A stretch of DNA of 64,000 nt from NCBI RefSeq assembly GCF_003732545.1, contig NZ_AYKF01000013.1:1-64000 (forward strand), in the 5' to 3' direction. Below are positions 1-64,000 of this stretch, piece by piece; position 1 is the stretch's first letter; every line of letters starts with the position of its first letter. The notes under the pieces were generated by a model that did no database searches, was not told the DNA's origin, and was given only the letters and a program-made list of their open reading frames with translations. Source of the DNA: Salinisphaera orenii subsp. halophila YIM 95161. Its GTDB lineage: Bacteria; Pseudomonadota; Gammaproteobacteria; Nevskiales; Salinisphaeraceae. The position numbers were made by a program, and so were the translations under genes.

Positions 1-414
1 GTCGTCCGTGGAGTCGTCGGAACCACTGTCCGCGGAATCGCCGGAGGAATCATTCTCCGGCGCATTCGGTGACTGATCCGCGACATCGTCGGCCGGCGGC
101 GTGACGACCACTGTGCCACCGTCGGCGGCGTCATCGTTTCTGCCGGAATCGGAGCCATCGCCGTCATCCGGAGCCGTGGACGGCGTCTCCTCGGGAGTGG
201 AAGACGAGTCATCATCGCCCACCGACTCTTCCGGGTCGGGCGATTGGCTTTCCTCGTTCGCCCCCTCCTCGTCAGCCTCGGCCTCCTGCGACGCCGGCGG
301 CGTATCGGTCGCGCCGCCATCATCGTCGCTGCCGCCGCCCCCACCGGAACCACAGCCGAACAGCATCAGCGTCGACAACAAAGCCACGACACCCCAGGAC
401 ATTCGAATACGCAT
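1..414 (-). CDS. Acidic low-complexity lipoprotein (N-terminal part only)
   Basis: This is an open frame of 138 codons that starts at 414 and runs off the left edge of the window, so only the N-terminus is visible. A short basic start (MRIRMSWG) and a hydrophobic segment lead to a lipobox LMLFGC with Cys21, so a lipid-anchored envelope protein is likely. After the cysteine come Gly-rich residues and then about 115 residues dominated by Asp, Glu, Ser, Pro and Gly. No catalytic domain is visible in this part. Such a linker usually separates a lipid anchor from a C-terminal domain, which would lie outside the window. The strong acidity resembles the FKBP lipoprotein near 54 kb. Function is unknown. 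Confidence 0.7.
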   Translation of the reverse strand, partial: MRIRMSWGVVALLSTLMLFGCGSGGGGGSDDDGGATDTPPASQEAEADEEGANEESQSPDPEESVGDDDSSSTPEETPSTAPDDGDGSDSGRNDDAADGGTVVVTPPADDVADQSPNAPENDSSGDSADSGSDDSTDD

Positions 415-1263
415 GCGCGAAACCACCTGTTGGAGGTTTCCGACAGACGTGTTTGGGCACGCGCCATGTGCGGAAACCTTGATTGCTCAAGTGTTCGCCG
501 TATGGCGTCTGCCAACGGCAGCCCGGCGGTCGTGACCCGCGGTCGCCCGCGCGCTTTAGATCCGTGGCTTTGCGTCCCTGCCTTTCGACAGGTTTGCCCT
601 TGTCATGCGGTTGACGGTTCGATGATCTCTCGACCAGGTCGACGCTTGAGCCGACCTCGACGGCGCGAACCATCGTTTCGAAACGAAAATCGTATCGCCT
701 CCCCCACTCGTAAAGCGTTATCGGCGGATATTGCGATCTCTGAACGACGAATCGCGAGGGTCGACGATCGATCCTTCTTCGCTGCACGTCGATACGTCTC
801 ATGACCAGCGTCGGCTGCTGGTACCGCTGGAATGGCCACGAACACCGGGGCGACGTCTGTCAACGCGTCGCGAGATCGAGAGGAGGGTGACGGCGCCCTC
901 GGCGGGCCAGAGCCGTATGTCGGGCCGGGGATTGCCTTGTGCGACCCGGCACGGTTGCTGCGAGAGGGCGGTTCCCGCGCGTAACGTTTCAGGCTAAAAC
1001 AATCCGGGCCTTACCATGCCGCGTTTTTACCGCCAGACACGCCCGATCGGCGCCGCCTCACGGATATGCGCACGGCGGTCGGCCAGCGACCATGGAACAA
1101 CATTCGTGGCGCGCACGATGCCGGATCGGACGCGGGCACATCGGTCCACAATGCGGTGACACGCCTGGCTTCAGCCCCGTCGCCGCGAACCACTGGATGT
1201 CTGGGCTTCGCTCTCGTATGCGGATGAGAAGCTGGGGCTATCAAGCCTCTCGGCTATAGCCAT
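415..1263. other. Gene-free stretch between lipoprotein gene and tRNA-Arg terminator
   Basis: About 850 bases with several short open frames on both strands. None shows a recognisable domain, a convincing ribosome binding site or protein-like composition; they are Arg/Ser-rich, as expected for chance frames in high-GC DNA. The promoter of the lipoprotein gene that starts at 414 must lie in the left part. I see no RNA gene or repeat here. Confidence 0.5.
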
Positions 1264-1296
1264 AAAAAAAGCCAAACGCCGAGGACGTTTGGCTTT
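1264..1296 (-). terminator. Rho-independent terminator of the tRNA-Ser/tRNA-Arg unit
   Basis: A perfect 11-bp stem (AAAGCCAAACG at 1268-1278 pairing with CGTTTGGCTTT at 1286-1296) with a 7-base loop is followed on the minus strand by a run of seven T residues (plus-strand A run 1264-1270). It lies 7 bases past the tRNA-Arg CCA end, the right place to end the tRNA transcript. Confidence 0.9.
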
Positions 1297-1302
1297 CTAT
1301 AC

Positions 1303-1379
1303 TGGTGCGCCCGGGAAGATTCGAACTCCCGACCTTGCGGTTCGTAGCCGCACGCTCTATCCAACTGAGCTACGGGCGC
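1303..1379 (-). tRNA. tRNA-Arg (ACG)
   Basis: A 77-base cloverleaf read on the minus strand. It starts GCGCCCGTAGCTCAG and ends with an encoded CCA (plus-strand TGG at 1303-1305). The anticodon loop is CTACGAA between TGCGG and CCGCA, giving anticodon ACG (read as ICG after deamination), which decodes CGU/CGC/CGA. The T arm GGGAGTTCGAATCTTCC is standard. It follows tRNA-Ser(GCT) on the same strand, the same pair seen downstream of alaS in many gammaproteobacteria. Confidence 0.95.
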
Positions 1380-1746
1380 TTTTGCTTTTTCCGACCGGCG
1401 TCAACTCAAACCATTGACTCCAAAAAGGTTATCAACTGTTTCGAGCGCGTCGCCCGTCGAGAGATCGTGATTGTACGCGAGCTTGAAACATGGGTCCAGT
1501 GCTGTATCGCGCGACCGGACGACTGTTTGAACACCCATGTCACCCAACGCCGCGCCTTCGCTCCGCCCCTGCATGCTCGACAGCCGGCGCCGCGTCAGTC
1601 GGCGAGCCGCGCGCTGTTTCTACACTGCTCGCACACCAGCGGTTGCCGTCACGAACGACGCGAGGTGAACTCACACCCGCAATTGGGACGATAGAGACAT
1701 GGGAAACCACGGAGAGCCCTCACGGACTCGGTACGCCACCCGGAAG

Positions 1747-1842
<96 letters not shown>

Positions 1843-2195
1843 CGTATTCCATACCACGCCGCCGACGTGGTTGCCGGCCTCATCCGATCCCGTTTCGACC
1901 GATGACCGACATCGTGACGGGCCGTCTCGATTACAAACGAACCCGCTGCGCGAGGCGCAAGACTATATCGACTCGGACACTGCGGGTAAACCCCCGTATC
2001 GGCCGAGACGGGTCCAGCGATCCCGCCCCGTCCGCTCGGAACACTGCAACGGGACCCACCGGATCTGACGTGATCGCCGCAGGGCGGGTCGAATCGTCGC
2101 GCGGCTCGAGAGCCACGGAGCGCAACATGCGCGTCCCGCGCGGAGCGCTCGCTGCAAACGCGGGATCGAGAGCGCCCGATCCCGATCCGCGACGT
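1843..2195. other. Spacer between tRNA-Ser and lysC; csrA absent
   Basis: About 350 bases. In many gammaproteobacteria the small regulator gene csrA sits between lysC or alaS and this tRNA-Ser/tRNA-Arg pair. No frame here encodes a CsrA-like protein (no MLILTRRVGE-type start). What is visible is a possible promoter at 1962-1990 and a short inverted repeat GGGATCG...CGATCCC at 2162-2183 just past the lysC stop. Confidence 0.5.
1962..1990 (-). promoter_or_regulatory. Candidate sigma-70 promoter for tRNA-Ser
   Basis: On the minus strand TTTACC (1985-1990) and TATAGT (1962-1967) are separated by exactly 17 bases. This matches 4 of 6 and 5 of 6 consensus positions. Transcription would start about 110 bases before the mature tRNA-Ser 5' end. 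It is the best promoter-like pair in the lysC/tRNA spacer but is only a pattern match. Confidence 0.4.
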
Positions 2196-3470
2196 CTAGT
2201 CCTGATCCGCCGTGGGCGTGAGTTCCGAGTCGACCCGCTGCGGTTCCTCGTCCAATTCGAACTCGTCGTGCAGTGCGCGTACGGCGAGTTCGAGATACTT
2301 GGTCTCGATCACGATCGAGATCTTGATCTCGGTCGTCGAGATCATGCGGATATTGATGTTCTCGTCGGACAACGCCTTGAACATGCGGGCGGCTACGTTG
2401 GCGTGCGAGCGCATGCCCACGCCGACCAGCGAGACCTTGGTGATGCCCGACTGGCCCGAGACTTCACGCGCACCCAGCTCCTTTGCAGACTTTTCGAGCA
2501 GTTCCTTGGCTGCATCGAAGTCGCGGCTGTGCACGGTGAAGGTGAAGTCGGTGAGCGTGTAATCGCTGCTGGAATCGCCGGAGACGTTCTGCAGGATCAT
2601 GTCCACTTCGATGTTGTGCTCGCCGATGGGCCCCAGCAGCGAGTAGGCGATACCGGGCCGGTCGGGGACACCGAGCACAGTCAGCTGGGCCTCGTCCTTG
2701 GTGAAGGCGATGCCGGAAATGATCGGTTCTTCCACTTGATCCTCCAGGGTGATGAGGGTACCGGGGCCATCGTCGAAGGTGGACAGCACGCGCAGCGGCA
2801 CACCGTACTTGCCGGCGAACTCCACCGCGCGGATCTGGAGCACCTTGGAGCCGAGGCTGGCCATCTCGAGCATCTCCTCGAAGGTGATCTGCTCCAGCCG
2901 GCGGGCATTGGGCACAACGCGCGGGTCGGTCGTGTAGACGCCGTCCACATCGGTATAGATCTGGCATTCGTCGGCACCGAGGGCCGCAGCCAGCGCCACG
3001 GCGGTCGTGTCCGAGCCGCCCCGCCCCAGGGTGGAGATCTCGCCCGACTCGGTGATGCCCTGAAAGCCCGCGACCACGGCGACGTTGCCCGCGTCCAGCG
3101 CACTGCGGAGATTGTCGGGCTCGATCCGCTGGATGCGCGCCTTGGCGTGGGCGTCGTCGGACACGATCGGGACCTGCCAACCCGTGAACGACTGCGCCTC
3201 GGCGCCGAGGTGGCGCAACGCCATGGCCAGCAGCGCGATGGTCACCTGCTCGCCGGTGGAGAGCAGCACATCCATCTCGCGCGCCACCGGACGGCCATCG
3301 AGCTCTTCGGCCAGCCCCTGCAGGCGATCCGTCTCGCCGCCCATCGCCGACACCACCACCACGACCTCGTCGCCGTTGTCGCGATAGCGTTTGACCTTCT
3401 CGGCGATGCGCTTGATCTTGTCGACCGAGCCGACGGACGAACCGCCGTATTTCTGGACTATCAGTGCCAT
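2196..3470 (-). CDS. lysC: Aspartokinase (aspartate kinase)
   Basis: The 424-residue protein phosphorylates aspartate with ATP, the first step towards lysine, threonine, methionine and diaminopimelate for peptidoglycan. The amino-acid-kinase domain is clear: KYGGSSVGS at residues 7-15, FQGIT...TLGRGGSDT at about 136-155 and YTDVDGVYTTDPR at 172-184. The C-terminal part (about 265-410) has two ACT-type regulatory regions, so feedback inhibition by lysine and/or threonine is expected for the family. The length fits single-function bacterial aspartokinases of the Pseudomonas type. The start MALIVQKYGG matches the family. It lies 66 bases downstream of alaS on the same strand, the usual order. 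Confidence 0.95.
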   Translation of the reverse strand: MALIVQKYGGSSVGSVDKIKRIAEKVKRYRDNGDEVVVVVSAMGGETDRLQGLAEELDGRPVAREMDVLLSTGEQVTIALLAMALRHLGAEAQSFTGWQVPIVSDDAHAKARIQRIEPDNLRSALDAGNVAVVAGFQGITESGEISTLGRGGSDTTAVALAAALGADECQIYTDVDGVYTTDPRVVPNARRLEQITFEEMLEMASLGSKVLQIRAVEFAGKYGVPLRVLSTFDDGPGTLITLEDQVEEPIISGIAFTKDEAQLTVLGVPDRPGIAYSLLGPIGEHNIEVDMILQNVSGDSSSDYTLTDFTFTVHSRDFDAAKELLEKSAKELGAREVSGQSGITKVSLVGVGMRSHANVAARMFKALSDENINIRMISTTEIKISIVIETKYLELAVRALHDEFELDEEPQRVDSELTPTADQD

Positions 3471-3536
3471 GGACTTGTCGATTCCCTCGCCGGGCGCGGT
3501 GCCCGCGCCGTGAATTGAACGATCCCGAGGCCTATC

Positions 3537-6152
3537 CTACGTCGCCAGCGCCCGTTCGACCCAGTCATAGACGCTGGCCAGCGCGTCGTCCAGCCGCTCC
3601 GGCTGACTGCCGCCGGCCTGGGCCATGTCCGGACGCCCGCCGCCCTTGCCGCCGACCTGCTCGGCCACGAAATTGACGAGATCGCCCGCCGGCAGCGCAC
3701 CGCTCTGGGATTTCGACACACCGGCGATCAGGGCCACCTTGCCGCCATCGGCCGCGCCCAGCACCACTACGGCGTTATCGAGCCTGTTCTTGAGCGAATC
3801 CACGGTGTCTCGCAGGACCTTGCGATCGGCGCCGTCCATGCGCCGCACCACCACCCGGGTACCACCAATCTCGCGCGCGCTGTCCGCGAGATCGTCGCCC
3901 TGGCTGGCGGCGAGTTTCTGATTCGCGGCGTCGAGTTCCCGTTCGAGCGCGGCCATGCGCTCCAGCGTGCGGTCGAGCTTGTCCTCCAGTTCCGCGGGCG
4001 CGGCCTTCAGACGCGCGGACACGCGCTGCTCGCGGGCCGCCAGCTCCTGGACCCGAGCCAGCGCCTCGACACCGGTCACGGCCTCCACGCGCCGGACCCC
4101 GGCGGCGACACCACGCTCGTCCGTGAGCTTGACCAGACCCAGAGCGCCGCTGGCCGGCGCGTGCGTGCCGCCACACAGCTCCACGGAGTAGTCGCCGAAG
4201 CGCACCACCCGCACCTCTTCGCCGTATTTCTCGCCGAAGAACGCCAGCGCACCTTCGGCGATCGCGTCGTCGTAGCGGCGCAGATAGAACTCGCCGCCGA
4301 TGTTCTCGCGCACCCGGGCGTTGACCTGTGCCTCGATATCGGCAAGCACTTCGGCCGAAACCGGCTCGTAGTGGGCGAAATCAAAACGCAGCCGCTCGGG
4401 CGCGACCAGGGAGCCCTTTTGACGCACGTGCGAGCCCAGCGTCTCGCGCAGCGCCGCATGCAGCAGATGCGTGGCCGTGTGATTGAGTTCGGTAGCATGT
4501 CGGCGCGCGGCGTCGACCCGGGCGGCCACCGCCGCACCGGCCTCGAACGTGCCCTCGGCGACCCGGCCGAAATGCAGGAACACGCCGTCCTGACGGCGGG
4601 TGTCGCTGACCTCGAAGCGCAGGCCCTCGCCCGCGATCACGCCGGTATCGCCGACCTGGCCGCCGGACTCGCCGTAGAACGGGGTCCGATCGAGCACCAG
4701 AACGCCCTCGTCCCCGGCCGTGAGCGCATCCACCGGCGCTTCGTTCTGCACCAGCGCGACGACCCGGGCCGACGCCTCGGTGTCGGTGTAGCCGAGAAAC
4801 TCGGTCGCCTGACTCAGATCCACCCGCGCGGTGTAGTCGGCGCCGAACTGGCTCGCCGCCCGGGCGCGCTCGCGCTGGGCCTGCATCTCGGCGTCGAAGC
4901 CGCGGGTGTCGAGCGTCAGCCCTCGCTCGCGGGCGACATCGTTGGTCAGATCGACCGGGAAGCCATAGGTGTCGTAGAGCTTGAACACGGTCTCGCCCGG
5001 GATCTCGTCTCCCTCCAGGCTCTCGATCGCATCCTCCAGAATGCGCATCCCCTGGGCGAGCGTGATCGCGAAACGCTGCTCCTCCTGTTCGATCACGCGC
5101 TCGATCTGCGCCCGGGAGTCCGCCAGCTCGGGAAACGCCTCGCCCATGAGCTCGACCAGCGGCGCGACCAGCTTGTAGAAGAAGGCATCAGTCGCCCCGA
5201 GCTTGTGCCCGTGGCGGATGGCGCGCCGCATGATCCGGCGCAGCACATAGCCGCGGCCTTCATTGGACGGCATCACACCGTCGGTGATCAAAAAGGCGGT
5301 GGCGCGGATGTGATCGGCAACGACCTTGAGCGAAGCCAGCCGTTCGTCGCCGGTCGCCGCGTCCACCCTCACGGCATCGGCGGCCGCGCCTATCAGCGTC
5401 TGGAAGACATCGATGCCGTAGTTGTCGTAGGTGCCCTGCAGCACGGCGGCGACCCGCTCGAGGCCCATGCCGGTGTCGATCGACGGGCTCGGCAGCGGCT
5501 TCAGTTCGTCGTCGGCCTGGCGGTCGTACTGCATGAAGACCAGATTCCAGATCTCCACGAAGCGGTCGCCGTCCTCTTCCGGCGTGCCCGGCGGGCCGCC
5601 CGGCACATCCGGCCCGTGATCGTAGAAGATCTCCGAGCACGGCCCGCAGGGGCCGGTGTCGCCCATCTGCCAGAAATTGTCCTTGGCGCCGATCCGCGAA
5701 AAACGATCAGCCGAGACGCCGATGTCGTTCAGCCAGATATCGGCGGCCTCCTCGTCCTCCTCGTAGATCGTCACCCAGAGGCGTTCCGCCGGCAGTCCGA
5801 GTTCGCCGGTGAGAAATTCCCAGGCGAAATGGATGGCCTCGCGCTTGAAGTAGTCCCCGAAGCTGAAGTTGCCCAGCATCTCGAAGAAGGTGTGATGGCG
5901 CGCGGTGTAGCCGACGTTCTCGAGGTCGTTGTGCTTGCCGCCCGCGCGGACGCAGCGCTGGGAGGACACCGCCCGCGCGTAGTCGCGCGTCTCGCGGCCG
6001 AGAAAGACGTCCTTGAACGGCACCATGCCGGCGTTGGTGAACAGCAGCGTGGGGTCGGAAGCCGGCACCAGAGACGATGACGCCACGAAGCGGTGCGCGT
6101 TATTCTGGAAATACTCGATGAAACGCGCACGCAGGGCGTTGGTGGTCATCAT
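3537..6152 (-). CDS. alaS: Alanine--tRNA ligase
   Basis: This cytoplasmic class II synthetase of 871 residues charges tRNA-Ala, close to the usual length of about 875. The N-terminus ([30 protein letters not shown]) starts the aminoacylation domain. The editing domain carries [10 protein letters not shown] and the zinc-binding ELCGGTH signature. The end, with [12 protein letters not shown] and DWVERAL, is the DHHA1-like C-Ala domain. Two adjacent Met codons open the frame; the second (start 6149) is equally possible. It is followed at 66 bases by lysC. No frameshift or missing motif is seen. Confidence 0.97.
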
Positions 6153-6234
6153 GGCTAGCCGCGTCTCCCGAAAAGGCGCTACGTAAACAGCGCGCTAGTC
6201 TAGCAGAGCCGTTCCGACGGCCGAAGCGATACCG

Positions 6235-6540
6235 TCACCGAACGTCGCTGTCGCCGCGAATGCTGGCGATCTTGTCCGCGTTGGTCTGCTCCCGATCGGT
6301 CCGGCTACCCACCTTGATGGTGGTGAACACGCGCGGCGCGCCGAGGTCGTGGATGGTCTGATGGCACTCCTTGAACGCCGCGAAGACAGCATCCCACTCG
6401 CCCTCGACGTTGGTGCCGTAGGCGTGCAGTTGCGGATTCAGACCCGCAGCCTCGAGGATCGGACCACAGGCCGCGATATAGCGCGAGACGGAGACGCCCT
6501 CGCCGAGCGGGATGACACAGATTTCCGCGGTGACGCGCAT
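6235..6540 (-). CDS. MTH1187/YkoF-type thiamine-binding family protein
   Basis: A 101-residue cytoplasmic protein of the UPF0045 (DUF77) family, whose structurally known members are small ferredoxin-like oligomers that bind thiamine or related ligands. The N-terminus (AEICVIPLGEGVSVSRYIA) and the middle (LHAYGTNVEGEWDAVFAAFKECH) match the family pattern, and the segment GAPRVFTTIKVGSRTD is the usual last strand. The gene sits alone between alaS and recX. The physiological role of the family is unsettled; ligand binding is inferred from relatives only. Confidence 0.8.
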   Translation of the reverse strand: MRVTAEICVIPLGEGVSVSRYIAACGPILEAAGLNPQLHAYGTNVEGEWDAVFAAFKECHQTIHDLGAPRVFTTIKVGSRTDREQTNADKIASIRGDSDVR

Positions 6541-6631
6541 GGTTCGGCTCCGATGAACAGGGCATGCCCATCATGCCATCGCCGGCCCGGCACGGGTTCA
6601 TTCGAATCGGCCCGGCCGCGCGGGGCGCCGT

Positions 6632-7102
6632 TCAGTCGTCGAAAGCCGCCCGCAGCTGGTCGGCATCGAAGCCGCGCCGCTGCAGAAACCGCATCTGCTT
6701 GGCGCGCGCCGGAAAATCGTCGGGCAGCGCGACACCGAAACGCTTGACGCGCGCGGATTCGGCCAGCGCGGACCAGTCGACGTCAGCCTCGTCGATCGCG
6801 CTTTCGATCTCGGCGTCCGCGACGTCGAGTGCGGCCAGTTCGGCGCGGATGCGCACGGGGCCGATGCCGCGGGCGGACTTCGCGGCGACTACCGCCCGGG
6901 CGTAACGGGCGTTGCTCAGCAGGCCGTCATCGATCAGCGTGTCGAGCACGACCTCGACGGTCTCGGCGTCGTGGTCTCGCTTTTTCAGTTTGGCGGCCAG
7001 CTCGGCGCGGGCGTGCTCGCGCCGGGCGAGCAGATCCATGGCCTGCCGACGAGCCGCCAACCGCGCATCCCGATCGGACTCTAGGTCGCCCTCCGCCTGC
7101 AT
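6632..7102 (-). CDS. recX: Regulatory protein RecX
   Basis: A 156-residue modulator of RecA that caps or inhibits RecA filaments. It shows the three tandem three-helix repeats of the family, for example LLARREHARAELAAKLKKR, LIDDGLLSNARYARAVVAAK and RGIGPVRIRAELAALDV, and ends with RFLQRRGFDADQLRAAF. It begins 15 bases after the recA stop on the same strand, the standard recA-recX arrangement, so co-transcription is likely. Length and motifs are normal. Confidence 0.93.
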   Translation of the reverse strand: MQAEGDLESDRDARLAARRQAMDLLARREHARAELAAKLKKRDHDAETVEVVLDTLIDDGLLSNARYARAVVAAKSARGIGPVRIRAELAALDVADAEIESAIDEADVDWSALAESARVKRFGVALPDDFPARAKQMRFLQRRGFDADQLRAAFDD

Positions 7103-7117
7103 CAGCGCCGCCCTCGA

Positions 7118-8203
7118 TTACGCCTTGCCGGAGGCGCTCTTGTCGTCCGCGCCGAGCAGATCGGCGTCGCCGGCGGCTTCGGATTCGGCTTTCTCCTCGG
7201 ATTTCTTGCGCTTGGGCGCCGGCATCAGCTTCGCGCGCAACTCGGCCTCGAGCTTCTGCGCGATCTCGGGGTTGTCCTTGAGGAACTGGCGGGCGTTGTC
7301 CTTGCCCTGGCCGACCCGGTCGCCGTTGTAGGAATACCAGGAGCCGGCCTTCTCGATGAGGTTGTGGGCCACGCCCAGATCGATGATCTCGCCCTCGCGC
7401 GAGCTGCCCTCGCCGTAGAGGATCTCGAACTCGGCCTTGCGGAACGGCGGGGCCATCTTGTTCTTGACGACCTTCACGCGCGTCTCGTTGCCGATCACCT
7501 CGTCGCCCTTCTTGATCGAGCCGATGCGGCGGATATCCAGCCGGACCGAGGAATAGAACTTGAGCGCGTTGCCGCCGGTCGTGGTCTCCGGGCTGCCGAA
7601 CATCACACCGATCTTCATGCGGATCTGGTTGATGAACATCACCGTGGTCCCGGTGCGCTGGATGTTGGAGGTGAGCTTGCGCAGTGCCTGGCTCATCAGC
7701 CGGGCCTGAAGACCGACATGCGAATCGCCCATCTCGCCCTCGATCTCGGCCTTGGGCGTCAGGGCCGCCACCGAGTCGATCACCACGATATCGACCGCGG
7801 CCGATCGCACCAGCATGTCCGCGATCTCCAACGCCTGTTCGCCGGTATCCGGCTGCGAGATCAGCAGGTTCTCGATGTCCACACCCAGCGCTTCGGCATA
7901 GGTCGGGTCCAGGGCGTGCTCGGCGTCGATGAAGGCCGCGGTGCCGCCGGCCTTCTGTGTCTCGGCGATCGCCTGCAACGTCAGCGTGGTCTTGCCGGAC
8001 GACTCGGGACCGTAGATCTCGACCACACGGCCACGCGGGTAACCGCCGATGCCGAGCGCGATGTCCAGCGACAGCGAGCCGCTGGAAATCGAGGCGACAT
8101 TCGAATGGTCCACGTCGCCCATGCGCATGACCGATCCCTTGCCGAACTGGCGCTCGATCTGCGTCAGCGCCGCGGCGAGTGCTTTCTTGCGATCTTCATC
8201 CAT
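7118..8203 (-). CDS. recA: Recombinase RecA
   Basis: A 361-residue DNA-dependent ATPase for homologous recombination and SOS induction. Walker [10 protein letters not shown] is at residues 65-73, followed by [13 protein letters not shown] (Walker B region) and the DNA-binding loop area [21 protein letters not shown]. The C-terminus is basic then acidic and Ser/Ala-rich, as in other RecA proteins. The ATG at 8203 gives the typical start [17 protein letters not shown]. Only 64 bases separate it from the thpR stop. No obvious LexA-type CTGT-N8-ACAG site is visible in that gap, so SOS control, if present, acts through another sequence or further upstream. Confidence 0.98.
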
Positions 8204-8267
8204 AAGTCATCTTTTGCGTTGACGGCGCCGCCGGGGCGCGTGGATCCTTCGTGACCGGCGCATTATT

Positions 8268-8804
8268 TCACACCCCGGCACGCTTTATCGGCCGCGGTGT
8301 CAGCGGCCAGTAGCCCCGGCTCCGGTAGGCACCGGAGCGGGCGCCGGCCGCGCTTTCCACCAGATGAAAACCGGTCACCGGCCATGGCAATGGTGCGATG
8401 GCCGTCCGCGCCGGCGGCTCCGCTCGGCGCGCGATCGTGACGTGGGGTATGAAGGCCGCAGAATCAAGTCCTTCGGGGGCCAGCAGCGAGGCCAGCTCAT
8501 GCAGCGCCGACGGCGGGCTCGCCGGCCCGAGCCAGGCGACACCCGCCCGCTCGAAGCCGCCGCAGCGATCGAGCATCAGGGCGAACGCCGGCACCCGGAT
8601 CGCCTCCGCCCGCCGCACGAGCGCCCGCGCCTGCGCGGCATCGCAGAGCCCGTGGTAGGCCAGCGTCATGTGCAGACGATGGCGTGCAATGCGGCGACCG
8701 CGTATCGCCAGCGACGCCGCCCGGGCGTCGATGTCAGTAGCGGTCGCTGCGTCCGGCCACAGCGCGAAGAACAGTCGGCCGCCACGCGACCCGGACCCAG
8801 CCAT
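8268..8804 (-). CDS. thpR: RNA 2',3'-cyclic phosphodiesterase
   Basis: A 178-residue 2H phosphoesterase (LigT/ThpR family), which opens 2',3'-cyclic phosphates at RNA ends. The two catalytic HxTx motifs are present: HMTL in RHRLHMTLAYHG and HVTI in FIPHVTIARR. The N-terminus RLFFALWPDAATA is typical. It starts 3 bases after the pncC stop and is followed at 64 bases by recA, so pncC-thpR-recA-recX may be one transcription unit. The family is also called LigT. Confidence 0.9.
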   Translation of the reverse strand: MAGSGSRGGRLFFALWPDAATATDIDARAASLAIRGRRIARHRLHMTLAYHGLCDAAQARALVRRAEAIRVPAFALMLDRCGGFERAGVAWLGPASPPSALHELASLLAPEGLDSAAFIPHVTIARRAEPPARTAIAPLPWPVTGFHLVESAAGARSGAYRSRGYWPLTPRPIKRAGV

Positions 8805-8807
8805 CGG

Positions 8808-9317
8808 TTATTGCGCGTCGACGCGCTCGCGCAGGCCCACCAGCGCGGCGAGCACGCTCTCGCGACGCACCGCGGCGCGATCGCCGTCGAAGGCATAGCC
8901 CACCACGTCGGGCGCGTCGCCCCGGGCCTGCCAGCCGATGAAGACCGTACCGACCGGCTTGTCATCGCTGCCGCCGTCCGGGCCGGCCACGCCGGAGACC
9001 GCCACGGCCCAGTCGGCCGGGCTGTGCGCCAGCGTGCCGGCCAGCATCGCCTCGACCACGGGCGCACTGACGGCGCCGTGCGCCTCGATCAAGGCGGCGT
9101 CGACGCCGAGACAGGCCTGCTTGGCGGCGTTGGAATAGGTCACGAAACCCCGCTCGAACCAATGCGAACTGCCGGCGCGATCGGTACAGGCCGCCGCGAT
9201 CAGCCCGCCGGTACAGGATTCGGCGGTGGCCAGCCGCTGGCCGCGCGAGGGCAGCAGGGTGGCGAGCTGCTCGACCAGCTCGGCGATGGACTGGTTCGGG
9301 TCGTACGATGCGATCAT
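8808..9317 (-). CDS. pncC: Nicotinamide-nucleotide amidohydrolase (CinA C-terminal domain protein)
   Basis: A 169-residue stand-alone CinA C-terminal domain. Family members deamidate nicotinamide mononucleotide to nicotinate mononucleotide in NAD recycling. Conserved features are [12 protein letters not shown] near the N-terminus, [24 protein letters not shown] and [22 protein letters not shown]. The N-terminal MoCF-like domain of longer CinA proteins is absent, which is normal for gammaproteobacterial PncC. It is divergent from mutS, with 116 bases between the two start codons, and precedes thpR and recA. Confidence 0.92.
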
Positions 9318-9433
9318 CTACGCATTATGCCAACACCGGCGCCTGCGAAAAGGCGCCGCCACGCCTACAATCGGCGCTCGGCGGAGCGCCCGAACCGCTC
9401 CGCCGCCCACGCAGCCTGACCACGAGCCCGCCG

Positions 9434-12046
9434 ATGCCCGAGCGCAGCCCCCGGACCCGCGCCGAGAACCCGCCCGAGTCCGCGCATACGCCGATGATGC
9501 GCCAGTACCTGGCGATCAAGGCCGACTATCCGCACATGCTGTTGTTCTATCGCATGGGCGATTTCTACGAGCTGTTCTACGACGACGCGCAGCGCGCCGC
9601 CGATCTCCTGGACATCACCCTGACCGCACGCGGCGAATCGGCCGGCGCCTCGATTCCGATGGCCGGCGTGCCCTACCACGCGGCCGAGCAGTATCTCGCG
9701 CGTCTGCTCGATCGCGGCGAGTCGGTGGCGATCTGCGAGCAGCTCGAGGCGCCGGGCGCGAGCAAGGGCCCGGTGCGTCGGGAGGTGGTGCGCATCGTCA
9801 CGCCCGGCACCGTCACCGACGAGGCGCTGCTGGATGCCCGCCGTGCGAATCTGATGGTCGCGATCGCCCCGGCCCGGCGCGCCATCGGCCTCGCGGTGCT
9901 GGAGCTCGCGCGCGGCGACCTCGCCGTGACGGAGGTCGCCGACGAGACCGCGCTGGCGACCGAGCTGGCGCGGCTGGCCCCCAGCGAGATCGTGATCGCC
10001 GAGAACAGCGCGCTGGCACACCCGCCGGCGGGCGCGGCCGTGAGCGAACGCCCGGCCTGGCTGTTCGACGCGGTGTCCGCGCGCCGCAAGCTCACCGCCT
10101 TCTTCGACGTGGCCCAGCTGGACGGATTCGGCTGTGCCGACAAGCCGCGGGCGATCGCCGCCGCCGGCGCCCTGCTCGACTATGTCGAGACCACGCAGCA
10201 GGCCGCGCTGCCGCATATCGCGGCCATGCGGACCTATTCGGTCACCGACACCCTGGTACTCGACGGCGCCACGCGCCGGAATCTGGAGATCGATCGCAGC
10301 GCCACCGGCGACACCCGCCACAGCCTGGTCGGCCTGCTCGACCGCTGTGCGACCGCCATGGGCGCGCGCGCCCTGCGCCGCTGGGTGGCCGAGCCGCTGC
10401 GCGACTTCGACACGCTCCGGCACCGTCATCAGGCCATCGACACGCTTTCCGCGGGCCGCCACGATCCGCTGCACGCCGTGCTCGCGGAGATCGCGGACGT
10501 GGAGCGGATCGCGACCCGCATCGCGCTGCGCTCGGCCCGCCCGCGCGATCTGTCCGGACTGTCGATCGCGCTGGCCACGCTGCCGCGGGTCAAGGTGCAT
10601 CTCGCCGATCTCGACGCCCCGCTGCTCGCGCAGCTCGACACACGGCTCGACCCGGTGACCGCGGTCGCCGACCTGCTGGAGCGCGCGATCGTCGACAATC
10701 CCCCGGTGGTCGTGCGCGACGGCGGCGTGCTCGCCGCGGGGTTCGACACGACCCTCGACGAGCTGCGGGAACTGTCGGCCAACGCCGACGGCTTTCTTGC
10801 CGAACTGGAAGCGCGCGAGCGCGAGCGGACCGGCGTCGACACGCTCAAGGTCGGCTACAACCGGGTGCACGGCTACTACATCGAGATGGGCCGAACGCAT
10901 GCCGACAAGGCGCCGACCGACTACCAGCGCCGGCAGACGCTCAAGGCCGTCGAGCGCTACATCACCCCCGAGCTCAAGCGCTTCGAGGATCAGGTCCTGT
11001 CGGCCCGGGAACGCGCCCTGGCGCGCGAAAAGGCGCTCTATAGCGAACTTGTGGACACGCTCGCAGGCCATCTGGCACGCCTGCAGGCGATCGCGGCCGC
11101 GCTGGCCGAGATCGACGTGCTCTGCGCGCTGACCCGCTGCGCGCTGGATCATCGCTGGGTCGCGCCGGTGCTGGAGGACACCCCGGGCATCGCCATCACC
11201 GGCGGCCGTCATCCGGTCGTCGAGCGCTTCGCCGATGAGCCCTTCGTGGCCAACGACACGCGCCTCGACGAGGACTGCCGCCTGCTGCTGATCACCGGCC
11301 CGAACATGGGCGGCAAGTCGACCTATATGCGCCAGACCGCGCTGATCGTACTGCTGGCGCACATCGGCAGCTACGTCCCGGCCGATGCGGCGACCATCGG
11401 CCCGCTGGATCGCGTGTTCACGCGCATCGGCGCCGGCGACGACCTGTCCGCCGGCCAGTCGACGTTCATGGTCGAGATGAGCGAGACCGCCCAGATCCTG
11501 CATCACGCGACCGATCGCTCGCTGGTACTGCTCGACGAGATCGGCCGCGGGACCTCCACTTACGACGGTCTGGCGCTGGCGCGCGCGGTCGCCGAGCGGC
11601 TGGCCCGGCACAACCGGGCCTACACGCTGTTCGCGACCCACTACTTCGAACTGACCCGGCTGGCCGACGACTGGCCGGCCAGCCGCAACGCCCATTTCGA
11701 GGTCGCCGAATACAACAGCGGCGGGCAGCAGAAACTGGCGTTTCTGCATGCCATCCGGCCGGGTCCGGCCTCACGCAGCTTCGGGCTGCAGGTGGCCGCG
11801 CTGGCGGGCGTGCCGCGGGGCGTGATCCGCAACGCGGAAAAGCATCTGGCCGAGCTCGAGTCCGCCGACCGGGCCGAGGCCGGGCCCCAGCTGGGCCTGT
11901 TCGAGACGGCGCCGACCGAGGATGCGCGGACAAACGCGCCGGATCCGCTGCGCGAGGCGCTGGCCGAGCTGGAGGCCGATGACCTGACCCCGCGCCAGGC
12001 GCTGGAGGCGATCTATCGCCTGAAAGGCCTCGCGGACACGGAATAG
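9434..12046 (+). CDS. mutS: DNA mismatch repair protein MutS
   Basis: An 870-residue mismatch sensor and ATPase. The N-terminal mismatch-binding domain has the Phe-x-Glu motif in [11 protein letters not shown]. The C-terminal ATPase has Walker [14 protein letters not shown], then [27 protein letters not shown] and [10 protein letters not shown]. The frame stays open further upstream to 9308, but that extension would overlap the divergent pncC start. The ATG at 9434 gives [20 protein letters not shown] and then the conserved [13 protein letters not shown], so I chose it. Length fits E. coli MutS (853). No mutL lies in this window. Confidence 0.96.
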
Positions 12047-12214
12047 AGGCCGAGTACACGCTCTACCGCATGCGCCGCCACCGCCGGCGCGGCGATGCGG
12101 GCTTAAGACGCCCGGCTGGAGAAACACCGCGCGACCGCGTCGGCGTCTCGCAACCATGTCCGCCGGCCGCGGACGCACCGCCCGGCGCGCGGCATCATCG
12201 AACGCGTGGGCCGT

Positions 12215-12460
12215 CTACGCGTCCGCCATCGCCATGGCCAGCCAGACCGCGCCGACCAGGACCAGCACCAGCAGCGCGGTCGCCAGCAGCCCCAGCACAA
12301 TGAAGTGACTCGCCCGGCCGCGGGTGAAGTCGCGCTCGCGATTGGCGCTGGACTGCACTCCGAAGAACGCCGCGAGCACGCTCATCCAGCTCTGCCACAG
12401 CGTCGGCGGGCGCTGCCCGTCGTCGCTCTCGCGGTCATCGTCGCGGTGCCGGGCGCTCAT
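12215..12460 (-). CDS. DUF2970 family small membrane protein
   Basis: An 81-residue protein with a charged N-terminus, the family segment LWQSWMSVLAAFFGVQS...RDF.RGRASHFI and one strong C-terminal transmembrane helix (about residues 53-77, LGLLATALLVLVLVGAVWLA). This matches the uncharacterised DUF2970 family of proteobacterial inner-membrane proteins. Its ATG overlaps the stop of the upstream DUF2505 gene (ATGA), so the two are translationally coupled. Function unknown. Confidence 0.8.
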   Translation of the reverse strand: MSARHRDDDRESDDGQRPPTLWQSWMSVLAAFFGVQSSANRERDFTRGRASHFIVLGLLATALLVLVLVGAVWLAMAMADA

Positions 12461-12963
12461 GCCGCAGGCTCGGCGTAGTCCGCCGCCATGGCGCGCGAGA
12501 CTTCGAGATCGTCGCGCACGCGCCGCGTGATCGGCTCGGCGACGGCCTTTTCGATCTTGGAGCCGAGCAGCGGCACCTCGGCATCGATGTCGAAGCGCAG
12601 GTCGAGCCGCGCGGTGCCGCGATCGTCCCGTAGCCGCAGATCGATCGTGATCGCGACCGGCGTCTTCTCGATATCGATGTCGATACGGCCGTGGCCGGCG
12701 TCCAGCTGCCAGACATCCGTCTGCTCGAGGATCAGGCGGCTGCCGATACGCTTCCTGAGCAGATCCGGCAGCGACATCGCCGCGGCCTCGAGGGCGTGAA
12801 GCACCGTGATGGAGAAACGATCGCCCGCGCGATCACAGGCCACGATCTCGGGCGAACGCCCACCCAGGCGCTCGTACTTGGCCACGTAGTAGTCGCGGTC
12901 GCCGAACATGCGGGCGACCGTATCCACGTCGTGGTCGAAATCGAACGATTCCTCGAATTTCAT
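12457..12963 (-). CDS. DUF2505 domain-containing protein
   Basis: A 168-residue protein of the DUF2505 family, which has a START/polyketide-cyclase-like fold and no established role. The N-terminus (FEESFDFDHDVDTVARMFGDRDYYVAKYERLG) and the late segment DIDAEVPLLGSKIEKAVAEPI fit this family. It is encoded upstream of, and overlaps, the DUF2970 gene by four bases. A hydrophobic-ligand-binding role is conceivable from the fold, but nothing in the sequence identifies a ligand. Confidence 0.8.
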   Translation of the reverse strand: MKFEESFDFDHDVDTVARMFGDRDYYVAKYERLGGRSPEIVACDRAGDRFSITVLHALEAAAMSLPDLLRKRIGSRLILEQTDVWQLDAGHGRIDIDIEKTPVAITIDLRLRDDRGTARLDLRFDIDAEVPLLGSKIEKAVAEPITRRVRDDLEVSRAMAADYAEPAA

Positions 12964-13050
12964 CTGCGGCTTCTTCCGTGCAAACGGTGATTGACGGGAG
13001 GGCGGCGACGCGCCCGGCCCATTCCAGGGCGCGGCGGTGCGCCCGTGACC

Positions 13051-14466
13051 TCATTGGGACTGTCGATGCTCGCGCTCGTGCTGTACGTCCTCGCGCTCGA
13101 GATAGTGGGCCAGCATCGGCCGCCCCTTGATCTCGGCGTCCAGCACCGCCAGCAGCACGAACACGCCGCCCATGCGCCGGTGGAGAAACACGATCTCCCG
13201 CGGCGGGATCCGGAACCAGCGCGAGATCGCCGCATCGGAGATCGCCCGCGAGACGCGGAACGGCAGGTCGGACTCGCCCCAGCGATAGGCGCCGTCGGCG
13301 GTAACCAGCGCATCCGGCGGATGCCGTCCGAACGGCTCGATCACCAGCATGCCCACGCGGGCGAAGGCATCGAAGACGTGCTGCGGCGAATCCCGGCGCA
13401 GCAGATTGATGCCGATGGCGCCGTCGATGAGCTGCTCGGCGTCCTCGTGAAAGGCGCCGGTGACCACCGCGTAGTAGGAGCCCAGAAAACGCGGCGCGAA
13501 CTCGCGGGTGGCGCCGAAGTCCAGCAGCACCAGCTGGTCCGGGCCCTCCGAGTTCAGCCGGATCTTGTAATTGCCGAAGTGCGGGTCGGTCTGGACCATG
13601 CCCCACACGAAGAACTCGCGCAGGAACAGCTCGAGGGCCTGCTCGCCCAGCGCGTTGCGGCGCGCCTGGTCGAGCTGCTTCACCGCCTCGCTCTGGACAT
13701 GATGCGCCGACTCGTAGGACGTCACCAGCACGGTCTCGGTGGAATATTCAGGAAAGACCTCCGGCACCACGAAGCGATCGTCATCGGCGAGCCGCTCGGC
13801 GAATTCGCGGGTCATGCGCAGTTCGCGGTCGTAATCCACCTCGCGATAGATCATCTCCCGCACTTCCTCCATGATCGCGTTCAGCTCCATGCCCTTGGGC
13901 ACGAGCCGGGCGAGACGCACGATCTGCGTCAGCGTGCGGATATCGCTGTCGATGGCATCGGCCAAGCGCGGATACTGAACCTTGACGCACAGCTCGCGAC
14001 CGTCCGAGCGCCGCCATGCCCGGTGCACCTGACCCAGCGAGGCCGCGGCCAGCGGTTCGGGGTCGATCTCCAGCTCGTCGAGACGACGACGCCCGAGCCG
14101 CTCGACGACCACGGGCTCCAGATCCGACCAGGCCACCGGCGGGCTGTCGTCCTGGAGGCTGCGCAACACCTCGATGGCCTCGGGCGGCATGAAATACTGG
14201 CCGTAGACCGACAGCATCTGCCCGACCTTCATCACGCTGCCCTTGAGCTGGCCGAGTTCGTCGGCCAGGAACTGTGCCTGCCGGACGTAGAAATCACGGT
14301 TGCGGGCTTCGCGGTCGGCCTTGTTGCGGAACAGGTTGCCGAGCGTGTGGCCGGCGTACTGCGCACCGGCGACCATCCCCATGCGGGCCATGGCCGCATT
14401 GCGGTCAAACGAGCCGGTCTTGAGCTTGAGCGGTTTTTTACGCCCGCCTTTCGATGGATCAGCCAT
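13051..14466 (-). CDS. ABC1/AarF/UbiB family atypical kinase
   Basis: A protein of 471 residues from the start at 14466 (MADPSKGGRKKPL); the frame is open to 14526 but the extra 20 residues look non-coding. Atypical-kinase hallmarks are the KxGQ motif in LKGSVMKVGQMLS, the Ala-rich loop AAASLGQVHRAW, the lysine in ELCVKVQYP, TDPHFGNY and the DFG in LLDFGATRE. Relatives such as UbiB and COQ8 support ubiquinone synthesis. There are no ubi genes next to it and no C-terminal membrane helices as in UbiB, so it may be one of the other AarF-like proteins. Downstream lie the DUF2505 and DUF2970 genes on the same strand. Confidence 0.88.
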   Translation of the reverse strand: MADPSKGGRKKPLKLKTGSFDRNAAMARMGMVAGAQYAGHTLGNLFRNKADREARNRDFYVRQAQFLADELGQLKGSVMKVGQMLSVYGQYFMPPEAIEVLRSLQDDSPPVAWSDLEPVVVERLGRRRLDELEIDPEPLAAASLGQVHRAWRRSDGRELCVKVQYPRLADAIDSDIRTLTQIVRLARLVPKGMELNAIMEEVREMIYREVDYDRELRMTREFAERLADDDRFVVPEVFPEYSTETVLVTSYESAHHVQSEAVKQLDQARRNALGEQALELFLREFFVWGMVQTDPHFGNYKIRLNSEGPDQLVLLDFGATREFAPRFLGSYYAVVTGAFHEDAEQLIDGAIGINLLRRDSPQHVFDAFARVGMLVIEPFGRHPPDALVTADGAYRWGESDLPFRVSRAISDAAISRWFRIPPREIVFLHRRMGGVFVLLAVLDAEIKGRPMLAHYLEREDVQHEREHRQSQ

Positions 14467-14595
14467 GCCGTGTGTCGGATGCCCGCAAAGCTGCGAGTCT
14501 ATCAGCTTGCCCGGCGCGCTTGGCATGGGCGAAAACGCGTAGTCGCGAAGACAGAGCCCGGCAGGCCACGACGGGCGAAGGCAGGTTCCCCCACG

Positions 14596-14618
14596 GCTCC
14601 CCCGAACCGAGGGGGAGC
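14596..14618 (-). terminator. Possible hairpin terminator after tRNA-Met
   Basis: A perfect 8-bp GC-rich stem (GCTCCCCC with GGGGGAGC, loop of 7) lies 35 bases past the tRNA-Met 3' end. It has no T run on the minus strand, so intrinsic termination is uncertain. Confidence 0.3.
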
Positions 14619-14652
14619 GTGCGGGCCAGGCGCCGTAAGCCCCTGATGATAT

Positions 14653-14728
14653 TGGTGGCTATGGCTGGATTTGAACCAGCGACACCAGCATTATGAATGC
14701 TGTGCTCTAACCCCTGAGCTACATAGCC
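14653..14728 (-). tRNA. tRNA-Met (CAT), elongator type
   Basis: A 76-base cloverleaf on the minus strand: acceptor GGCTATG pairing with CATAGCC, encoded CCA, D arm AGCTCAGGGGTTAGAGC, anticodon stem-loop CAGCA-TTCATAA-TGCTG with anticodon CAT. It lacks the three GC pairs and the unpaired 5' C of initiator tRNA. The acceptor resembles elongator Met. The T arm (CGCTGGTTCAAATCCAGC) resembles tRNA-Ile2, whose CAT is modified to lysidine, so an Ile2 identity cannot be fully excluded from sequence alone. Confidence 0.85.
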
Positions 14729-14740
14729 GGAAAGCCGCGT

Positions 14741-14769
14741 AGTTTCTTCGCCCGGACATATCCTGTCAA
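14741..14769 (-). promoter_or_regulatory. Candidate promoter of tRNA-Met
   Basis: On the minus strand a perfect -35 TTGACA (14764-14769) is followed after 17 bases by a weak -10 GAAACT (14741-14746), ending 12 bases before the tRNA 5' end. The position fits a tRNA promoter with a short leader. Confidence 0.55.
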
Positions 14770-14811
14770 GGCTTGCCGGCAGATGATTTCAGTGGCTGCC
14801 GGCGGCGAGAT

Positions 14812-15903
14812 TCAGACGTTGAATCGGAAGTGGACGACGTCGCCTTCCACCATCCGGTACTCCTTGCCTTCGAGGCGTTGACGGCCGGCCTCCTTGGCCC
14901 CCTTTTCGCCCCTGAGTTCGACGTAGTCGTCGTAACCGATGACCTCGGCGCGGATGAAGCCACGCTCGAAATCGGTATGGATCACGCCGGCCGCCTGCGG
15001 TGCGGTCGCGCCGCGGCGCACCGTCCATGCCCGAACCTCCTTCGGACCGGCCGTAAAGAAGGTCTGCAGGCCGAGCAGTTCGTAGGCGGCCCGGATGACC
15101 CGGTCCAGACCCGGCTCCTCCAGACCCAGATCCGCCAGGAAATCCGCCTTGTCGTCGCCGTCCAGCTGGGCGAGCTCGCCCTCGAGCGCGGCACACACCG
15201 ACACGACCGGCGCGTCCTGGGCACTGGCGTATTCGCGCACCCGATCGAGCAGCGGATTGTTCTCGAAACCGCCTTCGTCAACGTTGGCCACGAACAGCGC
15301 CGGCTTGGCCGTGATCAGGTGCAGCTCGTGCAGGGCGGCCCGGTCGTCGTCGCTCAGATCCATCGCGCGCACCGGTGCACCGGTGTCCAGATGGTCGCGC
15401 ACGCGCGCGAACAGATCCGCGTTGCGCCGCGCCGTCTTGTCGCCCGACTTGGCCGCCTTGGTCGCCCGCTCGGCCGCGCGCGTGGCGGTGGCGAGATCCG
15501 CCAGCGCGAGTTCCGTGTCGATGGTCTCGATGTCGGCGATCGGATCCACGCGACCGGCGACGTGCATGACGTCGTCGTCCTCGAAACAGCGGACCACGTG
15601 CAGGATCGCGTGGGTCTCGCGGATATTGGCGAGGAACTGGTTGCCCAGCCCCTCGCCCGCCGAGGCCCCGGCCACGAGCCCGGCGATGTCGACGAACTCG
15701 ATGGTCGTTGGCAGCGTCTTTTCCGGCGCGGCGATCTCGGCGAGCGCGGCCAGGCGCGGATCCGGCACCGGCACGACCCCCACGTTCGGATCGATGGTGC
15801 AGAACGGATAGTTCTCGGCCGGGATCTCCGCGGCCGTGAGGGCGTTGAACAGCGTCGACTTGCCGACGTTGGGCAGGCCCACGATTCCCACTTGAAGTGC
15901 CAT
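14812..15903 (-). CDS. ychF: Redox-regulated ribosome-binding ATPase YchF
   Basis: A 363-residue Obg-like ATPase (the E. coli protein also has 363). The P loop [15 protein letters not shown] starts near residue 9, followed by [34 protein letters not shown] and the C-terminal TGS domain (ending [14 protein letters not shown]). YchF associates with ribosomes and modulates stress responses; it prefers ATP over GTP in characterised members. Its ATG shares one base with the stop of pth (TGATG), so pth-ychF are coupled, as in most gammaproteobacteria. Confidence 0.96.
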
Positions 15904-16493
15904 CAGTCACTTACCGCCTTGCGCGAATTCAGTTGCTGGGCGCCCCGGTTCCAGGTCGAGGCGAGCACGGTCTCGACGGCGTCGGCCGCCGCCACGAGGC
16001 CCGCCTCGATCGCGGCCTGCTCATCGGCCGTCGGCGTGCCGAGCACGTGCGACAGCACGCCCGCGGCGTCACCGGGGTGCCCGATGCCGACCCGCAGCCG
16101 ATTGTACTGGGAGCCGATCACGCGGTGGATGTCGCGCAGACCGTTGTGCCCGCCGTGGCCGCCGGATTCCTTGAGTCGAACCGTGCCCGGCGGCAGATCG
16201 AGATCGTCGTGCACGACCAGCAGCTCGGGCGCGCTGATCTTGTGAAAGGCGCACAGCGGCTGTACCGCCGCACCGCTGACGTTCATGAACGTCGCGGGCT
16301 TGAGCAGCCACACCGTGTCGCCGCCGGCGCCGTAGCGCGCCAGCTCGCCCTTGAAGCGTTTCTCCGATGAGAACGACAGTCGCCAGCGCGCCGCCAGCAC
16401 GTCGGCGAACCAGAACCCGGCGTTGTGACGGTCCCGTGCATGATCGGGCCCGGGATTGCCCAGGGCCACGATCGCACGAATGTTCTCGCTCAC
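15903..16493 (-). CDS. pth: Peptidyl-tRNA hydrolase
   Basis: A 196-residue enzyme that releases tRNA from prematurely dropped peptidyl-tRNA. Conserved features are [22 protein letters not shown] with the catalytic His in [26 protein letters not shown] and [28 protein letters not shown]. Length is normal. It follows rplY after 39 bases and overlaps ychF by one base, the standard rplY-pth-ychF order. Confidence 0.95.
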
Positions 16494-16532
16494 GCGCTGT
16501 CGCTCCGAACCGGGCCGGACGAGGATCCGGGA

Positions 16533-17246
16533 CTACTTGTCCTGATCGCCCTCGTCCTCGCCGTCGTCCCCGGCTTCCGAGTCGTCGGACTCGCCGTCGG
16601 CGTCCTCGCCCTCTTCGGCTTCGGCGGCCTCGGCATCCTCTTCTTCCAGCTCGATGGCGGCACGCGGCACCTGGACGGAAACGACGGTCAGATCGTTCTG
16701 ATCCTCCTCGTCGCCCATCAGATCCACGATCTGCACGCCTTCCGGCAGCACCAGCTCGCTGAGATGGATCGAGTCGTTGAGCCCGAGCTTCGAGCAGTCG
16801 ACCTCGATGTACTCCGGCAGATTGCGCGGCAGGCACTCGATCTCGACGTCGTTCATGTTGTGCTGAATGACGCCGTCCTCGTCGACCACACCGGGGCACT
16901 CGTCCTCGCCCGCGAAGTGCAGCGGCACGCTCATGCGCAGCGCCTCGCCCGCGACGATGCGCAGGAAATCGGCGTGCTCGATGAACGGCTTGGCGGGATG
17001 CCGCTGAAGGTCACGCAGCACCGCCTCTTCGGTGCCACCGCCGGCGACGTGAATCTTGATGATGTGCGAGAAGAACGCCTCGTTATCCAGATGATGGTCG
17101 AGGTCGTTGTGCTCCAGGCTCAGCATCACCGGATCGCCGTTGCCACCATAGATGATGGCCGGCACCTGGCCGGCACGGCGCAGGCGGCGGTTCTCGGCGC
17201 GGCCCTTGGCCGTGCGTTTTTCCGCGTTCAACTCGAAGGCTTCCAT
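16533..17246 (-). CDS. rplY: 50S ribosomal protein L25 / general stress protein Ctc, long form
   Basis: A 237-residue CTC-type L25 that binds 5S rRNA in the large subunit. Residues 1-95 are the L25 fold (ELNAEKRTAKGRAENRRLRRAGQVPAIIYG), followed by the TL5-like C-terminal domain up to about residue 190. The last 45 residues are almost pure Glu/Asp/Ala/Gly with a few Ser, an unusually acidic tail that fits a salt-adapted proteome. Upstream is prs and downstream pth. A promoter-like element lies in the 155-base gap before it. Confidence 0.94.
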   Translation of the reverse strand: MEAFELNAEKRTAKGRAENRRLRRAGQVPAIIYGGNGDPVMLSLEHNDLDHHLDNEAFFSHIIKIHVAGGGTEEAVLRDLQRHPAKPFIEHADFLRIVAGEALRMSVPLHFAGEDECPGVVDEDGVIQHNMNDVEIECLPRNLPEYIEVDCSKLGLNDSIHLSELVLPEGVQIVDLMGDEEDQNDLTVVSVQVPRAAIELEEEDAEAAEAEEGEDADGESDDSEAGDDGEDEGDQDK

Positions 17247-17350
17247 ATCGATTCGCTCCAGTCGATGTGCACCGGCAAACCACGCCTTGCCGGGTCGAAC
17301 AATGCTTGCAGGCCGCGACGATCGGTTCCGCCGCGTTCAAAAGACCGCGT

Positions 17351-17379
17351 AGTATACGCGCTTGCGCGGCGAATGCCGA
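17351..17379 (-). promoter_or_regulatory. Candidate promoter of rplY
   Basis: On the minus strand TCGGCA (17374-17379), 17 bases and TATACT (17351-17356) form a sigma-70-like pair about 105 bases upstream of the rplY ATG, inside the prs-rplY gap. The -10 matches 5 of 6 and the -35 4 of 6 positions. Confidence 0.4.
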
Positions 17380-17401
17380 GCCGCGACCGAAAAATTCGCA
17401 A

Positions 17402-18355
17402 TCAGTCCACGTACAGCGTGGAGACCGACTCCTCGTTGCTGACACGGCGGATGGTTTCGGCCAGCAGCGCGGCGATGTGCAGCTGTCGGATCTTGCCGCA
17501 CGCCGCCGCATCGGTCGACAGCGGGATGGTATCGGAAACCACCAGCTCGTCGAGGCGGGAATTGCTGATGTTCTCCACCGCCTTGCCGGAGAGCACCGGA
17601 TGCGTCACGTAGGCGCGCACCCGGGTAGCCCCCTGATTCTTGAGCGCATCGGCCGCCTGGCAGAGCGTGCCCGCCGTATCGACCAGGTCGTCGACCATGA
17701 TGCAGCTCTTGCCCTTCACGTCGCCGATGATGTTCATGATCTTGGCTTCGTTGGCCTTGGGCCGACGCTTGTCGATGATCGCGAGATCAGCCTCGTCCAG
17801 CCGCTTGGCCAGCGCCCGAGCCCGGACCACCCCGCCGACGTCCGGTGAGACGACGATGAGATTGTCCTCCTTCTGGCGCCAGATATCGCCGAGCAGCACC
17901 GGCGAGGCATAGACGTTGTCGACCGGCATGTCGAAGAAGCCCTGGATCTGGTCGGCGTGCAGATCGACCGTGAGCACACGGTCCGTGCCGACGGCGCCGA
18001 GCAGGCTGGCGGCGACCTTCGCCGAGATCGGCACGCGCGCCGAGCGCGGACGGCGATCCTGGCGCGCATAGCCGAAGTAGGGTATGACGGCGGTGATCCG
18101 CCCTGCCGATGCACGATGCAGCGCATCGATCATCATCAGCAGTTCCATGAGGTTGTCGTTGGTCGGCTGACAGGTCGACTGGACCACGAACACGTCGCGC
18201 CCGCGTACGTTCTCCTCGATCTCGACGGCGACCTCGCCGTCGGAGAACTTGCCGACACTGGCCTTGCCCACCGGCAGCTTGAGATAGCCCGCCACATCCC
18301 GGGCCAGCGCCGGATTGGCGTTGCCCGTGAAGACCATCAATCGGGAGTCCGTCAT
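17402..18355 (-). CDS. prs: Ribose-phosphate pyrophosphokinase
   Basis: A 317-residue enzyme that makes PRPP from ribose 5-phosphate and ATP for nucleotide, histidine, tryptophan and NAD synthesis. The class I signature is present: [17 protein letters not shown] at the N-terminus, [22 protein letters not shown], the divalent-cation and PRPP loop [13 protein letters not shown] and the ribose-phosphate loop [18 protein letters not shown]. It lies between tRNA-Gln and rplY, as is typical of gammaproteobacteria. Confidence 0.97.
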
Positions 18356-18656
18356 GAATTACCGCCGTTTTTCAATGATGTCTGGACCGCGTGCCGGCGG
18401 CGTGCCGTCGAATGCCACCGGTCCTGAAGCGACCGGGGCTCGGCGCGGGCCGTTGCTCTTCCCTGGACGCGCGCCGGATGCCGTGGCTGTTCGTCAATTT
18501 TTCCTGGCTGCGGCGGCGAGACGATCCGTGGATTGTCACGTCCTCGACCCGTCGGACCCGAACCGCTTCACGCGGTGATCCGGGCTCGCCGACGCGCGTT
18601 CGGGACACCGTCGGATTGTCGCTCCGCCACCCCGCCGTGTTCGCGACGGATGACAA
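18356..18656. other. Leader between tRNA-Gln and prs
   Basis: About 300 bases with no credible gene. It probably serves as the prs 5' region. No clear promoter pair or hairpin with a T run was found, so read-through from the tRNA-Gln promoter is possible. Confidence 0.4.
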
Positions 18657-18731
18657 TGGCTGGGGCGGCAGGATTCGAACCTGCGAATCACGGGATCAAA
18701 ACCCGATGCCTTACCGCTTGGCTACGCCCCA
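18657..18731 (-). tRNA. tRNA-Gln (TTG)
   Basis: A 75-base tRNA on the minus strand starting TGGGGCGTAGCCAAGCGG with encoded CCA. The anticodon stem-loop TCGGG-TTTTGAT-CCCGT gives anticodon TTG, reading CAA/CAG. The T arm GCAGGTTCGAATCCTGC is standard. A tRNA-Gln directly upstream of prs is typical of this locus in gammaproteobacteria such as Pseudomonas. Confidence 0.96.
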
Positions 18732-19072
18732 GTGGAATCGCAGCAGCGGCTTCGACCGGACGTCACCGCTGACTTGAACAGGCGCGTATTCTCTTTTCCC
18801 GTCTCATCCGTGTCAATTCAGCGACACTGCATCGCGAAGCCGCAGCGCATCCGGCAGCCGTGTCCGAGCGCCGTGCCGGCCCGCAGCACTCGCGCACCGG
18901 CGCCACCCGCGCTTAGCGGCGGCGCCGAGCCGGGCATTCATGCGATCGGGTGTCGGGGCGGACCGTCGGCTGCGCCCGACCGGGGGGATTGGTTTTCAGT
19001 GTCCGTACCGACCCGCCACAGACGCGAGCCGCGCCGTCATCGATACGCCATCAGTAGTCGCGCTGGCGCGAG
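18732..19072. other. Spacer between the Fsr-like transporter gene and tRNA-Gln; no ispE
   Basis: About 340 bases. It holds the tRNA-Gln promoter at 18788-18816 and otherwise no recognisable gene. The gene ispE (about 850 bases), usual between lolB and this tRNA, is neither here nor elsewhere in the window. Confidence 0.5.
18788..18816 (-). promoter_or_regulatory. Promoter of tRNA-Gln (and possibly prs)
   Basis: On the minus strand a perfect -35 TTGACA (18811-18816) is spaced 17 bases from GAGAAT (18788-18793), a 4 of 6 match to the -10. It lies about 57 bases before the tRNA 5' end, and no gene lies between. Confidence 0.6.
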
Positions 19073-20218
19073 TCACGCCGAAGCGCGCCGCGGCATCCGC
19101 AGGACGAGCAGCATCGCGATCAGGCCACCGATCGCCGCGCACCAGAGCGGCGCGCGCACGTCCCACCACTGCGCCAGCGGCCCCACGGCCATGACCCCGA
19201 CCGCGCCCAGGGCGTTGGCGAGCCCCAGGGCCAGCCCGGAGCCCAGCGAGCGGTTTTCGGGCAACAGGTCCTGGGCCACCAGGATGGTCAGCGGCAGAGT
19301 GGCGAACAGCACGATGCCCAGGGCGGCACAGATCAGCCAGAGCCAGACCCCCGCGGCCTGCGTGAACAGCCCCAGCAACACCGCGGCCATCGCCATCGTC
19401 GCCATCAGAATCCGGCGCGTGCCGAAACGATCGGCGAACCAGCCGCCGGACAGATTGCCGACCACACCGACGACCAGCAGGACGGTGAGCAGGCTGGCAC
19501 CGACGGTCACGTCGCCGCCGGCCTCGACCCAGATCAGAGGCATGAAGGTGACGAGGCTGAATATCATCAGGCCGCGCAGGGCGCAGTAGCCCACCAGCAG
19601 CGCCAGCGGCCGCGCGTTGCGCCGCCAGTTCAGGCGCGGCGCATCGGCGCGTCGGGCCGGCAGCCTCGGCGCGGCCCGCAGGACCAGCGGCACGGTCGCC
19701 AGCCCGGGCAGCATCATCAGCCACAGGTGGCCGCGTCCGAGCCCGACGGCGAGGGCACTCGCCAGCGCCGGCCAGACGCCGCGGCCGATCTCGCCGCCGA
19801 CCAGAAACGCCGACATCGCGCCGCCCGGCCGGTGCACGGCGAGTCGCCGCACCCCCGCCAGCGCCTGCGGATGAAACAGCGAATTCGAGATGCCGATGAT
19901 CACGAGCACGACCACCAGCGACACGATGCCGTCCACCCAGCCGATCAGCGCCCCGCCCAGCGAGGAGCCGAGCAGGCCGGCCGCGATCAGCGCGCGGCCG
20001 CCGAGCCGATCGGCCACGAGGCCCACGAACGGCTGCAGGCCCTGACCGATGAGCAGCGCACCCATGATCGAGCCCGCCAGCCCGACCGACAGATTCAGAT
20101 CGATCAGAATCAGCGGCAGCACCCCCGGCAGGAAGTTGGCGGCCCCGTCGTTTAGGAAATGGGCCCAGCCGAGCGCGGCGAGGCGAGCGCGATGCGATCC
20201 GTCGTGAGCCTCCGTCAT
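19073..20218 (-). CDS. MFS transporter, fosmidomycin resistance protein (Fsr)-like
   Basis: A 381-residue inner-membrane protein with about twelve hydrophobic helices. The N-terminal pattern HFLNDGAANFLPGVLPLIL, the segment IGQGLQPFVGLVADRLGGR and ISNSLFHPQALAGVRRLA followed by SAFLVGGEIGRG match the Fsr-like branch of the major facilitator superfamily. Fsr of E. coli exports fosmidomycin, an inhibitor of the MEP isoprenoid pathway; the substrate here is unknown. I chose the ATG at 20218 (MTEAHDGSHRARL); seven more codons upstream are possible. It sits between tRNA-Gln and lolB, the usual ispE position. Confidence 0.85.
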   Translation of the reverse strand: MTEAHDGSHRARLAALGWAHFLNDGAANFLPGVLPLILIDLNLSVGLAGSIMGALLIGQGLQPFVGLVADRLGGRALIAAGLLGSSLGGALIGWVDGIVSLVVVLVIIGISNSLFHPQALAGVRRLAVHRPGGAMSAFLVGGEIGRGVWPALASALAVGLGRGHLWLMMLPGLATVPLVLRAAPRLPARRADAPRLNWRRNARPLALLVGYCALRGLMIFSLVTFMPLIWVEAGGDVTVGASLLTVLLVVGVVGNLSGGWFADRFGTRRILMATMAMAAVLLGLFTQAAGVWLWLICAALGIVLFATLPLTILVAQDLLPENRSLGSGLALGLANALGAVGVMAVGPLAQWWDVRAPLWCAAIGGLIAMLLVLRMPRRASA

Positions 20219-20284
20219 GCCCGGTCGCGCCACCGCCACGGCCGTGCCGCGAACGGGGCCTGCCGGCCGCTGCCCGCGGGACGA

Positions 20285-20911
20285 TCAGGCATCCGGCGCG
20301 CTCGCCCCGCCGATGTCGAACCAGCGATCGACCACCAGCCGAATCCGGGTCTCGCCGTTATCGAGCACGATGCGCTCGGGCAGCGCCGGCGCGCCGTCGG
20401 GCTCGGCGTACTCGGGAAACGCGATCTTCCAGCCGTCCTGCTCGAGCGCGACCAAGCGCCCCTGCGCATCGACGCTGATGCGATCGTAGCCCCCGGGCGC
20501 CGGCAGCCCCCGGCCCCAGTAGCGCAGCGGCTCGAGGGGGAAGGTCCAGCCCAGCGTCCGCTCGACCAGCGCGTCCGGCTCGGTGGTGACCATGCGCCGG
20601 TCGCCGGTCCGGATCACCACGCGGTCGAGCGTGCCCGAGGCGCGGAAGCCGCCGGCCCCCATCGGGCCGGACAGGCGGACGTCGAAATCCTCGCCGTTCT
20701 GACGCCAGTTCAGGTTGCCGGTCCAGCCGAGCAGCTGGCCCGTGGCCACACGCCCCTGCAGCGCCCAGGTCTTCAGTTCCGCCAGCGTTTCACGGTGCGC
20801 CTGCCAGGCCGCGGCATCCGCTACCCCGGGCTCGGCCTCGGGCGGCTGACGGATCACGGCACAGCCGGCCAGCAGACTGACCAGCGTCACGAACAGAAGA
20901 AGATGTTTCAT
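20285..20911 (-). CDS. lolB: Outer-membrane lipoprotein insertion protein LolB
   Basis: A 208-residue lipoprotein with signal peptide and lipobox LLAGC (Cys17). LolB takes lipoproteins from the carrier LolA and inserts them in the outer membrane. Family features are the segment TWALQGRVATGQLLGWTGNLNWRQNG and the C-terminal RLVVDRWF. It overlaps the TPR lipoprotein gene upstream by four bases (ATGA), the arrangement known from Pseudomonas-type genomes next to hemA. Confidence 0.9.
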   Translation of the reverse strand: MKHLLLFVTLVSLLAGCAVIRQPPEAEPGVADAAAWQAHRETLAELKTWALQGRVATGQLLGWTGNLNWRQNGEDFDVRLSGPMGAGGFRASGTLDRVVIRTGDRRMVTTEPDALVERTLGWTFPLEPLRYWGRGLPAPGGYDRISVDAQGRLVALEQDGWKIAFPEYAEPDGAPALPERIVLDNGETRIRLVVDRWFDIGGASAPDA

Positions 20912-22683
20912 GGCGCGTTTCCTTGCGAATCGAGACGCTCGACGGTCTCCCGCAGGATCGGGTGGTTCGGGTTGTCGGCGCGCGCATCCTGCCAGATGCG
21001 GCGCGCGGCCTCCCGTTCGCCCTGTTTCCAGAGCACCTCGCCGAGATGCGCGGCGACCTCGGGATCGGGATAGTCCGCGTAGGCCCGCTCGAGATAATCC
21101 CGCGCGGTGTCGAGGTGGCCCATCCGGTACTCGACCCAGCCCATGCTGTCGAGAATCGCGGGGTTGTCCGGATCCGAGGCCAGCGCCTGCTCGATGTAAT
21201 TGCGCGCGACGTCATAGCGCTGACTGTGATTGGCCAGCAGATAACCGAGCGCATTGAGTGCCCGGGCGTCGTCCGGCTCGGCGTCGAGTACCGCCTGCAG
21301 ATCAGCCTTGGCGGCGTCGATGCGCCCCAGGCGCTCGTAGGCGAGCGAGCGACCATAGCGCAGCTCCAGACTCTTCGGCGCCGCCGCCAGCCCGGCGTCA
21401 TAGACGGCGAGCGCGTCCGCGGGTCGATTGGCCTCGAACAGCAGCTGGCCTTCCGCGGCATAGAGCTGGTCGGTCATTTCAGGATAGGTCTCCCGCAGCG
21501 ACGCAAGCCGCGCCCGCGCGCCGGCCATGTCGCCCTGCGCCCAGATCATGCGGGCCGCACGCACCTGGGACTCGAACGCATGACTGCCGTTCTCGACCCG
21601 CTGATACCACTGCTGGGCGCGGGCGGGATCGTCGTTGCGTTCGGCGATGCTGCCGAGGTAGTACGCGGCATCGTCGGGGCGATCGCCGGCGTCGTATAGA
21701 CGCCGAAAGGCCGTCGCGGCGCGCTCGAGATCGCCCACGCTGAGCGCGAGCACGCCCAGGCCGTAGCGCGCATCGGCATTGTCCGGCGCCAGCGCCAGCG
21801 CGCGATCGAAGGCGTCCAGCGCGGCCTCGCCCTGATCCGCCTGCACCATCAGACGCGCCAGCGTCAGGTGGTACTGCGCCCGACGCGCGTCGTTGCCGGG
21901 CAGTCCGGAAATGAGCGCCTGGGCGCGGTCGGTCTCGCCCGCACGGATCAGCACGCCGGCCTGCAGCAGGACCGCGCCGTCCCACGCCGGCTCGAGCCGT
22001 ACGGCCCGCTCGGCCGCGTGCGAGGCGACCTGCTCACGCCCGTAGCGCAGCGCCACGACGCCGAGCGCGTGCTGGGCGGGCGCGCTCTCGGGGTGGCGCT
22101 GCGCGATGTCAGTGAGCGTGTCGATGGCCAGGTCCGCCCGGTCGTTCTCCCCCGACAACAGATCGGCGAGCAGCTGATAGCCGGTCCGGGTCGACGAGGC
22201 CGCCGCGACCAGGCTGCGCGCGTACACCGCCAGCCCGCTGGCGTCGCCGGTGGCGAGTGCGAGTCGCGCAGCGGTGCGCTGGGCATCGAGCGAATCCGGC
22301 TCGGCCGCCGCCCAGGTGCCCGCGGCGCGATACGCCAGCTCGGCCTCGCCGGCGAACAAGGCGATCTGCGTGGCCCGCTCGGCGAGCTCGCGGTCATTGG
22401 AATAATCGAGCGCGGCCACATATTCCCGTGCCGCAACGTCGCGATGCCCGCGCTGGATGGCCATTTCGCCGGCCAGCACGTGATACTCGTAGGCACTGCG
22501 GCGACTGGACTCGGGGGTGGCGACCGTCGCCGCGTCGATGCGCATGCCTTCGACGCTGTCGGACGCGGGCTGGCCGGCGCAGCCGGCGAGTGTCAGCGCG
22601 GCGGCCAGCACGAAGGCTCGAATGGCGCGTGGCGACCGGACGATCCGCGCCGGAGCCCCTGGATTGACTTGGAATAACGGCAT
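20908..22683 (-). CDS. TPR-repeat lipoprotein
   Basis: A 591-residue protein with an N-terminal signal and lipobox TLAGC (Cys35), so a lipid-anchored periplasmic or outer-membrane protein. The remainder is a long array of tetratricopeptide-like helical pairs, for example ALDAFDRALALAPDNADARYGLG and YDVARNYIEQALASDPDNPAILD, that probably act as a protein scaffold. Equivalent TPR proteins sit between hemA and lolB in many gammaproteobacteria. It is divergent from hemA (77 bases between starts) and overlaps lolB. Its precise role is not known. Confidence 0.88.
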   Translation of the reverse strand: MPLFQVNPGAPARIVRSPRAIRAFVLAAALTLAGCAGQPASDSVEGMRIDAATVATPESSRRSAYEYHVLAGEMAIQRGHRDVAAREYVAALDYSNDRELAERATQIALFAGEAELAYRAAGTWAAAEPDSLDAQRTAARLALATGDASGLAVYARSLVAAASSTRTGYQLLADLLSGENDRADLAIDTLTDIAQRHPESAPAQHALGVVALRYGREQVASHAAERAVRLEPAWDGAVLLQAGVLIRAGETDRAQALISGLPGNDARRAQYHLTLARLMVQADQGEAALDAFDRALALAPDNADARYGLGVLALSVGDLERAATAFRRLYDAGDRPDDAAYYLGSIAERNDDPARAQQWYQRVENGSHAFESQVRAARMIWAQGDMAGARARLASLRETYPEMTDQLYAAEGQLLFEANRPADALAVYDAGLAAAPKSLELRYGRSLAYERLGRIDAAKADLQAVLDAEPDDARALNALGYLLANHSQRYDVARNYIEQALASDPDNPAILDSMGWVEYRMGHLDTARDYLERAYADYPDPEVAAHLGEVLWKQGEREAARRIWQDARADNPNHPILRETVERLDSQGNAP

Positions 22684-22760
22684 GATCCGATGATACCGCG
22701 CGCACGGACAACGCTGCCATGCAACCGCGGATCGTGGACCGCTCGCGGTAGAATGCGCCC

Positions 22761-24047
22761 ATGACGCTGCTGACCGTCGGCCTGAACCACAATACCGCGC
22801 CCCTTGCCGTGCGCGAGACCGCCGCCTTTCCGCCCGAGCAGTTCGACGACGCGCTCGGCGACCTGCTGCGTCTGCCCCACGTCGAGGAAGGCGCGATCCT
22901 GTCGACCTGCAACCGCACCGAGCTCTACGCGGTCACGGATGCGCCCGGCGACGGCACCCTGCGCGACTGGCTCTGTCGTCAGCGCGGGCTGAGCGCTCAC
23001 GACATGAGCGGGCATTTCTACGTCTACCGCGACCGCGACACCATTCGCCATACGCTGCGGGTCGCCTCCGGCCTGGATTCCATGATTCTGGGCGAGCCGC
23101 AGATCCTCGGCCAGATGAAGGACGCCTACCGCAGCGCCCGGGCGGCGCGCGGCACCGGCCCGCTGCTCACGCGGCTGTTCGAGCACAGCTTCGCCGTCGC
23201 CAAGCAGATCCGCAGCCAGACCGACATCGGCGCCAACCCCGTGTCGGTGGCCTACGCCGGTGTCAGCCTGGCGCGTCAGATCTTCGCCGACCTGTCCGAG
23301 ACCTGTGCCATGCTCATCGGCGCCGGCGACACCATCGACCTGACCGCGCGCTATCTCGCCGAGATCGGCGTCTCGCGCATGGTCTTCGCCAACCGCAGCG
23401 TCGAGCGCGCTCAGGCGCTGGCGACGCGCTACCACGGCTACGCCATCGCGCTGGCCGACGTACCCGCGCATCTGGCCGAAGCCGACATGGTGATCGCCTC
23501 GACCGCCGCCCCCGGCTACATCGTGCACTTCTCGCAGCTCAAGGCCGCGGTCAAGCGCCGGCGGCGCAAGCCGATGTTCGTGCTCGACCTGGCCGTGCCA
23601 CGCGACATCGATCCGGCCGCGGGCGAGCTCGAGGACATCTACCTGTATTCGGTGGATGACCTGCAGGGCGTGATCGACGACAATCTGCGTTCGCGCGAGC
23701 AGGCGGCCTCGCTCGCCGACGGCATGCTCGACGCCCGCATCGAGGAATACATCGACTGGCTGGATTCCCGCCGGGCCACCGATACCATCAAGGCGCTGCG
23801 CCGTCAGGCCGAGGCCGAGCGCGACGAAGTGCTCGACAAGGCTCGCCGCCGCCTCGCCCGCGGCGACGATACCGACGCGGTGCTCGCCTTCGTCGGCCGT
23901 ACACTGACCAACAAGCTCATGCATCCGCCCAGCGCGACCCTGCGGCATGCCCGCGGCGCCCACCAGCAGGAACTGCTGACCGGCGCTCGCGAACTGTTCC
24001 AGCTCGAAGAGCCCGAGCACGACAAGGACGACGACGACATCACATGA
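22761..24047 (+). CDS. hemA: Glutamyl-tRNA reductase
   Basis: A 428-residue enzyme that reduces glutamyl-tRNA(Glu) to glutamate-1-semialdehyde, the first step of C5 tetrapyrrole synthesis. The catalytic Cys50 lies in STCNRTELY, and the substrate pocket [15 protein letters not shown] and the NADPH domain ([16 protein letters not shown]) are present. A good -10 (TAGAAT, 22749-22754) lies only seven bases before the ATG, so the message may have a very short leader. The stop overlaps prfA by four bases (ATGA). Confidence 0.96.
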
Positions 24048-25129
24048 AGGATTCGCTCCGCCGCAAGCTCGAGGAACTGGTCGAACGCCACGAGGATCTG
24101 GCGCATTCGCTGTCCGATCCCGAGGTCATCAACGATCAGGCCAAGTTCCGGCGCATGTCGCAGGAATACGCCCAGCTCGAGGCGCTGACCGAGGACTATC
24201 GCGCCTGGCGCGCGCTGGTCGACGAGATCGCCGATCTGGAGGGCATGGTCGAGGCCGACGAGACCGAACTGCGCGAGATGGCCGAATCCGAACTGGCCGA
24301 AGCGCGGCCGCGGCTGGACTCGCTCGAAGCCGCCCTGCGCAAGCACCTGATCCCCCGCGACCCGAACGACAGCGCCAATCTCTATCTCGAGATCCGCGCC
24401 GGTACCGGCGGCGACGAGGCTGCGCTGTTCGCCGGCGATCTGTTTCGCATGTACAGCAGCTACGCCGAGAAACACGGCTGGCGCATCGAGATCCTGTCGG
24501 CAAGCGAGGGCGAGCACGGCGGCTACAAGGAAGTCATATCGCGGGTGATCGGCGACGGCGCGTTCTCGCATCTGAAGTTCGAATCCGGCGCCCACCGCGT
24601 GCAGCGGGTCCCGGCGACCGAGTCCCAGGGCCGCATCCACACCTCCGCCTGCACGGTCGCGGTCCTGCCGGAGCCGGACGAAGTCGAGGCCATCCAGATC
24701 GACGCCAACGATCTGCGCGTGGACACGTTTCGCGCGGCGGGCGCCGGCGGCCAGCACGTCAACAAGACCGACTCGGCCATCCGCATCACCCATCTGCCCA
24801 CCGGGGTGGTGGTCGAATGCCAGCAGGAGCGCTCACAGCACAAGAACCGGGCCCGCGCCCTAAGCCTGCTGCAGACCAAGCTGATGACCGCCGAGCAGGA
24901 CAAGCAGGACCGCGAACAGGCGGATGCGCGCAAGCGGCTGGTCGGCAGTGGCGACCGCTCGGAACGCATCCGCACCTACAATTTTCCGCAGGGGCGGGTG
25001 ACCGATCACCGCATCAACCTCACCCTCTACAAGCTCGACGACGTCATGTCCGGCAACCTCGAGGAAGTCATCGAGACCCTGACCAGCGAACATCAGGCGG
25101 ACCAGCTCGCCGAGCTGGGCGCGGCGTGA
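24044..25129 (+). CDS. prfA: Peptide chain release factor 1
   Basis: A 361-residue RF1 that ends translation at UAA and UAG. The catalytic GGQ is in [20 protein letters not shown] and the codon-reading domain precedes it; the end [18 protein letters not shown] is typical. It is coupled to hemA upstream (ATGA overlap) and to prmC downstream (TGATG, one shared base). PrmC modifies the GGQ glutamine, so the order is functional. Confidence 0.97.
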
Positions 25130-26001
25130 TGACCGCCACGAGCGCCCCGTGCACGCTGGCGGCGGCGCTGCGCGAGGCTCGCCGCCGGCTGGCCTCGGTC
25201 AGCGACACGCCGGATCTGGACGCGCGCTGGCTGGCCGAGCACGCGCTGGATGTCGGTGCGGCCTATCTGCTGGCCCACGCGGACACGCCGCTCCCGGCGA
25301 CGGCGTCCGCGCGCTACGAATCACTGGTCGAACGGCGCGCGGCCGGCGAGCCGCTGGCCTACATCATCGGCCGCGCCGGGTTCTGGTCGCTCGATCTGCG
25401 TGTGACCCCGGACGTGCTCATTCCGCGCCCGGATACCGAAACCCTGGTAGAGGCGGCCCTCGCGCGGCTGCCTCCGGACGCGCCGCTGGCCGTGGCGGAT
25501 CTCGGCACGGGCTCCGGAGCGATCGCCCTGGCCCTGGCCCGGGAGCGCCCGGCCTGGCACATAGTGGCCACCGAAGCCAGCGAGGCCGCGTTGGCCGTGG
25601 CCCGCGACAACGCCCGGGCCCTCGATCTGGATCGGGTCGAATGCGTGGCCGGCCCCTGGCTCGAAGCCGTCGCCGGGCGCCGCTTCGACGCCATCGTCGC
25701 CAACCCGCCCTACGTGGCGCCCGACGATCCGCATCTGCACGACCTGGCCCACGAGCCGCACGCGGCACTCGTGGCCGCCGACGACGGCCTGGCCGACCTA
25801 GCGGCGATCGCCGCGGCCGCACCCGCCCATCTGCGCGGCCCCGGCTGGCTGCTGCTGGAGCACGGCGCCGACCAGGGCTCCGCCGTGCGCGACCTGCTGG
25901 CGGCCGCGGGCTTCGAGGCCGAGACGATCAGCGATCTGGGTCGGCGCGCACGCGTGACCTGCGGCCATCTCGCCGGCGACGCCATCTGTCGCTCGGCCTG
26001 A
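25129..26001 (+). CDS. prmC: Peptide chain release factor N5-glutamine methyltransferase
   Basis: A 290-residue SAM-dependent enzyme that methylates the glutamine of the GGQ motif in RF1 and RF2. The substrate-binding NPPY is near residue 192 (IVANPPYVAPDD), the SAM loop is VADLGTGSGAIALALA, and RVTPDVLIPRPDTETLVE is diagnostic. The frame is open further upstream inside prfA, but the ATG at 25129 that shares its A with the prfA stop is the natural start. Confidence 0.95.
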   Translation: MTATSAPCTLAAALREARRRLASVSDTPDLDARWLAEHALDVGAAYLLAHADTPLPATASARYESLVERRAAGEPLAYIIGRAGFWSLDLRVTPDVLIPRPDTETLVEAALARLPPDAPLAVADLGTGSGAIALALARERPAWHIVATEASEAALAVARDNARALDLDRVECVAGPWLEAVAGRRFDAIVANPPYVAPDDPHLHDLAHEPHAALVAADDGLADLAAIAAAAPAHLRGPGWLLLEHGADQGSAVRDLLAAAGFEAETISDLGRRARVTCGHLAGDAICRSA

Positions 26002-26173
26002 CACCGCCGGGACGCAACCCGACCCGTCAATCGCCTGATCCGGCGCGGCTTCGACCGCAGCCGACACAGCGCGAACGCGGTCCGGCGGCCAACGGCGTCG
26101 GAGAACCTGCCAGTCGCCCGACTGCGACCGCTGCGCCCCTCGCAAGGCATTGATCCATTGGTTTTCCCGGTGA

Positions 26174-26189
26174 GGGCACATTTCTGGCC
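26174..26189 (+). promoter_or_regulatory. Weak sigma-54-like element upstream of the broken PEP-CTERM gene
   Basis: The 16-mer GGGCACATTTCTGGCC has the essential GG-N10-GC spacing (GG 26175-26176, GC 26187-26188) and matches 8 of 12 fixed positions of TGGCACG-N4-TTGCA. It is 47 bases before the ATG. On its own it would be weak evidence; it gains weight from the better sites at the other two PEP-CTERM genes. Confidence 0.4.
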
Positions 26190-26235
26190 TTAACAAGCCC
26201 GGCCTCACCAGAAGAAAGGATCAGGAGTATCCACC

Positions 26236-26880
26236 ATGAAACAGGTCAGCACGATGGTGTTCGCAGCGGCGATGGTCGCCGCCGGTTCCGCGAGCGCCGC
26301 CACGAACACCTACGACAGCACCCCGACGCCAACGGCGTGCCCATGTCCAGCGTTGCCGGCGTGACCGCCGTCGACTTCAACAGCGGCTGCGGTTATGCCG
26401 CCTGCAGCGGCAACTATGCGCTGGTGACCGGCAGCTCCGGCCAGTAGGCGCCCCGCCCCGGGCCAGCGACCCCGACACCACGGAGTATCCGACCGTGCCG
26501 GAGAATCTCAGCCAACAGCCGATCTCCGCGGAGTTCTCGCTCGGCACCTCCGCCAATTACTTCGGCCTGCTCTGGGACTCGATCGACGACGACAACACGC
26601 TCGAGTTCCTGCTCGACGGCACCGTCGTGGACAGCTATGCCGGTCTCGACATCACCAATCCGGCCGACGGCAACCAGAACTCGCCGGGGACCACACCCAC
26701 GTGAACTTCTTCGGGGTGCCCGAGTTCAACGGCATCCGCATGACCCGCTCGCCGTACGCGTTCGAGAGCGGCAATCGCGCCTTCGGCAAGACCAGCGTGC
26801 CCGAGCCGGGCGCACTGGCGCTGTTCGGCGCGGGTCTGGTGGGCGCCGCCTGGGCGCGGCGTCGCACCCACGGCGGCTGA
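26236..26880 (+). pseudogene. PEP-CTERM surface protein gene broken by three frameshifts
   Basis: The ATG at 26236 follows an AGGAG site and encodes a signal peptide (MKQVSTMVFAAAMVAAGSASA). Coding then moves through three frames: to about 26320 (stop at 26364), 26325-26447, about 26460-26690, and 26690-26880. Joined, the pieces read as one exosortase-target protein: SSVAGVTAVDFNSGCGYAACSG, NYFGLLWDSIDDDNTLEF, then HVNFFGVPEFNG and a C-terminal PEP-CTERM tail (VPEPGALALFG, a hydrophobic helix, then WARRRTHGG). Each shift equals the loss of one base and each lies at a C or G run, so either real decay or homopolymer sequencing errors are possible. Confidence 0.8.
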
Positions 26881-26899
26881 TCGAAGAAGCGATCCCAAG

Positions 26900-26921
26900 A
26901 GAGCCGCGCGCGGGCGGCTCT
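26900..26921 (+). terminator. Possible terminator after the PEP-CTERM gene
   Basis: An 8-bp stem AGAGCCGC/GCGGCTCT with a 6-base loop lies 20 bases past the stop. The following bases (GTCTATCTG) are only weakly T-rich, so this is tentative. Confidence 0.35.
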
Positions 26922-27012
26922 GTCTATCTGCGAGCCCTCATCGGGCCGGTACCGCCCGCGACCGAACGCGGTCGACGCGGCCCGATGGAGGCGCTCGGCT
27001 CGGAGACTGGCG

Positions 27013-28023
27013 TCAGAGCCGCTCGATGACCGCGTCGGTGAAGCTCGACGTGGTGCCGTCGCCGCCCAGGTCCGGCGTGACCCGGTCGTGATCGGCGACC
27101 GCCGCGCGCACCGCCCGGCGGATGCGCTCGGCGTCCTCGCGCCGGCCGATGTGCTCCAGCAGCAGCGCCGAGGCCAGAACCACCGACGTGGGGTTGGCGA
27201 TGCCCTTGCCGGCGATGTCCGGCGCGCTGCCGTGCACGGCCTCGAACATCGCGCAGTTCTCGCCGATGTTGGCGCCGGGCGCGAGCCCCAGCCCGCCGAT
27301 CAGGCCGGCGCAGAGGTCGGAGATGATGTCGCCGAACAGGTTCGTGGTGACGATCACGTCGAACTGCTCGGGATACATCACCAGCTTCATGGCACAGGCG
27401 TCGACGATGATCTCGTCGTGCTCGAGATCATCGTACTCCTGCGCGATCTCGCGGCCGACATCGAGAAACAGCCCGGAGGTGGATTTCATGATGTTGGCCT
27501 TGTGCGCCAGGGTGACCTTGCGACGACCGCGCGAGCGCGCCATTTCGAAGGCGAAGCGGATGATGCGCTCGCACTGTTCGCGCGTGATCACCGACAGGGC
27601 CTCGGCCCGGGTGCCGTCCTCGGAGACCGTCTGGCCCTCCCCGGAGTACATGCCGCCCTTGTTCTCGCGGACGGTGATGATGTCCAGACCCTCGTAGCGC
27701 GACCGGGTCCCGGGCATGGACAGCGTCGGCCGCACGTTGGCGTACAGATCGAACTTCTTGCGCATGGCCACGTTGACCGAGCGATAGCCCTTGCCGGACG
27801 GCGTGGTGACCGGCCCCTTCAGAACCAGCCCGGTGCGTTCGATCGATGCGATCGCCGCCTCCGGCATGACGTCGGACGCGCCCGCGTCGAGGGCCGCCTG
27901 CCCCACCTGGACCTCTTCATAATCCAGCCCGGGATCCAGCGCCTCGAGAATACGTAGGGCCGAATCAACGATATCGGGGCCGATACCGTCGCCCTTGATG
28001 ACCGTAACCGGTGTAGTGCTCAT
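27013..28023 (-). CDS. NAD-type isocitrate dehydrogenase (isocitrate/isopropylmalate dehydrogenase family)
   Basis: A 336-residue beta-decarboxylating dehydrogenase. The N-terminus VTVIKGDGIGPDIVDSALRIL, the substrate segment ENKGGMYSGEGQ, AHKANIMKSTSGLF and the Asp-containing DACAMKLVMYPEQFDVIVTTNLFGDI followed by GSAPDIAGKGIANP fit the short NAD-dependent isocitrate dehydrogenases better than LeuB or the large NADP enzyme. The frame is open to 28284, but the ATG at 28023 begins the conserved domain directly. It oxidises isocitrate to 2-oxoglutarate in the TCA cycle. It stands alone. Confidence 0.88.
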   Translation of the reverse strand: MSTTPVTVIKGDGIGPDIVDSALRILEALDPGLDYEEVQVGQAALDAGASDVMPEAAIASIERTGLVLKGPVTTPSGKGYRSVNVAMRKKFDLYANVRPTLSMPGTRSRYEGLDIITVRENKGGMYSGEGQTVSEDGTRAEALSVITREQCERIIRFAFEMARSRGRRKVTLAHKANIMKSTSGLFLDVGREIAQEYDDLEHDEIIVDACAMKLVMYPEQFDVIVTTNLFGDIISDLCAGLIGGLGLAPGANIGENCAMFEAVHGSAPDIAGKGIANPTSVVLASALLLEHIGRREDAERIRRAVRAAVADHDRVTPDLGGDGTTSSFTDAVIERL

Positions 28024-28368
28024 GTCGATTCCCGTTAACGAATGTTGGGGCACCGGGGGCGAAACGGGCCTTGATGGTCGCGCCTCACCGGCTTGAATAT
28101 GTGGCATGCTAGCACTGGCTGCGACAGCGGTTCGCGGCATCCGGCGCCCGCGCCGAGAACCCTGGCCGACGCTCTGCGCATGCGAGCACGCACCGCGTGG
28201 CGCGAGGCTTTTGTGTCCGCCCGGTGCCCCGGGTACCGGGGCCGTCGTGCGGGTTGCGCCGGAAAAATTCGGTTTTCGGTCCACTCGGCGGCGTCATCGC
28301 ATGAATCTGCGCCGGCCGGACGCCGGGTCGGCCACGGCATTCCGCTACATCGACAGACGAATCACGCC
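28024..28368. other. Divergent intergenic region
   Basis: About 345 bases between the isocitrate dehydrogenase (minus) and the L,D-transpeptidase (plus) starts. It contains an 8-base palindrome TGCTAGCA and an AT-richer patch around 28095-28120, likely part of a promoter, but no clear -35/-10 pair. No gene is supported. Confidence 0.35.
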
Positions 28369-28896
28369 ATGCACTCGATCCCTTTCGCCTGCCGTATTTT
28401 CGTCATCGCGCTGCTGTCGTTGATGGCGGTCTGTAGCGCCAATGCCAGCGACGGGGTCGCCGACAGCGACATCGAACCGGAGGCCGCGGTGGATCTCGTC
28501 GTGGTGATGAAATCCGAACGCGTGCTCTATCTCTACGACGACGGCCTGATCGTCGGCCAGTATCCGATCGCACTCGGCAAGAACCCCGTCGGCACCAAGC
28601 GCGAACGCGGCGACAACCGCACCCCGGAGGGCGCCTACACGCTGGACTGGCGCAATCCGGACAGTATCTTCCACCGCTCGATCCACATCTCCTATCCCAA
28701 GCCCAGCGATGTCCGCGCCTCGAAGGCTCGAGGCCTGGACCCCGGCGACATGATCATGATCCACGGCCAGCCGGACTACGACGACCGCGATCGCAAGGGC
28801 GACTGGACCAACGGCTGCATCGCCGTGTCCAACGCGGCCATCAACGATATCTGGACGCGCGTGCCCGACGGCACGCGCATCCACATCTATCCCTGA
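28369..28896 (+). CDS. L,D-transpeptidase (YkuD domain) family protein
   Basis: A 175-residue exported protein with a signal peptide (about 1-27). The YkuD catalytic region has His132 in MIHGQPDYDD and Cys150 in DWTNGCIAVSN, the usual HGx...SxGC-type arrangement with the first Ser replaced by Thr/Asn. Family enzymes cross-link peptidoglycan or anchor proteins to it through L,D bonds; short ones of this type (ErfK/YafK-like) are periplasmic. The frame is open upstream to 28093, but the ATG at 28369 directly starts the signal peptide. Confidence 0.88.
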   Translation: MHSIPFACRIFVIALLSLMAVCSANASDGVADSDIEPEAAVDLVVVMKSERVLYLYDDGLIVGQYPIALGKNPVGTKRERGDNRTPEGAYTLDWRNPDSIFHRSIHISYPKPSDVRASKARGLDPGDMIMIHGQPDYDDRDRKGDWTNGCIAVSNAAINDIWTRVPDGTRIHIYP

Positions 28897-28922
28897 TCGC
28901 GACGCGCTGACGGAACGCCCGA

Positions 28923-29918
28923 ATGACTGATCAGGCACCGCGACCGCCCGGCCGCCTGCCGCCCGACAAGCGCGAGCAACTGACCCGTGCGCGACGGCTC
29001 GAGTGGCTCACGCTCGCGCTTCGGGTGACCGTGGTCCTGGCGCTCTACGCGGGGCTCGGGCGTACCCAGGCGCTGGACGCCATCTGGCTCAAGAGTCTGT
29101 GGTCGCTGCTGCCCCCCGCGGCCTTTCTCGCGGCCTGCCGGATCGAGGCCTGGCAGCCGACACCGCGTTTTCCGCACGGCTTCTACCGTGCCGGCAGCAT
29201 CGCCTTTCTCGCGGCCGCACTCGCGCTCGCGACCATGGGGCTGTACCTGTGCTGGACCGGCCTTCGCGGGCTGCTCCACAGTCGCCATCCGGGTCTGGCG
29301 ACGTTTGCGGAGACCGGCTGGCTGACCTGGCCCGGTTGGCCCGCGGTGGCCGCCCTGCTCTACAGCATCGCCGTGCCCCTGGTGGCGGGCCGCTCGCGCC
29401 AGGCGCTGGCCATACGGCTGCACGACAAGGGCCTCTACGCCGACGCGGAGATGGGGCGCATGAGCTGGATGGCCGGCGGCGCGGCCGTCATCGGCGTGCT
29501 CTGCGTGGGGCTGGGCCTGGGCCGCGTCGATTTCGTGGCCACCCTGCTCATCGGCGCCGACATCCTGCGCCACGGCAGCCGGCTGCTGCAGACCGCGGTC
29601 TGCGACCTGATCGACGAAGTGCCGCGCGGGATCGGTTCCGCCCAGGTCGACCCGCTGGGCGGACGCGTACTCGCCTACCTGGAATCGCTGGACTGGATCG
29701 ATACCGCGCGGGTGCGCCTGCGCGAAGAGGGCCGCCTGCTCACCGGCGTGGCCTTCGTCGCCCCCAACACCGAACACGACCTGGTGGACCGCCTGGAGCG
29801 GGCGCGCGGCGACATTCGTGCAATGGACTGGCGGCTGCTGGACATCGCCCTGGTGCCCGTGGCCGACTCGCGCTGCCGTGCCCTGCCGGACAGTCCGGGC
29901 CGGCCGAGCTGGATCTGA
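28923..29918 (+). CDS. Cation diffusion facilitator-like membrane protein (divergent)
   Basis: A 331-residue protein with about five or six hydrophobic helices in residues 28-215 and a soluble C-terminal domain. The segment LHDKGLYADAEMGRMSWMAGGAAVIG and the following helix with LLIGADILRHGS, plus the ferredoxin-like tail, resemble cation diffusion facilitator exporters. The usual first metal site (Asp-x3-Asp in helix 2) is not evident and the His-x3-Asp of helix 5 looks degenerate, so metal transport is uncertain. It begins 26 bases after the L,D-transpeptidase stop. Confidence 0.6.
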   Translation: MTDQAPRPPGRLPPDKREQLTRARRLEWLTLALRVTVVLALYAGLGRTQALDAIWLKSLWSLLPPAAFLAACRIEAWQPTPRFPHGFYRAGSIAFLAAALALATMGLYLCWTGLRGLLHSRHPGLATFAETGWLTWPGWPAVAALLYSIAVPLVAGRSRQALAIRLHDKGLYADAEMGRMSWMAGGAAVIGVLCVGLGLGRVDFVATLLIGADILRHGSRLLQTAVCDLIDEVPRGIGSAQVDPLGGRVLAYLESLDWIDTARVRLREEGRLLTGVAFVAPNTEHDLVDRLERARGDIRAMDWRLLDIALVPVADSRCRALPDSPGRPSWI

Positions 29919-29996
29919 GTCGCGCGTGCGGACCGGCTGTCGCGAGGCCATGCCCGCGCGCTATCATGCGCGCCGGTTTCGCGGCGACAGTACATC

Positions 29997-30407
29997 TTGA
30001 CAGCATTGAAGATCAGCCGGCCGCTGGCCACCCGACTCCTGTTCGAGGCGCAGAAGCAGCCCGATACCGAGGTCTGCGGCTTTCTCAGCGCCCTCGACGG
30101 CCACCCCCGGGAGATCTATCCGGTGGCCAACGTCGCCGACGATCCGGCGCGCCGTTTCGAGATGGACCCGGCCGACCAGATCCGCGCGATGAAGACCATG
30201 CGCGAGCGCGGCGAGACCATGCTGGCGATCTATCACTCGCACCCGAGCGCGCCGCCCGAGCCCTCCGTCCACGATCTCGACGGTCTCGGCTATCCCGACG
30301 CGCTGTATCTGATCATCTCGTTGAACATCAAGGGCGTGCTCGAGATGCGTGCCTGGCAGCGCCAGGACGATCGGATGATCGAACACACGCTCACCGTCAT
30401 GGACTGA
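29997..30407 (+). CDS. M67 family (JAMM/MPN+) metallopeptidase
   Basis: A 136-residue Mov34/MPN domain protein. The complete JAMM zinc site is present: Glu in TEVCGFL and HSHPSAPPEPSVHD, which is exactly HxH-x7-S-x2-D. Bacterial relatives cleave isopeptide-like bonds, for example at the C-terminus of ubiquitin-like sulfur carriers. No sulfur-carrier gene (ThiS/MoaD/CysO type) lies next to it, so the substrate is open. The start is a TTG at 29997 (a second TTG is at 30006); no ATG suits the domain. A terminator follows at once. Confidence 0.85.
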   Translation: MTALKISRPLATRLLFEAQKQPDTEVCGFLSALDGHPREIYPVANVADDPARRFEMDPADQIRAMKTMRERGETMLAIYHSHPSAPPEPSVHDLDGLGYPDALYLIISLNIKGVLEMRAWQRQDDRMIEHTLTVMD

Positions 30408-30409
30408 GT

Positions 30410-30434
30410 CCGGCGCCCCCGCCGCCGGTTTTTT
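30410..30434 (+). terminator. Rho-independent terminator after the JAMM peptidase gene
   Basis: A stem CCGGCG (30410-30415) / CGCCGG (30423-30428) with a 7-base C-rich loop is followed by six T (30429-30434). It begins 3 bases after the stop codon. A -10-like TAGAAT follows at 30436-30441, probably serving proS. Confidence 0.8.
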
Positions 30435-30482
30435 GTAGAATCGCGGCTGACTCGTCCGTTCTCCCCGAAAAAGACACCGAAC

Positions 30483-32195
30483 ATGCGTCTATCCCGCTTC
30501 GCGCTCGCCACCACCAAGCAGACACCGGCCGACGCCGAGATCATCTCGCATCAGCTGATGCTGCGCGCCGGCATGATCCGCCGGCTCGCCGCCGGCCTCT
30601 ACACGTGGTCGCCCCTGGGCATGCGCGTACTGCGCAAGGTGGAGAACATCATCCGCGAGGAGATGGATGCGGCCGGCGCGCTGGAAGTGCTCATGCCGGC
30701 GGTCCAGCCCGCGGAGCTTTGGCGCGAAAGCGGCCGCTGGGAGGCCATGGGCGACCTGATGCTGAAGATGGACGACCGGCTCGGCCGCGAGTACTGCTTC
30801 GGCCCGACCCATGAAGAAGTCATCACCGATTTCGCCAAGCGCGACATCGCCAGTTACAAGCAGCTGCCGGTGAACTTCTACCAGATCCAGACCAAGTTCC
30901 GCGACGAGATCCGGCCGCGCTTCGGGCTGATGCGCGCGCGCGAGTTCATCATGAAGGACGCCTACTCCTTTCATATGGACGAGGCGGATCTGGACCGCGA
31001 ATACCACGGCATGCGCGCCGCCTACACCCGCATCCTCGACCGCATGGGGCTGGACTACCGGATCGTCGCCGCCGACTCGGGCGCGATCGGCGGCGCCAAG
31101 TCCGAGGAGTTCCACGTCCTGGCCCACAGCGGCGAGGACGAACTGGCGGTGTCCGAATCCGGCGCCTATGCGGCCAACATCGAGGCCGCGGTGACCCGGG
31201 CGCCGGCCGGCGAGCGGCCGGCGCCCGGCGGCGAGCTGCGCAAGGTGGACACCCCGGGCGTGGCGACCATCGCCGATCTCTGCCGCGCGCTGGATCTGCC
31301 CGCCGAAGCCACGGCCAAGGCGATCGTCGTCGCCGGCGACGACGATCGGCCGGTACTGCTGGTCTTGCGCGGCGACCACTCGCTCAACGACATCAAGGCC
31401 GAGGGCATCGACGGCATCGCCAGCCCGCTGCGATTCGCCGAGGAGGCCGTGATCCGCGAGCACTTCGGCGCCGGGCCGGGCTCGCTCGGCCCCGTGCATC
31501 TGTCCCTGCGCGTGATCGCCGATCATGCCCTGGAAAAGACCGCCGACATGGCGGTGGGCGCGAACTACGACGGTGCCCACTTCGTGAACTTCAACTGGGG
31601 CCGTGACGCCCCGGAACCGGAATTCGCCGACCTGCGCAACGCCGTCGCGGGCGATCCGGCCCCCGACGGCTCGCCGCTCGCGGTGCTGCGCGGCATCGAG
31701 GTCGGCCATGTGTTCCAGCTCGGCGACAAGTACAGCCGCGCGCTGGAACTGACCGTGCTCGACGAGAACGGTGCGGCGGTAACGCCGCAGATGGGCTGCT
31801 ACGGCTTCGGCGTCTCCCGGATCGTTGCCGCGGCCATCGAACAGTGCTTCGACGACGGCGGCATCTGCTGGCCGACGGCGATCGCACCGTTCGAGCTGGT
31901 GATCGTGCCGATCAAGGCCGACAAGTCCGAGCGCGTGCGCGACGCCTGTGACACGCTCTATGCCGAATGCCGGGCGGCCGGTATCGACGTCGCCCTCGAC
32001 GATCGCGGGCTGCGCCCCGGGCCGATGTTCGCCGACGCCGAGCTGATCGGCATTCCCCACCGCATCGTCATATCCGAGCGCGGCCTGGACGCAGGCACGC
32101 TCGAATACAAGGGCCGTCGTGATGCCGAGAGCCGGCAGATCGGGCACGGCCTGGATGCGATCCGGGAGGCAATGGGCCGCACCGACGGCACATGA
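30483..32195 (+). CDS. proS: Proline--tRNA ligase (bacterial type with INS editing domain)
   Basis: A 570-residue class II synthetase, the usual length. It has motif 1 region [16 protein letters not shown], motif 2 [26 protein letters not shown], the inserted editing domain (about 225-400, with [19 protein letters not shown]) and motif 3 / anticodon domain ([17 protein letters not shown]). It charges tRNA-Pro and clears mischarged Ala. Its stop overlaps the ATG of the transglycosylase gene (ATGA). A -10-like TAGAAT lies at 30436-30441. Confidence 0.97.
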
Positions 32196-32782
32196 GGCCC
32201 GCGGCGGCCGTCGCGGCGGGCCTGGTCGTCGCCGGTGCGCTGATGCCGATATCCCGGGCATCGGCGGCGGCCGCCGCCCGGGAGTCGGTCGATCCGGCGC
32301 TGCGCGAGCAGCTGATGACCGCGGTCGACGACGCCACGAGCTTCGACAACCGCTTCGCCGCCGAAGTCTGGCTGCTGGACATGGCCACCCGGCTGGCTCC
32401 GCAGATGCCGGACGCCGGTCGTCGGATGGCGCTGCTGAAGACGGTGCACGCCGAAGCCACGCGCGCCGGGCTGAGCCCGCAGCTGGTGCTGGCGCTGATT
32501 CAGGTGGAATCCGCTTTCAAACGCTTCGCCGTGTCCTCGGCCGGCGCCCGCGGCCTGATGCAGATCATGCCGTTCTGGATCGAGGAGATCGGCCGTCCGG
32601 ACGACAATCTCTTCGACATGCGCACCAACCTGCGCTACGGCTGCACGATCCTCGCCTATTATCTCGACAAGGAGGACGGCAACGTCGTCCGCGCGCTGGC
32701 ACGCTACAACGGCAGCCTCGGCGAGACCTGGTATCCCGCCCGCGTCGAGCGCGCGCTGCGCACGCGCTGGTATGGCCGCTGA
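32192..32782 (+). CDS. Lytic transglycosylase (SLT domain)
   Basis: A 196-residue exported protein with a signal peptide (about 1-27) and one SLT domain. The catalytic glutamate is Glu106 in [20 protein letters not shown], followed by LMQIMPFW and ALARYNGS. It cleaves peptidoglycan glycan strands to anhydro-muropeptides, in the periplasm. A similar SLT gene follows proS in other gammaproteobacteria. It overlaps proS by four bases, so it is translationally coupled. Confidence 0.9.
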
Positions 32783-32848
32783 ACGATGCAGCAATTGCGC
32801 CCGCGCCCGGCCCCGGTCAGGATGACGCGGCCGCCGGCCGGAGACCCC

Positions 32849-33811
<963 letters not shown>

Positions 33812-33812
<1 letters not shown>

Positions 33813-34174
33813 TGCGCCGCTCGCGCTACGCGCTGGGCCTGGCCATCGCCGGCGACATCGGGCTCATCGCCAGCCTCTTTGTCATCGCCGGCAGCGGCAG
33901 TCAGCGCCTGATACTCGCGGCAGTGTTCAGCATTCCCCTGCTGATCGCCCTGAACGGTCTCGCCCGCGGCCGCATCTACACGGCGGCCTGGGCCTCGATG
34001 GCATCGCTGTTCTACCTGGCCTACGCGATGGTCGAGTACATCGCCGGAGCCGGCTCGCTCGGCGTCGATCTGTGTCTGGCTGCCAGCATCGCACTGTTCA
34101 CCGGCACCGTGGTGTTCGCGAAATGGGATGCGCGCGAGCGCGGTCTCACCGGAAAGAAACGCGGCAACGACTGA
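33812..34174 (+). CDS. DUF2069 family membrane protein
   Basis: A 120-residue protein with four hydrophobic helices (about 8-26, 32-49, 55-75, 82-100) and a positively charged tail (RERGLTGKKRG). The pattern SIPLLIALNGLARGRIYTAAWASM and AYAMVEYIAG fits DUF2069, a family commonly found after wrbA. The ATG at 33812 shares its A with the wrbA TGA. Function unknown; inner membrane location is predicted. Confidence 0.82.
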
Positions 34175-34407
34175 GCCGCGTCGACACACCGCACACACAG
34201 GCGACCCGGCCGGCGCTGTCGGCCCGGCCGACAGCCACGCCCGCGGCCCCGCCTTGCGCAAAACAGCGATTCGGCCATCGGATTCAATCACTTGCCGCAA
34301 CGCGCGCTGTGACCGCAGGAAAAACTCATGTCGTAATCGCTTACACAGCATGAGCGGATGAAACGCCGTTCTTTCTCAAATCTATGATTCATATCCGTTT
34401 TCCGTTC

Positions 34408-34423
34408 TGGCACGCGGCCTGCA
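34408..34423 (+). promoter_or_regulatory. Sigma-54 promoter of the vWA-like PEP-CTERM gene
   Basis: TGGCACGCGGCCTGCA matches 11 of the 12 fixed positions of the RpoN consensus TGGCACG-N4-TTGCA, with GG and GC exactly ten bases apart. The -12 element ends 78 bases before the ATG at 34502. RpoN promoters need an activator ATPase; for PEP-CTERM genes the PrsK/PrsR pair is a known example. Confidence 0.75.
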
Positions 34424-34452
34424 TCGAAAAGCCCGGGCCCGGGGGCGGGCTC

Positions 34453-34476
34453 GTCCCGAGGCGATCGCTTCGGGAC
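34453..34476 (+). repeat. 24-base near-palindrome in the 5' leader
   Basis: GTCCCGA and TCGGGAC (7 bp, perfect) flank a segment containing the palindrome GCGATCGC. It lies between the sigma-54 element and the ATG, so it would be in the untranslated leader and can form a hairpin. It could instead be a protein-binding site. No further copy was seen in the window. Confidence 0.5.
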
Positions 34477-34501
34477 AAACAACGGCACGAGGACCGCAGA
34501 G

Positions 34502-35206
34502 ATGAAACTCAGGACATTGAGAAACATGCTGGTCGGTACGACATTGCTCGCGGGCAGCGCGACGGCCAGCGCGATCCCGATCGAACTCGGGCTCGCCATC
34601 GACGGCTCGGGGAGTATCGGCTTCTCCACCTTCCAGGCCCAGCAGAACATCTACGCCGACGTGTTGAGCGATCCGAACATCGTCCCGCAGGACGGCTCGG
34701 TCGCCATCGCGGCGCTGGTGTTTTCCAGCTCGTTAAACACCCTGTTCCCGGCGACCGTCATCGATCCGACGACCATCGGCGGTGTGGCCGACGCCATCCG
34801 CAACGCGACCTATCCGGGCGGCGGCACCAACATCGGTATCGGCATCGACGCGCTGACCAGCGAGATCTTCGGCAACGGCATCGACTCGGATCGCCAGGTC
34901 ATCGACGTCTCGACCGACGGGGTGGGCTCGCTCGGCACCTCGGTGGCCGATTCGCTCGCGGCCGGCGTGGATCAGATCAATTGTCTGGGCATCGGCGCGG
35001 GTGCGAACTGCAGCTTCATTCCGGACGACTCGTTCTCCGTGATCATAAGCTCCTTCGACGACCTCGAGAGCGCACTGCGGCAGAAGCTGCAGCGTGAAAT
35101 CGGCGGCGGGCCGATCGGCGTGCCCGAGCCGAGCGCCCTCGCCGTGCTGGCCCTGGGTCTGGCCGGCATCGGTGCGGCCGGTCGGCGCCGGGCGCGTCGG
35201 GGCTGA
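34502..35206 (+). CDS. PEP-CTERM sorted surface protein with DUF1194/vWA-like domain
   Basis: A 234-residue exported protein. Residues 1-24 are a signal peptide. The mature part begins with PIELGLAIDGSGSIG, whose DGSGS at 34-38 is a vWA metal-ion (MIDAS) motif, and continues with GGGTNIGIGIDAL and VSTDGVGS, fitting DUF1194-type proteins. The end (207-234) is VPEPSA, a hydrophobic helix and an Arg-rich tail: the PEP-CTERM signal recognised by exosortase, which removes it during export to the surface in exopolysaccharide-producing bacteria. A GAGGA ribosome site precedes the ATG and a sigma-54 promoter lies upstream. Confidence 0.9.
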   Translation: MKLRTLRNMLVGTTLLAGSATASAIPIELGLAIDGSGSIGFSTFQAQQNIYADVLSDPNIVPQDGSVAIAALVFSSSLNTLFPATVIDPTTIGGVADAIRNATYPGGGTNIGIGIDALTSEIFGNGIDSDRQVIDVSTDGVGSLGTSVADSLAAGVDQINCLGIGAGANCSFIPDDSFSVIISSFDDLESALRQKLQREIGGGPIGVPEPSALAVLALGLAGIGAAGRRRARRG

Positions 35207-35255
35207 ACATCGGTGGCTCATGCGGGCCGGCGGCACCCGCTGCCGGCCCTCTGGC

Positions 35256-35951
35256 CTAGATCTCCACCCGCAGGGCCTGCTTGACGAACGGGATGGTCAG
35301 GCGGCGCTGTTCCGCCAGCGACGCCTCGTCGAGCCGCTCGAGCGCGTCCATCAGCCAGGGTACGTCGCGCGTGCCGTGCCGCAGCAGCCAGCGCGCGGTC
35401 GCCTCGGGCAGATCCATGCCGCGCTGAGCGGCACGACGCACGAGCATCGCCTGCTTGTCGGCATCGTCCGGCGTCGCCATGGCAACCACCCCGCCCCAGC
35501 CGAGCCGGCTGGCCAGATCCGGCAGTGCGAGCCCGATATCGGCCGGCGGCCGCGCATCGGCCGCCAGCAACCGCCCGCCCCGATGGCGCAGCCCCTCGGT
35601 CAGGCTCAGCAGCGCGATCTCGGCGTCGCGGTGGGCGGCGATCGCGGAGACATCGTCCACGCAGACGCAATCCATATCGTCGAGGCCGGCGAGCAGCGAC
35701 TCCGCATCGCGCCCGAGCTGGGCCAGGGGCACGTAGACGCTGCGCGCGCCGCCGTCACCGACCGCGCGACACACCGCCTGCAGCAGATGCGTCTTGCCGG
35801 TGGCCTCCGGCCCGTGGATGAACAGACGCTCGCTGCGGCCCGCGGCCAGATCCGCGACCGCCGCCTTGGCCGCACTGTTGCGACCACCCACGAAGGCGTC
35901 GAGCGTGGCGCTCTGGGGCAGCTGCACGCCAAGCACGAGCTGAGTGGCCAT
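35256..35951 (-). CDS. hda: DnaA regulatory inactivator Hda
   Basis: A 231-residue DnaA-like AAA+ protein. With the beta clamp it stimulates ATP hydrolysis by DnaA to limit re-initiation. Visible are an N-terminal QLVLGVQLPQSATLDAF, the family's clamp-binding region, Walker A GPEATGKTHLLQ and the Walker B region CVCVDDVSA. The ATG at 35951 shares its A with the stop of the upstream AI-2E transporter gene (TGATG). The pairing opposite purM-purN is conserved in gammaproteobacteria. Confidence 0.92.
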   Translation of the reverse strand: MATQLVLGVQLPQSATLDAFVGGRNSAAKAAVADLAAGRSERLFIHGPEATGKTHLLQAVCRAVGDGGARSVYVPLAQLGRDAESLLAGLDDMDCVCVDDVSAIAAHRDAEIALLSLTEGLRHRGGRLLAADARPPADIGLALPDLASRLGWGGVVAMATPDDADKQAMLVRRAAQRGMDLPEATARWLLRHGTRDVPWLMDALERLDEASLAEQRRLTIPFVKQALRVEI

Positions 35952-37000
35952 CAGTGATTCAGGTAGAGCCGGCTGGCGCGCCACTGCCGGCCGCCGTAAC
36001 GCACGAGCACCGCAATAGTAGCCGCCACCGGCAGAGCCACGAGCACACCGACGAATCCAAACAGCTGACCGCCGGCCAGGACCGCGAAGATCACCCACAC
36101 CGGATGCAGGCCGATGGCGTCGCCGAGCAGCAGCGGCTGCAGCACGACCTGCTCCATCACCTGACCGATGCCGAAGACCAGCGCCACCCAGAGCAGCGAT
36201 ACCGGATCGCCGGTCTGGACCAGCATGGCGATGCCGGCGACCAGCAGGCCGCTGATCACGCCGACATAGGGCACGAAGCTGACCATCCCCGCGCCCAGGC
36301 CGATCACCAGCGCGAGATCGAGTCCGGCCAGCCAGAGCCCGGCCACATAGATGCTGCCGAGTACCGTCATCACCACGAGCTGGCCGCGGATGAACTGGCC
36401 GAGCACCTCGTCGGTCTCCGACGCCAGCGCCGAAATCGTGCCGACATAGCGCCGCGGCAGCTGGGCCCGTATCCAGGCAACCATGTGGTCCCAGTCACGA
36501 AGCAGATAGAACAGGATCACCGGGATGAGCAGCAGGTTCATGACGATCGCCATGAGCGCCGTGCCCGAGGAGAACGCCCGCTGGAGGACCGTGGAGGCGA
36601 ATCCGCCGGCCGTGCCCCAGTTCTCTGAAATCAGGCCCTTGATGGAATCCACATCGAACGGCTCGCCGCCGCGATCGACGCCGCCGAGCCAAGGCGCGAT
36701 CGTGCGCTGGATCGAGTTCAGGTAGCGCGGCAGGTTCTGGATGAGTGTGTTCACCTGTTGCTGGAGCATCGGAAACAGCAGCAGCAGCAGCAGCACGAAC
36801 ACGAGCGTCACACCGGCGAAGACGACGACGACCCCGCTGGTGCGCGACAGCCCGACCCGCTCCAGCCGATCCACCATCGGATCGCATATGTAAGCCAGGC
36901 CGGCGCCGACGAGAAACGGCGTGAGGATCGAGCCGAGCATCCACAACGTCGCGATCACGAGCACCGGCAGCGCGATCGTGACCATGGTACGCGGGGTCAT
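35951..37000 (-). CDS. AI-2E family transporter (PerM/YdiK-type permease)
   Basis: A 349-residue inner-membrane protein with about eight hydrophobic helices, including paired N-terminal helices, a soluble middle part (about 80-140) and the family segment [19 protein letters not shown] and [38 protein letters not shown]. Members were linked to autoinducer-2 export or Na+/H+ exchange; the substrate here is unknown. Start at 37000 ([12 protein letters not shown]). Translation is coupled to hda. Confidence 0.9.
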
Positions 37001-37198
37001 CGGACGCCCCGGGCGAGACGGGCCGGGCAACGGCGATCGACGGGCGCGCTGCGCGATACGGCGGCATGCAGGAAACGCTGGGACAAGACTACCTCTGCGG
37101 GATTCACGAGCGCGGTCAACCGGGTCCGCAACGCGCGTTACAATAACATGCAGCCGGGCAGCCGCCCGCCCTCCATACGTGATCACCGACGAGGCCCC

Positions 37199-38239
37199 GT
37201 GAGCGAACGCACTCCCCTGACCTATGCCGATGCCGGCGTGGACATCGATGCCGGCAACCGATTGGTCGACGCCATCCGCGAACCGGTGGAAGCCACCCGG
37301 CGGCCCGAGGTCATCGGCGGCCTGGGCGGCTTCGGCGGCCTGTTCGAGCTCCCGGTCGAGCGCTACCGGCGGCCGGTGCTGGTCTCCGGCACCGACGGCG
37401 TGGGCACGAAACTGCGGCTGGCCATCGACAATCGGCGCTATGACGGCATCGGCATCGACCTGGTCGCGATGTGCGTGAACGACGTGCTCGTCACCGGCGC
37501 GGAGCCGCTGTTCTTTCTCGACTACTACGCCACCGCCCGTCTCGACGCCGCGGTCGCCGCCCCGGTCATCCGGAGCATCGCCGAGGGCTGCCGGCAGGCG
37601 GGCGCGGCGCTGATCGGCGGCGAGACCGCGGAGATGCCGGGCATGTACGGCGCCGGCGATTTCGATCTCGCCGGCTTCTGTGTCGGCGTGGTCGAGTACG
37701 AGGCCCGCATCGACGGCAGCGGCATGACCGAGGGCGACACCGTCATCGGCCTGGCCTCCTCGGGGCCGCATTCCAACGGCTATTCGCTGATCCGCCGGAT
37801 ACTGGAAACCCACGGCGCCGGGCTGGACACGCCCGTCGGCGACACCACGCTCGCCGACGCGCTGCTGGCGCCGACCCGGATCTACGTCAGCGCCATCCAT
37901 GCCCTGTTGGAGCGCGTCGACGTCCGCGGCATGGCGCACATCACCGGCGGCGGACTGGCGGAGAATCTGGCGCGGGTGATCCCGGAACACCTCGGCGCCA
38001 CCCTCGAGCGCGACGCCTGGCCGCGTCCGCCCGTGTTCGACTGGCTGGCCGAGGCGGGCAACGTGAGCGAAGCGGAGATGCAGCGCACCTTCAACTGCGG
38101 GATCGGCTACTGCGTGATCGTGCCGTCCGACCAGGTCGCGGAGACGCTGGACGTGCTCGCGGCGGCCGGCGAGCAGGCCTGGCGTCTCGGCGAGATCCGG
38201 CGCCGGGACCCGCACACCGACGCCGTCCGACTGGTTTGA
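37199..38239 (+). CDS. purM: Phosphoribosylformylglycinamidine cyclo-ligase
   Basis: A 346-residue enzyme that closes the imidazole ring to make AIR in purine synthesis. It has [14 protein letters not shown] at the N-terminus, [41 protein letters not shown] and [15 protein letters not shown] chose the GTG at 37199 because it aligns with the family start; an ATG about 51 bases upstream would add a non-conserved leader. A -10-like TACAAT (37139-37144) precedes it. Its stop overlaps purN. Confidence 0.95.
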
Positions 38240-38925
38240 CTCCGGCCGCCACCTGCGACGGGCCCGCGGCGCGGCTCGTCGTCGTCATATCCGGCCGTGG
38301 CCGCAATCTCGAGGCGATCATGGACGCCATCGAGCGCGGCGCGCTGAACGCGCGCATCGTGCTCGTGGCCAGCAACCGGGCGAACGCGGCCGGGCTTCGG
38401 ACCGCCCGCCTCGCCGGGCTGCCGACGGTCGCGATCCAACCGCACGCCTTCGCCTCGCGCGAGGATTTCGATCGCGCCCTCGGCGCGCGCATCGACGCGG
38501 AGCGGCCGGACTGGGTCGCGCTCGCCGGTTACATGCGGCTGCTCAGTTCAGCCTTCGTACAGCGCTTTGCCGGCAGGCTGGTGAATATTCACCCCTCGCT
38601 GCTGCCGCACTACAAGGGGCTGCACACGCACGAACGCGTGCTGGCCGCGGGCGAACACCGTCACGGCGCCAGCGTGCATTTCGTCACCGACGCACTGGAT
38701 GCCGGCCCGGTCATTCGCCAGGGCAGCATCGCGGTGGCGGCGGACGACACGCCGACGCGCCTGGCCGATCGTCTGATGCAGCGCGTGGAGCAGCGCATCT
38801 ACCCGGCCGCGCTGGCCGAGCTCGCCGCCGGCCGCGTGCGCTGGCACGACGGCCGGGTGTGGCGCGACGGCCGGCCGCAGGAGCAGTGCCCGCATGAGGA
38901 CCACGACACCGACGAAACGACCTGA
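38236..38925 (+). CDS. purN: Phosphoribosylglycinamide formyltransferase
   Basis: A 229-residue enzyme that transfers a formyl group from 10-formyl-THF to GAR. The core has [31 protein letters not shown], the catalytic [21 protein letters not shown] with Asn and His, and [11 protein letters not shown] with the catalytic Asp. No ATG suits the start; a TTG at 38236 overlaps the purM TGA (TTGA) and gives [20 protein letters not shown], so it is my choice. Its 3' end overlaps the DUF3108 gene by 32 bases. Confidence 0.93.
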
Positions 38926-39643
38926 CCGCCGGCGGGGCGCCGCGCTGGCGCTCGGTCTCGCCCTGCTGATCGCATCGCCCGCCCAGGCGGCGGTCACCGA
39001 CGCCTTCACCGCCGATTTCGACGTCCACCGCGGCAGCATCGCTCTGGGCACGACCACGTTCCGCCTCGAGGCCGGCGAGCGCGCCGGCTGCTATGTCTAC
39101 AGCGGCCGCGCGGATCCCAACGCGCTCGTGCGCATGTTCATCGGCCGCGTCACAGACGAGAGTCGATTCTGCATCGAGGACGGCGCCATCCGGCCGCAGC
39201 ATTTCCGTCATCACATCGACGGCGACGCCGAGGACAGCTACACGCTCGACTTCGACTGGTCGGCGCGCGAGGTCACCTACGAGAACGAAGCCGGCCGGCG
39301 CAAGACGATGGCGCTCGGCGACCGTGCGCTCGACCCGCTGTCGATCCAGATCGCGGCCCGGCGCTGGCTGGCCGAGGCCGACGACCCCGCGGCCCTCGGC
39401 GAGGCGCGCTTCGCATTGATCGACGAGGACGAGCGCAAGACCTACACGCTGCGGGTCTTCGAGGGCGGCACGATCGAGACCGAGGCCGGCATCTACGATA
39501 CGCTGCGCGTCGAACGGGTCGACAGCAGTCGACATCTGCGCTTCTGGCTCGCGGAGAATGCCGACTGGATCCCCGTGCGCGTCGAGCACCAGAAAGGCGA
39601 CGGCGGCGTCTTCCGCATGTCCATGACGCGTCTGCACCGCTGA
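38894..39643 (+). CDS. DUF3108 domain-containing exported protein
   Basis: A 249-residue protein with a signal peptide ending near PAQAA (about residue 33) and a single DUF3108 domain, expected to be an all-beta periplasmic fold. Conserved points are FDVHRGSIALGTTTFRLE, YVYSGRADPN, DPLSIQI and TLRVERV...RHLRFWLAENADWIPVRVEH. Such a gene commonly follows purM-purN in Pseudomonas-like genomes; its role is unknown. It starts inside the end of purN. Confidence 0.88.
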   Translation: MRTTTPTKRPDRRRGAALALGLALLIASPAQAAVTDAFTADFDVHRGSIALGTTTFRLEAGERAGCYVYSGRADPNALVRMFIGRVTDESRFCIEDGAIRPQHFRHHIDGDAEDSYTLDFDWSAREVTYENEAGRRKTMALGDRALDPLSIQIAARRWLAEADDPAALGEARFALIDEDERKTYTLRVFEGGTIETEAGIYDTLRVERVDSSRHLRFWLAENADWIPVRVEHQKGDGGVFRMSMTRLHR

Positions 39644-39833
39644 TCCGAGCCGCCGTGGGCGTCGGCATCGGCCGTGTCGTCTCCGGGCGCGCCCGCCGGC
39701 CCGGCTCCGCCCCTTCAGACCGAAACCCCGGGGTTGATCCGCCGCAGCCCCTAATTCCCGCGGACCCGCGTGCGTACGGCGAGACCGTACCGAACGCCGA
39801 GCCTCGCGATCTGCGCGGCGGGCGACGACGAAG

Positions 39834-40400
39834 TCAGGTGCGCGGCAGCGTCACCCCGCGCTGTCCCTGGTACTTGCCGCCGCGATCGGCGTACGAGGTC
39901 TCGCAGACCTCGTCGGATTCCAAAAACAGCATCTGTGCGACGCCCTCGTTGGCGTAGATCTTGGCGGGCAGCGGCGTCGTGTTGGAGAACTCGAGCGTCA
40001 CGTGGCCCTCCCACTCCGGCTCCAGCGGCGTGACGTTCACGATAATGCCGCAACGCGCATAGGTGGATTTGCCCAGACAGATCGTGAGCACACTGCGCGG
40101 AATGCGGAAATACTCCACGGTGGAGGCCAGCGCGAAGGAGTTGGGCGGAATGATGCAGACCTCGCCCTCGAAATCGACGAAGCTGGCCGAGTCGAACGCC
40201 TTCGGATCGACCATCGCGGTATTGATGTTGGTGAATATCTTGAAATATGGCGAGCAGCGCACGTCGTAGCCGTAGCTGGACACGCCGTAAGACACGATCC
40301 GGTCGCCGTCGCGCGCCTTGACCTGGCCCGGTTCGAACGGCTCGATCATGCCGTGTTCGGCGGCCATGCGACGGATCCACTTGTCGGACTTGATGCTCAT
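39834..40400 (-). CDS. dcd: dCTP deaminase
   Basis: A 188-residue trimeric enzyme that deaminates dCTP to dUTP for dTMP synthesis. It shows [34 protein letters not shown]-type segment [68 protein letters not shown]-like strands with the catalytic Glu, and [11 protein letters not shown] at the end. Length is normal. It stands alone, convergent with the DUF3108 gene. Confidence 0.95.
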
Positions 40401-40523
40401 TGCGGGGCTTGCGGCGACGGGAAAACGCGCAGTCTAGCGCCTGACTCGCGCTCCGCCCAGCATCGGCCTGATCCGTGGCGGCGGATGTCGTATCGTGTGG
40501 GCGTCATTTCCACGAGTCGTGTC

Positions 40524-41531
40524 ATGCAGGTTCAACTCATTCGCGCCTTCGGCGCCCCGGACGTCTTCGAAGCCGCCGAGATCGACACACCCCGGCCGGG
40601 GCCGGGTCAGCTGCTGGTGCGCCAGATCGCGTCGAGCGTCAATCCAGTCGACACCAAGCTCCGCACCGCCGGGCCGGCGATCGCGCCCGAACTGCCGGCG
40701 GTGCTCGGCTGCGATGTGGCGGGCGTGGTCGAGGCGGTCGGCGACGGCGTGCGGCGCTTTGCACCCGGCGACGCCGTCTACGGCTGTGCCGCCGGCGTGC
40801 GCGGCCACGGCGGCGCCTACGGTGAATACGTCGCGGTCGATGCCGCCTTCATGGCCTTCAAGCCCGACGCCCTCGACTGGCGCGAGACCGCGGCGCTGCC
40901 GCTGGTGACCATCACCGCCTGGGAAGCGCTCGTCGACCGCGCGCGCGTCGCCCCAGGCGACCACGTACTCATTCACGGCGGCGCGGGCGGCGTCGGCCAT
41001 ATCGCCATCCAGCTCGCCAGGGCCCAGGGCGCGCGGGTGGCGACCACGATCTCCTCGGCCGCCAAGGCCGATATCGCCCGTCGCATGGGCGCGGACGAGA
41101 CCATCAACTACCATGAAGAAAGCGTTGACGATTACGTGGAGCGCCTGACCGACGGGCGCGGCTTCGACGTCGTCTTCGACGCCACCGGCGGCTCGGATAT
41201 CGCGACCTCCTTCGCCGGCGCCCGGGTCAACGGCCAGGTCGCGACCATCGTGTCGCAGTACACGGCCGACCTCACGCCCATGCACACCAAGAGCCTGACG
41301 CTGCACACCATCTTCATGCTCACCAGCATGCTCAACGGCGTGCATCCACAGCATCACGGCGAGATCCTCACCAAGGCCGCCGGACTCGCGGCCGCCGATC
41401 AGCTCCGGCCGATGCTCGACGAACGCCGCTTCACCCTCGGAGACATCGCCGCAGCACACGCCCATCTGGAAGCCGGCGCGGCCGTGGGCAAGATCGTCAT
41501 CGATATCGGCGGAGAAGCCAAGACCCTCTGA
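40524..41531 (+). CDS. Zinc-independent alcohol dehydrogenase family / NADPH:quinone reductase
   Basis: A 335-residue medium-chain reductase. The GroES-like N-terminal part has SSVNPVDTKLRT and AVLGCDVAGVVEAVGDGV; the nucleotide-binding part has VLIHGGAGGVGHIAIQLAR. Zinc ligands of classical alcohol dehydrogenases are missing, which fits quinone oxidoreductases. The real substrate is unknown. Two in-frame ATGs are possible (40485 and 40524); the second starts at the conserved MQVQLIRAFG and is preferred. It is divergent from dcd. Confidence 0.85.
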   Translation: MQVQLIRAFGAPDVFEAAEIDTPRPGPGQLLVRQIASSVNPVDTKLRTAGPAIAPELPAVLGCDVAGVVEAVGDGVRRFAPGDAVYGCAAGVRGHGGAYGEYVAVDAAFMAFKPDALDWRETAALPLVTITAWEALVDRARVAPGDHVLIHGGAGGVGHIAIQLARAQGARVATTISSAAKADIARRMGADETINYHEESVDDYVERLTDGRGFDVVFDATGGSDIATSFAGARVNGQVATIVSQYTADLTPMHTKSLTLHTIFMLTSMLNGVHPQHHGEILTKAAGLAAADQLRPMLDERRFTLGDIAAAHAHLEAGAAVGKIVIDIGGEAKTL

Positions 41532-41541
41532 GCGAGGTGCT

Positions 41542-41584
41542 GTTATCAACCCGGGATTAAATACCTTCATGCCGGGTGGATAAC
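41542..41584. repeat. 13-bp imperfect inverted repeat downstream of the quinone reductase
   Basis: GTTATCAACCCGG (41542-41554) and CCGGGTGGATAAC (41572-41584) are inverted repeats with one mismatch and a 17-base AT-rich spacer. It starts 11 bases after the stop codon and abuts the next hairpin. It has no T run, so it may be a protein-binding site or part of a structured RNA rather than a terminator. Confidence 0.55.
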
Positions 41585-41608
41585 GCGAGTATGCGCTGGC
41601 GTACTCGC
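41585..41608. repeat. Adjacent hairpin
   Basis: GCGAGTA (41585-41591) pairs with TACTCGC (41602-41608), with a 10-base loop that can close further (GC/GC). It directly follows the previous inverted repeat, so the two stems could stack. Confidence 0.45.
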
Positions 41609-41650
41609 GCCGGCCATCGGCTGCGAAGCGCTTGAGAATAGAGGACAGAC

Positions 41651-41722
41651 ATGGGCGAGCTTCTATTTTCGAGCACGTTGAAAACAGCTGATGATTCAGC
41701 TGTTCTGGTGCCGGATCAATAG
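41651..41722 (+). CDS. Possible 23-residue small ORF
   Basis: An ATG at 41651 follows an AGAGGA ribosome site at good spacing and opens MGELLFSSTLKTADDSAVLV then PDQ and a TAG stop at 41722. Its second half contains a perfect 8-bp inverted repeat AACAGCTG/CAGCTGTT (41683-41704). No known family. The good ribosome site is the only support; it may be chance. Confidence 0.2.
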   Translation: MGELLFSSTLKTADDSAVLVPDQ

Positions 41723-41744
41723 CCGAGCGACCGGGATATTGAAA

Positions 41745-41773
41745 GACAGGGGCGGAGACGGTCCGCCCCTGTC
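41745..41773 (-). terminator. Probable terminator of the variant PEP-CTERM gene
   Basis: A perfect 12-bp stem GACAGGGGCGGA / TCCGCCCCTGTC with a 5-base loop lies 28 bases after the stop at 41802 and is followed on the minus strand by TTTCAATAT. The stem is strong, the T run weak. It could also act on transcripts from the plus strand. Confidence 0.55.
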
Positions 41774-41801
41774 CGGCCACTGGTCGGCCCCGCGGCCGGC
41801 G

Positions 41802-42485
41802 TCAGCCGATACGGCGTGTCCGCCACGCGCCGAGTCCGACCAGCATCAGGGCCAGCCAGGCAAGCGCGGTGCCCGCCGGTTCGGCCACGTCCACCGGCGG
41901 CGGCTGCCCGCCGTCGACGACGAAGCTGCTGTCGTCACCGTCGCCGATGCCCTGGATGTGGGCGGCGGAAATATAGCCCGCCGCGTTGGGGACGAACGGC
42001 GATGCGCCCAGCGCGTCGGCGAAGATCAGGTCGTAAACGGCCTGCTCGGCCCCATCGAGGCGCCCACCGGTGCCCTGGACGGCCCAGTTGAAGGCCAGAT
42101 TGTAGTCGCCGGTGCCCGTCGGCCCCGCATTCAGACCCGCCTGGTTGAACACGGCATCCGCACAGTTTCCGCTCGTACAGCTGAGCGACTGAACGCTCGG
42201 CGAAAGCGAGAACGCCCAGCCCGACTGGGCATTGGCGTTGCGTCCCCCCTGCACGAAATCGCCGCCATCGAGCAGCGACATCAGCGTCAACGTACCCGTC
42301 GTGGCGCCGGTTTCGTAAGAGAACTCCGCGCTGAGCCATGGCAGCGCTCCCGTCGGGGTCGCTCCGGTATACACCGAATCGAGATCGATGGTCTGGGTCA
42401 TCGGCACGGCCAGCGCCGCCCCGCCCCAGGCCGCCGCCAAAAATACACCGGCCTCGAGCAACCGTCTGATATACCTCGCACGCAT
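41802..42485 (-). CDS. PEP-CTERM-like exported protein with variant (AEP) sorting motif
   Basis: A 227-residue protein with a signal peptide (about 1-26, AGVFLAAAWGGAALA) and a beta-rich, Gly/Thr/Ser/Ala-rich mature part with one Cys pair (CTSGNC). The C-terminus (200-227) has the three-part layout of an exosortase signal: short motif, hydrophobic helix and basic tail (WRTRRIG). The motif reads VAEPAG instead of VPEP, so Ala replaces the first Pro. The ATG at 42485 has a GAGGTG ribosome site; the frame is open to 42554 but that part looks like leader. A sigma-54-like element lies 70 bases upstream. The family of the mature part is not recognised. Confidence 0.8.
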   Translation of the reverse strand: MRARYIRRLLEAGVFLAAAWGGAALAVPMTQTIDLDSVYTGATPTGALPWLSAEFSYETGATTGTLTLMSLLDGGDFVQGGRNANAQSGWAFSLSPSVQSLSCTSGNCADAVFNQAGLNAGPTGTGDYNLAFNWAVQGTGGRLDGAEQAVYDLIFADALGASPFVPNAAGYISAAHIQGIGDGDDSSFVVDGGQPPPVDVAEPAGTALAWLALMLVGLGAWRTRRIG

Positions 42486-42554
42486 GGCCTGCACCTCGTT
42501 CCATTGTGGCGCCCTGCCCTCGGCAGGGAGGAAAACCGGCATCGGGCCAAACAT

Positions 42555-42570
42555 TGCATATTTCGTGCCG
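42555..42570 (-). promoter_or_regulatory. Sigma-54-like promoter of the variant PEP-CTERM gene
   Basis: On the minus strand CGGCACGAAATATGCA matches 10 of the 12 fixed RpoN positions with the exact GG-N10-GC spacing. It lies 70 bases before the ATG at 42485, about the same distance as at the 34.5 kb PEP-CTERM gene. Confidence 0.65.
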
Positions 42571-42940
42571 TTTTACAGACCACTGAACATATTGATTTTT
42601 TCTGGGGGTAACCGCGTCCACGCGCTGTAGATGTCAGAAGCGCCGACAGCTGAGCGCTCGAACCGGACGGTCCGCCGGCCGCCGAGCCCGATTCTTGTCG
42701 GTGGCGACCCGCCGGCTCACGTTCCGGCAAGCCGTGTCGATTCGGGCAGTTGCCCAGCATCAACCATAGATCGGCTGCCCGCCGGGCAACATCGGGCATA
42801 CACACGGGCCCGGGAGGCCGCGCCATCCAGCGCGGCGGCAGAACGTGGCCCGGGAGCGACCGGATGCAAGAACTTCCGACATCCCATCAGCCAGCGGCCG
42901 CGGCACATCGAATCTTCACGGGCCGGAACGGGTCACACGA
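42571..42940. other. Gene-free stretch between the PEP-CTERM-like and DUF1127 genes
   Basis: About 370 bases. One frame on the plus strand (42631-42951) is Arg/Ala/Pro-rich with no domain and is not believed. A small near-palindrome TGCCCG-C-CGGGCA occurs near 42778. Nothing else is recognised. Confidence 0.4.
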
Positions 42941-43222
42941 TCATCGAGTAGCACCCGTTGTCTTTCGCCGTTGTCTTTCACCGTCATTCAACCGTTGACG
43001 CAGCTGCGCGCGGCTATGACCGAGATCACAAAGACTATGGTCGTCGCGTTTCAACAGTGCCTTCACGGCCCGGCGTTTGCGCCAGGCCTGCACCGCCCGC
43101 CCGAGCCGCGCGAACAGCCATAGGGGCGGCATCGCCGGCATATGGAGCCGATCGAGCCGGGCACGTTGCTGTTCGGCCTGCTGCGCGATCGTTGGGTTGG
43201 ATCGGCTGGAATAGTCACGCAT
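42941..43222 (-). CDS. DUF1127 (YjiS-like) small basic protein
   Basis: A 93-residue basic protein. The C-terminal half, with RRAVKALLKRDDHSLCDLGHSRAQLRQRL, has the DUF1127 pattern (Leu-x-Asp-h-Gly near the end). In other proteobacteria small DUF1127 proteins influence phosphate, carbon or RNA metabolism, but the N-terminal extension here has no known role. A GGAG site lies before the ATG. It is divergent from the LysR gene, which might control it. Confidence 0.7.
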   Translation of the reverse strand: MRDYSSRSNPTIAQQAEQQRARLDRLHMPAMPPLWLFARLGRAVQAWRKRRAVKALLKRDDHSLCDLGHSRAQLRQRLNDGERQRRKTTGATR

Positions 43223-43372
43223 GGCTCATCTCCATAGGGCGTGCCATCGGCAGGCCCGCCGGGTGTATCGCGTGCCCGCTCGTCGAGGCACGAAGCCAGC
43301 CTGCGCCTGTGCCTGTGTTCATTCCAGCGAAACGTTTTATACTCTGCTTTCAATATTTATTAACGCAAACCC

Positions 43373-44275
43373 ATGACTCGATCGCCTGCGCCGAATGTAT
43401 CGAACGTTCAGCCGCTGCTGGATACGGATGTGCTGCGCAGCTTCGTCGCCATCGCCGAATACGGCAGCTTCACGCGCGCCGCCAAGGCCGTGTTTCGCAC
43501 CCCGTCGGCGCTGAGCATGCAGATCAAGCGGCTGGAAACCACGCTCGACCAATCCCTGTTCGTACGTGAAGCGCGGCGCGTGCAGCTGACCGCGCACGGC
43601 GAGCTGCTGCTGCGCTATGCGCGCCGGCTGTTGCAGCTCAACGCCGAGGCCGTGGCCTGCTTCCTGGCTCCCACGCTGGAAGGCACGGTGCGGATCGGCA
43701 CCCCGGACGATGTGGGGACGCGGGTATTGCCACAGGTACTCTCGGGCTTCGCTGCGTCGCACCCGGCGGTGCAGGTCGACGTGATGGCGGGTGTGAGCCG
43801 GGTCATGCTCGAACGACTGGATGCGGGCGAAATCGACCTGGCGCTGGTGACTGCGGGCAGCCGCGACGTCGATCCGGAACGCGGCGAGGTCGTGGCGACC
43901 GAGCCGCTGGTGTGGGTCGCCCGCGCCGACGGCACCGCCCGCCTGCGCGAGCCGCTACCGGTGGCACTCGCCGAACACGGCTGCGTGTGGCGCGCGAGCG
44001 CGGTCGACGCGCTCGATCGCGCCGGCCGGCCGTACCGCGTGGCCTACAGCAGCGAACACAGCGCCGGTCAGCGCGCCGCCGTTCAGGCGGATCTGGCGGT
44101 GGCGCCGCTGCCGCGTTCGCTGGCGAACTCGCCGCTGCTGGAAATCGTCGACGACCCGAAGCTGCCGGCGCTCGCCGACACACACATCCTGCTCGTCACC
44201 GGCGCCCGGCGCTCCGAGGCGGCCATAACGCTCGCGCAACACGTCGTCGACGCGTTTCGCGCCCTGCGCGGCTAG
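43373..44275 (+). CDS. LysR family transcriptional regulator (LrhA-like)
   Basis: A 300-residue regulator. The winged helix-turn-helix is at about 16-75 (DVLRSFVAIAEYGSFTRAAK...SALSMQIKRLE), followed by the inducer-binding domain (VRIGTPDDVG, LLRYARRLLQLNAEA hinge). The middle resembles LrhA/HexA-type regulators. LysR proteins usually control a divergent neighbour; here that is the DUF1127 gene. The 150-base gap is AT-rich and has a -10-like TATACT (43338-43343). Its stop lies 6 bases from the apbC stop, convergent. Confidence 0.92.
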   Translation: MTRSPAPNVSNVQPLLDTDVLRSFVAIAEYGSFTRAAKAVFRTPSALSMQIKRLETTLDQSLFVREARRVQLTAHGELLLRYARRLLQLNAEAVACFLAPTLEGTVRIGTPDDVGTRVLPQVLSGFAASHPAVQVDVMAGVSRVMLERLDAGEIDLALVTAGSRDVDPERGEVVATEPLVWVARADGTARLREPLPVALAEHGCVWRASAVDALDRAGRPYRVAYSSEHSAGQRAAVQADLAVAPLPRSLANSPLLEIVDDPKLPALADTHILLVTGARRSEAAITLAQHVVDAFRALRG

Positions 44276-44281
44276 AAGCGG

Positions 44282-45373
44282 TCAGCTATTCTCGACCTTG
44301 ATGTTCGGGAACTTGCTGGCGTAGTCCTTCTTCTGACGGGCCAGCCGCGCGGCCGTCTTGCGGGACATGTCCAGATAGGCCGCGGCGATCGCGCCCTCCG
44401 GCTGCGCGACCACGCTCGGATGCCCCGAATCCGCGTTCTCGCGAATGGAGATGTCCAGGGGCAGCTGGCCGAGCAGGTCCACGTTGTATTCGTCGGCCAG
44501 GGTCTGTCCGCCGTGTTCACCGAAGATATGCTCCTCGTGACCGCACTTGGAGCAGATGTGGGTGCTCATGTTCTCGACGATGCCCAGCACGGGCACGTTG
44601 ACCTTGTTGAACATCTCCACGCCCTTCCGGGCGTCGATCAGGGCCAGATCCTGGGGCGTGGTCACCACCACCGCGCCCGAGACCGGAATCTTCTGCGCCA
44701 GCGTGAGCTGGATGTCGCCCGTGCCGGGCGGCAGGTCGATGATCAGATAGTCCAGATCGTCCCAGGCGGTCTGGAACAGCATCTGCTGCAGCGCCGAGGT
44801 GACCATGGGTCCGCGCAGGATCGCCGGCGAATCCTTGTCGATGAGATAGCCGATGGACATCGTCTGCATGCCGTGGGCTTCCATCGGCAGCAGGGTGTTG
44901 CCGTCCTTGCCCTGGGCGCGCCCCTCGATCCCCATCAGCCGCGGCTGGCTGGGCCCGTAGATGTCGGCATCGAGCAGACCGACCGAGGCGCCGTCGGCCT
45001 TGAGCGCGAGCGCCAGGTTGGCCGCGACCGTCGACTTGCCGACGCCGCCCTTGGCCGAGGCCACGGCGATGATGTTTCGCACCGAATCCAGCCGCTTGAG
45101 CGACGACTGGACCGCGCGTGCGGCCACCGTGAAACCGACGGTGACATCGGCCCGCTCGATGCCCTCCACCGCCTCGAGCATGCCGCGAACCCGTTCGGCC
45201 AGTTCCTGGCCGTAGTCGCCGCAGGGAAAGCCGAGATCGAGCTCGAGCTTGACGTGCCCGCCGTCGACCTCGAGCGAACGCACGGCGCGCGCACTCATCA
45301 GGTCGGTACCGAGATAGGGTTCGTTGAAGCGCCCGAGGCGGGCCTCGACAGTCTGTTTCAGGGAATCGCTCAT
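44282..45373 (-). CDS. apbC: Iron-sulfur cluster carrier protein ApbC (Mrp)
   Basis: A 363-residue P-loop NTPase of the MinD/Mrp family that carries and delivers Fe-S clusters. It has an N-terminal DUF59-like domain (about 1-95), the deviant Walker A VASAKGGVGKSTVAANLALAL, DLPPGTGDIQLTLAQ and the C-x2-C cluster motif in HICSKCGHEEHIFG. The start at 45373 (MSDSLKQTVEARLGRF) is preferred over the open extension to 45457. It is divergent from metG, the usual arrangement in gammaproteobacteria. Confidence 0.95.
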   Translation of the reverse strand: MSDSLKQTVEARLGRFNEPYLGTDLMSARAVRSLEVDGGHVKLELDLGFPCGDYGQELAERVRGMLEAVEGIERADVTVGFTVAARAVQSSLKRLDSVRNIIAVASAKGGVGKSTVAANLALALKADGASVGLLDADIYGPSQPRLMGIEGRAQGKDGNTLLPMEAHGMQTMSIGYLIDKDSPAILRGPMVTSALQQMLFQTAWDDLDYLIIDLPPGTGDIQLTLAQKIPVSGAVVVTTPQDLALIDARKGVEMFNKVNVPVLGIVENMSTHICSKCGHEEHIFGEHGGQTLADEYNVDLLGQLPLDISIRENADSGHPSVVAQPEGAIAAAYLDMSRKTAARLARQKKDYASKFPNIKVENS

Positions 45374-45495
45374 GGCGTGTGTCCCGATTGATCGCATGAA
45401 TTGAACTGCCCGCGATGATAGCAAGGACCGGCCGGCCACCGGGGGTGCCTGTGGCATACTGGCGGGCTCGAAAACGCTTCCAGAACAGCCCTGCC

Positions 45496-47565
45496 ATGGC
45501 GCGCGACATCCTCGTCACATCCGCTCTGCCCTATGCCAACGGGTCGATCCATCTCGGCCATCTGGTGGAATACATCCAGACCGACGTCTGGGTGCGTTTC
45601 CAGAAGCTGCGCGGCAACCGCTGTATTTATGTCTGCGCGGACGACGCCCACGGCACGCCGATCATGCTCAAGGCCCGCGCCGAAGGCATCGAGCCGGAAG
45701 AGCTCATCCGGCGCGTCGGCGAGGAACACCAGCGCGACTTCGCCGATTTCGCGATCGGCTTCGACAACTACCACTCGACGCATTCGGACGAGAACCGGGA
45801 GCTGGCCGAGACCATCTACAACGCGCTCGACGCCGCCGGCCATATCGCCAAGCGCACGATCTCCCAGGCCTTCGATCCGGACAAACAGATGTTTCTGCCG
45901 GATCGCTTCATCCGCGGCGAATGCCCGAAATGCGGCACCGCCGAGCAGTACGGCGACGCCTGTGAGGCCTGCGGCGCGACCTACCAGCCGACCGAGCTCA
46001 AGAATGCCGTCTCGGTGCTGTCCGGGGCGACGCCGGTCGAGCGCGATTCCGAGCACTATTTCTTCCAGCTCGCCGACTTCGAGGACTTCCTGCATCGCTG
46101 GACGCGCAGCGAGCATCTGCAGGAGGCCGTCACCCGCAAGCTCGACGAATGGTTCGAGGCCGGCCTCAAGGATTGGGACATCTCCCGCGATGCGCCCTAT
46201 TTCGGCTTCAAGATCCCGGGCACCGACGACAAGTACTTCTATGTCTGGCTGGATGCGCCGATCGGCTACATGGCCAGCTTCGCGAATCTCTGCGCCCGTC
46301 GCGACGACCTCGACTTCGATGCCTTCTGGAAAGCCGGTTCCGAGGCCGAGCTGTACCACTTCATCGGCAAGGACATCGTCTACTTCCATGCCCTGTTCTG
46401 GCCGGCGATGCTCGAAGGCGCGGGCTATCGCACGCCCACCGCCATTCACGCGCACGGCTTTCTAACCGTCAACGGCGAGAAGATGTCCAAGTCGCGCGGC
46501 ACCTTCATCAAGGCGCGTACCTGGCTGGAGCATCTGCCGGCAGAGTTTCTGCGCTACTACTTCGCCGCCAAGCTCTCGGGCAAGGTCGAGGATCTGGACC
46601 TGAACCTCGACGATTTCGTCGCCCGCATCAACTCGGACCTGGTCGGCAAGTACGTCAACATCGCCAGCCGCTGTGCGAACTTCATCAGCAAGCGCTTCGA
46701 CGGCCGGCTGGCCGATACGCTGGACAGGCCCGAACTTTTCGAGCGTTTCGCGGCCGCCGCCGACGAGATCGGGCAGCACTACGAGCAGCGCCGCTTCGCG
46801 CAGGCGATCCGCACGATCATGGCGCTGGCCGACGAGGCCAACGCCTATGTCGCCGAGCGCGCGCCCTGGCAGCTGGCCAAGGAAGGCGGCCGCGAGGACG
46901 AGCTACAGCAAATCTGCACGACCGCGCTCGCGCTGTTCGCCCAGCTCACGATCTATCTCAAGCCGGTGTTGCCCGAAACGGCCGAACGCGCCGAGGCGTT
47001 TCTGAACGTCGAGCCGCTGAGCTGGGCGGATCTCGCCACGCCCGTCTCCGGCACGATCCGCAAGTTCAAACCGCTGCTGCGGCGTGTCGAACAGCCCGCG
47101 ATCGACAAGATGCTGGCCGCGAGCCAAGAAGATCTGGCCGCCAAGCCGGCGCCGCAGAGCGAACCGGCCCAAGACGCCCAGACCGACGCCCAGCCCTCGA
47201 AAGCGCCGGGCAAGAAGGAGCCGGACACGCAAGGCGCGGCCACCGACACGATCGATATCGCCGACTTCGCCAAGGTGGACCTGCGGGTCGCGCGTATTGA
47301 AGCCGCCGATCACGTCGAGGGCGCGGACAAGCTGCTGCGGCTCACACTCGACGTGGGCGCACTCGGCAGGAAGCAGGTCTTCGCCGGCATCAAGGCCGCC
47401 TACGACCCAGCCCAGCTCGAAGGCCGGCTGACCGTCATGGTCGCCAACCTTGCACCGCGCAAGATGCGTTTCGGCGTGTCCGAAGGCATGGTGCTGGCGG
47501 CCGGTGATTCGCCGCATATCCTGTCACCGGACGCGGGTGCTGCGCCGGGCGACAAGATCAAGTAG
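45496..47565 (+). CDS. metG: Methionine--tRNA ligase
   Basis: A 689-residue class I synthetase. HIGH-like [15 protein letters not shown] is at the N-terminus; the zinc knuckle is [21 protein letters not shown] and KMSKS is in [12 protein letters not shown]. The C-terminal domain (about 580-689; [24 protein letters not shown]) is the EMAP-like tRNA-binding domain, joined by an Ala/Pro/Lys/Asp linker. The ATG at 45496 ([16 protein letters not shown]) is the family start, although the frame opens at 45415. It is followed after 2 bases by rnfB. Confidence 0.97.
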
Positions 47566-47567
47566 TC

Positions 47568-48218
47568 ATGGACGAGGCCCGCGTCGATGCCATCGATGCC
47601 CTGCTGCCGCAGACCCAGTGCCGGCGCTGCGGCTACGACGGCTGCCGGCCCTATGCCGAGGCGATCGCCGCGGGCGAGACGGACATCAACCGCTGCCCAC
47701 CCGGCGGCGACGCCACGGTCGAACGCCTGGCAGCACTCACCGGCGAGACGGTCAAGCCGATCGAGCCGGAATGCGGCGATGCCAGCATTCCCAAGGTGGC
47801 CTACATCCGCGAGGCCGAGTGCATCGGCTGTACGCGCTGTATCCAGGTCTGCCCCACCGACGCCATCATCGGCGCGGCCAAGCAGATGCATACGGTGATC
47901 GAGTTCGACTGCACCGGCTGCGAGCTGTGCGTGCCCGCCTGTCCGGTCGACTGTATCGACATGCCGGAATCGGACGCCGAGAGCGGCCAGCCGCTGTGGC
48001 CGCCGCAGCGCGCGATCGACGCCGAACGCGCCGCGCGCGCCCGCGAGCTGTTCGAGGCGCGCCGCCGACGTCTGAACCAGAAGACCACCCGCCGTCGGCG
48101 CAGCAATCGGCACGATGCCACCGTCGATGCGCGCGAGGACGCGGCCGCCGGCTCCGCGGACAAGAAAGCCACGATCGCCGACGCCATCGCCCGTGCGAAG
48201 GCGCGCCGCACCCCGTAG
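47568..48218 (+). CDS. rnfB: RnfB/RsxB-like ferredoxin protein (electron transport complex subunit B)
   Basis: A 216-residue iron-sulfur protein. Residues 1-50 carry the four-Cys cluster motif ([18 protein letters not shown]...RCPPGG) of RnfB, and two ferredoxin motifs follow: [18 protein letters not shown] and [17 protein letters not shown]. The tail (about 150-216) is highly basic and Ala-rich. The N-terminal membrane helix of canonical RnfB is missing and no rnfA/C/D/G/E genes are near, so it is an orphan, probably soluble electron carrier. It lies between metG and nth. Confidence 0.88.
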
Positions 48219-48235
48219 CCGCCACTGATCGATTC

Positions 48236-48886
48236 ATGAACAAGGCCAAGCGAACCGAGATCTTCGAGCGTCTGCGCGACGCCAACCCCGAACCCGAGAC
48301 CGAGCTGCAGTACGGCTCGCCGTTCGAGCTACTCGTCGCGGTGATCCTGTCCGCCCAGGCGACCGACGTCGGCGTCAACAAGGCCACGGCGAAGCTGTTT
48401 CCCGTCGCCAATACGCCGCAGGCGATCCTCGACCTGGGCGAGGACGGCCTCAAGGATTACGTTAAGACCATCGGTCTATACAACAGCAAGGCCGCCAACA
48501 TCATCAAGACCTGCCGGGCGCTGGTCGACGAACACGACGGCCAAGTGCCGGACACGCGCGAGGCGCTGGTCGCGCTGCCGGGCGTGGGCCGCAAGACCGC
48601 CAACGTGGTCCTCAATACCGCGTTCGGCCAGCCCGCGATGGCGGTCGACACGCATATCTATCGGGTGGCCAACCGCACCGGCATCGCGCCGGGCAAGACC
48701 GTGCGCGCGGTCGAGGACCGGCTCATGCGGCTGGTGCCGAAACCGTTCCTACGGGACGCCCACCACTGGCTGATCCTGCACGGGCGCTATACCTGCCGCG
48801 CGCGCAAGCCGCTATGCGATGCGTGCGTGATCGTCGACCTGTGCGAATATCGCCACAAGAATCTTGCCGAGGACGTCGCTTCATGA
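48236..48886 (+). CDS. nth: Endonuclease III
   Basis: A 216-residue DNA glycosylase/AP lyase for oxidised pyrimidines. The helix-hairpin-helix LPGVGRKTANVVLN contains the catalytic Lys; VDTHIYRVANR has the catalytic Asp. The [4Fe-4S] loop has Cys spacing C-x6-C-x2-C-x5-C (CRARKPLCDACVIVDLCEY). Length is close to E. coli Nth (211). Its stop overlaps the FAA hydrolase start. rnfB-nth adjacency is usual. Confidence 0.96.
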   Translation: MNKAKRTEIFERLRDANPEPETELQYGSPFELLVAVILSAQATDVGVNKATAKLFPVANTPQAILDLGEDGLKDYVKTIGLYNSKAANIIKTCRALVDEHDGQVPDTREALVALPGVGRKTANVVLNTAFGQPAMAVDTHIYRVANRTGIAPGKTVRAVEDRLMRLVPKPFLRDAHHWLILHGRYTCRARKPLCDACVIVDLCEYRHKNLAEDVAS

Positions 48887-49542
48887 GCCGACCCCGCCCC
48901 GCCGACGCGTTTTCCGTTCGCAGCACGCCGCGCATCTTCTGCATCGGGCGCAACTACGCGAAGCACATCGCCGAACTCGACAGCACGCTGCCGGGCCAGG
49001 AGTGCGTGATATTCATGAAACCGGCGAGCGCGCTGGTGGCGCCCGAGGAGGCGATCATCCTCCCAGCCGACGTCGGCGAGATCCACCACGAGGCGGAACT
49101 CGTGGTCGAGATCGGCCCGGGCGGCCGCGACATCGCCGCCGAAGCCGCACGCGGGCACATCGCCGCGGTCGGCCTGGGGCTCGATCTGACCCTGCGCGAC
49201 GTCCAGACCGGGCTCAAGAACACGGGCGAGCCCTGGGAGAAGGCCAAGGCCTTCGACCACAGTGCGCCGCTGGGGCCGATGACCGCGCTCGACGACGACA
49301 TCGACCTGGCCGATCTGCACTTCGATCTGAGCGTGGACGGCGAGGTGCGCCAGCACGGTCATACCGCCCACATGCTCGTCGGGGTCGCCGAGTTGATCGC
49401 CGTGCTCAGCCGCCACTGGCACCTGCTGCCGGGCGATCTGGTATTCACCGGCACACCGGAGGGCGTCGGGCCGGTGCAGGCCGGCATGCAGCTCGCCCTG
49501 TCATCGCCCCGGCTCGCCGGCGCCGAATGGACCATCGCCTGA
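48883..49542 (+). CDS. Fumarylacetoacetate hydrolase (FAH) family protein
   Basis: A 219-residue protein with the FAH fold, often annotated YcgM or acylpyruvase. Metal-binding acidic residues lie in EIHHEAELVVEIG, and the pattern IGRNYAKHIAEL, RDVQTGLKNTGEPWEKAKAFDHSAPLGPM and FTGTPEGVGPV fit. Members hydrolyse acylpyruvates or decarboxylate oxaloacetate; the substrate here is unknown. The start ATG overlaps the nth stop by four bases, and gph follows after 47 bases. Confidence 0.88.
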   Translation: MSRPRPADAFSVRSTPRIFCIGRNYAKHIAELDSTLPGQECVIFMKPASALVAPEEAIILPADVGEIHHEAELVVEIGPGGRDIAAEAARGHIAAVGLGLDLTLRDVQTGLKNTGEPWEKAKAFDHSAPLGPMTALDDDIDLADLHFDLSVDGEVRQHGHTAHMLVGVAELIAVLSRHWHLLPGDLVFTGTPEGVGPVQAGMQLALSSPRLAGAEWTIA

Positions 49543-49589
49543 CGACCCGCAGACCCCTTCTCGCTTCGCTCCAGTCACAAGGACACGCC

Positions 49590-50297
49590 ATGCATCCGGC
49601 GCTCGATCACATCGCTCTCGTCGTCTTCGATCTGGACGGCACGCTCATCGACTCGGCGCCGGACCTGGCAACGGCCGTCGACGCCGTACTCGGCGAGCGC
49701 GGGCTGCCCCCGGCCGGCGTGGACAAGGTGCGCGACTGGGTCGGCAACGGCACGCACAAGCTGGTCGAACGCGCGCTCACCGACGCCACGCGTGCAAGCG
49801 GCGAGCCGGCCTCCGAAGCCGATGTGGACGCCGCCCATGCGCGCTTTCTGATCCACTACGGCGCCGCCCCCTGCGAACGCACGCTGCTCTACGAAGGCGC
49901 AGGCGAACTGCTCGAGACGCTGACCGCGGCCGGGGTCGCCTGCGCACTGGTGACCAACAAGCCCGCCGCGTTTCTGCCCCCGATTCTCGAACGATTCGGT
50001 CTCGGCGACCGGTTCGCCGTGACCGTCGGCGGCGACACGCTCGCGCGCAAGAAACCGCACCCCGATCCCCTGCTGCACGCCGCCGAGCGGACCGGCATCA
50101 GCCCCGACCGCGCCCTCATGATCGGCGACTCGCGGCACGACGTCGCCGCTGGCAAGGCGGCCGGCTTCCGTACGCTGGCCGTGACCTACGGCTACAACCA
50201 CGGCGAGCCCGTCCGGGACAGCGCTCCCGACCACGTGGTCGATACGCTGGCCGAGCTGCTGCCCCAGGGCGAGACTCTGTCGCCCCACGCAACCTGA
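49590..50297 (+). CDS. gph: Phosphoglycolate phosphatase
   Basis: A 235-residue HAD-family hydrolase. Motif I is VVFDLDGTLIDSAPDLA, followed by VTNKPAAFLPPIL (motif II), KKPHPDPLLHAAE (Lys of motif III) and MIGDSRHDVAAGKAAGF (motif IV). The pattern VGNGTHKLVERAL is typical of Gph. It clears 2-phosphoglycolate formed during DNA repair or photorespiration-like reactions. An ATG at 49590 starts the domain. A plausible operon is nth-FAH-gph. Confidence 0.88.
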   Translation: MHPALDHIALVVFDLDGTLIDSAPDLATAVDAVLGERGLPPAGVDKVRDWVGNGTHKLVERALTDATRASGEPASEADVDAAHARFLIHYGAAPCERTLLYEGAGELLETLTAAGVACALVTNKPAAFLPPILERFGLGDRFAVTVGGDTLARKKPHPDPLLHAAERTGISPDRALMIGDSRHDVAAGKAAGFRTLAVTYGYNHGEPVRDSAPDHVVDTLAELLPQGETLSPHAT

Positions 50298-51361
50298 GTC
50301 CTTTTCGGCAGAGGGCGTGACGAGGCGTTCCAGTAACGGCGCACGGGGGATCGCGCCCCTCACCGGACGCCGAGCCGGCGCCTCATCGTCGCCACGAAAC
50401 CGGCCCGGCACGAGGACGCAGCGGGGGCGGCATCGACGGCCGCGAGAAGGCGCCGCCGACTCCATTGCGTGACCGTCGCCTCGCCGCCGGGCGTGATTCG
50501 CAGCCCTTCGACCCCGGCGCGCGAAGCGATACTGCACGGCTCGGGCCGCAAGCGGCCGGCCTGTGCGCGCGACGATGCGTTCACGCTTCAGAGACAATAC
50601 CGTCGCCGACGTTTGCCGATGGCGACGCCGCTCAGGCCAGACGGCATGGGCGACCGATCGCTCCGGGCGGAGCAGCGCCTCGCGCGCTGGAACAGCAGCT
50701 CGGCGCGCGGCAGGGCGCGCCGGCTGTTCGGGCTGATCCCCGGTCGGCGGTCTGCCGAGCACGCTTTCCCCGTGGTATCGACGGCCGGGGGCCAGCGCCT
50801 GTTCGTCACTGTCACGACGGGGCCGCGGTTCGCTCTGCCGGTCAGACCGGTGCCGTCCGTACTCGAGTTCGAGCGTTCGGGCCCGGCGATATCCGTTCGC
50901 AACGGCGTGAGGCCCGATGACGATCGGCCGATCATTGGGCCGCGATCAGGTTTACGTCTCAGCGAACACGCATCGACGAACTCGCGGCGGCGACGCTCGA
51001 CGAGCCCGGCCCGGCGCCGAATCCCCCGGGTACCGACTGAGCGGGCCCGTCGACGGGCTCCGACCGCGCTATCCGGCTGCAGGCCGGCGATGCCCGCATC
51101 CACGACACGCCGTCGATCAACACGACCCTGCCATCACTGCCGACGGGCGCCGGGCTGCTCGATTTCACCTCCACCGCGCTCGCATCGGGATCGCCACCGG
51201 TATGATCAACTCACGTGACGACCGCGCCTCGATCACGCGTGCGTCCGGCGACTTCACGATCGCAGGCCCCGCTTGCCGCACCGGCACGCCGGGTCGCGCC
51301 GCGCAGCCGCTCCGGGCGCGACCCGGGCCCGCGCGACGTTCAGCGGCCCTTCGGTCGCGTA
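50298..51361. other. Gene-free kilobase upstream of pckA
   Basis: About 1.06 kb without a convincing gene on either strand. The open frames present (50465-51375 region) are Arg-rich, lack ribosome sites and match no family I know. A short plus-strand stretch near 51080-51190 (reading INTTLPSLPTGAGLLDFTSTA) looks more protein-like and may be the remains of a decayed gene. Some of this DNA is probably pckA control region. Confidence 0.4.
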
Positions 51362-51390
51362 TTGCCACGCTATGACCTAATCGGTAATCT
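51362..51390 (+). promoter_or_regulatory. Candidate sigma-70 promoter of pckA
   Basis: TTGCCA (51362-51367), a 17-base spacer and TAATCT (51385-51390) form a sigma-70-like pair; transcription would start about 45 bases before the pckA ATG. Confidence 0.55.
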
Positions 51391-51440
51391 CCGCGTTTTT
51401 GCCGCGCCCCGCGGGCCGGTCGAATTCAGGACGGGTGCAC

Positions 51441-53096
51441 ATGAGTCTGAACGCCGCGTTGAAGGAAACGCTGGGCCTCGACGGCCTGGAATATCGTCAC
51501 GATCTCGGCAAGGATGCGCTCTTTCGTGAAGCACTCGCCAACGACCGCGGCCGCATCCGAGCCGACGGACCGGACGACGAGCCCAAGGCCTACGAGACCG
51601 CGCTCGGCCTCAAGGGCCCGCTGGTCTATTATTCCGATCCCAGCTGCACCGGGCGCCCGGTCCAGGACACCTTTGCGGTCGCCTGGCCCGAGGTCGAGGA
51701 CAAGCTGTGGTGGAAGTCGGATTTCCAGAAGTTCGACCCGGATCATTTCGGCCCGCTGCTCGAGCGCGTGGCCGCGCATCTGAACGAGCGCGGCCGTCAT
51801 CTGTACGTCCAGGACGTCCACTGCGGGTGGGACCCGGCCTACGCCGTGCCCTATCGCTTCGTCGGCGAATACGCCACGCACGCCCTGTTCGCAACCAACA
51901 TGTTCGCCTCGGGCGTCGACGTGGCGGACCCGGAATCCAAGCGCTGGACGCTCCTCGACGTACCCAGCTTCCACTGCGACCCCGAACGCGACGGCACGCT
52001 GAGCGCGCGCGCCGTGATCATCGACATGCGCAACCGCGTCGGCCTGGTGCTCGGCCGCGCGGATTACTGCGGCGTGGTCAAGAAGACCATGTTCACGGTC
52101 ATGAACTATCTGTTGCCCGAGATCGGCGAGATGCCGATGCACTGCTCGGCCAACGTCGGCCCCCGCGGCGACGGCGCCATCCTGTTCGGCCTGTCCGGCA
52201 CCGGCAAGACGACGCTCTCGGCCGACCCTGAACGTGAGCTCATCGGCGACGACGAGCACGCGTGGACCGCTGACGGCGTGTCCAACTTCGAGGGGGGCTG
52301 CTACGCCAAGCTCATCGATCTCGACAAGGCCGCCGAGCCGGTGATCGCCGCGGCGCTGTCCATGCCCGGCAGCGTGATCGAGAACGTGCCGCCCCTGCCC
52401 GATCGGCTGCTGGCCGAAACCGATCCGCAGGATCTGGACCTCAGCGACAACGCCATCACCGAGAACACGCGGCTGTCGTATCCGCTGGCGGCGAATCCGA
52501 ACGTCGCCGACGGCGCACGCGGGCCGCACCCCGAGACCATCGTGCTGCTCACCGCGGACGCCTTCGGCGTGCTGCCGCCGGTCTCGATCCTCGACACCCG
52601 CGACGTCATGTACCACTTCGTCTCCGGCTTCACCGCCAAGCTGGCCGGTACCGAGGTCGGCGTGAACGAACCCAAGGCCGCCTTCTCGGCCTGCTTCGGG
52701 GCGCCGTTCATGGCGCAGAAACCCTCGGTCTACGCCGAGATCCTGGCCGAGAAGATGAAGACGCACCGGGCCCGCTGCATTCTGCTCAACACCGGCTGGT
52801 CGGGTGGGCCGCACGGCGTCGGCAAGCGCATCTCCATCCAGCATACGCGGGCGCTGCTCAACGCCGCGCTGGCGGGCGAACTCGATGCCGACAAGGTCGG
52901 CTACGAGAACCATCCGATCTTCAATCTCGCCATGCCCACCGCCTGCCCCGGCGTGCCCACCGAGATTCTCAATCCGCGCAACACCTGGGAAGACAAGCAC
53001 GCCTACGACGTCCAGGCCGAGAAGCTACGCGACATGTTCCGCGAGAACTACCGCAGCAAGGGCTTCGACGCCCTCGGCATCGAAGCGGTGATGTAG
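51441..53096 (+). CDS. pckA: Phosphoenolpyruvate carboxykinase (ATP)
   Basis: A 551-residue gluconeogenic enzyme that converts oxaloacetate and ATP to PEP, ADP and CO2. The ATP-dependent type is shown by the kinase loop LFGLSGTGKTTLSADPER, the segment MHCSANVGPRGD before it, the N-terminal substrate Arg in YYSDPSCTGRPVQDTF and late segments such as NTGWSGGPHGVGKRISIQ. The ATG at 51441 has an AGGA-type site; an open extension to 51399 is not needed. It stands alone with about 1 kb of gene-free DNA before it. Confidence 0.97.
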   Translation: MSLNAALKETLGLDGLEYRHDLGKDALFREALANDRGRIRADGPDDEPKAYETALGLKGPLVYYSDPSCTGRPVQDTFAVAWPEVEDKLWWKSDFQKFDPDHFGPLLERVAAHLNERGRHLYVQDVHCGWDPAYAVPYRFVGEYATHALFATNMFASGVDVADPESKRWTLLDVPSFHCDPERDGTLSARAVIIDMRNRVGLVLGRADYCGVVKKTMFTVMNYLLPEIGEMPMHCSANVGPRGDGAILFGLSGTGKTTLSADPERELIGDDEHAWTADGVSNFEGGCYAKLIDLDKAAEPVIAAALSMPGSVIENVPPLPDRLLAETDPQDLDLSDNAITENTRLSYPLAANPNVADGARGPHPETIVLLTADAFGVLPPVSILDTRDVMYHFVSGFTAKLAGTEVGVNEPKAAFSACFGAPFMAQKPSVYAEILAEKMKTHRARCILLNTGWSGGPHGVGKRISIQHTRALLNAALAGELDADKVGYENHPIFNLAMPTACPGVPTEILNPRNTWEDKHAYDVQAEKLRDMFRENYRSKGFDALGIEAVM

Positions 53097-53108
53097 CCAC
53101 GGCCGACG

Positions 53109-53140
53109 ACGTCGATCGCCCGAGCCCGGGCGATCGACGT
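53109..53140 (+). terminator. Strong hairpin after pckA
   Basis: A perfect 14-bp stem (ACGTCGATCGCCCG with CGGGCGATCGACGT) and AGCC loop lies 13 bases past the pckA stop. The next bases (TTGACAGGTTTCTT) are moderately T-rich, so it may be a terminator or 3'-end-stabilising stem. Confidence 0.6.
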
Positions 53141-53535
53141 TTGACAGGTTTCTTGCATCATCTCGGCCGGGCCGCGTCGCGTGTCGTGTCGATAAGCACG
53201 GCACCGGATCACGCCAAAGCTCGGCTCGATGAACCTGCCCGTCGCCGCGACCGCAGGCCGGAGCCGCAGTTCCGCTGACCCGACCCGGCGCGGCCGCCGC
53301 GTTTCGTGTCGTACGGCCGCCGCCGGTCATGCCGGGCAGGGCGTCCATCGCCGCGCCGTCGAAGCCCCCGCGTTCGCAGGCGAGCGCTGGCATCCCCTCG
53401 ACCGAACCACACGACGGTCGCGAGCGGCCGATCCCACCCCCAATCGTCGACGTCGGCGACCACGGCATCAAGGCCGGGCGCGCCACGGCCTACACGCTGT
53501 GCGGGTGCCGGCCGGAGCGTGCCTCCCCGGACACG
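53141..53535. other. Gene-free spacer between pckA and the FKBP terminator
   Basis: About 400 bases between the hairpin after pckA and the convergent terminator. Short frames of Arg/Ala/Pro-rich type only. A TTGACA at 53141 lacks a matching -10. Nothing is supported. Confidence 0.4.
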
Positions 53536-53565
53536 AAAAAGCCGCTGACGCATCGCGTCAGCGGC
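53536..53565 (-). terminator. Rho-independent terminator of the FKBP lipoprotein gene
   Basis: A perfect 11-bp stem GCCGCTGACGC / GCGTCAGCGGC with a 3-base loop is followed on the minus strand by TTTTT. It lies 62 bases after the stop of the minus-strand gene at 53628. Confidence 0.88.
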
Positions 53566-53627
53566 TCGCTTTCATGCCGGCGATGACGCGGCCCGCGTGG
53601 TGCGGGCTCGCTCGTCGTGGTCGGCGA

Positions 53628-54566
53628 TCAGCCCTCGTCGGCGTTCGAGTCCTCGCCTGCACTGTCGCCACCCGAGGCGTCGGCGGCGGACTCTTCGTCG
53701 CCCCCATCGCCGCCGGCGCCATCACTGCCCTCGCCGCTGCCGCCGTCGTCGACCTCGATCAGCTCGACGTCGAAGATCAGCGTCTCGTTCGGGCCGATCT
53801 GGGCCCCCGCGCCGCGCTCGCCGTAGGCGAGATCGGCGGGGATGTAGAGTTCGTACTTGGCGCCCTCCTTCATCAGCTGGAGCGCTTCGGTCCAGCCCGG
53901 GATGACCGCATCGACCGGAAAGGTCACCGGTTCGCCGCGCTCGCGCGAGCTGTCGAACACGGTGCCGTCGATGAGCTCGCCGGTGTAATGCACCGTGACG
54001 CTGTCGCTCTTCGAGGGCGTCGGGCCGTCGCCTTCCTCCAGAACCTTGTACTGCAGCCCGCTGTCGGTCGTCTCGACGCCTTCCTTGTCCTTGTTCTCGG
54101 CCAGGAACTGCTCGCCCTTGTCCTGGTTCGAGCGCGCCTGCTCCTGCGCCTGATCCTGCTGGGCGGCTTCCATGTCCTGGACGAAGCCCTGCATCACGCT
54201 GTCGAGCTCTTCCTGCGACAGACGCGTGTCGTTGCCCTCGATGGTGTCGCGCACGCCCTGGGACAGCATGTCCACGTTGAGCTCGACCGGCAGTTCCTGG
54301 AGCGAATTGCCGATATCCATGCCGAGCGCGTAGCTGCGCTTCTCGTCATCGTTGGCGAAGGCATCGCCGGACTGCTTCGACTGGTCCGAATCGTCCTCGG
54401 CGGCGCTGTCGCCGCTTTCACCGCCGTCGCCGTTCGTGCCCGTGTCGGTGTTCTCGCTGTTGTCGCCGCCACCGGCCTGTTCGCTGCCGGCCTCGTCCGA
54501 ACCGGACTGATTGCCGCACGCCGTCAGCGCGAAAATGCACGCAAGCAACGCAATGAATCGTTTCAT
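53628..54566 (-). CDS. FKBP-type peptidyl-prolyl isomerase lipoprotein (Mip/FkpA-like)
   Basis: A 312-residue envelope protein. The signal ends with lipobox ALTACG (Cys17), so it is lipid-anchored. Residues 18-70 are an acidic Ser/Asp/Gly linker, then the Mip-type dimerisation helices (about 75-150; [34 protein letters not shown]), then the FKBP domain (about 165-275; [59 protein letters not shown]). The last 35 residues are another acidic tail. It catalyses proline isomerisation and assists folding of exported proteins. Confidence 0.9.
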
Positions 54567-54663
54567 CGAGATCGTCCATGGACTGTAATGGGACCCGCAA
54601 GCCTACGCTAAAGGTCGGACAAGCAAAAGCAGGACAGGCGACGACGCCGAAGCCGGCCCGGGA

Positions 54664-55944
54664 CTAGCCGCCACGCCCCGTGGCCGACTCGCCGGGCGGT
54701 GCGCCGGGCGTGTCGGGATGCGTACGCGGATCGAGTTCCAGGATCACCGGACCGGTGTCGGCGGCGGCGATGTTGACATAAGGACCCTGGGCGTCCACCG
54801 GCACGCTCGGCGTGGTGACGCCGCGCCAGATCACGAAACCGCCGTACACGGTCAGTACCGCGGCCAGGAATACGAACAGGCCGTCCGGACCCAGCCCCTG
54901 CATGGCCAACGCGCCGGCGACCGGCCCGATGCAGGTGCCGATCCCGTAGACGAACAGCAGACCGGCGCTCGCAGCAACCGGATCGCCCTCGGCCATGCCG
55001 TCGTTGATCATCGACAGGCTCACCGGATAGAGACAGCCCGTCAGCCCGAACACCGCGACCGTGGCGGCGTACAGCACGACCGCCTGGCCGGCGCCGAACG
55101 CCGCGGCGGCCAGGGCGCCGATCAACGCGAGGCCGGCGATCACGGCGCTGAGCCAGCGCCGATCGAACCGGTCCGAGACCCAGCCGACCGGCCACTGCAG
55201 CACCATGGTAGCCAACACGGCAAAGACCATGTAGCGCGAGACCCCCTCCAGCGACAGGCCGATGCTGCTGGCGTAGACCGGCGCCAGCGCCAGAAAGGCG
55301 GATAGGACCACACCGCCGGCGAGTCCGCCCAGGGCGCCACTGGGCGACAGCCGATAGAGCGCGCCGAAGTGCAATCGGCCGATCGCCCCCATGACCGGCG
55401 CCTCGGAACGCGTCAGCGCCAGCGGCACGAGCGACAGCACGATCAGGATGGCGACGAGACTGTAGATCGGGTAGTCGTCTGTCGCTCCCCAGGCGACCAG
55501 ATACTGGTCGAGCGCGGCGGCGAAGAAATACACCACCTGATACACCCCGAGCAGCGCGCCGCGGGTCGCACGCGTCGACCGGCCCGAGATCCAGCTCTCC
55601 AGCACCATGATCAATCCGGCGGCACAGAATCCGACCAGGCCGCGCAGCGCGGCCCAGAGCCAGCCGTCGATGTACATCGGGTGAATGAGAGCAGCCACGC
55701 AGCCCACCGCCGCAAACGCCGAGAACGAGCGGATCTGACCGACGCGCCGGATGAGTCCGGTGGCCAGGCGCGACCCGAGCACGAAGCCGATCGAATGACA
55801 GACCAGCACCAGCCCGACGGCGGTCGCCGAAAACCCCTCATCCGCGAGCTGCACGGCGAGGACGGTGCCGAGCAGCGCGGTGCCGGCGATGAACAGCGCG
55901 AGGCTCGCGAACATCGCCGCCAGCGATACGATCACCTGCCCCAT
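54664..55944 (-). CDS. MFS transporter (YcaD-like)
   Basis: A 426-residue inner-membrane protein with twelve predicted hydrophobic helices. The segment GLVLVCHSIGFVLGSRLATGLIRRVGQIRSF and ALRGLVGFCAAGLIMVLESWI resemble the YcaD branch of the major facilitator superfamily. The second half has GWVSDRFDRRWLSA, the cytoplasmic loop repeat. The C-terminal tail (about 380-426) is soluble and Pro/Gly-rich. The substrate is unknown. Confidence 0.88.
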   Translation of the reverse strand: MGQVIVSLAAMFASLALFIAGTALLGTVLAVQLADEGFSATAVGLVLVCHSIGFVLGSRLATGLIRRVGQIRSFSAFAAVGCVAALIHPMYIDGWLWAALRGLVGFCAAGLIMVLESWISGRSTRATRGALLGVYQVVYFFAAALDQYLVAWGATDDYPIYSLVAILIVLSLVPLALTRSEAPVMGAIGRLHFGALYRLSPSGALGGLAGGVVLSAFLALAPVYASSIGLSLEGVSRYMVFAVLATMVLQWPVGWVSDRFDRRWLSAVIAGLALIGALAAAAFGAGQAVVLYAATVAVFGLTGCLYPVSLSMINDGMAEGDPVAASAGLLFVYGIGTCIGPVAGALAMQGLGPDGLFVFLAAVLTVYGGFVIWRGVTTPSVPVDAQGPYVNIAAADTGPVILELDPRTHPDTPGAPPGESATGRGG

Positions 55945-56092
55945 CGATGCACCACTTGCCCCGATACGAAGCGAGCGCGCCCGGCCCTCACTGCCGAACG
56001 CACGTCAGCCCTCGTCAACGTCTCCCGGAAGACCAAACCGCCGGTCGGCACCGTCTCGCCCACGACAGATCAAACGTCGCCGGCGCCGCGGA

Positions 56093-57301
<1,209 letters not shown>

Positions 57302-57410
57302 AGTCTTCGCCGGGCCTTGCGTTTCAATCGAAATCTCAGAACGCGGCATTATACGCAAGCCGTCGCCCCGCGCGGCCCACCCGGCATCGCCCAGCTGCTA
57401 GTATCGCGCC

Positions 57411-58067
57411 ATGACAGCATCCGACAACATCGAATCGGCGACGCCGCTGATGGCGAATCGCTTCCGCGGCTTCCTGCCCGTCGTCATCGACGTGGAGACC
57501 GGCGGCTTCAACAGCGCGACCGACGCACTGCTCGAGATCGCGGCGGTCACCGTGGATTTCGACGCCGATGCACAGCTCGACATCCGCGAGTCTATGGCCT
57601 ATCACGTGGCGCCCTTCGAGGGCGCCAACATCGAACCGGCCTCCCTGGAGGTCAACGGCATCGATCCGCATCACCCGCTGCGCCCCGCGCTGCCGGAGCA
57701 CGAAGCGCTGGCGCGCATCTTCAAGGTGGTGCGCCAGACGATGAAGGAAGCCGGTTGCAAGCGCGCGGTCCTGGTCGGACACAACGCCCATTTCGATCTC
57801 GGCTTTCTCAACGCGGCGATCGCCCGCACGGGCATCAAGCGCAGCCCCTTTCATCCGTTCTCCTGCTTCGACACCGCCACTCTGGCGGGCGTCGCCCTGG
57901 GCCAGACGGTGCTCAAGCGCGCCGCGACCGCGGCCGGGATGTCCTGGGACAGCGAGGCCGCCCATTCGGCCCGCTACGACACCGAGCAGACCGCACGCCT
58001 GTTCTGCACCATCGTCAACCGTTTCCAGCCCATCTACGAGAACATCCCGCCCCTGCCACAGAACTGA
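57411..58067 (+). CDS. rnt: Ribonuclease T
   Basis: A 218-residue 3'-exoribonuclease of the DEDD (DnaQ-like) family that trims tRNA and 5S/23S rRNA 3' ends. The Exo motifs are [11 protein letters not shown] (Asp, Glu), [14 protein letters not shown] (Asp) and [14 protein letters not shown] (His, Asp). Length fits E. coli RNase T (215). A -10-like TAGTAT lies seven bases before the ATG. Confidence 0.95.
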
Positions 58068-58157
58068 TCCGGTCACGCGCGTGCCATGCGCGCGTCATCG
58101 TTTCTCAACTCGCGAACCCTAGCCTGCGCATGACGCCACCGTTACGGAGGACATGCC

Positions 58158-58946
58158 ATGGCCGTCGCCGCACGTTCGCTGGAGTTGCCCCGGTCCGCGC
58201 CGCGTCTCACCGTGCAGGTCGCGCGCGACGCCGCGGAGATCGAAACCAGTCTGGCACTGCGCCACCGCGTGTTCATCGAGGAGATGGGCGCGCGCATCCC
58301 GAACCAGGCGCCGGATATCGAAACCGACGCCTTCGATCGCCATTGTCGCCACCTGCTGGTACGGGACACCGCCACGGGCCGGCTGCTGGCCTCGACCCGA
58401 CTGCTGGATGACGCCGGCGCCGCCGCGGCCGGCGGGTTCTACTCGCAGACCGAATTCGAGCTGGAATCCATGCTCGAGCTGCCCGGGCGCACGCTCGAGA
58501 TCGGCCGCACCTGCGTCGCACCGGATGCACGCCACGGGACGGTGATGGCCGTTCTCTGGTCCGGCATCGCCCGCCTCGTGCGCGCCGAGGACCATGCGCA
58601 TCTGATCGGCTGTGTCAGCCTCGATGCACGCGACGGCGGCGCGCGGGCGCGTGCCCTCTACGCGGCACTGGAATCACGGCATCGGTCGACGGGCACGGTC
58701 GTGCGCCCGCGACGACCACTGCCCGCGGCGGACGCCGACCCGGCCGGCACGCGCCGTCCGCCGCTACTGCGGACCTATCTGGGGCTGGGCGCCACGGTGG
58801 CCGGCGAACCCTGCTGGGACCCCGCATTTCGCGTGGCCGACTTGTTCATGCACCTGCAAGTCGCTAACTTGTGCCCGCGTTATGCTCGACACTTCCTCGA
58901 ATCGTCAGGCCCGACCGCTGCTCGGGCGGGTCGGCCTGTATCTTAA
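58158..58946 (+). CDS. olsB: L-ornithine N-alpha-acyltransferase (OlsB-like)
   Basis: A 262-residue GNAT-like acyltransferase. OlsB forms the amide bond between a 3-hydroxyacyl-ACP and ornithine, giving lyso-ornithine lipid. Family features are LRHRVFIEEMGARIPN, DAFDRHCRHLLVRD, LASTRLLDDAGAA, GGFYSQTEFELESML, EIGRTCVAPDAR and LGCVSLDARDG-like LIGCVSLDARDGGA. Start at the ATG 58158 with a GGAGG ribosome site. Its end overlaps olsA by 65 bases in another frame. Confidence 0.9.
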   Translation: MAVAARSLELPRSAPRLTVQVARDAAEIETSLALRHRVFIEEMGARIPNQAPDIETDAFDRHCRHLLVRDTATGRLLASTRLLDDAGAAAAGGFYSQTEFELESMLELPGRTLEIGRTCVAPDARHGTVMAVLWSGIARLVRAEDHAHLIGCVSLDARDGGARARALYAALESRHRSTGTVVRPRRPLPAADADPAGTRRPPLLRTYLGLGATVAGEPCWDPAFRVADLFMHLQVANLCPRYARHFLESSGPTAARAGRPVS

Positions 58947-59703
58947 GAGTCTGCGTCTGATCGGACTCCTGCTGCTGGGCATCGTGCTGCTGCCGATGGT
59001 GCCGCTGATCGGCAAGCGCAGCTGGCACCTCGTGCGCTGGTGGCACGGTCGCATGCTGCGGGTGCTCAACGTCCGCCTGGACATCGACGGCGTGGTGCCC
59101 AGCCGACCGACGCTGATCGTGGCCAACCACTGTTCGTGGCTGGACATCGTCGTGCTCGGCCACGCCTTCAATGCCTCGTTCGTCTCCAAGGCCGAGATCA
59201 GCGGCTGGCCGCTGGTCGGCTCGTTCGCGCGCGCCGCCGGCACGCTGTTTCTCGCCCGCGGCGCCGGGCGCACGTCGGAGACCTCGGCACGCATCCGTTC
59301 GGTACTGGAATCCGGGCGTTCGGTGCTGTTCTTCCCGGAGGGCACGACCACCACCGATCCGCAGCCGCGCCGCTTCCACGCGCGGCTGTTCGCGGCCGCC
59401 ATCGACGGCGGCTACCCGGTGACCCCGGTGGCACTGCGCTACTGCGACGAGACCACGCCCGCCGACATGCACCATGCGCTCGCGCCTTGGGTCAACGAGG
59501 CCGCGCTCTGGCCGCATTTCCGCGACCTGTTCCGGCTGCGCGAGATACGGGCCGAGGTGCGGCTGTGCGCGCCGGTCGATCCGCGCGGCTACGATCGCCG
59601 CAGTCTGGCCGAGGCCTGCCAGCTGGCGGTCAGCCATCGCCAGGCGATGGCGGCCGCTCGCGCCCGTTCGGAACGGTGCGACCCGGTGCGGTCAGCGGCG
59701 TGA
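58882..59703 (+). CDS. olsA: 1-acyl-sn-glycerol-3-phosphate-type O-acyltransferase (OlsA-like)
   Basis: A 273-residue PlsC-type membrane-associated acyltransferase. The HX4D motif is NHCSWLD and FFPEGTTT is the substrate motif. In the olsBA arrangement OlsA adds the second fatty acid to lyso-ornithine lipid, making ornithine lipid, a phosphorus-free membrane lipid. The ATG at 58882 lies inside the end of olsB (65-base overlap). A TM segment near residue 30 follows. Its 3' end overlaps the convergent phaZ by 74 bases. Confidence 0.9.
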   Translation: MLDTSSNRQARPLLGRVGLYLKSLRLIGLLLLGIVLLPMVPLIGKRSWHLVRWWHGRMLRVLNVRLDIDGVVPSRPTLIVANHCSWLDIVVLGHAFNASFVSKAEISGWPLVGSFARAAGTLFLARGAGRTSETSARIRSVLESGRSVLFFPEGTTTTDPQPRRFHARLFAAAIDGGYPVTPVALRYCDETTPADMHHALAPWVNEAALWPHFRDLFRLREIRAEVRLCAPVDPRGYDRRSLAEACQLAVSHRQAMAAARARSERCDPVRSAA

Positions 59704-60640
59704 GCCGCCCGTCGGCCGGCGCTCCGCGCGCGGCGTAATAGTCCTGACCGTCGGTGCCGTCATAACGACGCTCGTTGATGAAGCGCTTGATCACCGCCGC
59801 GCTCTCGTTCGCGCGCACCAGTGGAAAAAGATGGCCACCGCCGCGAACGATGTGCAGGTACGACTTGGGAATGAGCCAGTACAGCAGCCGGATGTTGACC
59901 AGCGGCATCACCGGATCGTCGTCGCCGCCCATGATCAGCGTCGGACAGCGCAGCCGGTACAGTCGGTGCACGCTCGTCCAGCCGAGACCGGCCAGCATCT
60001 GGTTGAGGTAGCCGCGCGTCGACGGTCCGGCGGCGTGCGCGCCGCGCCGTTCGAGCAGCTCCGGCCGGCGCCGGACCAGCCCGCCGTACAGCGTCGGCGC
60101 GAGTTCGGCCAGGGTCTCGTTCTTCTGATAGCGCCGGGCCGTGATCAGGCGCCGGAACACGTTCGCCCGCGCCGGCAGGCCGAGCATGCCGGCCGAGGTC
60201 GCGGCCAGCACGAGCCGATTGGTGCGCCCCGGAAAATCCAGCGCGAACTGCTGGGCCAGCGCGCCACCCCAGGAGATGCCGGCGACGTTGATCGGCTCGT
60301 CGTAACCCAGCCGATCGAGCAGTGTCGCGGTGAGCCGGGCCAGCCAGCCGAAGCGATGCGGCAGCTTCAGCGCCGGCGAGGCACCGGCCCCCGGCATGTC
60401 GAAGACGATGAGCTCGACGTCGTCCAGGGCATTGATCAGCGGCAGGGTCAGGTCGAGGTTCGCGCCGATGCCGTTGAACAGCAGCATGGGCCGGCCCTGG
60501 CCTCGCCGCACGCCGACCCGCAGGCGTATGCCGTCGACATCGACGAACTCGACGCGCATGCGCGTGCGCCGGCGCAGCACGCTCAGCGCGGGCGGCACGC
60601 GCCGCCGCCCGCTCGACTCGGGCGCCGTCTCGGCGCTCAA
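59630..60640 (-). CDS. phaZ: Intracellular poly(3-hydroxyalkanoate) depolymerase
   Basis: A 336-residue alpha/beta hydrolase closely resembling PhaZ of medium-chain PHA producers: LFNGIGANLDLTLPLI, lipase box GISWGGALAQQFA (Ser123), AATSAGMLGLPA, GLGWTSVHRLYRLRCPTL and GDDDPVMPLVNIRLL with GGGHLFPLVRANE supplying His. It mobilises stored PHA. The start is a TTG at 60640 with an AAGGGG site; the C-terminal tail (about 310-336) overlaps olsA antisense. It lies 115 bases downstream of the paralog below. Confidence 0.9.
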   Translation of the reverse strand: MSAETAPESSGRRRVPPALSVLRRRTRMRVEFVDVDGIRLRVGVRRGQGRPMLLFNGIGANLDLTLPLINALDDVELIVFDMPGAGASPALKLPHRFGWLARLTATLLDRLGYDEPINVAGISWGGALAQQFALDFPGRTNRLVLAATSAGMLGLPARANVFRRLITARRYQKNETLAELAPTLYGGLVRRRPELLERRGAHAAGPSTRGYLNQMLAGLGWTSVHRLYRLRCPTLIMGGDDDPVMPLVNIRLLYWLIPKSYLHIVRGGGHLFPLVRANESAAVIKRFINERRYDGTDGQDYYAARGAPADGRLTPLTAPGRTVPNGRERPPSPGDG

Positions 60641-60755
60641 GACACATCCCCTTCGACTGCCATGCGCCGAGTATGACGGAAAACGTCACCATCCGGCTCT
60701 AAGACTTTTGCCGCAACGCAGCAACCGATCACGATCAGAAACTTGCCTTTCGCGC

Positions 60756-61616
60756 TTAAAGTGTATTGTCCTCCGCCGGCGGGCGCGGCGCGTGGCGGGC
60801 GTTCAGAAAGCCGTCGAGCTCGCGAACCACTTCGTCGGTGCGCTCGAGCACGAACCAATGGCCGCCGCCGCGGATCACCGTCAGCCGGGCCCGGGGCAGC
60901 AGCAGCGCCAGCACCCGGGCGTTGACCATGGGCACCACGGCGTCATCGTCGCCGGCCAGCACCAGGGTGGGCACGCCCAGCCGGTGCAGCCAGGGCAGAC
61001 TGCTGTAGCCGGCCAGCGCGTAGAGCTGGGCGGCGTGGCCGCGCCGTGTCGGTGGCGTGGCCCGGCCCATGGCCCGGGCGATGGCCCGGCATTCATCGGT
61101 GCGCCGCCCGCCGAAGACCGACCGGGCCCGGGCGGCGTCCGGGGCGATGCGCGTCAGCCCCTTCGGATGCGCGAGCCGCCAGAGGCTGTTGAACCGGCCC
61201 GGGAACATCAGCTGGCCACTGCAGGTCGCCGCCAGCACGAGCCGACGCACGCGGTCCGGCGCCTGGCGCGCGATCTGCTGGGCGAGCAGCCCGCCCCAGC
61301 CGATGCCGAGCACGTCCACGGCCGTCTCGACGCCGACCCTGTCCAGCATCGCGACGACCAGGCGCGCGAGTGCGGCCATGCGGCGCATGCGATGCACGTC
61401 CTCGGACGCGCCCACGCCCGGCGGATCGAAGGCGATGACGGGTTGCTCGAGATGCCGCGCGACGTCGCCGAGGATCTCGAGGTTGGCCGCGAAGTCGTTG
61501 CAGAACAGCAGCGGCGTGCCCCGCCCGTCGCGCTGCGCCACGTGCAGACGTTCGCCGTCCACCGCCACCGTGGCGTGGGTGAACGGATCGTGATCGCGGT
61601 CAGCGCTGGCGGACAT
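60756..61616 (-). CDS. PhaZ-like alpha/beta hydrolase lacking the catalytic serine
   Basis: A 286-residue paralog of PhaZ. The scaffold is preserved: LFCNDFAANLEILGDV, VIAFDPPGVGASED, AATCSGQLMFPG, LVLAGDDDAVVPMVNARVL and RGGGHWFVLERTDE with the acid and His. The lipase box reads GIGWGG: residue 106 is Gly (codon GGC) where PhaZ has Ser (AGC). It is therefore probably inactive as a hydrolase or works by another mechanism. It overlaps the end of phaC by 17 bases, so it is coupled to the polymer synthase. Confidence 0.88.
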   Translation of the reverse strand: MSASADRDHDPFTHATVAVDGERLHVAQRDGRGTPLLFCNDFAANLEILGDVARHLEQPVIAFDPPGVGASEDVHRMRRMAALARLVVAMLDRVGVETAVDVLGIGWGGLLAQQIARQAPDRVRRLVLAATCSGQLMFPGRFNSLWRLAHPKGLTRIAPDAARARSVFGGRRTDECRAIARAMGRATPPTRRGHAAQLYALAGYSSLPWLHRLGVPTLVLAGDDDAVVPMVNARVLALLLPRARLTVIRGGGHWFVLERTDEVVRELDGFLNARHAPRPPAEDNTL

Positions 61617-63309
61617 AGCGTCCGGGCGCGGGTTCGATGGGCTCGTAGCGCTCGTCGCCGTAGGCCGTCGGCGCCGGCCGCGGGCCGCCGCCGTGGGCCT
61701 CGCACCAGCGCACCCAGGCCGGCCACCAGGACCCGGTCTGCTCGCGGGCGCCGCGGCGCCAGGCCGCGGGATCCAGGCTGTAGTCGTCGTTGATGAAAAA
61801 CCGCGCCCGCGCGTCGCCGGGCGGGCACAGCATCGACTGCACGTGGCCGGCGGCACCCAGCACAAAGCGCACGTTCGAGCGCGAGAACATCTGCATGGCG
61901 CGGTAGCAGGTCTGCCACGGGGTGATGTGATCGCGGGCACCGGCGACCACGAAAACATCGCGGTCGATGGCACGCAGGTCGATGGGCGTGTCGGCGATCC
62001 GCAGCCCGCCCGGATCGCGCAGGCGATTGTGGCGGTAGATGCCCAGCAGATCCGCGTGCAGGCGCGCCGGCAGGCGCGTGGTGTCGCTGTTCCAGTAGAG
62101 CACGTCGAAGGCGGGCGGGCGGCGCCCGAGGACATAGTTGTTGACCACGAAATGCCAGACCAGCTCGTCCGGCCGCAGCCAGGCGAAGGTCCGCGCCATG
62201 TCCGCCCCGTCGAGCACGCCGGCGTGCGCCGAACGCGCCAGCGCCGTACCGATGGCGGCCTCGTCCGTGACCCGGGACAGCCGCCCGGCGCGCGGCGCGT
62301 CGAGCACCGTGACCATGAGCGTCAGACAGGCGACGCGGTCCTGGGCCCGAGCCGCGGCGAGCCGCGCCAGCGCGAGGGTGGCGGTGGTGCCGCCGGCACA
62401 GGCGCCGACGAGCTTCACCGGCGCGTCGTCGGCGATCGCGCGCACGATATCGATGGCGTCGGCTGCCGCCTCGACGTAGGTCTCCAGGCCCCAGTCGCGC
62501 TGGGCCGCGGTCGGGTTGCGCCACGACAGCGTGAACACCTGCTGGCCGGCCTCCAGCAGATAGCGCACCAGGCTCTTCTCCGGGGCGAGATCGATCACGT
62601 AGTACTTGTTGATCTGCGGCGGCACGAACAGCACCGGCCGCGCGTCGACCTCGGGCGTGCGCGGGCTGTACTGGATCAGTTCGAAGACATCGTTGCGAAA
62701 GATCACCGCCCCTTCGGTGGCCGCGATGTTGCGGCCGACACGGAAGGCGGTCTCGTCGACCTGGCGCGGCAGGCCGCGATGGTCGCGCAGGTCCTCGAGC
62801 ACGTGGCGCAGCCCGGCCACGATCGAGCCGCCGCGGGTCGCCCGGGCGCGAGTGTAGAAGCCGGGATGGGTCACGAAGAGATTGCTCGGCGCGGCCGCCG
62901 CGACCAGATGCTCCGCGGCGAACAACAGCCGGCGTCGTCGTTCTGGCCGCAGACGCAGGGCCTGGATGATCTCGAACAGCGTCTGCGACCAGGCCAGATA
63001 GCCCTGCAGCGTGCGCCGGAAGACGGGGTCGTCGGTCCACGCCGGATGCACGAAGCGCTCGTCCTCGGGCGCCGGCCGCAGCCGCGAGCGTCCGAGCGCG
63101 ATCCGCGCCATCTCGCGCGCGAGCCGCGCCTCGGCGCGCGCCAGCACGAGCGGATGGGAGAGCAGCGTGGTCACCAGCTCGCGCGCCGAGCCCAGGGTAT
63201 CGCGCCAGCGCCGGCCCGTGATCGCATAGGCGCCGGTCAGATCACGCAGCGCGCGCGGCGGCAGTTCGCCGCGGCGGGCGGTGCTCTGATCGGTGGCGAT
63301 GGCGCTCAT
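61600..63309 (-). CDS. phaC: Poly(3-hydroxyalkanoate) synthase (class II-like)
   Basis: A 569-residue PHA polymerase. The catalytic Cys304 is in the lipase-like box VGACAGGTTA (G-x-C-x-G-G). Other conserved parts are FVPPQINKYYVIDLAPEKSLVRYLLEAG, TLSWRNPTAAQRDWGLETYV, GARDHITPWQTCYR with the catalytic Asp, and AAGHVQSML with the His. Length and sequence match class II (medium-chain) synthases. Start at 63309 (MSAIATDQSTA). It heads the minus-strand module phaC, PhaZ-like, phaZ, and is divergent from the YihY gene. Confidence 0.94.
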   Translation of the reverse strand: MSAIATDQSTARRGELPPRALRDLTGAYAITGRRWRDTLGSARELVTTLLSHPLVLARAEARLAREMARIALGRSRLRPAPEDERFVHPAWTDDPVFRRTLQGYLAWSQTLFEIIQALRLRPERRRRLLFAAEHLVAAAAPSNLFVTHPGFYTRARATRGGSIVAGLRHVLEDLRDHRGLPRQVDETAFRVGRNIAATEGAVIFRNDVFELIQYSPRTPEVDARPVLFVPPQINKYYVIDLAPEKSLVRYLLEAGQQVFTLSWRNPTAAQRDWGLETYVEAAADAIDIVRAIADDAPVKLVGACAGGTTATLALARLAAARAQDRVACLTLMVTVLDAPRAGRLSRVTDEAAIGTALARSAHAGVLDGADMARTFAWLRPDELVWHFVVNNYVLGRRPPAFDVLYWNSDTTRLPARLHADLLGIYRHNRLRDPGGLRIADTPIDLRAIDRDVFVVAGARDHITPWQTCYRAMQMFSRSNVRFVLGAAGHVQSMLCPPGDARARFFINDDYSLDPAAWRRGAREQTGSWWPAWVRWCEAHGGGPRPAPTAYGDERYEPIEPAPGRYVRQR

Positions 63310-63453
63310 GACGGGCTCGCTGCGGTACGGTCGTGACCGATGGGCTACAGGGTGCGCTACGCTTGGGGCGGGGACAACCGTTGCGCACTGCCGCATGCGT
63401 CGAGACAGGGGGATTAGAATGCAGGATTCATCGACACCGGCGCAGATGCGATC

Positions 63454-64000
63454 ATGATCAGCGCGATAAGCCGGCGTTTCGACGCCGCGATCTGGGAGCC
63501 CGAACTGGAGCGCCAACGCGGCGCCCGGCGCTGGGGCATCACCGCGGCGCGGTTGGTGCAGGTGCTGGTCCGCGACATCCAGAACGGCGAGATCACCATG
63601 CGCGCCATGGGGCTGGTCTACACCACCCTGCTGTCGCTGGTGCCACTGCTCGCACTCGCGTTCTCGATGCTCAAGGCGTTCGGCGTGGACAGCGCGCTGC
63701 GGCCCACCCTGCAGCGGTTCATGGCGCCGCTCGGCGGGCAGGGCGACGTGATCGTCGACCAGATCGTCGACTTCGTCGAGAACGTCCAGGTCGGCGTGCT
63801 CGGTGCCCTGGGCGTCGTCTTTCTGATGTATTCGGTGATCTCGCTGATCCAGAAGGTGGAGGCCGGCTGCAACTACATCTGGCAGGTGCGACACGCGCGC
63901 TCGCTGGGGCGGCGCTTCACCGAGTATCTCAGCGTGCTGATCGTGGGCCCGATCGTGATTCTCGCCGGCAGCAGCATGACGGCCTCGCTGACCAGCAACA
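63454..64000 (+). CDS. YihY/BrkB family inner-membrane protein (partial, 3' end outside)
   Basis: The frame opens at the ATG 63454 and is open to the window end (182 codons). Residues 30-100 include the characteristic segment ITMRAMGLVYTTLLSLVPLLALAFSML, then VENVQVGVLGALGVVFLMYSVISLIQKVE and YIWQVRHARSLGRRFTEYLSVLIVGP, all typical of the YihY/BrkB (UPF0761, once called RNase BN) family of six-helix membrane proteins. The function of the family is not settled. Start MISAISRRFDAAIWEPELER; -10-like TAGAAT at 63415-63420. Confidence 0.85.
   Translation, partial: MISAISRRFDAAIWEPELERQRGARRWGITAARLVQVLVRDIQNGEITMRAMGLVYTTLLSLVPLLALAFSMLKAFGVDSALRPTLQRFMAPLGGQGDVIVDQIVDFVENVQVGVLGALGVVFLMYSVISLIQKVEAGCNYIWQVRHARSLGRRFTEYLSVLIVGPIVILAGSSMTASLTSN

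Follow-up and report, generated by a model that had tools for sequence, protein, structure and literature searches.

What turns on the gene for a vWA-like surface protein that begins at position 34502 of the 64,000-nucleotide stretch analysed here (the window, which is contig C13 of a 3.79 Mb genome in 153 contigs)? An earlier note had pointed to a sigma-54 promoter just upstream of this gene and to a small sigma-54 regulon of surface proteins carrying PEP-CTERM sorting tails. In our view a true sigma-54 promoter very probably stands here and, together with an upstream activator-binding site, turns on the surface-protein gene. The elements concerned are the following.

34329-34345, + strand: motif 1, the predicted PrsR enhancer box TGTCGTAATCGCTTACA, 17 bp, no mismatches to the consensus
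34346-34407, + strand: AT-rich spacer, 44% G+C against 68% in the window
34408-34423, + strand: sigma-54 -24/-12 promoter TGGCACGCGGCCTGCA, 11/12 fixed positions, GG-N10-GC, joint matrix score 31.7
34435-34476, + strand: two tandem stem-loops (34435-34452 and 34453-34476) in the predicted 5' leader, MFE -36.4 kcal/mol, z -3.8
34502-35206, + strand: gene for a vWA/DUF1194 protein of 234 aa with the PEP-CTERM tail VPEPSALAVLALGLAGIGAAGRRRARRG (Pfam)

The sequence, coordinates and strand first given for the sigma-54 site are all correct, and so is its described geometry: the GG (34409-34410) and GC (34421-34422) stand at the exact GG-N10-GC spacing, 11 of the 12 fixed letters of TGGCACGNNNNTTGCW are matched, and 78 nt separate the end of the site from the ATG at 34502. 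Transcription is predicted to start near 34434. A lone match of this kind was rejected as evidence, being above chance neither in the window, where the pattern with up to two mismatches occurs 19 times against 21.6 expected from shuffles, nor in the genome, where the pattern with at most one mismatch occurs 184 times against 270 for a reversed control pattern. What makes the case is the paired PrsR-type box. This box is an imperfect dyad that fits the Salinisphaera consensus TGTCG-N6-CTTACA, is separated from the sigma-54 site by 62 nt and is unchanged in S. orenii. The genome holds only seven perfect copies of the consensus, this one included, and five of them (those of the vWA gene, C63:59477, C63:60108, C143:26042 and C1:189639) have, 53-96 nt downstream, a sigma-54 site of no more than two mismatches and beyond it a gene for a secreted protein. 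Another perfect copy (C63:58483-58499, - strand) precedes the epsB2-prsK-prsR-prsT cluster and has no sigma-54 site, and the copy at C70:14100 is without clear role. When one mismatch to the box is allowed, 10 of 24 copies have a sigma-54 site (≤2 mismatches) at the same 53-96 nt distance, where 0.2 would be expected.

A matrix describing both boxes and trained on 13 sites, all outside the window, leads to the same place. Over both strands of the window, the pair at 34329/34408 has the highest joint score (31.7), followed by 42648/42570 (23.1), 26096/26174 (20.2) and a next best of 15.7; the maxima of 200 simulated windows average 17.2 and reach 27.7, so that the score of the 34329/34408 pair lies above all 200. 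Only the 34408 site is significant by itself in the window. The three highest ranks are nevertheless the upstream regions of exactly the three PEP-CTERM genes that the window contains, from which the other two sites named in the earlier note gain support. Several of the training sites were picked for their position before PEP-CTERM genes, and within this genome the matrix is thus not fully independent.

In the product of the downstream gene Pfam recognizes DUF1194 (2.5e-14), VWA (PF00092, 3.5e-9) and PEP-CTERM (3.7e-5), and its sorting tail is over the cut-off of both PF07589 (24.1 bits) and TIGR02595 (23.9 bits). It combines the PEP motif, hydrophobic stretch and basic C-terminal end of PEP-CTERM proteins with an N-terminal signal peptide, the signal-peptide-like character of the N-terminus having been read by eye. 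In its Pfam matches to DUF1194 and VWA and in its MIDAS-like residues (DGSGS at 34, GGTNI at 107 and VSTDG at 136, by eye) it resembles other DUF1194/vWA-domain proteins, from which it differs in carrying a PEP-CTERM sorting tail. Its nearest named relative, 99% identical, is from Salinisphaera orenii MK-B5, and of the 17 family genomes searched two carry the gene, the present genome and what is apparently that of S. orenii. Since the S. orenii copy is nearly identical and there is no further orthologue, conservation has little power and was set aside as support for the promoter; the promoter regions of the two genomes differ at 10 of 327 positions. One stem position of the leader, 34455, differs in S. 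orenii, and we therefore place little weight on the two hairpins, which might stabilise the message and whose importance is uncertain.

The two further PEP-CTERM genes of the window are arranged as follows.

42632-42648, - strand: motif 1 of the second gene, TGTCGGCGCTTCTGACA, one mismatch, spacer 61
42555-42570, - strand: sigma-54-like site CGGCACGAAATATGCA, two mismatches, joint score 23.1
41802-42485, - strand: gene for a secreted protein with a VAEP-type PEP-CTERM-like tail, recognized from its sequence and below Pfam/NCBIfam thresholds
26096-26112, + strand: degenerate motif 1 CGTCGGAGAACCTGCCA, a weak match of 6.9 bits, spacer 61 to 26174
26174-26189, + strand: sigma-54-like site GGGCACATTTCTGGCC, three mismatches to TGGCACN5TTGCW, 13.3 bits on the trained matrix
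26236-26880, + strand: PEP-CTERM pseudogene, broken by a frameshift and a stop

Both sigma-54-like sites that had been noticed before these genes thus exist, and a good box stands upstream of the one at 42555; the box upstream of 26174 is degenerate and the gene behind it has turned out to be a pseudogene. The box at 42632-42648 is kept in S. orenii amid diverging surrounding sequence, and the GG-GC distance of the 42555-42570 site is two bases longer there. The start codon at 42485 follows that site by 69 nt. The longest open reading frame here (41802-42554) would begin at 42554, upstream of the predicted transcript start, and the promoter favours the ATG at 42485. In the pseudogene the stop is found at the same place in S. 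orenii, and the degeneracy of the 26096 box is as expected of a decaying unit.

Pattern and family searches across the whole genome show how far the association extends. Ten PEP-CTERM genes are over the TIGR02595 cut-off, and seven of them have a sigma-54 site with at most one mismatch within about 100 nt of the start; the chance of such a site is about 0.005 per gene for 200 nt, giving a binomial P of about 1e-14. The enrichment of RpoN sites upstream of PEP-CTERM genes, on which the earlier note had staked its proposal, was thereby borne out, and four of the 15 perfect sigma-54 sites in the genome stand before these genes. The idea of a surface-protein regulon holds as well; the word "small" does not, since we count some 12-14 genes. 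Among the genes downstream of the two-box module, those on C1 (VPAP) and C88 (VAEP) have PEP-CTERM-like tails that the models miss, and the one on C143 (VPTAG) is doubtful. In the last case the protein encoded behind the module (C143:26042, + strand) is secreted and ends in VPTAGIWSLYALAVSAMFGAFRFGARG; it lacks the PEP letters and may be an exosortase client all the same.

Several other loci deserve mention in their own right. At C75:35437-35529 (+ strand) a strong module (score 30.9, spacer 61) has no PEP-CTERM gene downstream; it may be an orphan promoter, serve a short unrecognised peptide or be a remnant. The PEP-CTERM gene at C64:56787-57530 (+ strand) has a perfect sigma-54 site and an in-frame TAG inside its signal peptide (MKMLGAIGGFAALMFV*AGAHA), which could reflect either a pseudogene or a sequencing error. 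At C110:77827-77923 (+ strand) the gene behind a module with a score of 25.4 encodes a small secreted protein that lacks a PEP-CTERM tail and is DUF1311-like by eye. The sigma-54-less box at C63:58483-58499 (- strand) immediately follows a terminator-like hairpin, with about 120 nt between the box and the epsB2-prsK-prsR-prsT cluster, and it is possible that PrsR feeds back on its own operon through this box. We also entertain, at somewhat short of even odds, a broader view in which the module marks exosortase clients better than protein models do, PrsR defines a wider and partly unrecognised set of sorted surface proteins (with VAEP, VPAP and even VPTAG tails), and PrsR may act in addition on its own cluster by way of the sigma-54-less box.

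The same arrangement is found in other members of the genus. Besides S. orenii, four Salinisphaera genomes contain five intergenic matches to the strict two-box pattern, and all five precede genes with VPEP or VPAP tails; two genus-wide module matches inside coding sequence (G008 and G011) were taken as chance. For the cross-species test the matrix was trained on this genome only and a score of at least 20 in the upstream region was counted. Of 22 PEP-CTERM genes from five further Salinisphaera species, 17 score at this level upstream, compared with 0/22 on the opposite strand and 3/22 downstream as controls, and in one of the three downstream matches the next gene is another PEP-CTERM gene, whose own promoter would fall there. 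Because the matrix is not fully independent within its own genome, this other-species test is the cleaner of the two. The association between module and PEP-CTERM genes thus covers six Salinisphaera genomes. Across the 17 family genomes, seven have PrsR, and these are also the seven that have PEP-CTERM genes.

The machinery that such regulation calls for is encoded in the genome. PrsR (677 bits), PrsK (649 bits) and PrsT (479 bits) are all over cut-off, and there is an EpsB2 glycosyltransferase (524 bits), along with XrtA-type amidotransferase and FemAB proteins. There is one RpoN (TIGR02395, 456 bits) and a single exosortase (PF09721, 219 bits, C63:39907-40659). In S. orenii the matches to C63 and C13 are about 120 bases apart, so that the start of the window is probably close to the exosortase/PrsKRT locus on C63 and just past it, with the vWA gene some 40 kb from that locus.

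We propose that the PEP-CTERM surface protein is regulated from a two-box PrsR/sigma-54 promoter, and we put the probability of this mechanism at roughly 0.87. RpoN polymerase would bind 34408-34423, form a closed complex and wait. PrsR, as an NtrC-type activator, would be phosphorylated by the membrane kinase PrsK and would then bind the TGTCG-N6-CTTACA box at 34329-34345, contacting the polymerase by looping across the AT-rich 62-nt spacer. ATP-driven formation of the open complex should follow, and the transcript should start near 34434. The protein is expected to be exported by the Sec pathway, to have its PEP-CTERM tail processed by the single exosortase and to end up on the cell surface or within exopolysaccharide; there its vWA domain would probably bind a ligand through a metal ion. 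The genomes show the two boxes, their spacing, their link with PEP-CTERM genes and all the protein components; binding of the box by PrsR, activity of the promoter, the start site and an adhesive role of the product are inferred.

It is also possible, though unlikely, that the sigma-54 promoter is real and is driven by a sigma-54 activator other than PrsR, of which there are at least seven. Eight activator-type proteins in the genome do match the PrsR model at length, but only one of them passes the PrsR cut-off, and the shared distribution of PrsR and PEP-CTERM genes over the family and the same profile match found by Haft et al. in 13 proteobacteria (Haft et al., 2006; PMC1569441) speak against another activator. 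The 17-bp box could instead be conserved in PEP-CTERM promoters for another role, for example as the site of a bending protein or a repressor, and the perfect box that precedes the epsB2-prsK-prsR-prsT cluster without a sigma-54 site speaks for such a role. The box is dyad-like, however, and its distance from the promoter (50-96 nt upstream) is the one expected of an NtrC-type enhancer, and the PEP-CTERM genes that bear it follow the distribution of PrsR; we regard a non-activator role as slightly less likely still than a different activator.

A very improbable explanation is that the match is due to chance, transcription of the gene coming instead from a sigma-70-type promoter that escaped recognition or from read-through out of the upstream DUF2069 gene. 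In its favour, TGGCACN5TTGC matches with up to one mismatch are, taken singly, no commoner than chance in the genome, and no + strand terminator is predicted between the DUF2069 and vWA genes. Against it, no sigma-70-like promoter was found in the 34408 promoter region, the joint score is beyond anything in the simulated windows, and the module is strongly associated with PEP-CTERM genes both genome-wide and genus-wide.

The two-box PrsR/sigma-54 promoter can be compared with known systems. Haft et al. described, before proteobacterial PEP-CTERM genes, a 17-nt motif 1 ending TTTACA and, on average 62.8 nt (range 32-92) downstream of it, a sigma-54 site (motif 2) with about 71 nt left to the start codon; PrsR was the binding protein they proposed for motif 1 (Haft et al., 2006; PMC1569441). 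The Salinisphaera module resembles theirs in its 17-nt box, TTTACA-like 3' end, spacer of about 62 nt and sigma-54 site, the likeness of the boxes being judged by length, 3' end and spacing and applying to the right half of the box only. It resembles it too in the monocistronic PEP-CTERM genes, the linked PrsK/PrsR/PrsT and the roughly 71 nt to the start codon. It differs in that the Salinisphaera box reads TGTCG-N6-CTTACA and in that two genes here have 96-nt spacers, just past the published range. In Aquincola tertiaricarbonis RN12, pepA has a TGGCAC/CTGCTT sigma-54 promoter with a start located by primer extension and dependence on RpoN1 (PMC9850573). The vWA gene is likewise a PEP-CTERM gene with a predicted sigma-54 promoter; unlike it, pepA adjoins prsT and acts in floc formation, and the vWA/DUF1194 product matches the PepA model only in the sorting tail. 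We found no literature joining Salinisphaera with PEP-CTERM and no published demonstration of PrsR binding.

We conclude that the predicted PrsR/sigma-54 regulon is very probably a real one, built as described by Haft et al., 2006, and extending that scheme to Salinisphaera. Control of exosortase substrates by PrsK/PrsR had rested mainly on the 2006 computation and one RpoN-dependent gene. Salinisphaera provides an independent test, in which PrsR and PEP-CTERM genes are either both present or both absent across 17 genomes and the two-box module precedes most PEP-CTERM genes of the genus and predicts further ones. The value of the finding lies in a clean, genus-wide confirmation and in a defined consensus, TGTCG-N6-CTTACA, which is now open to direct experimental test.
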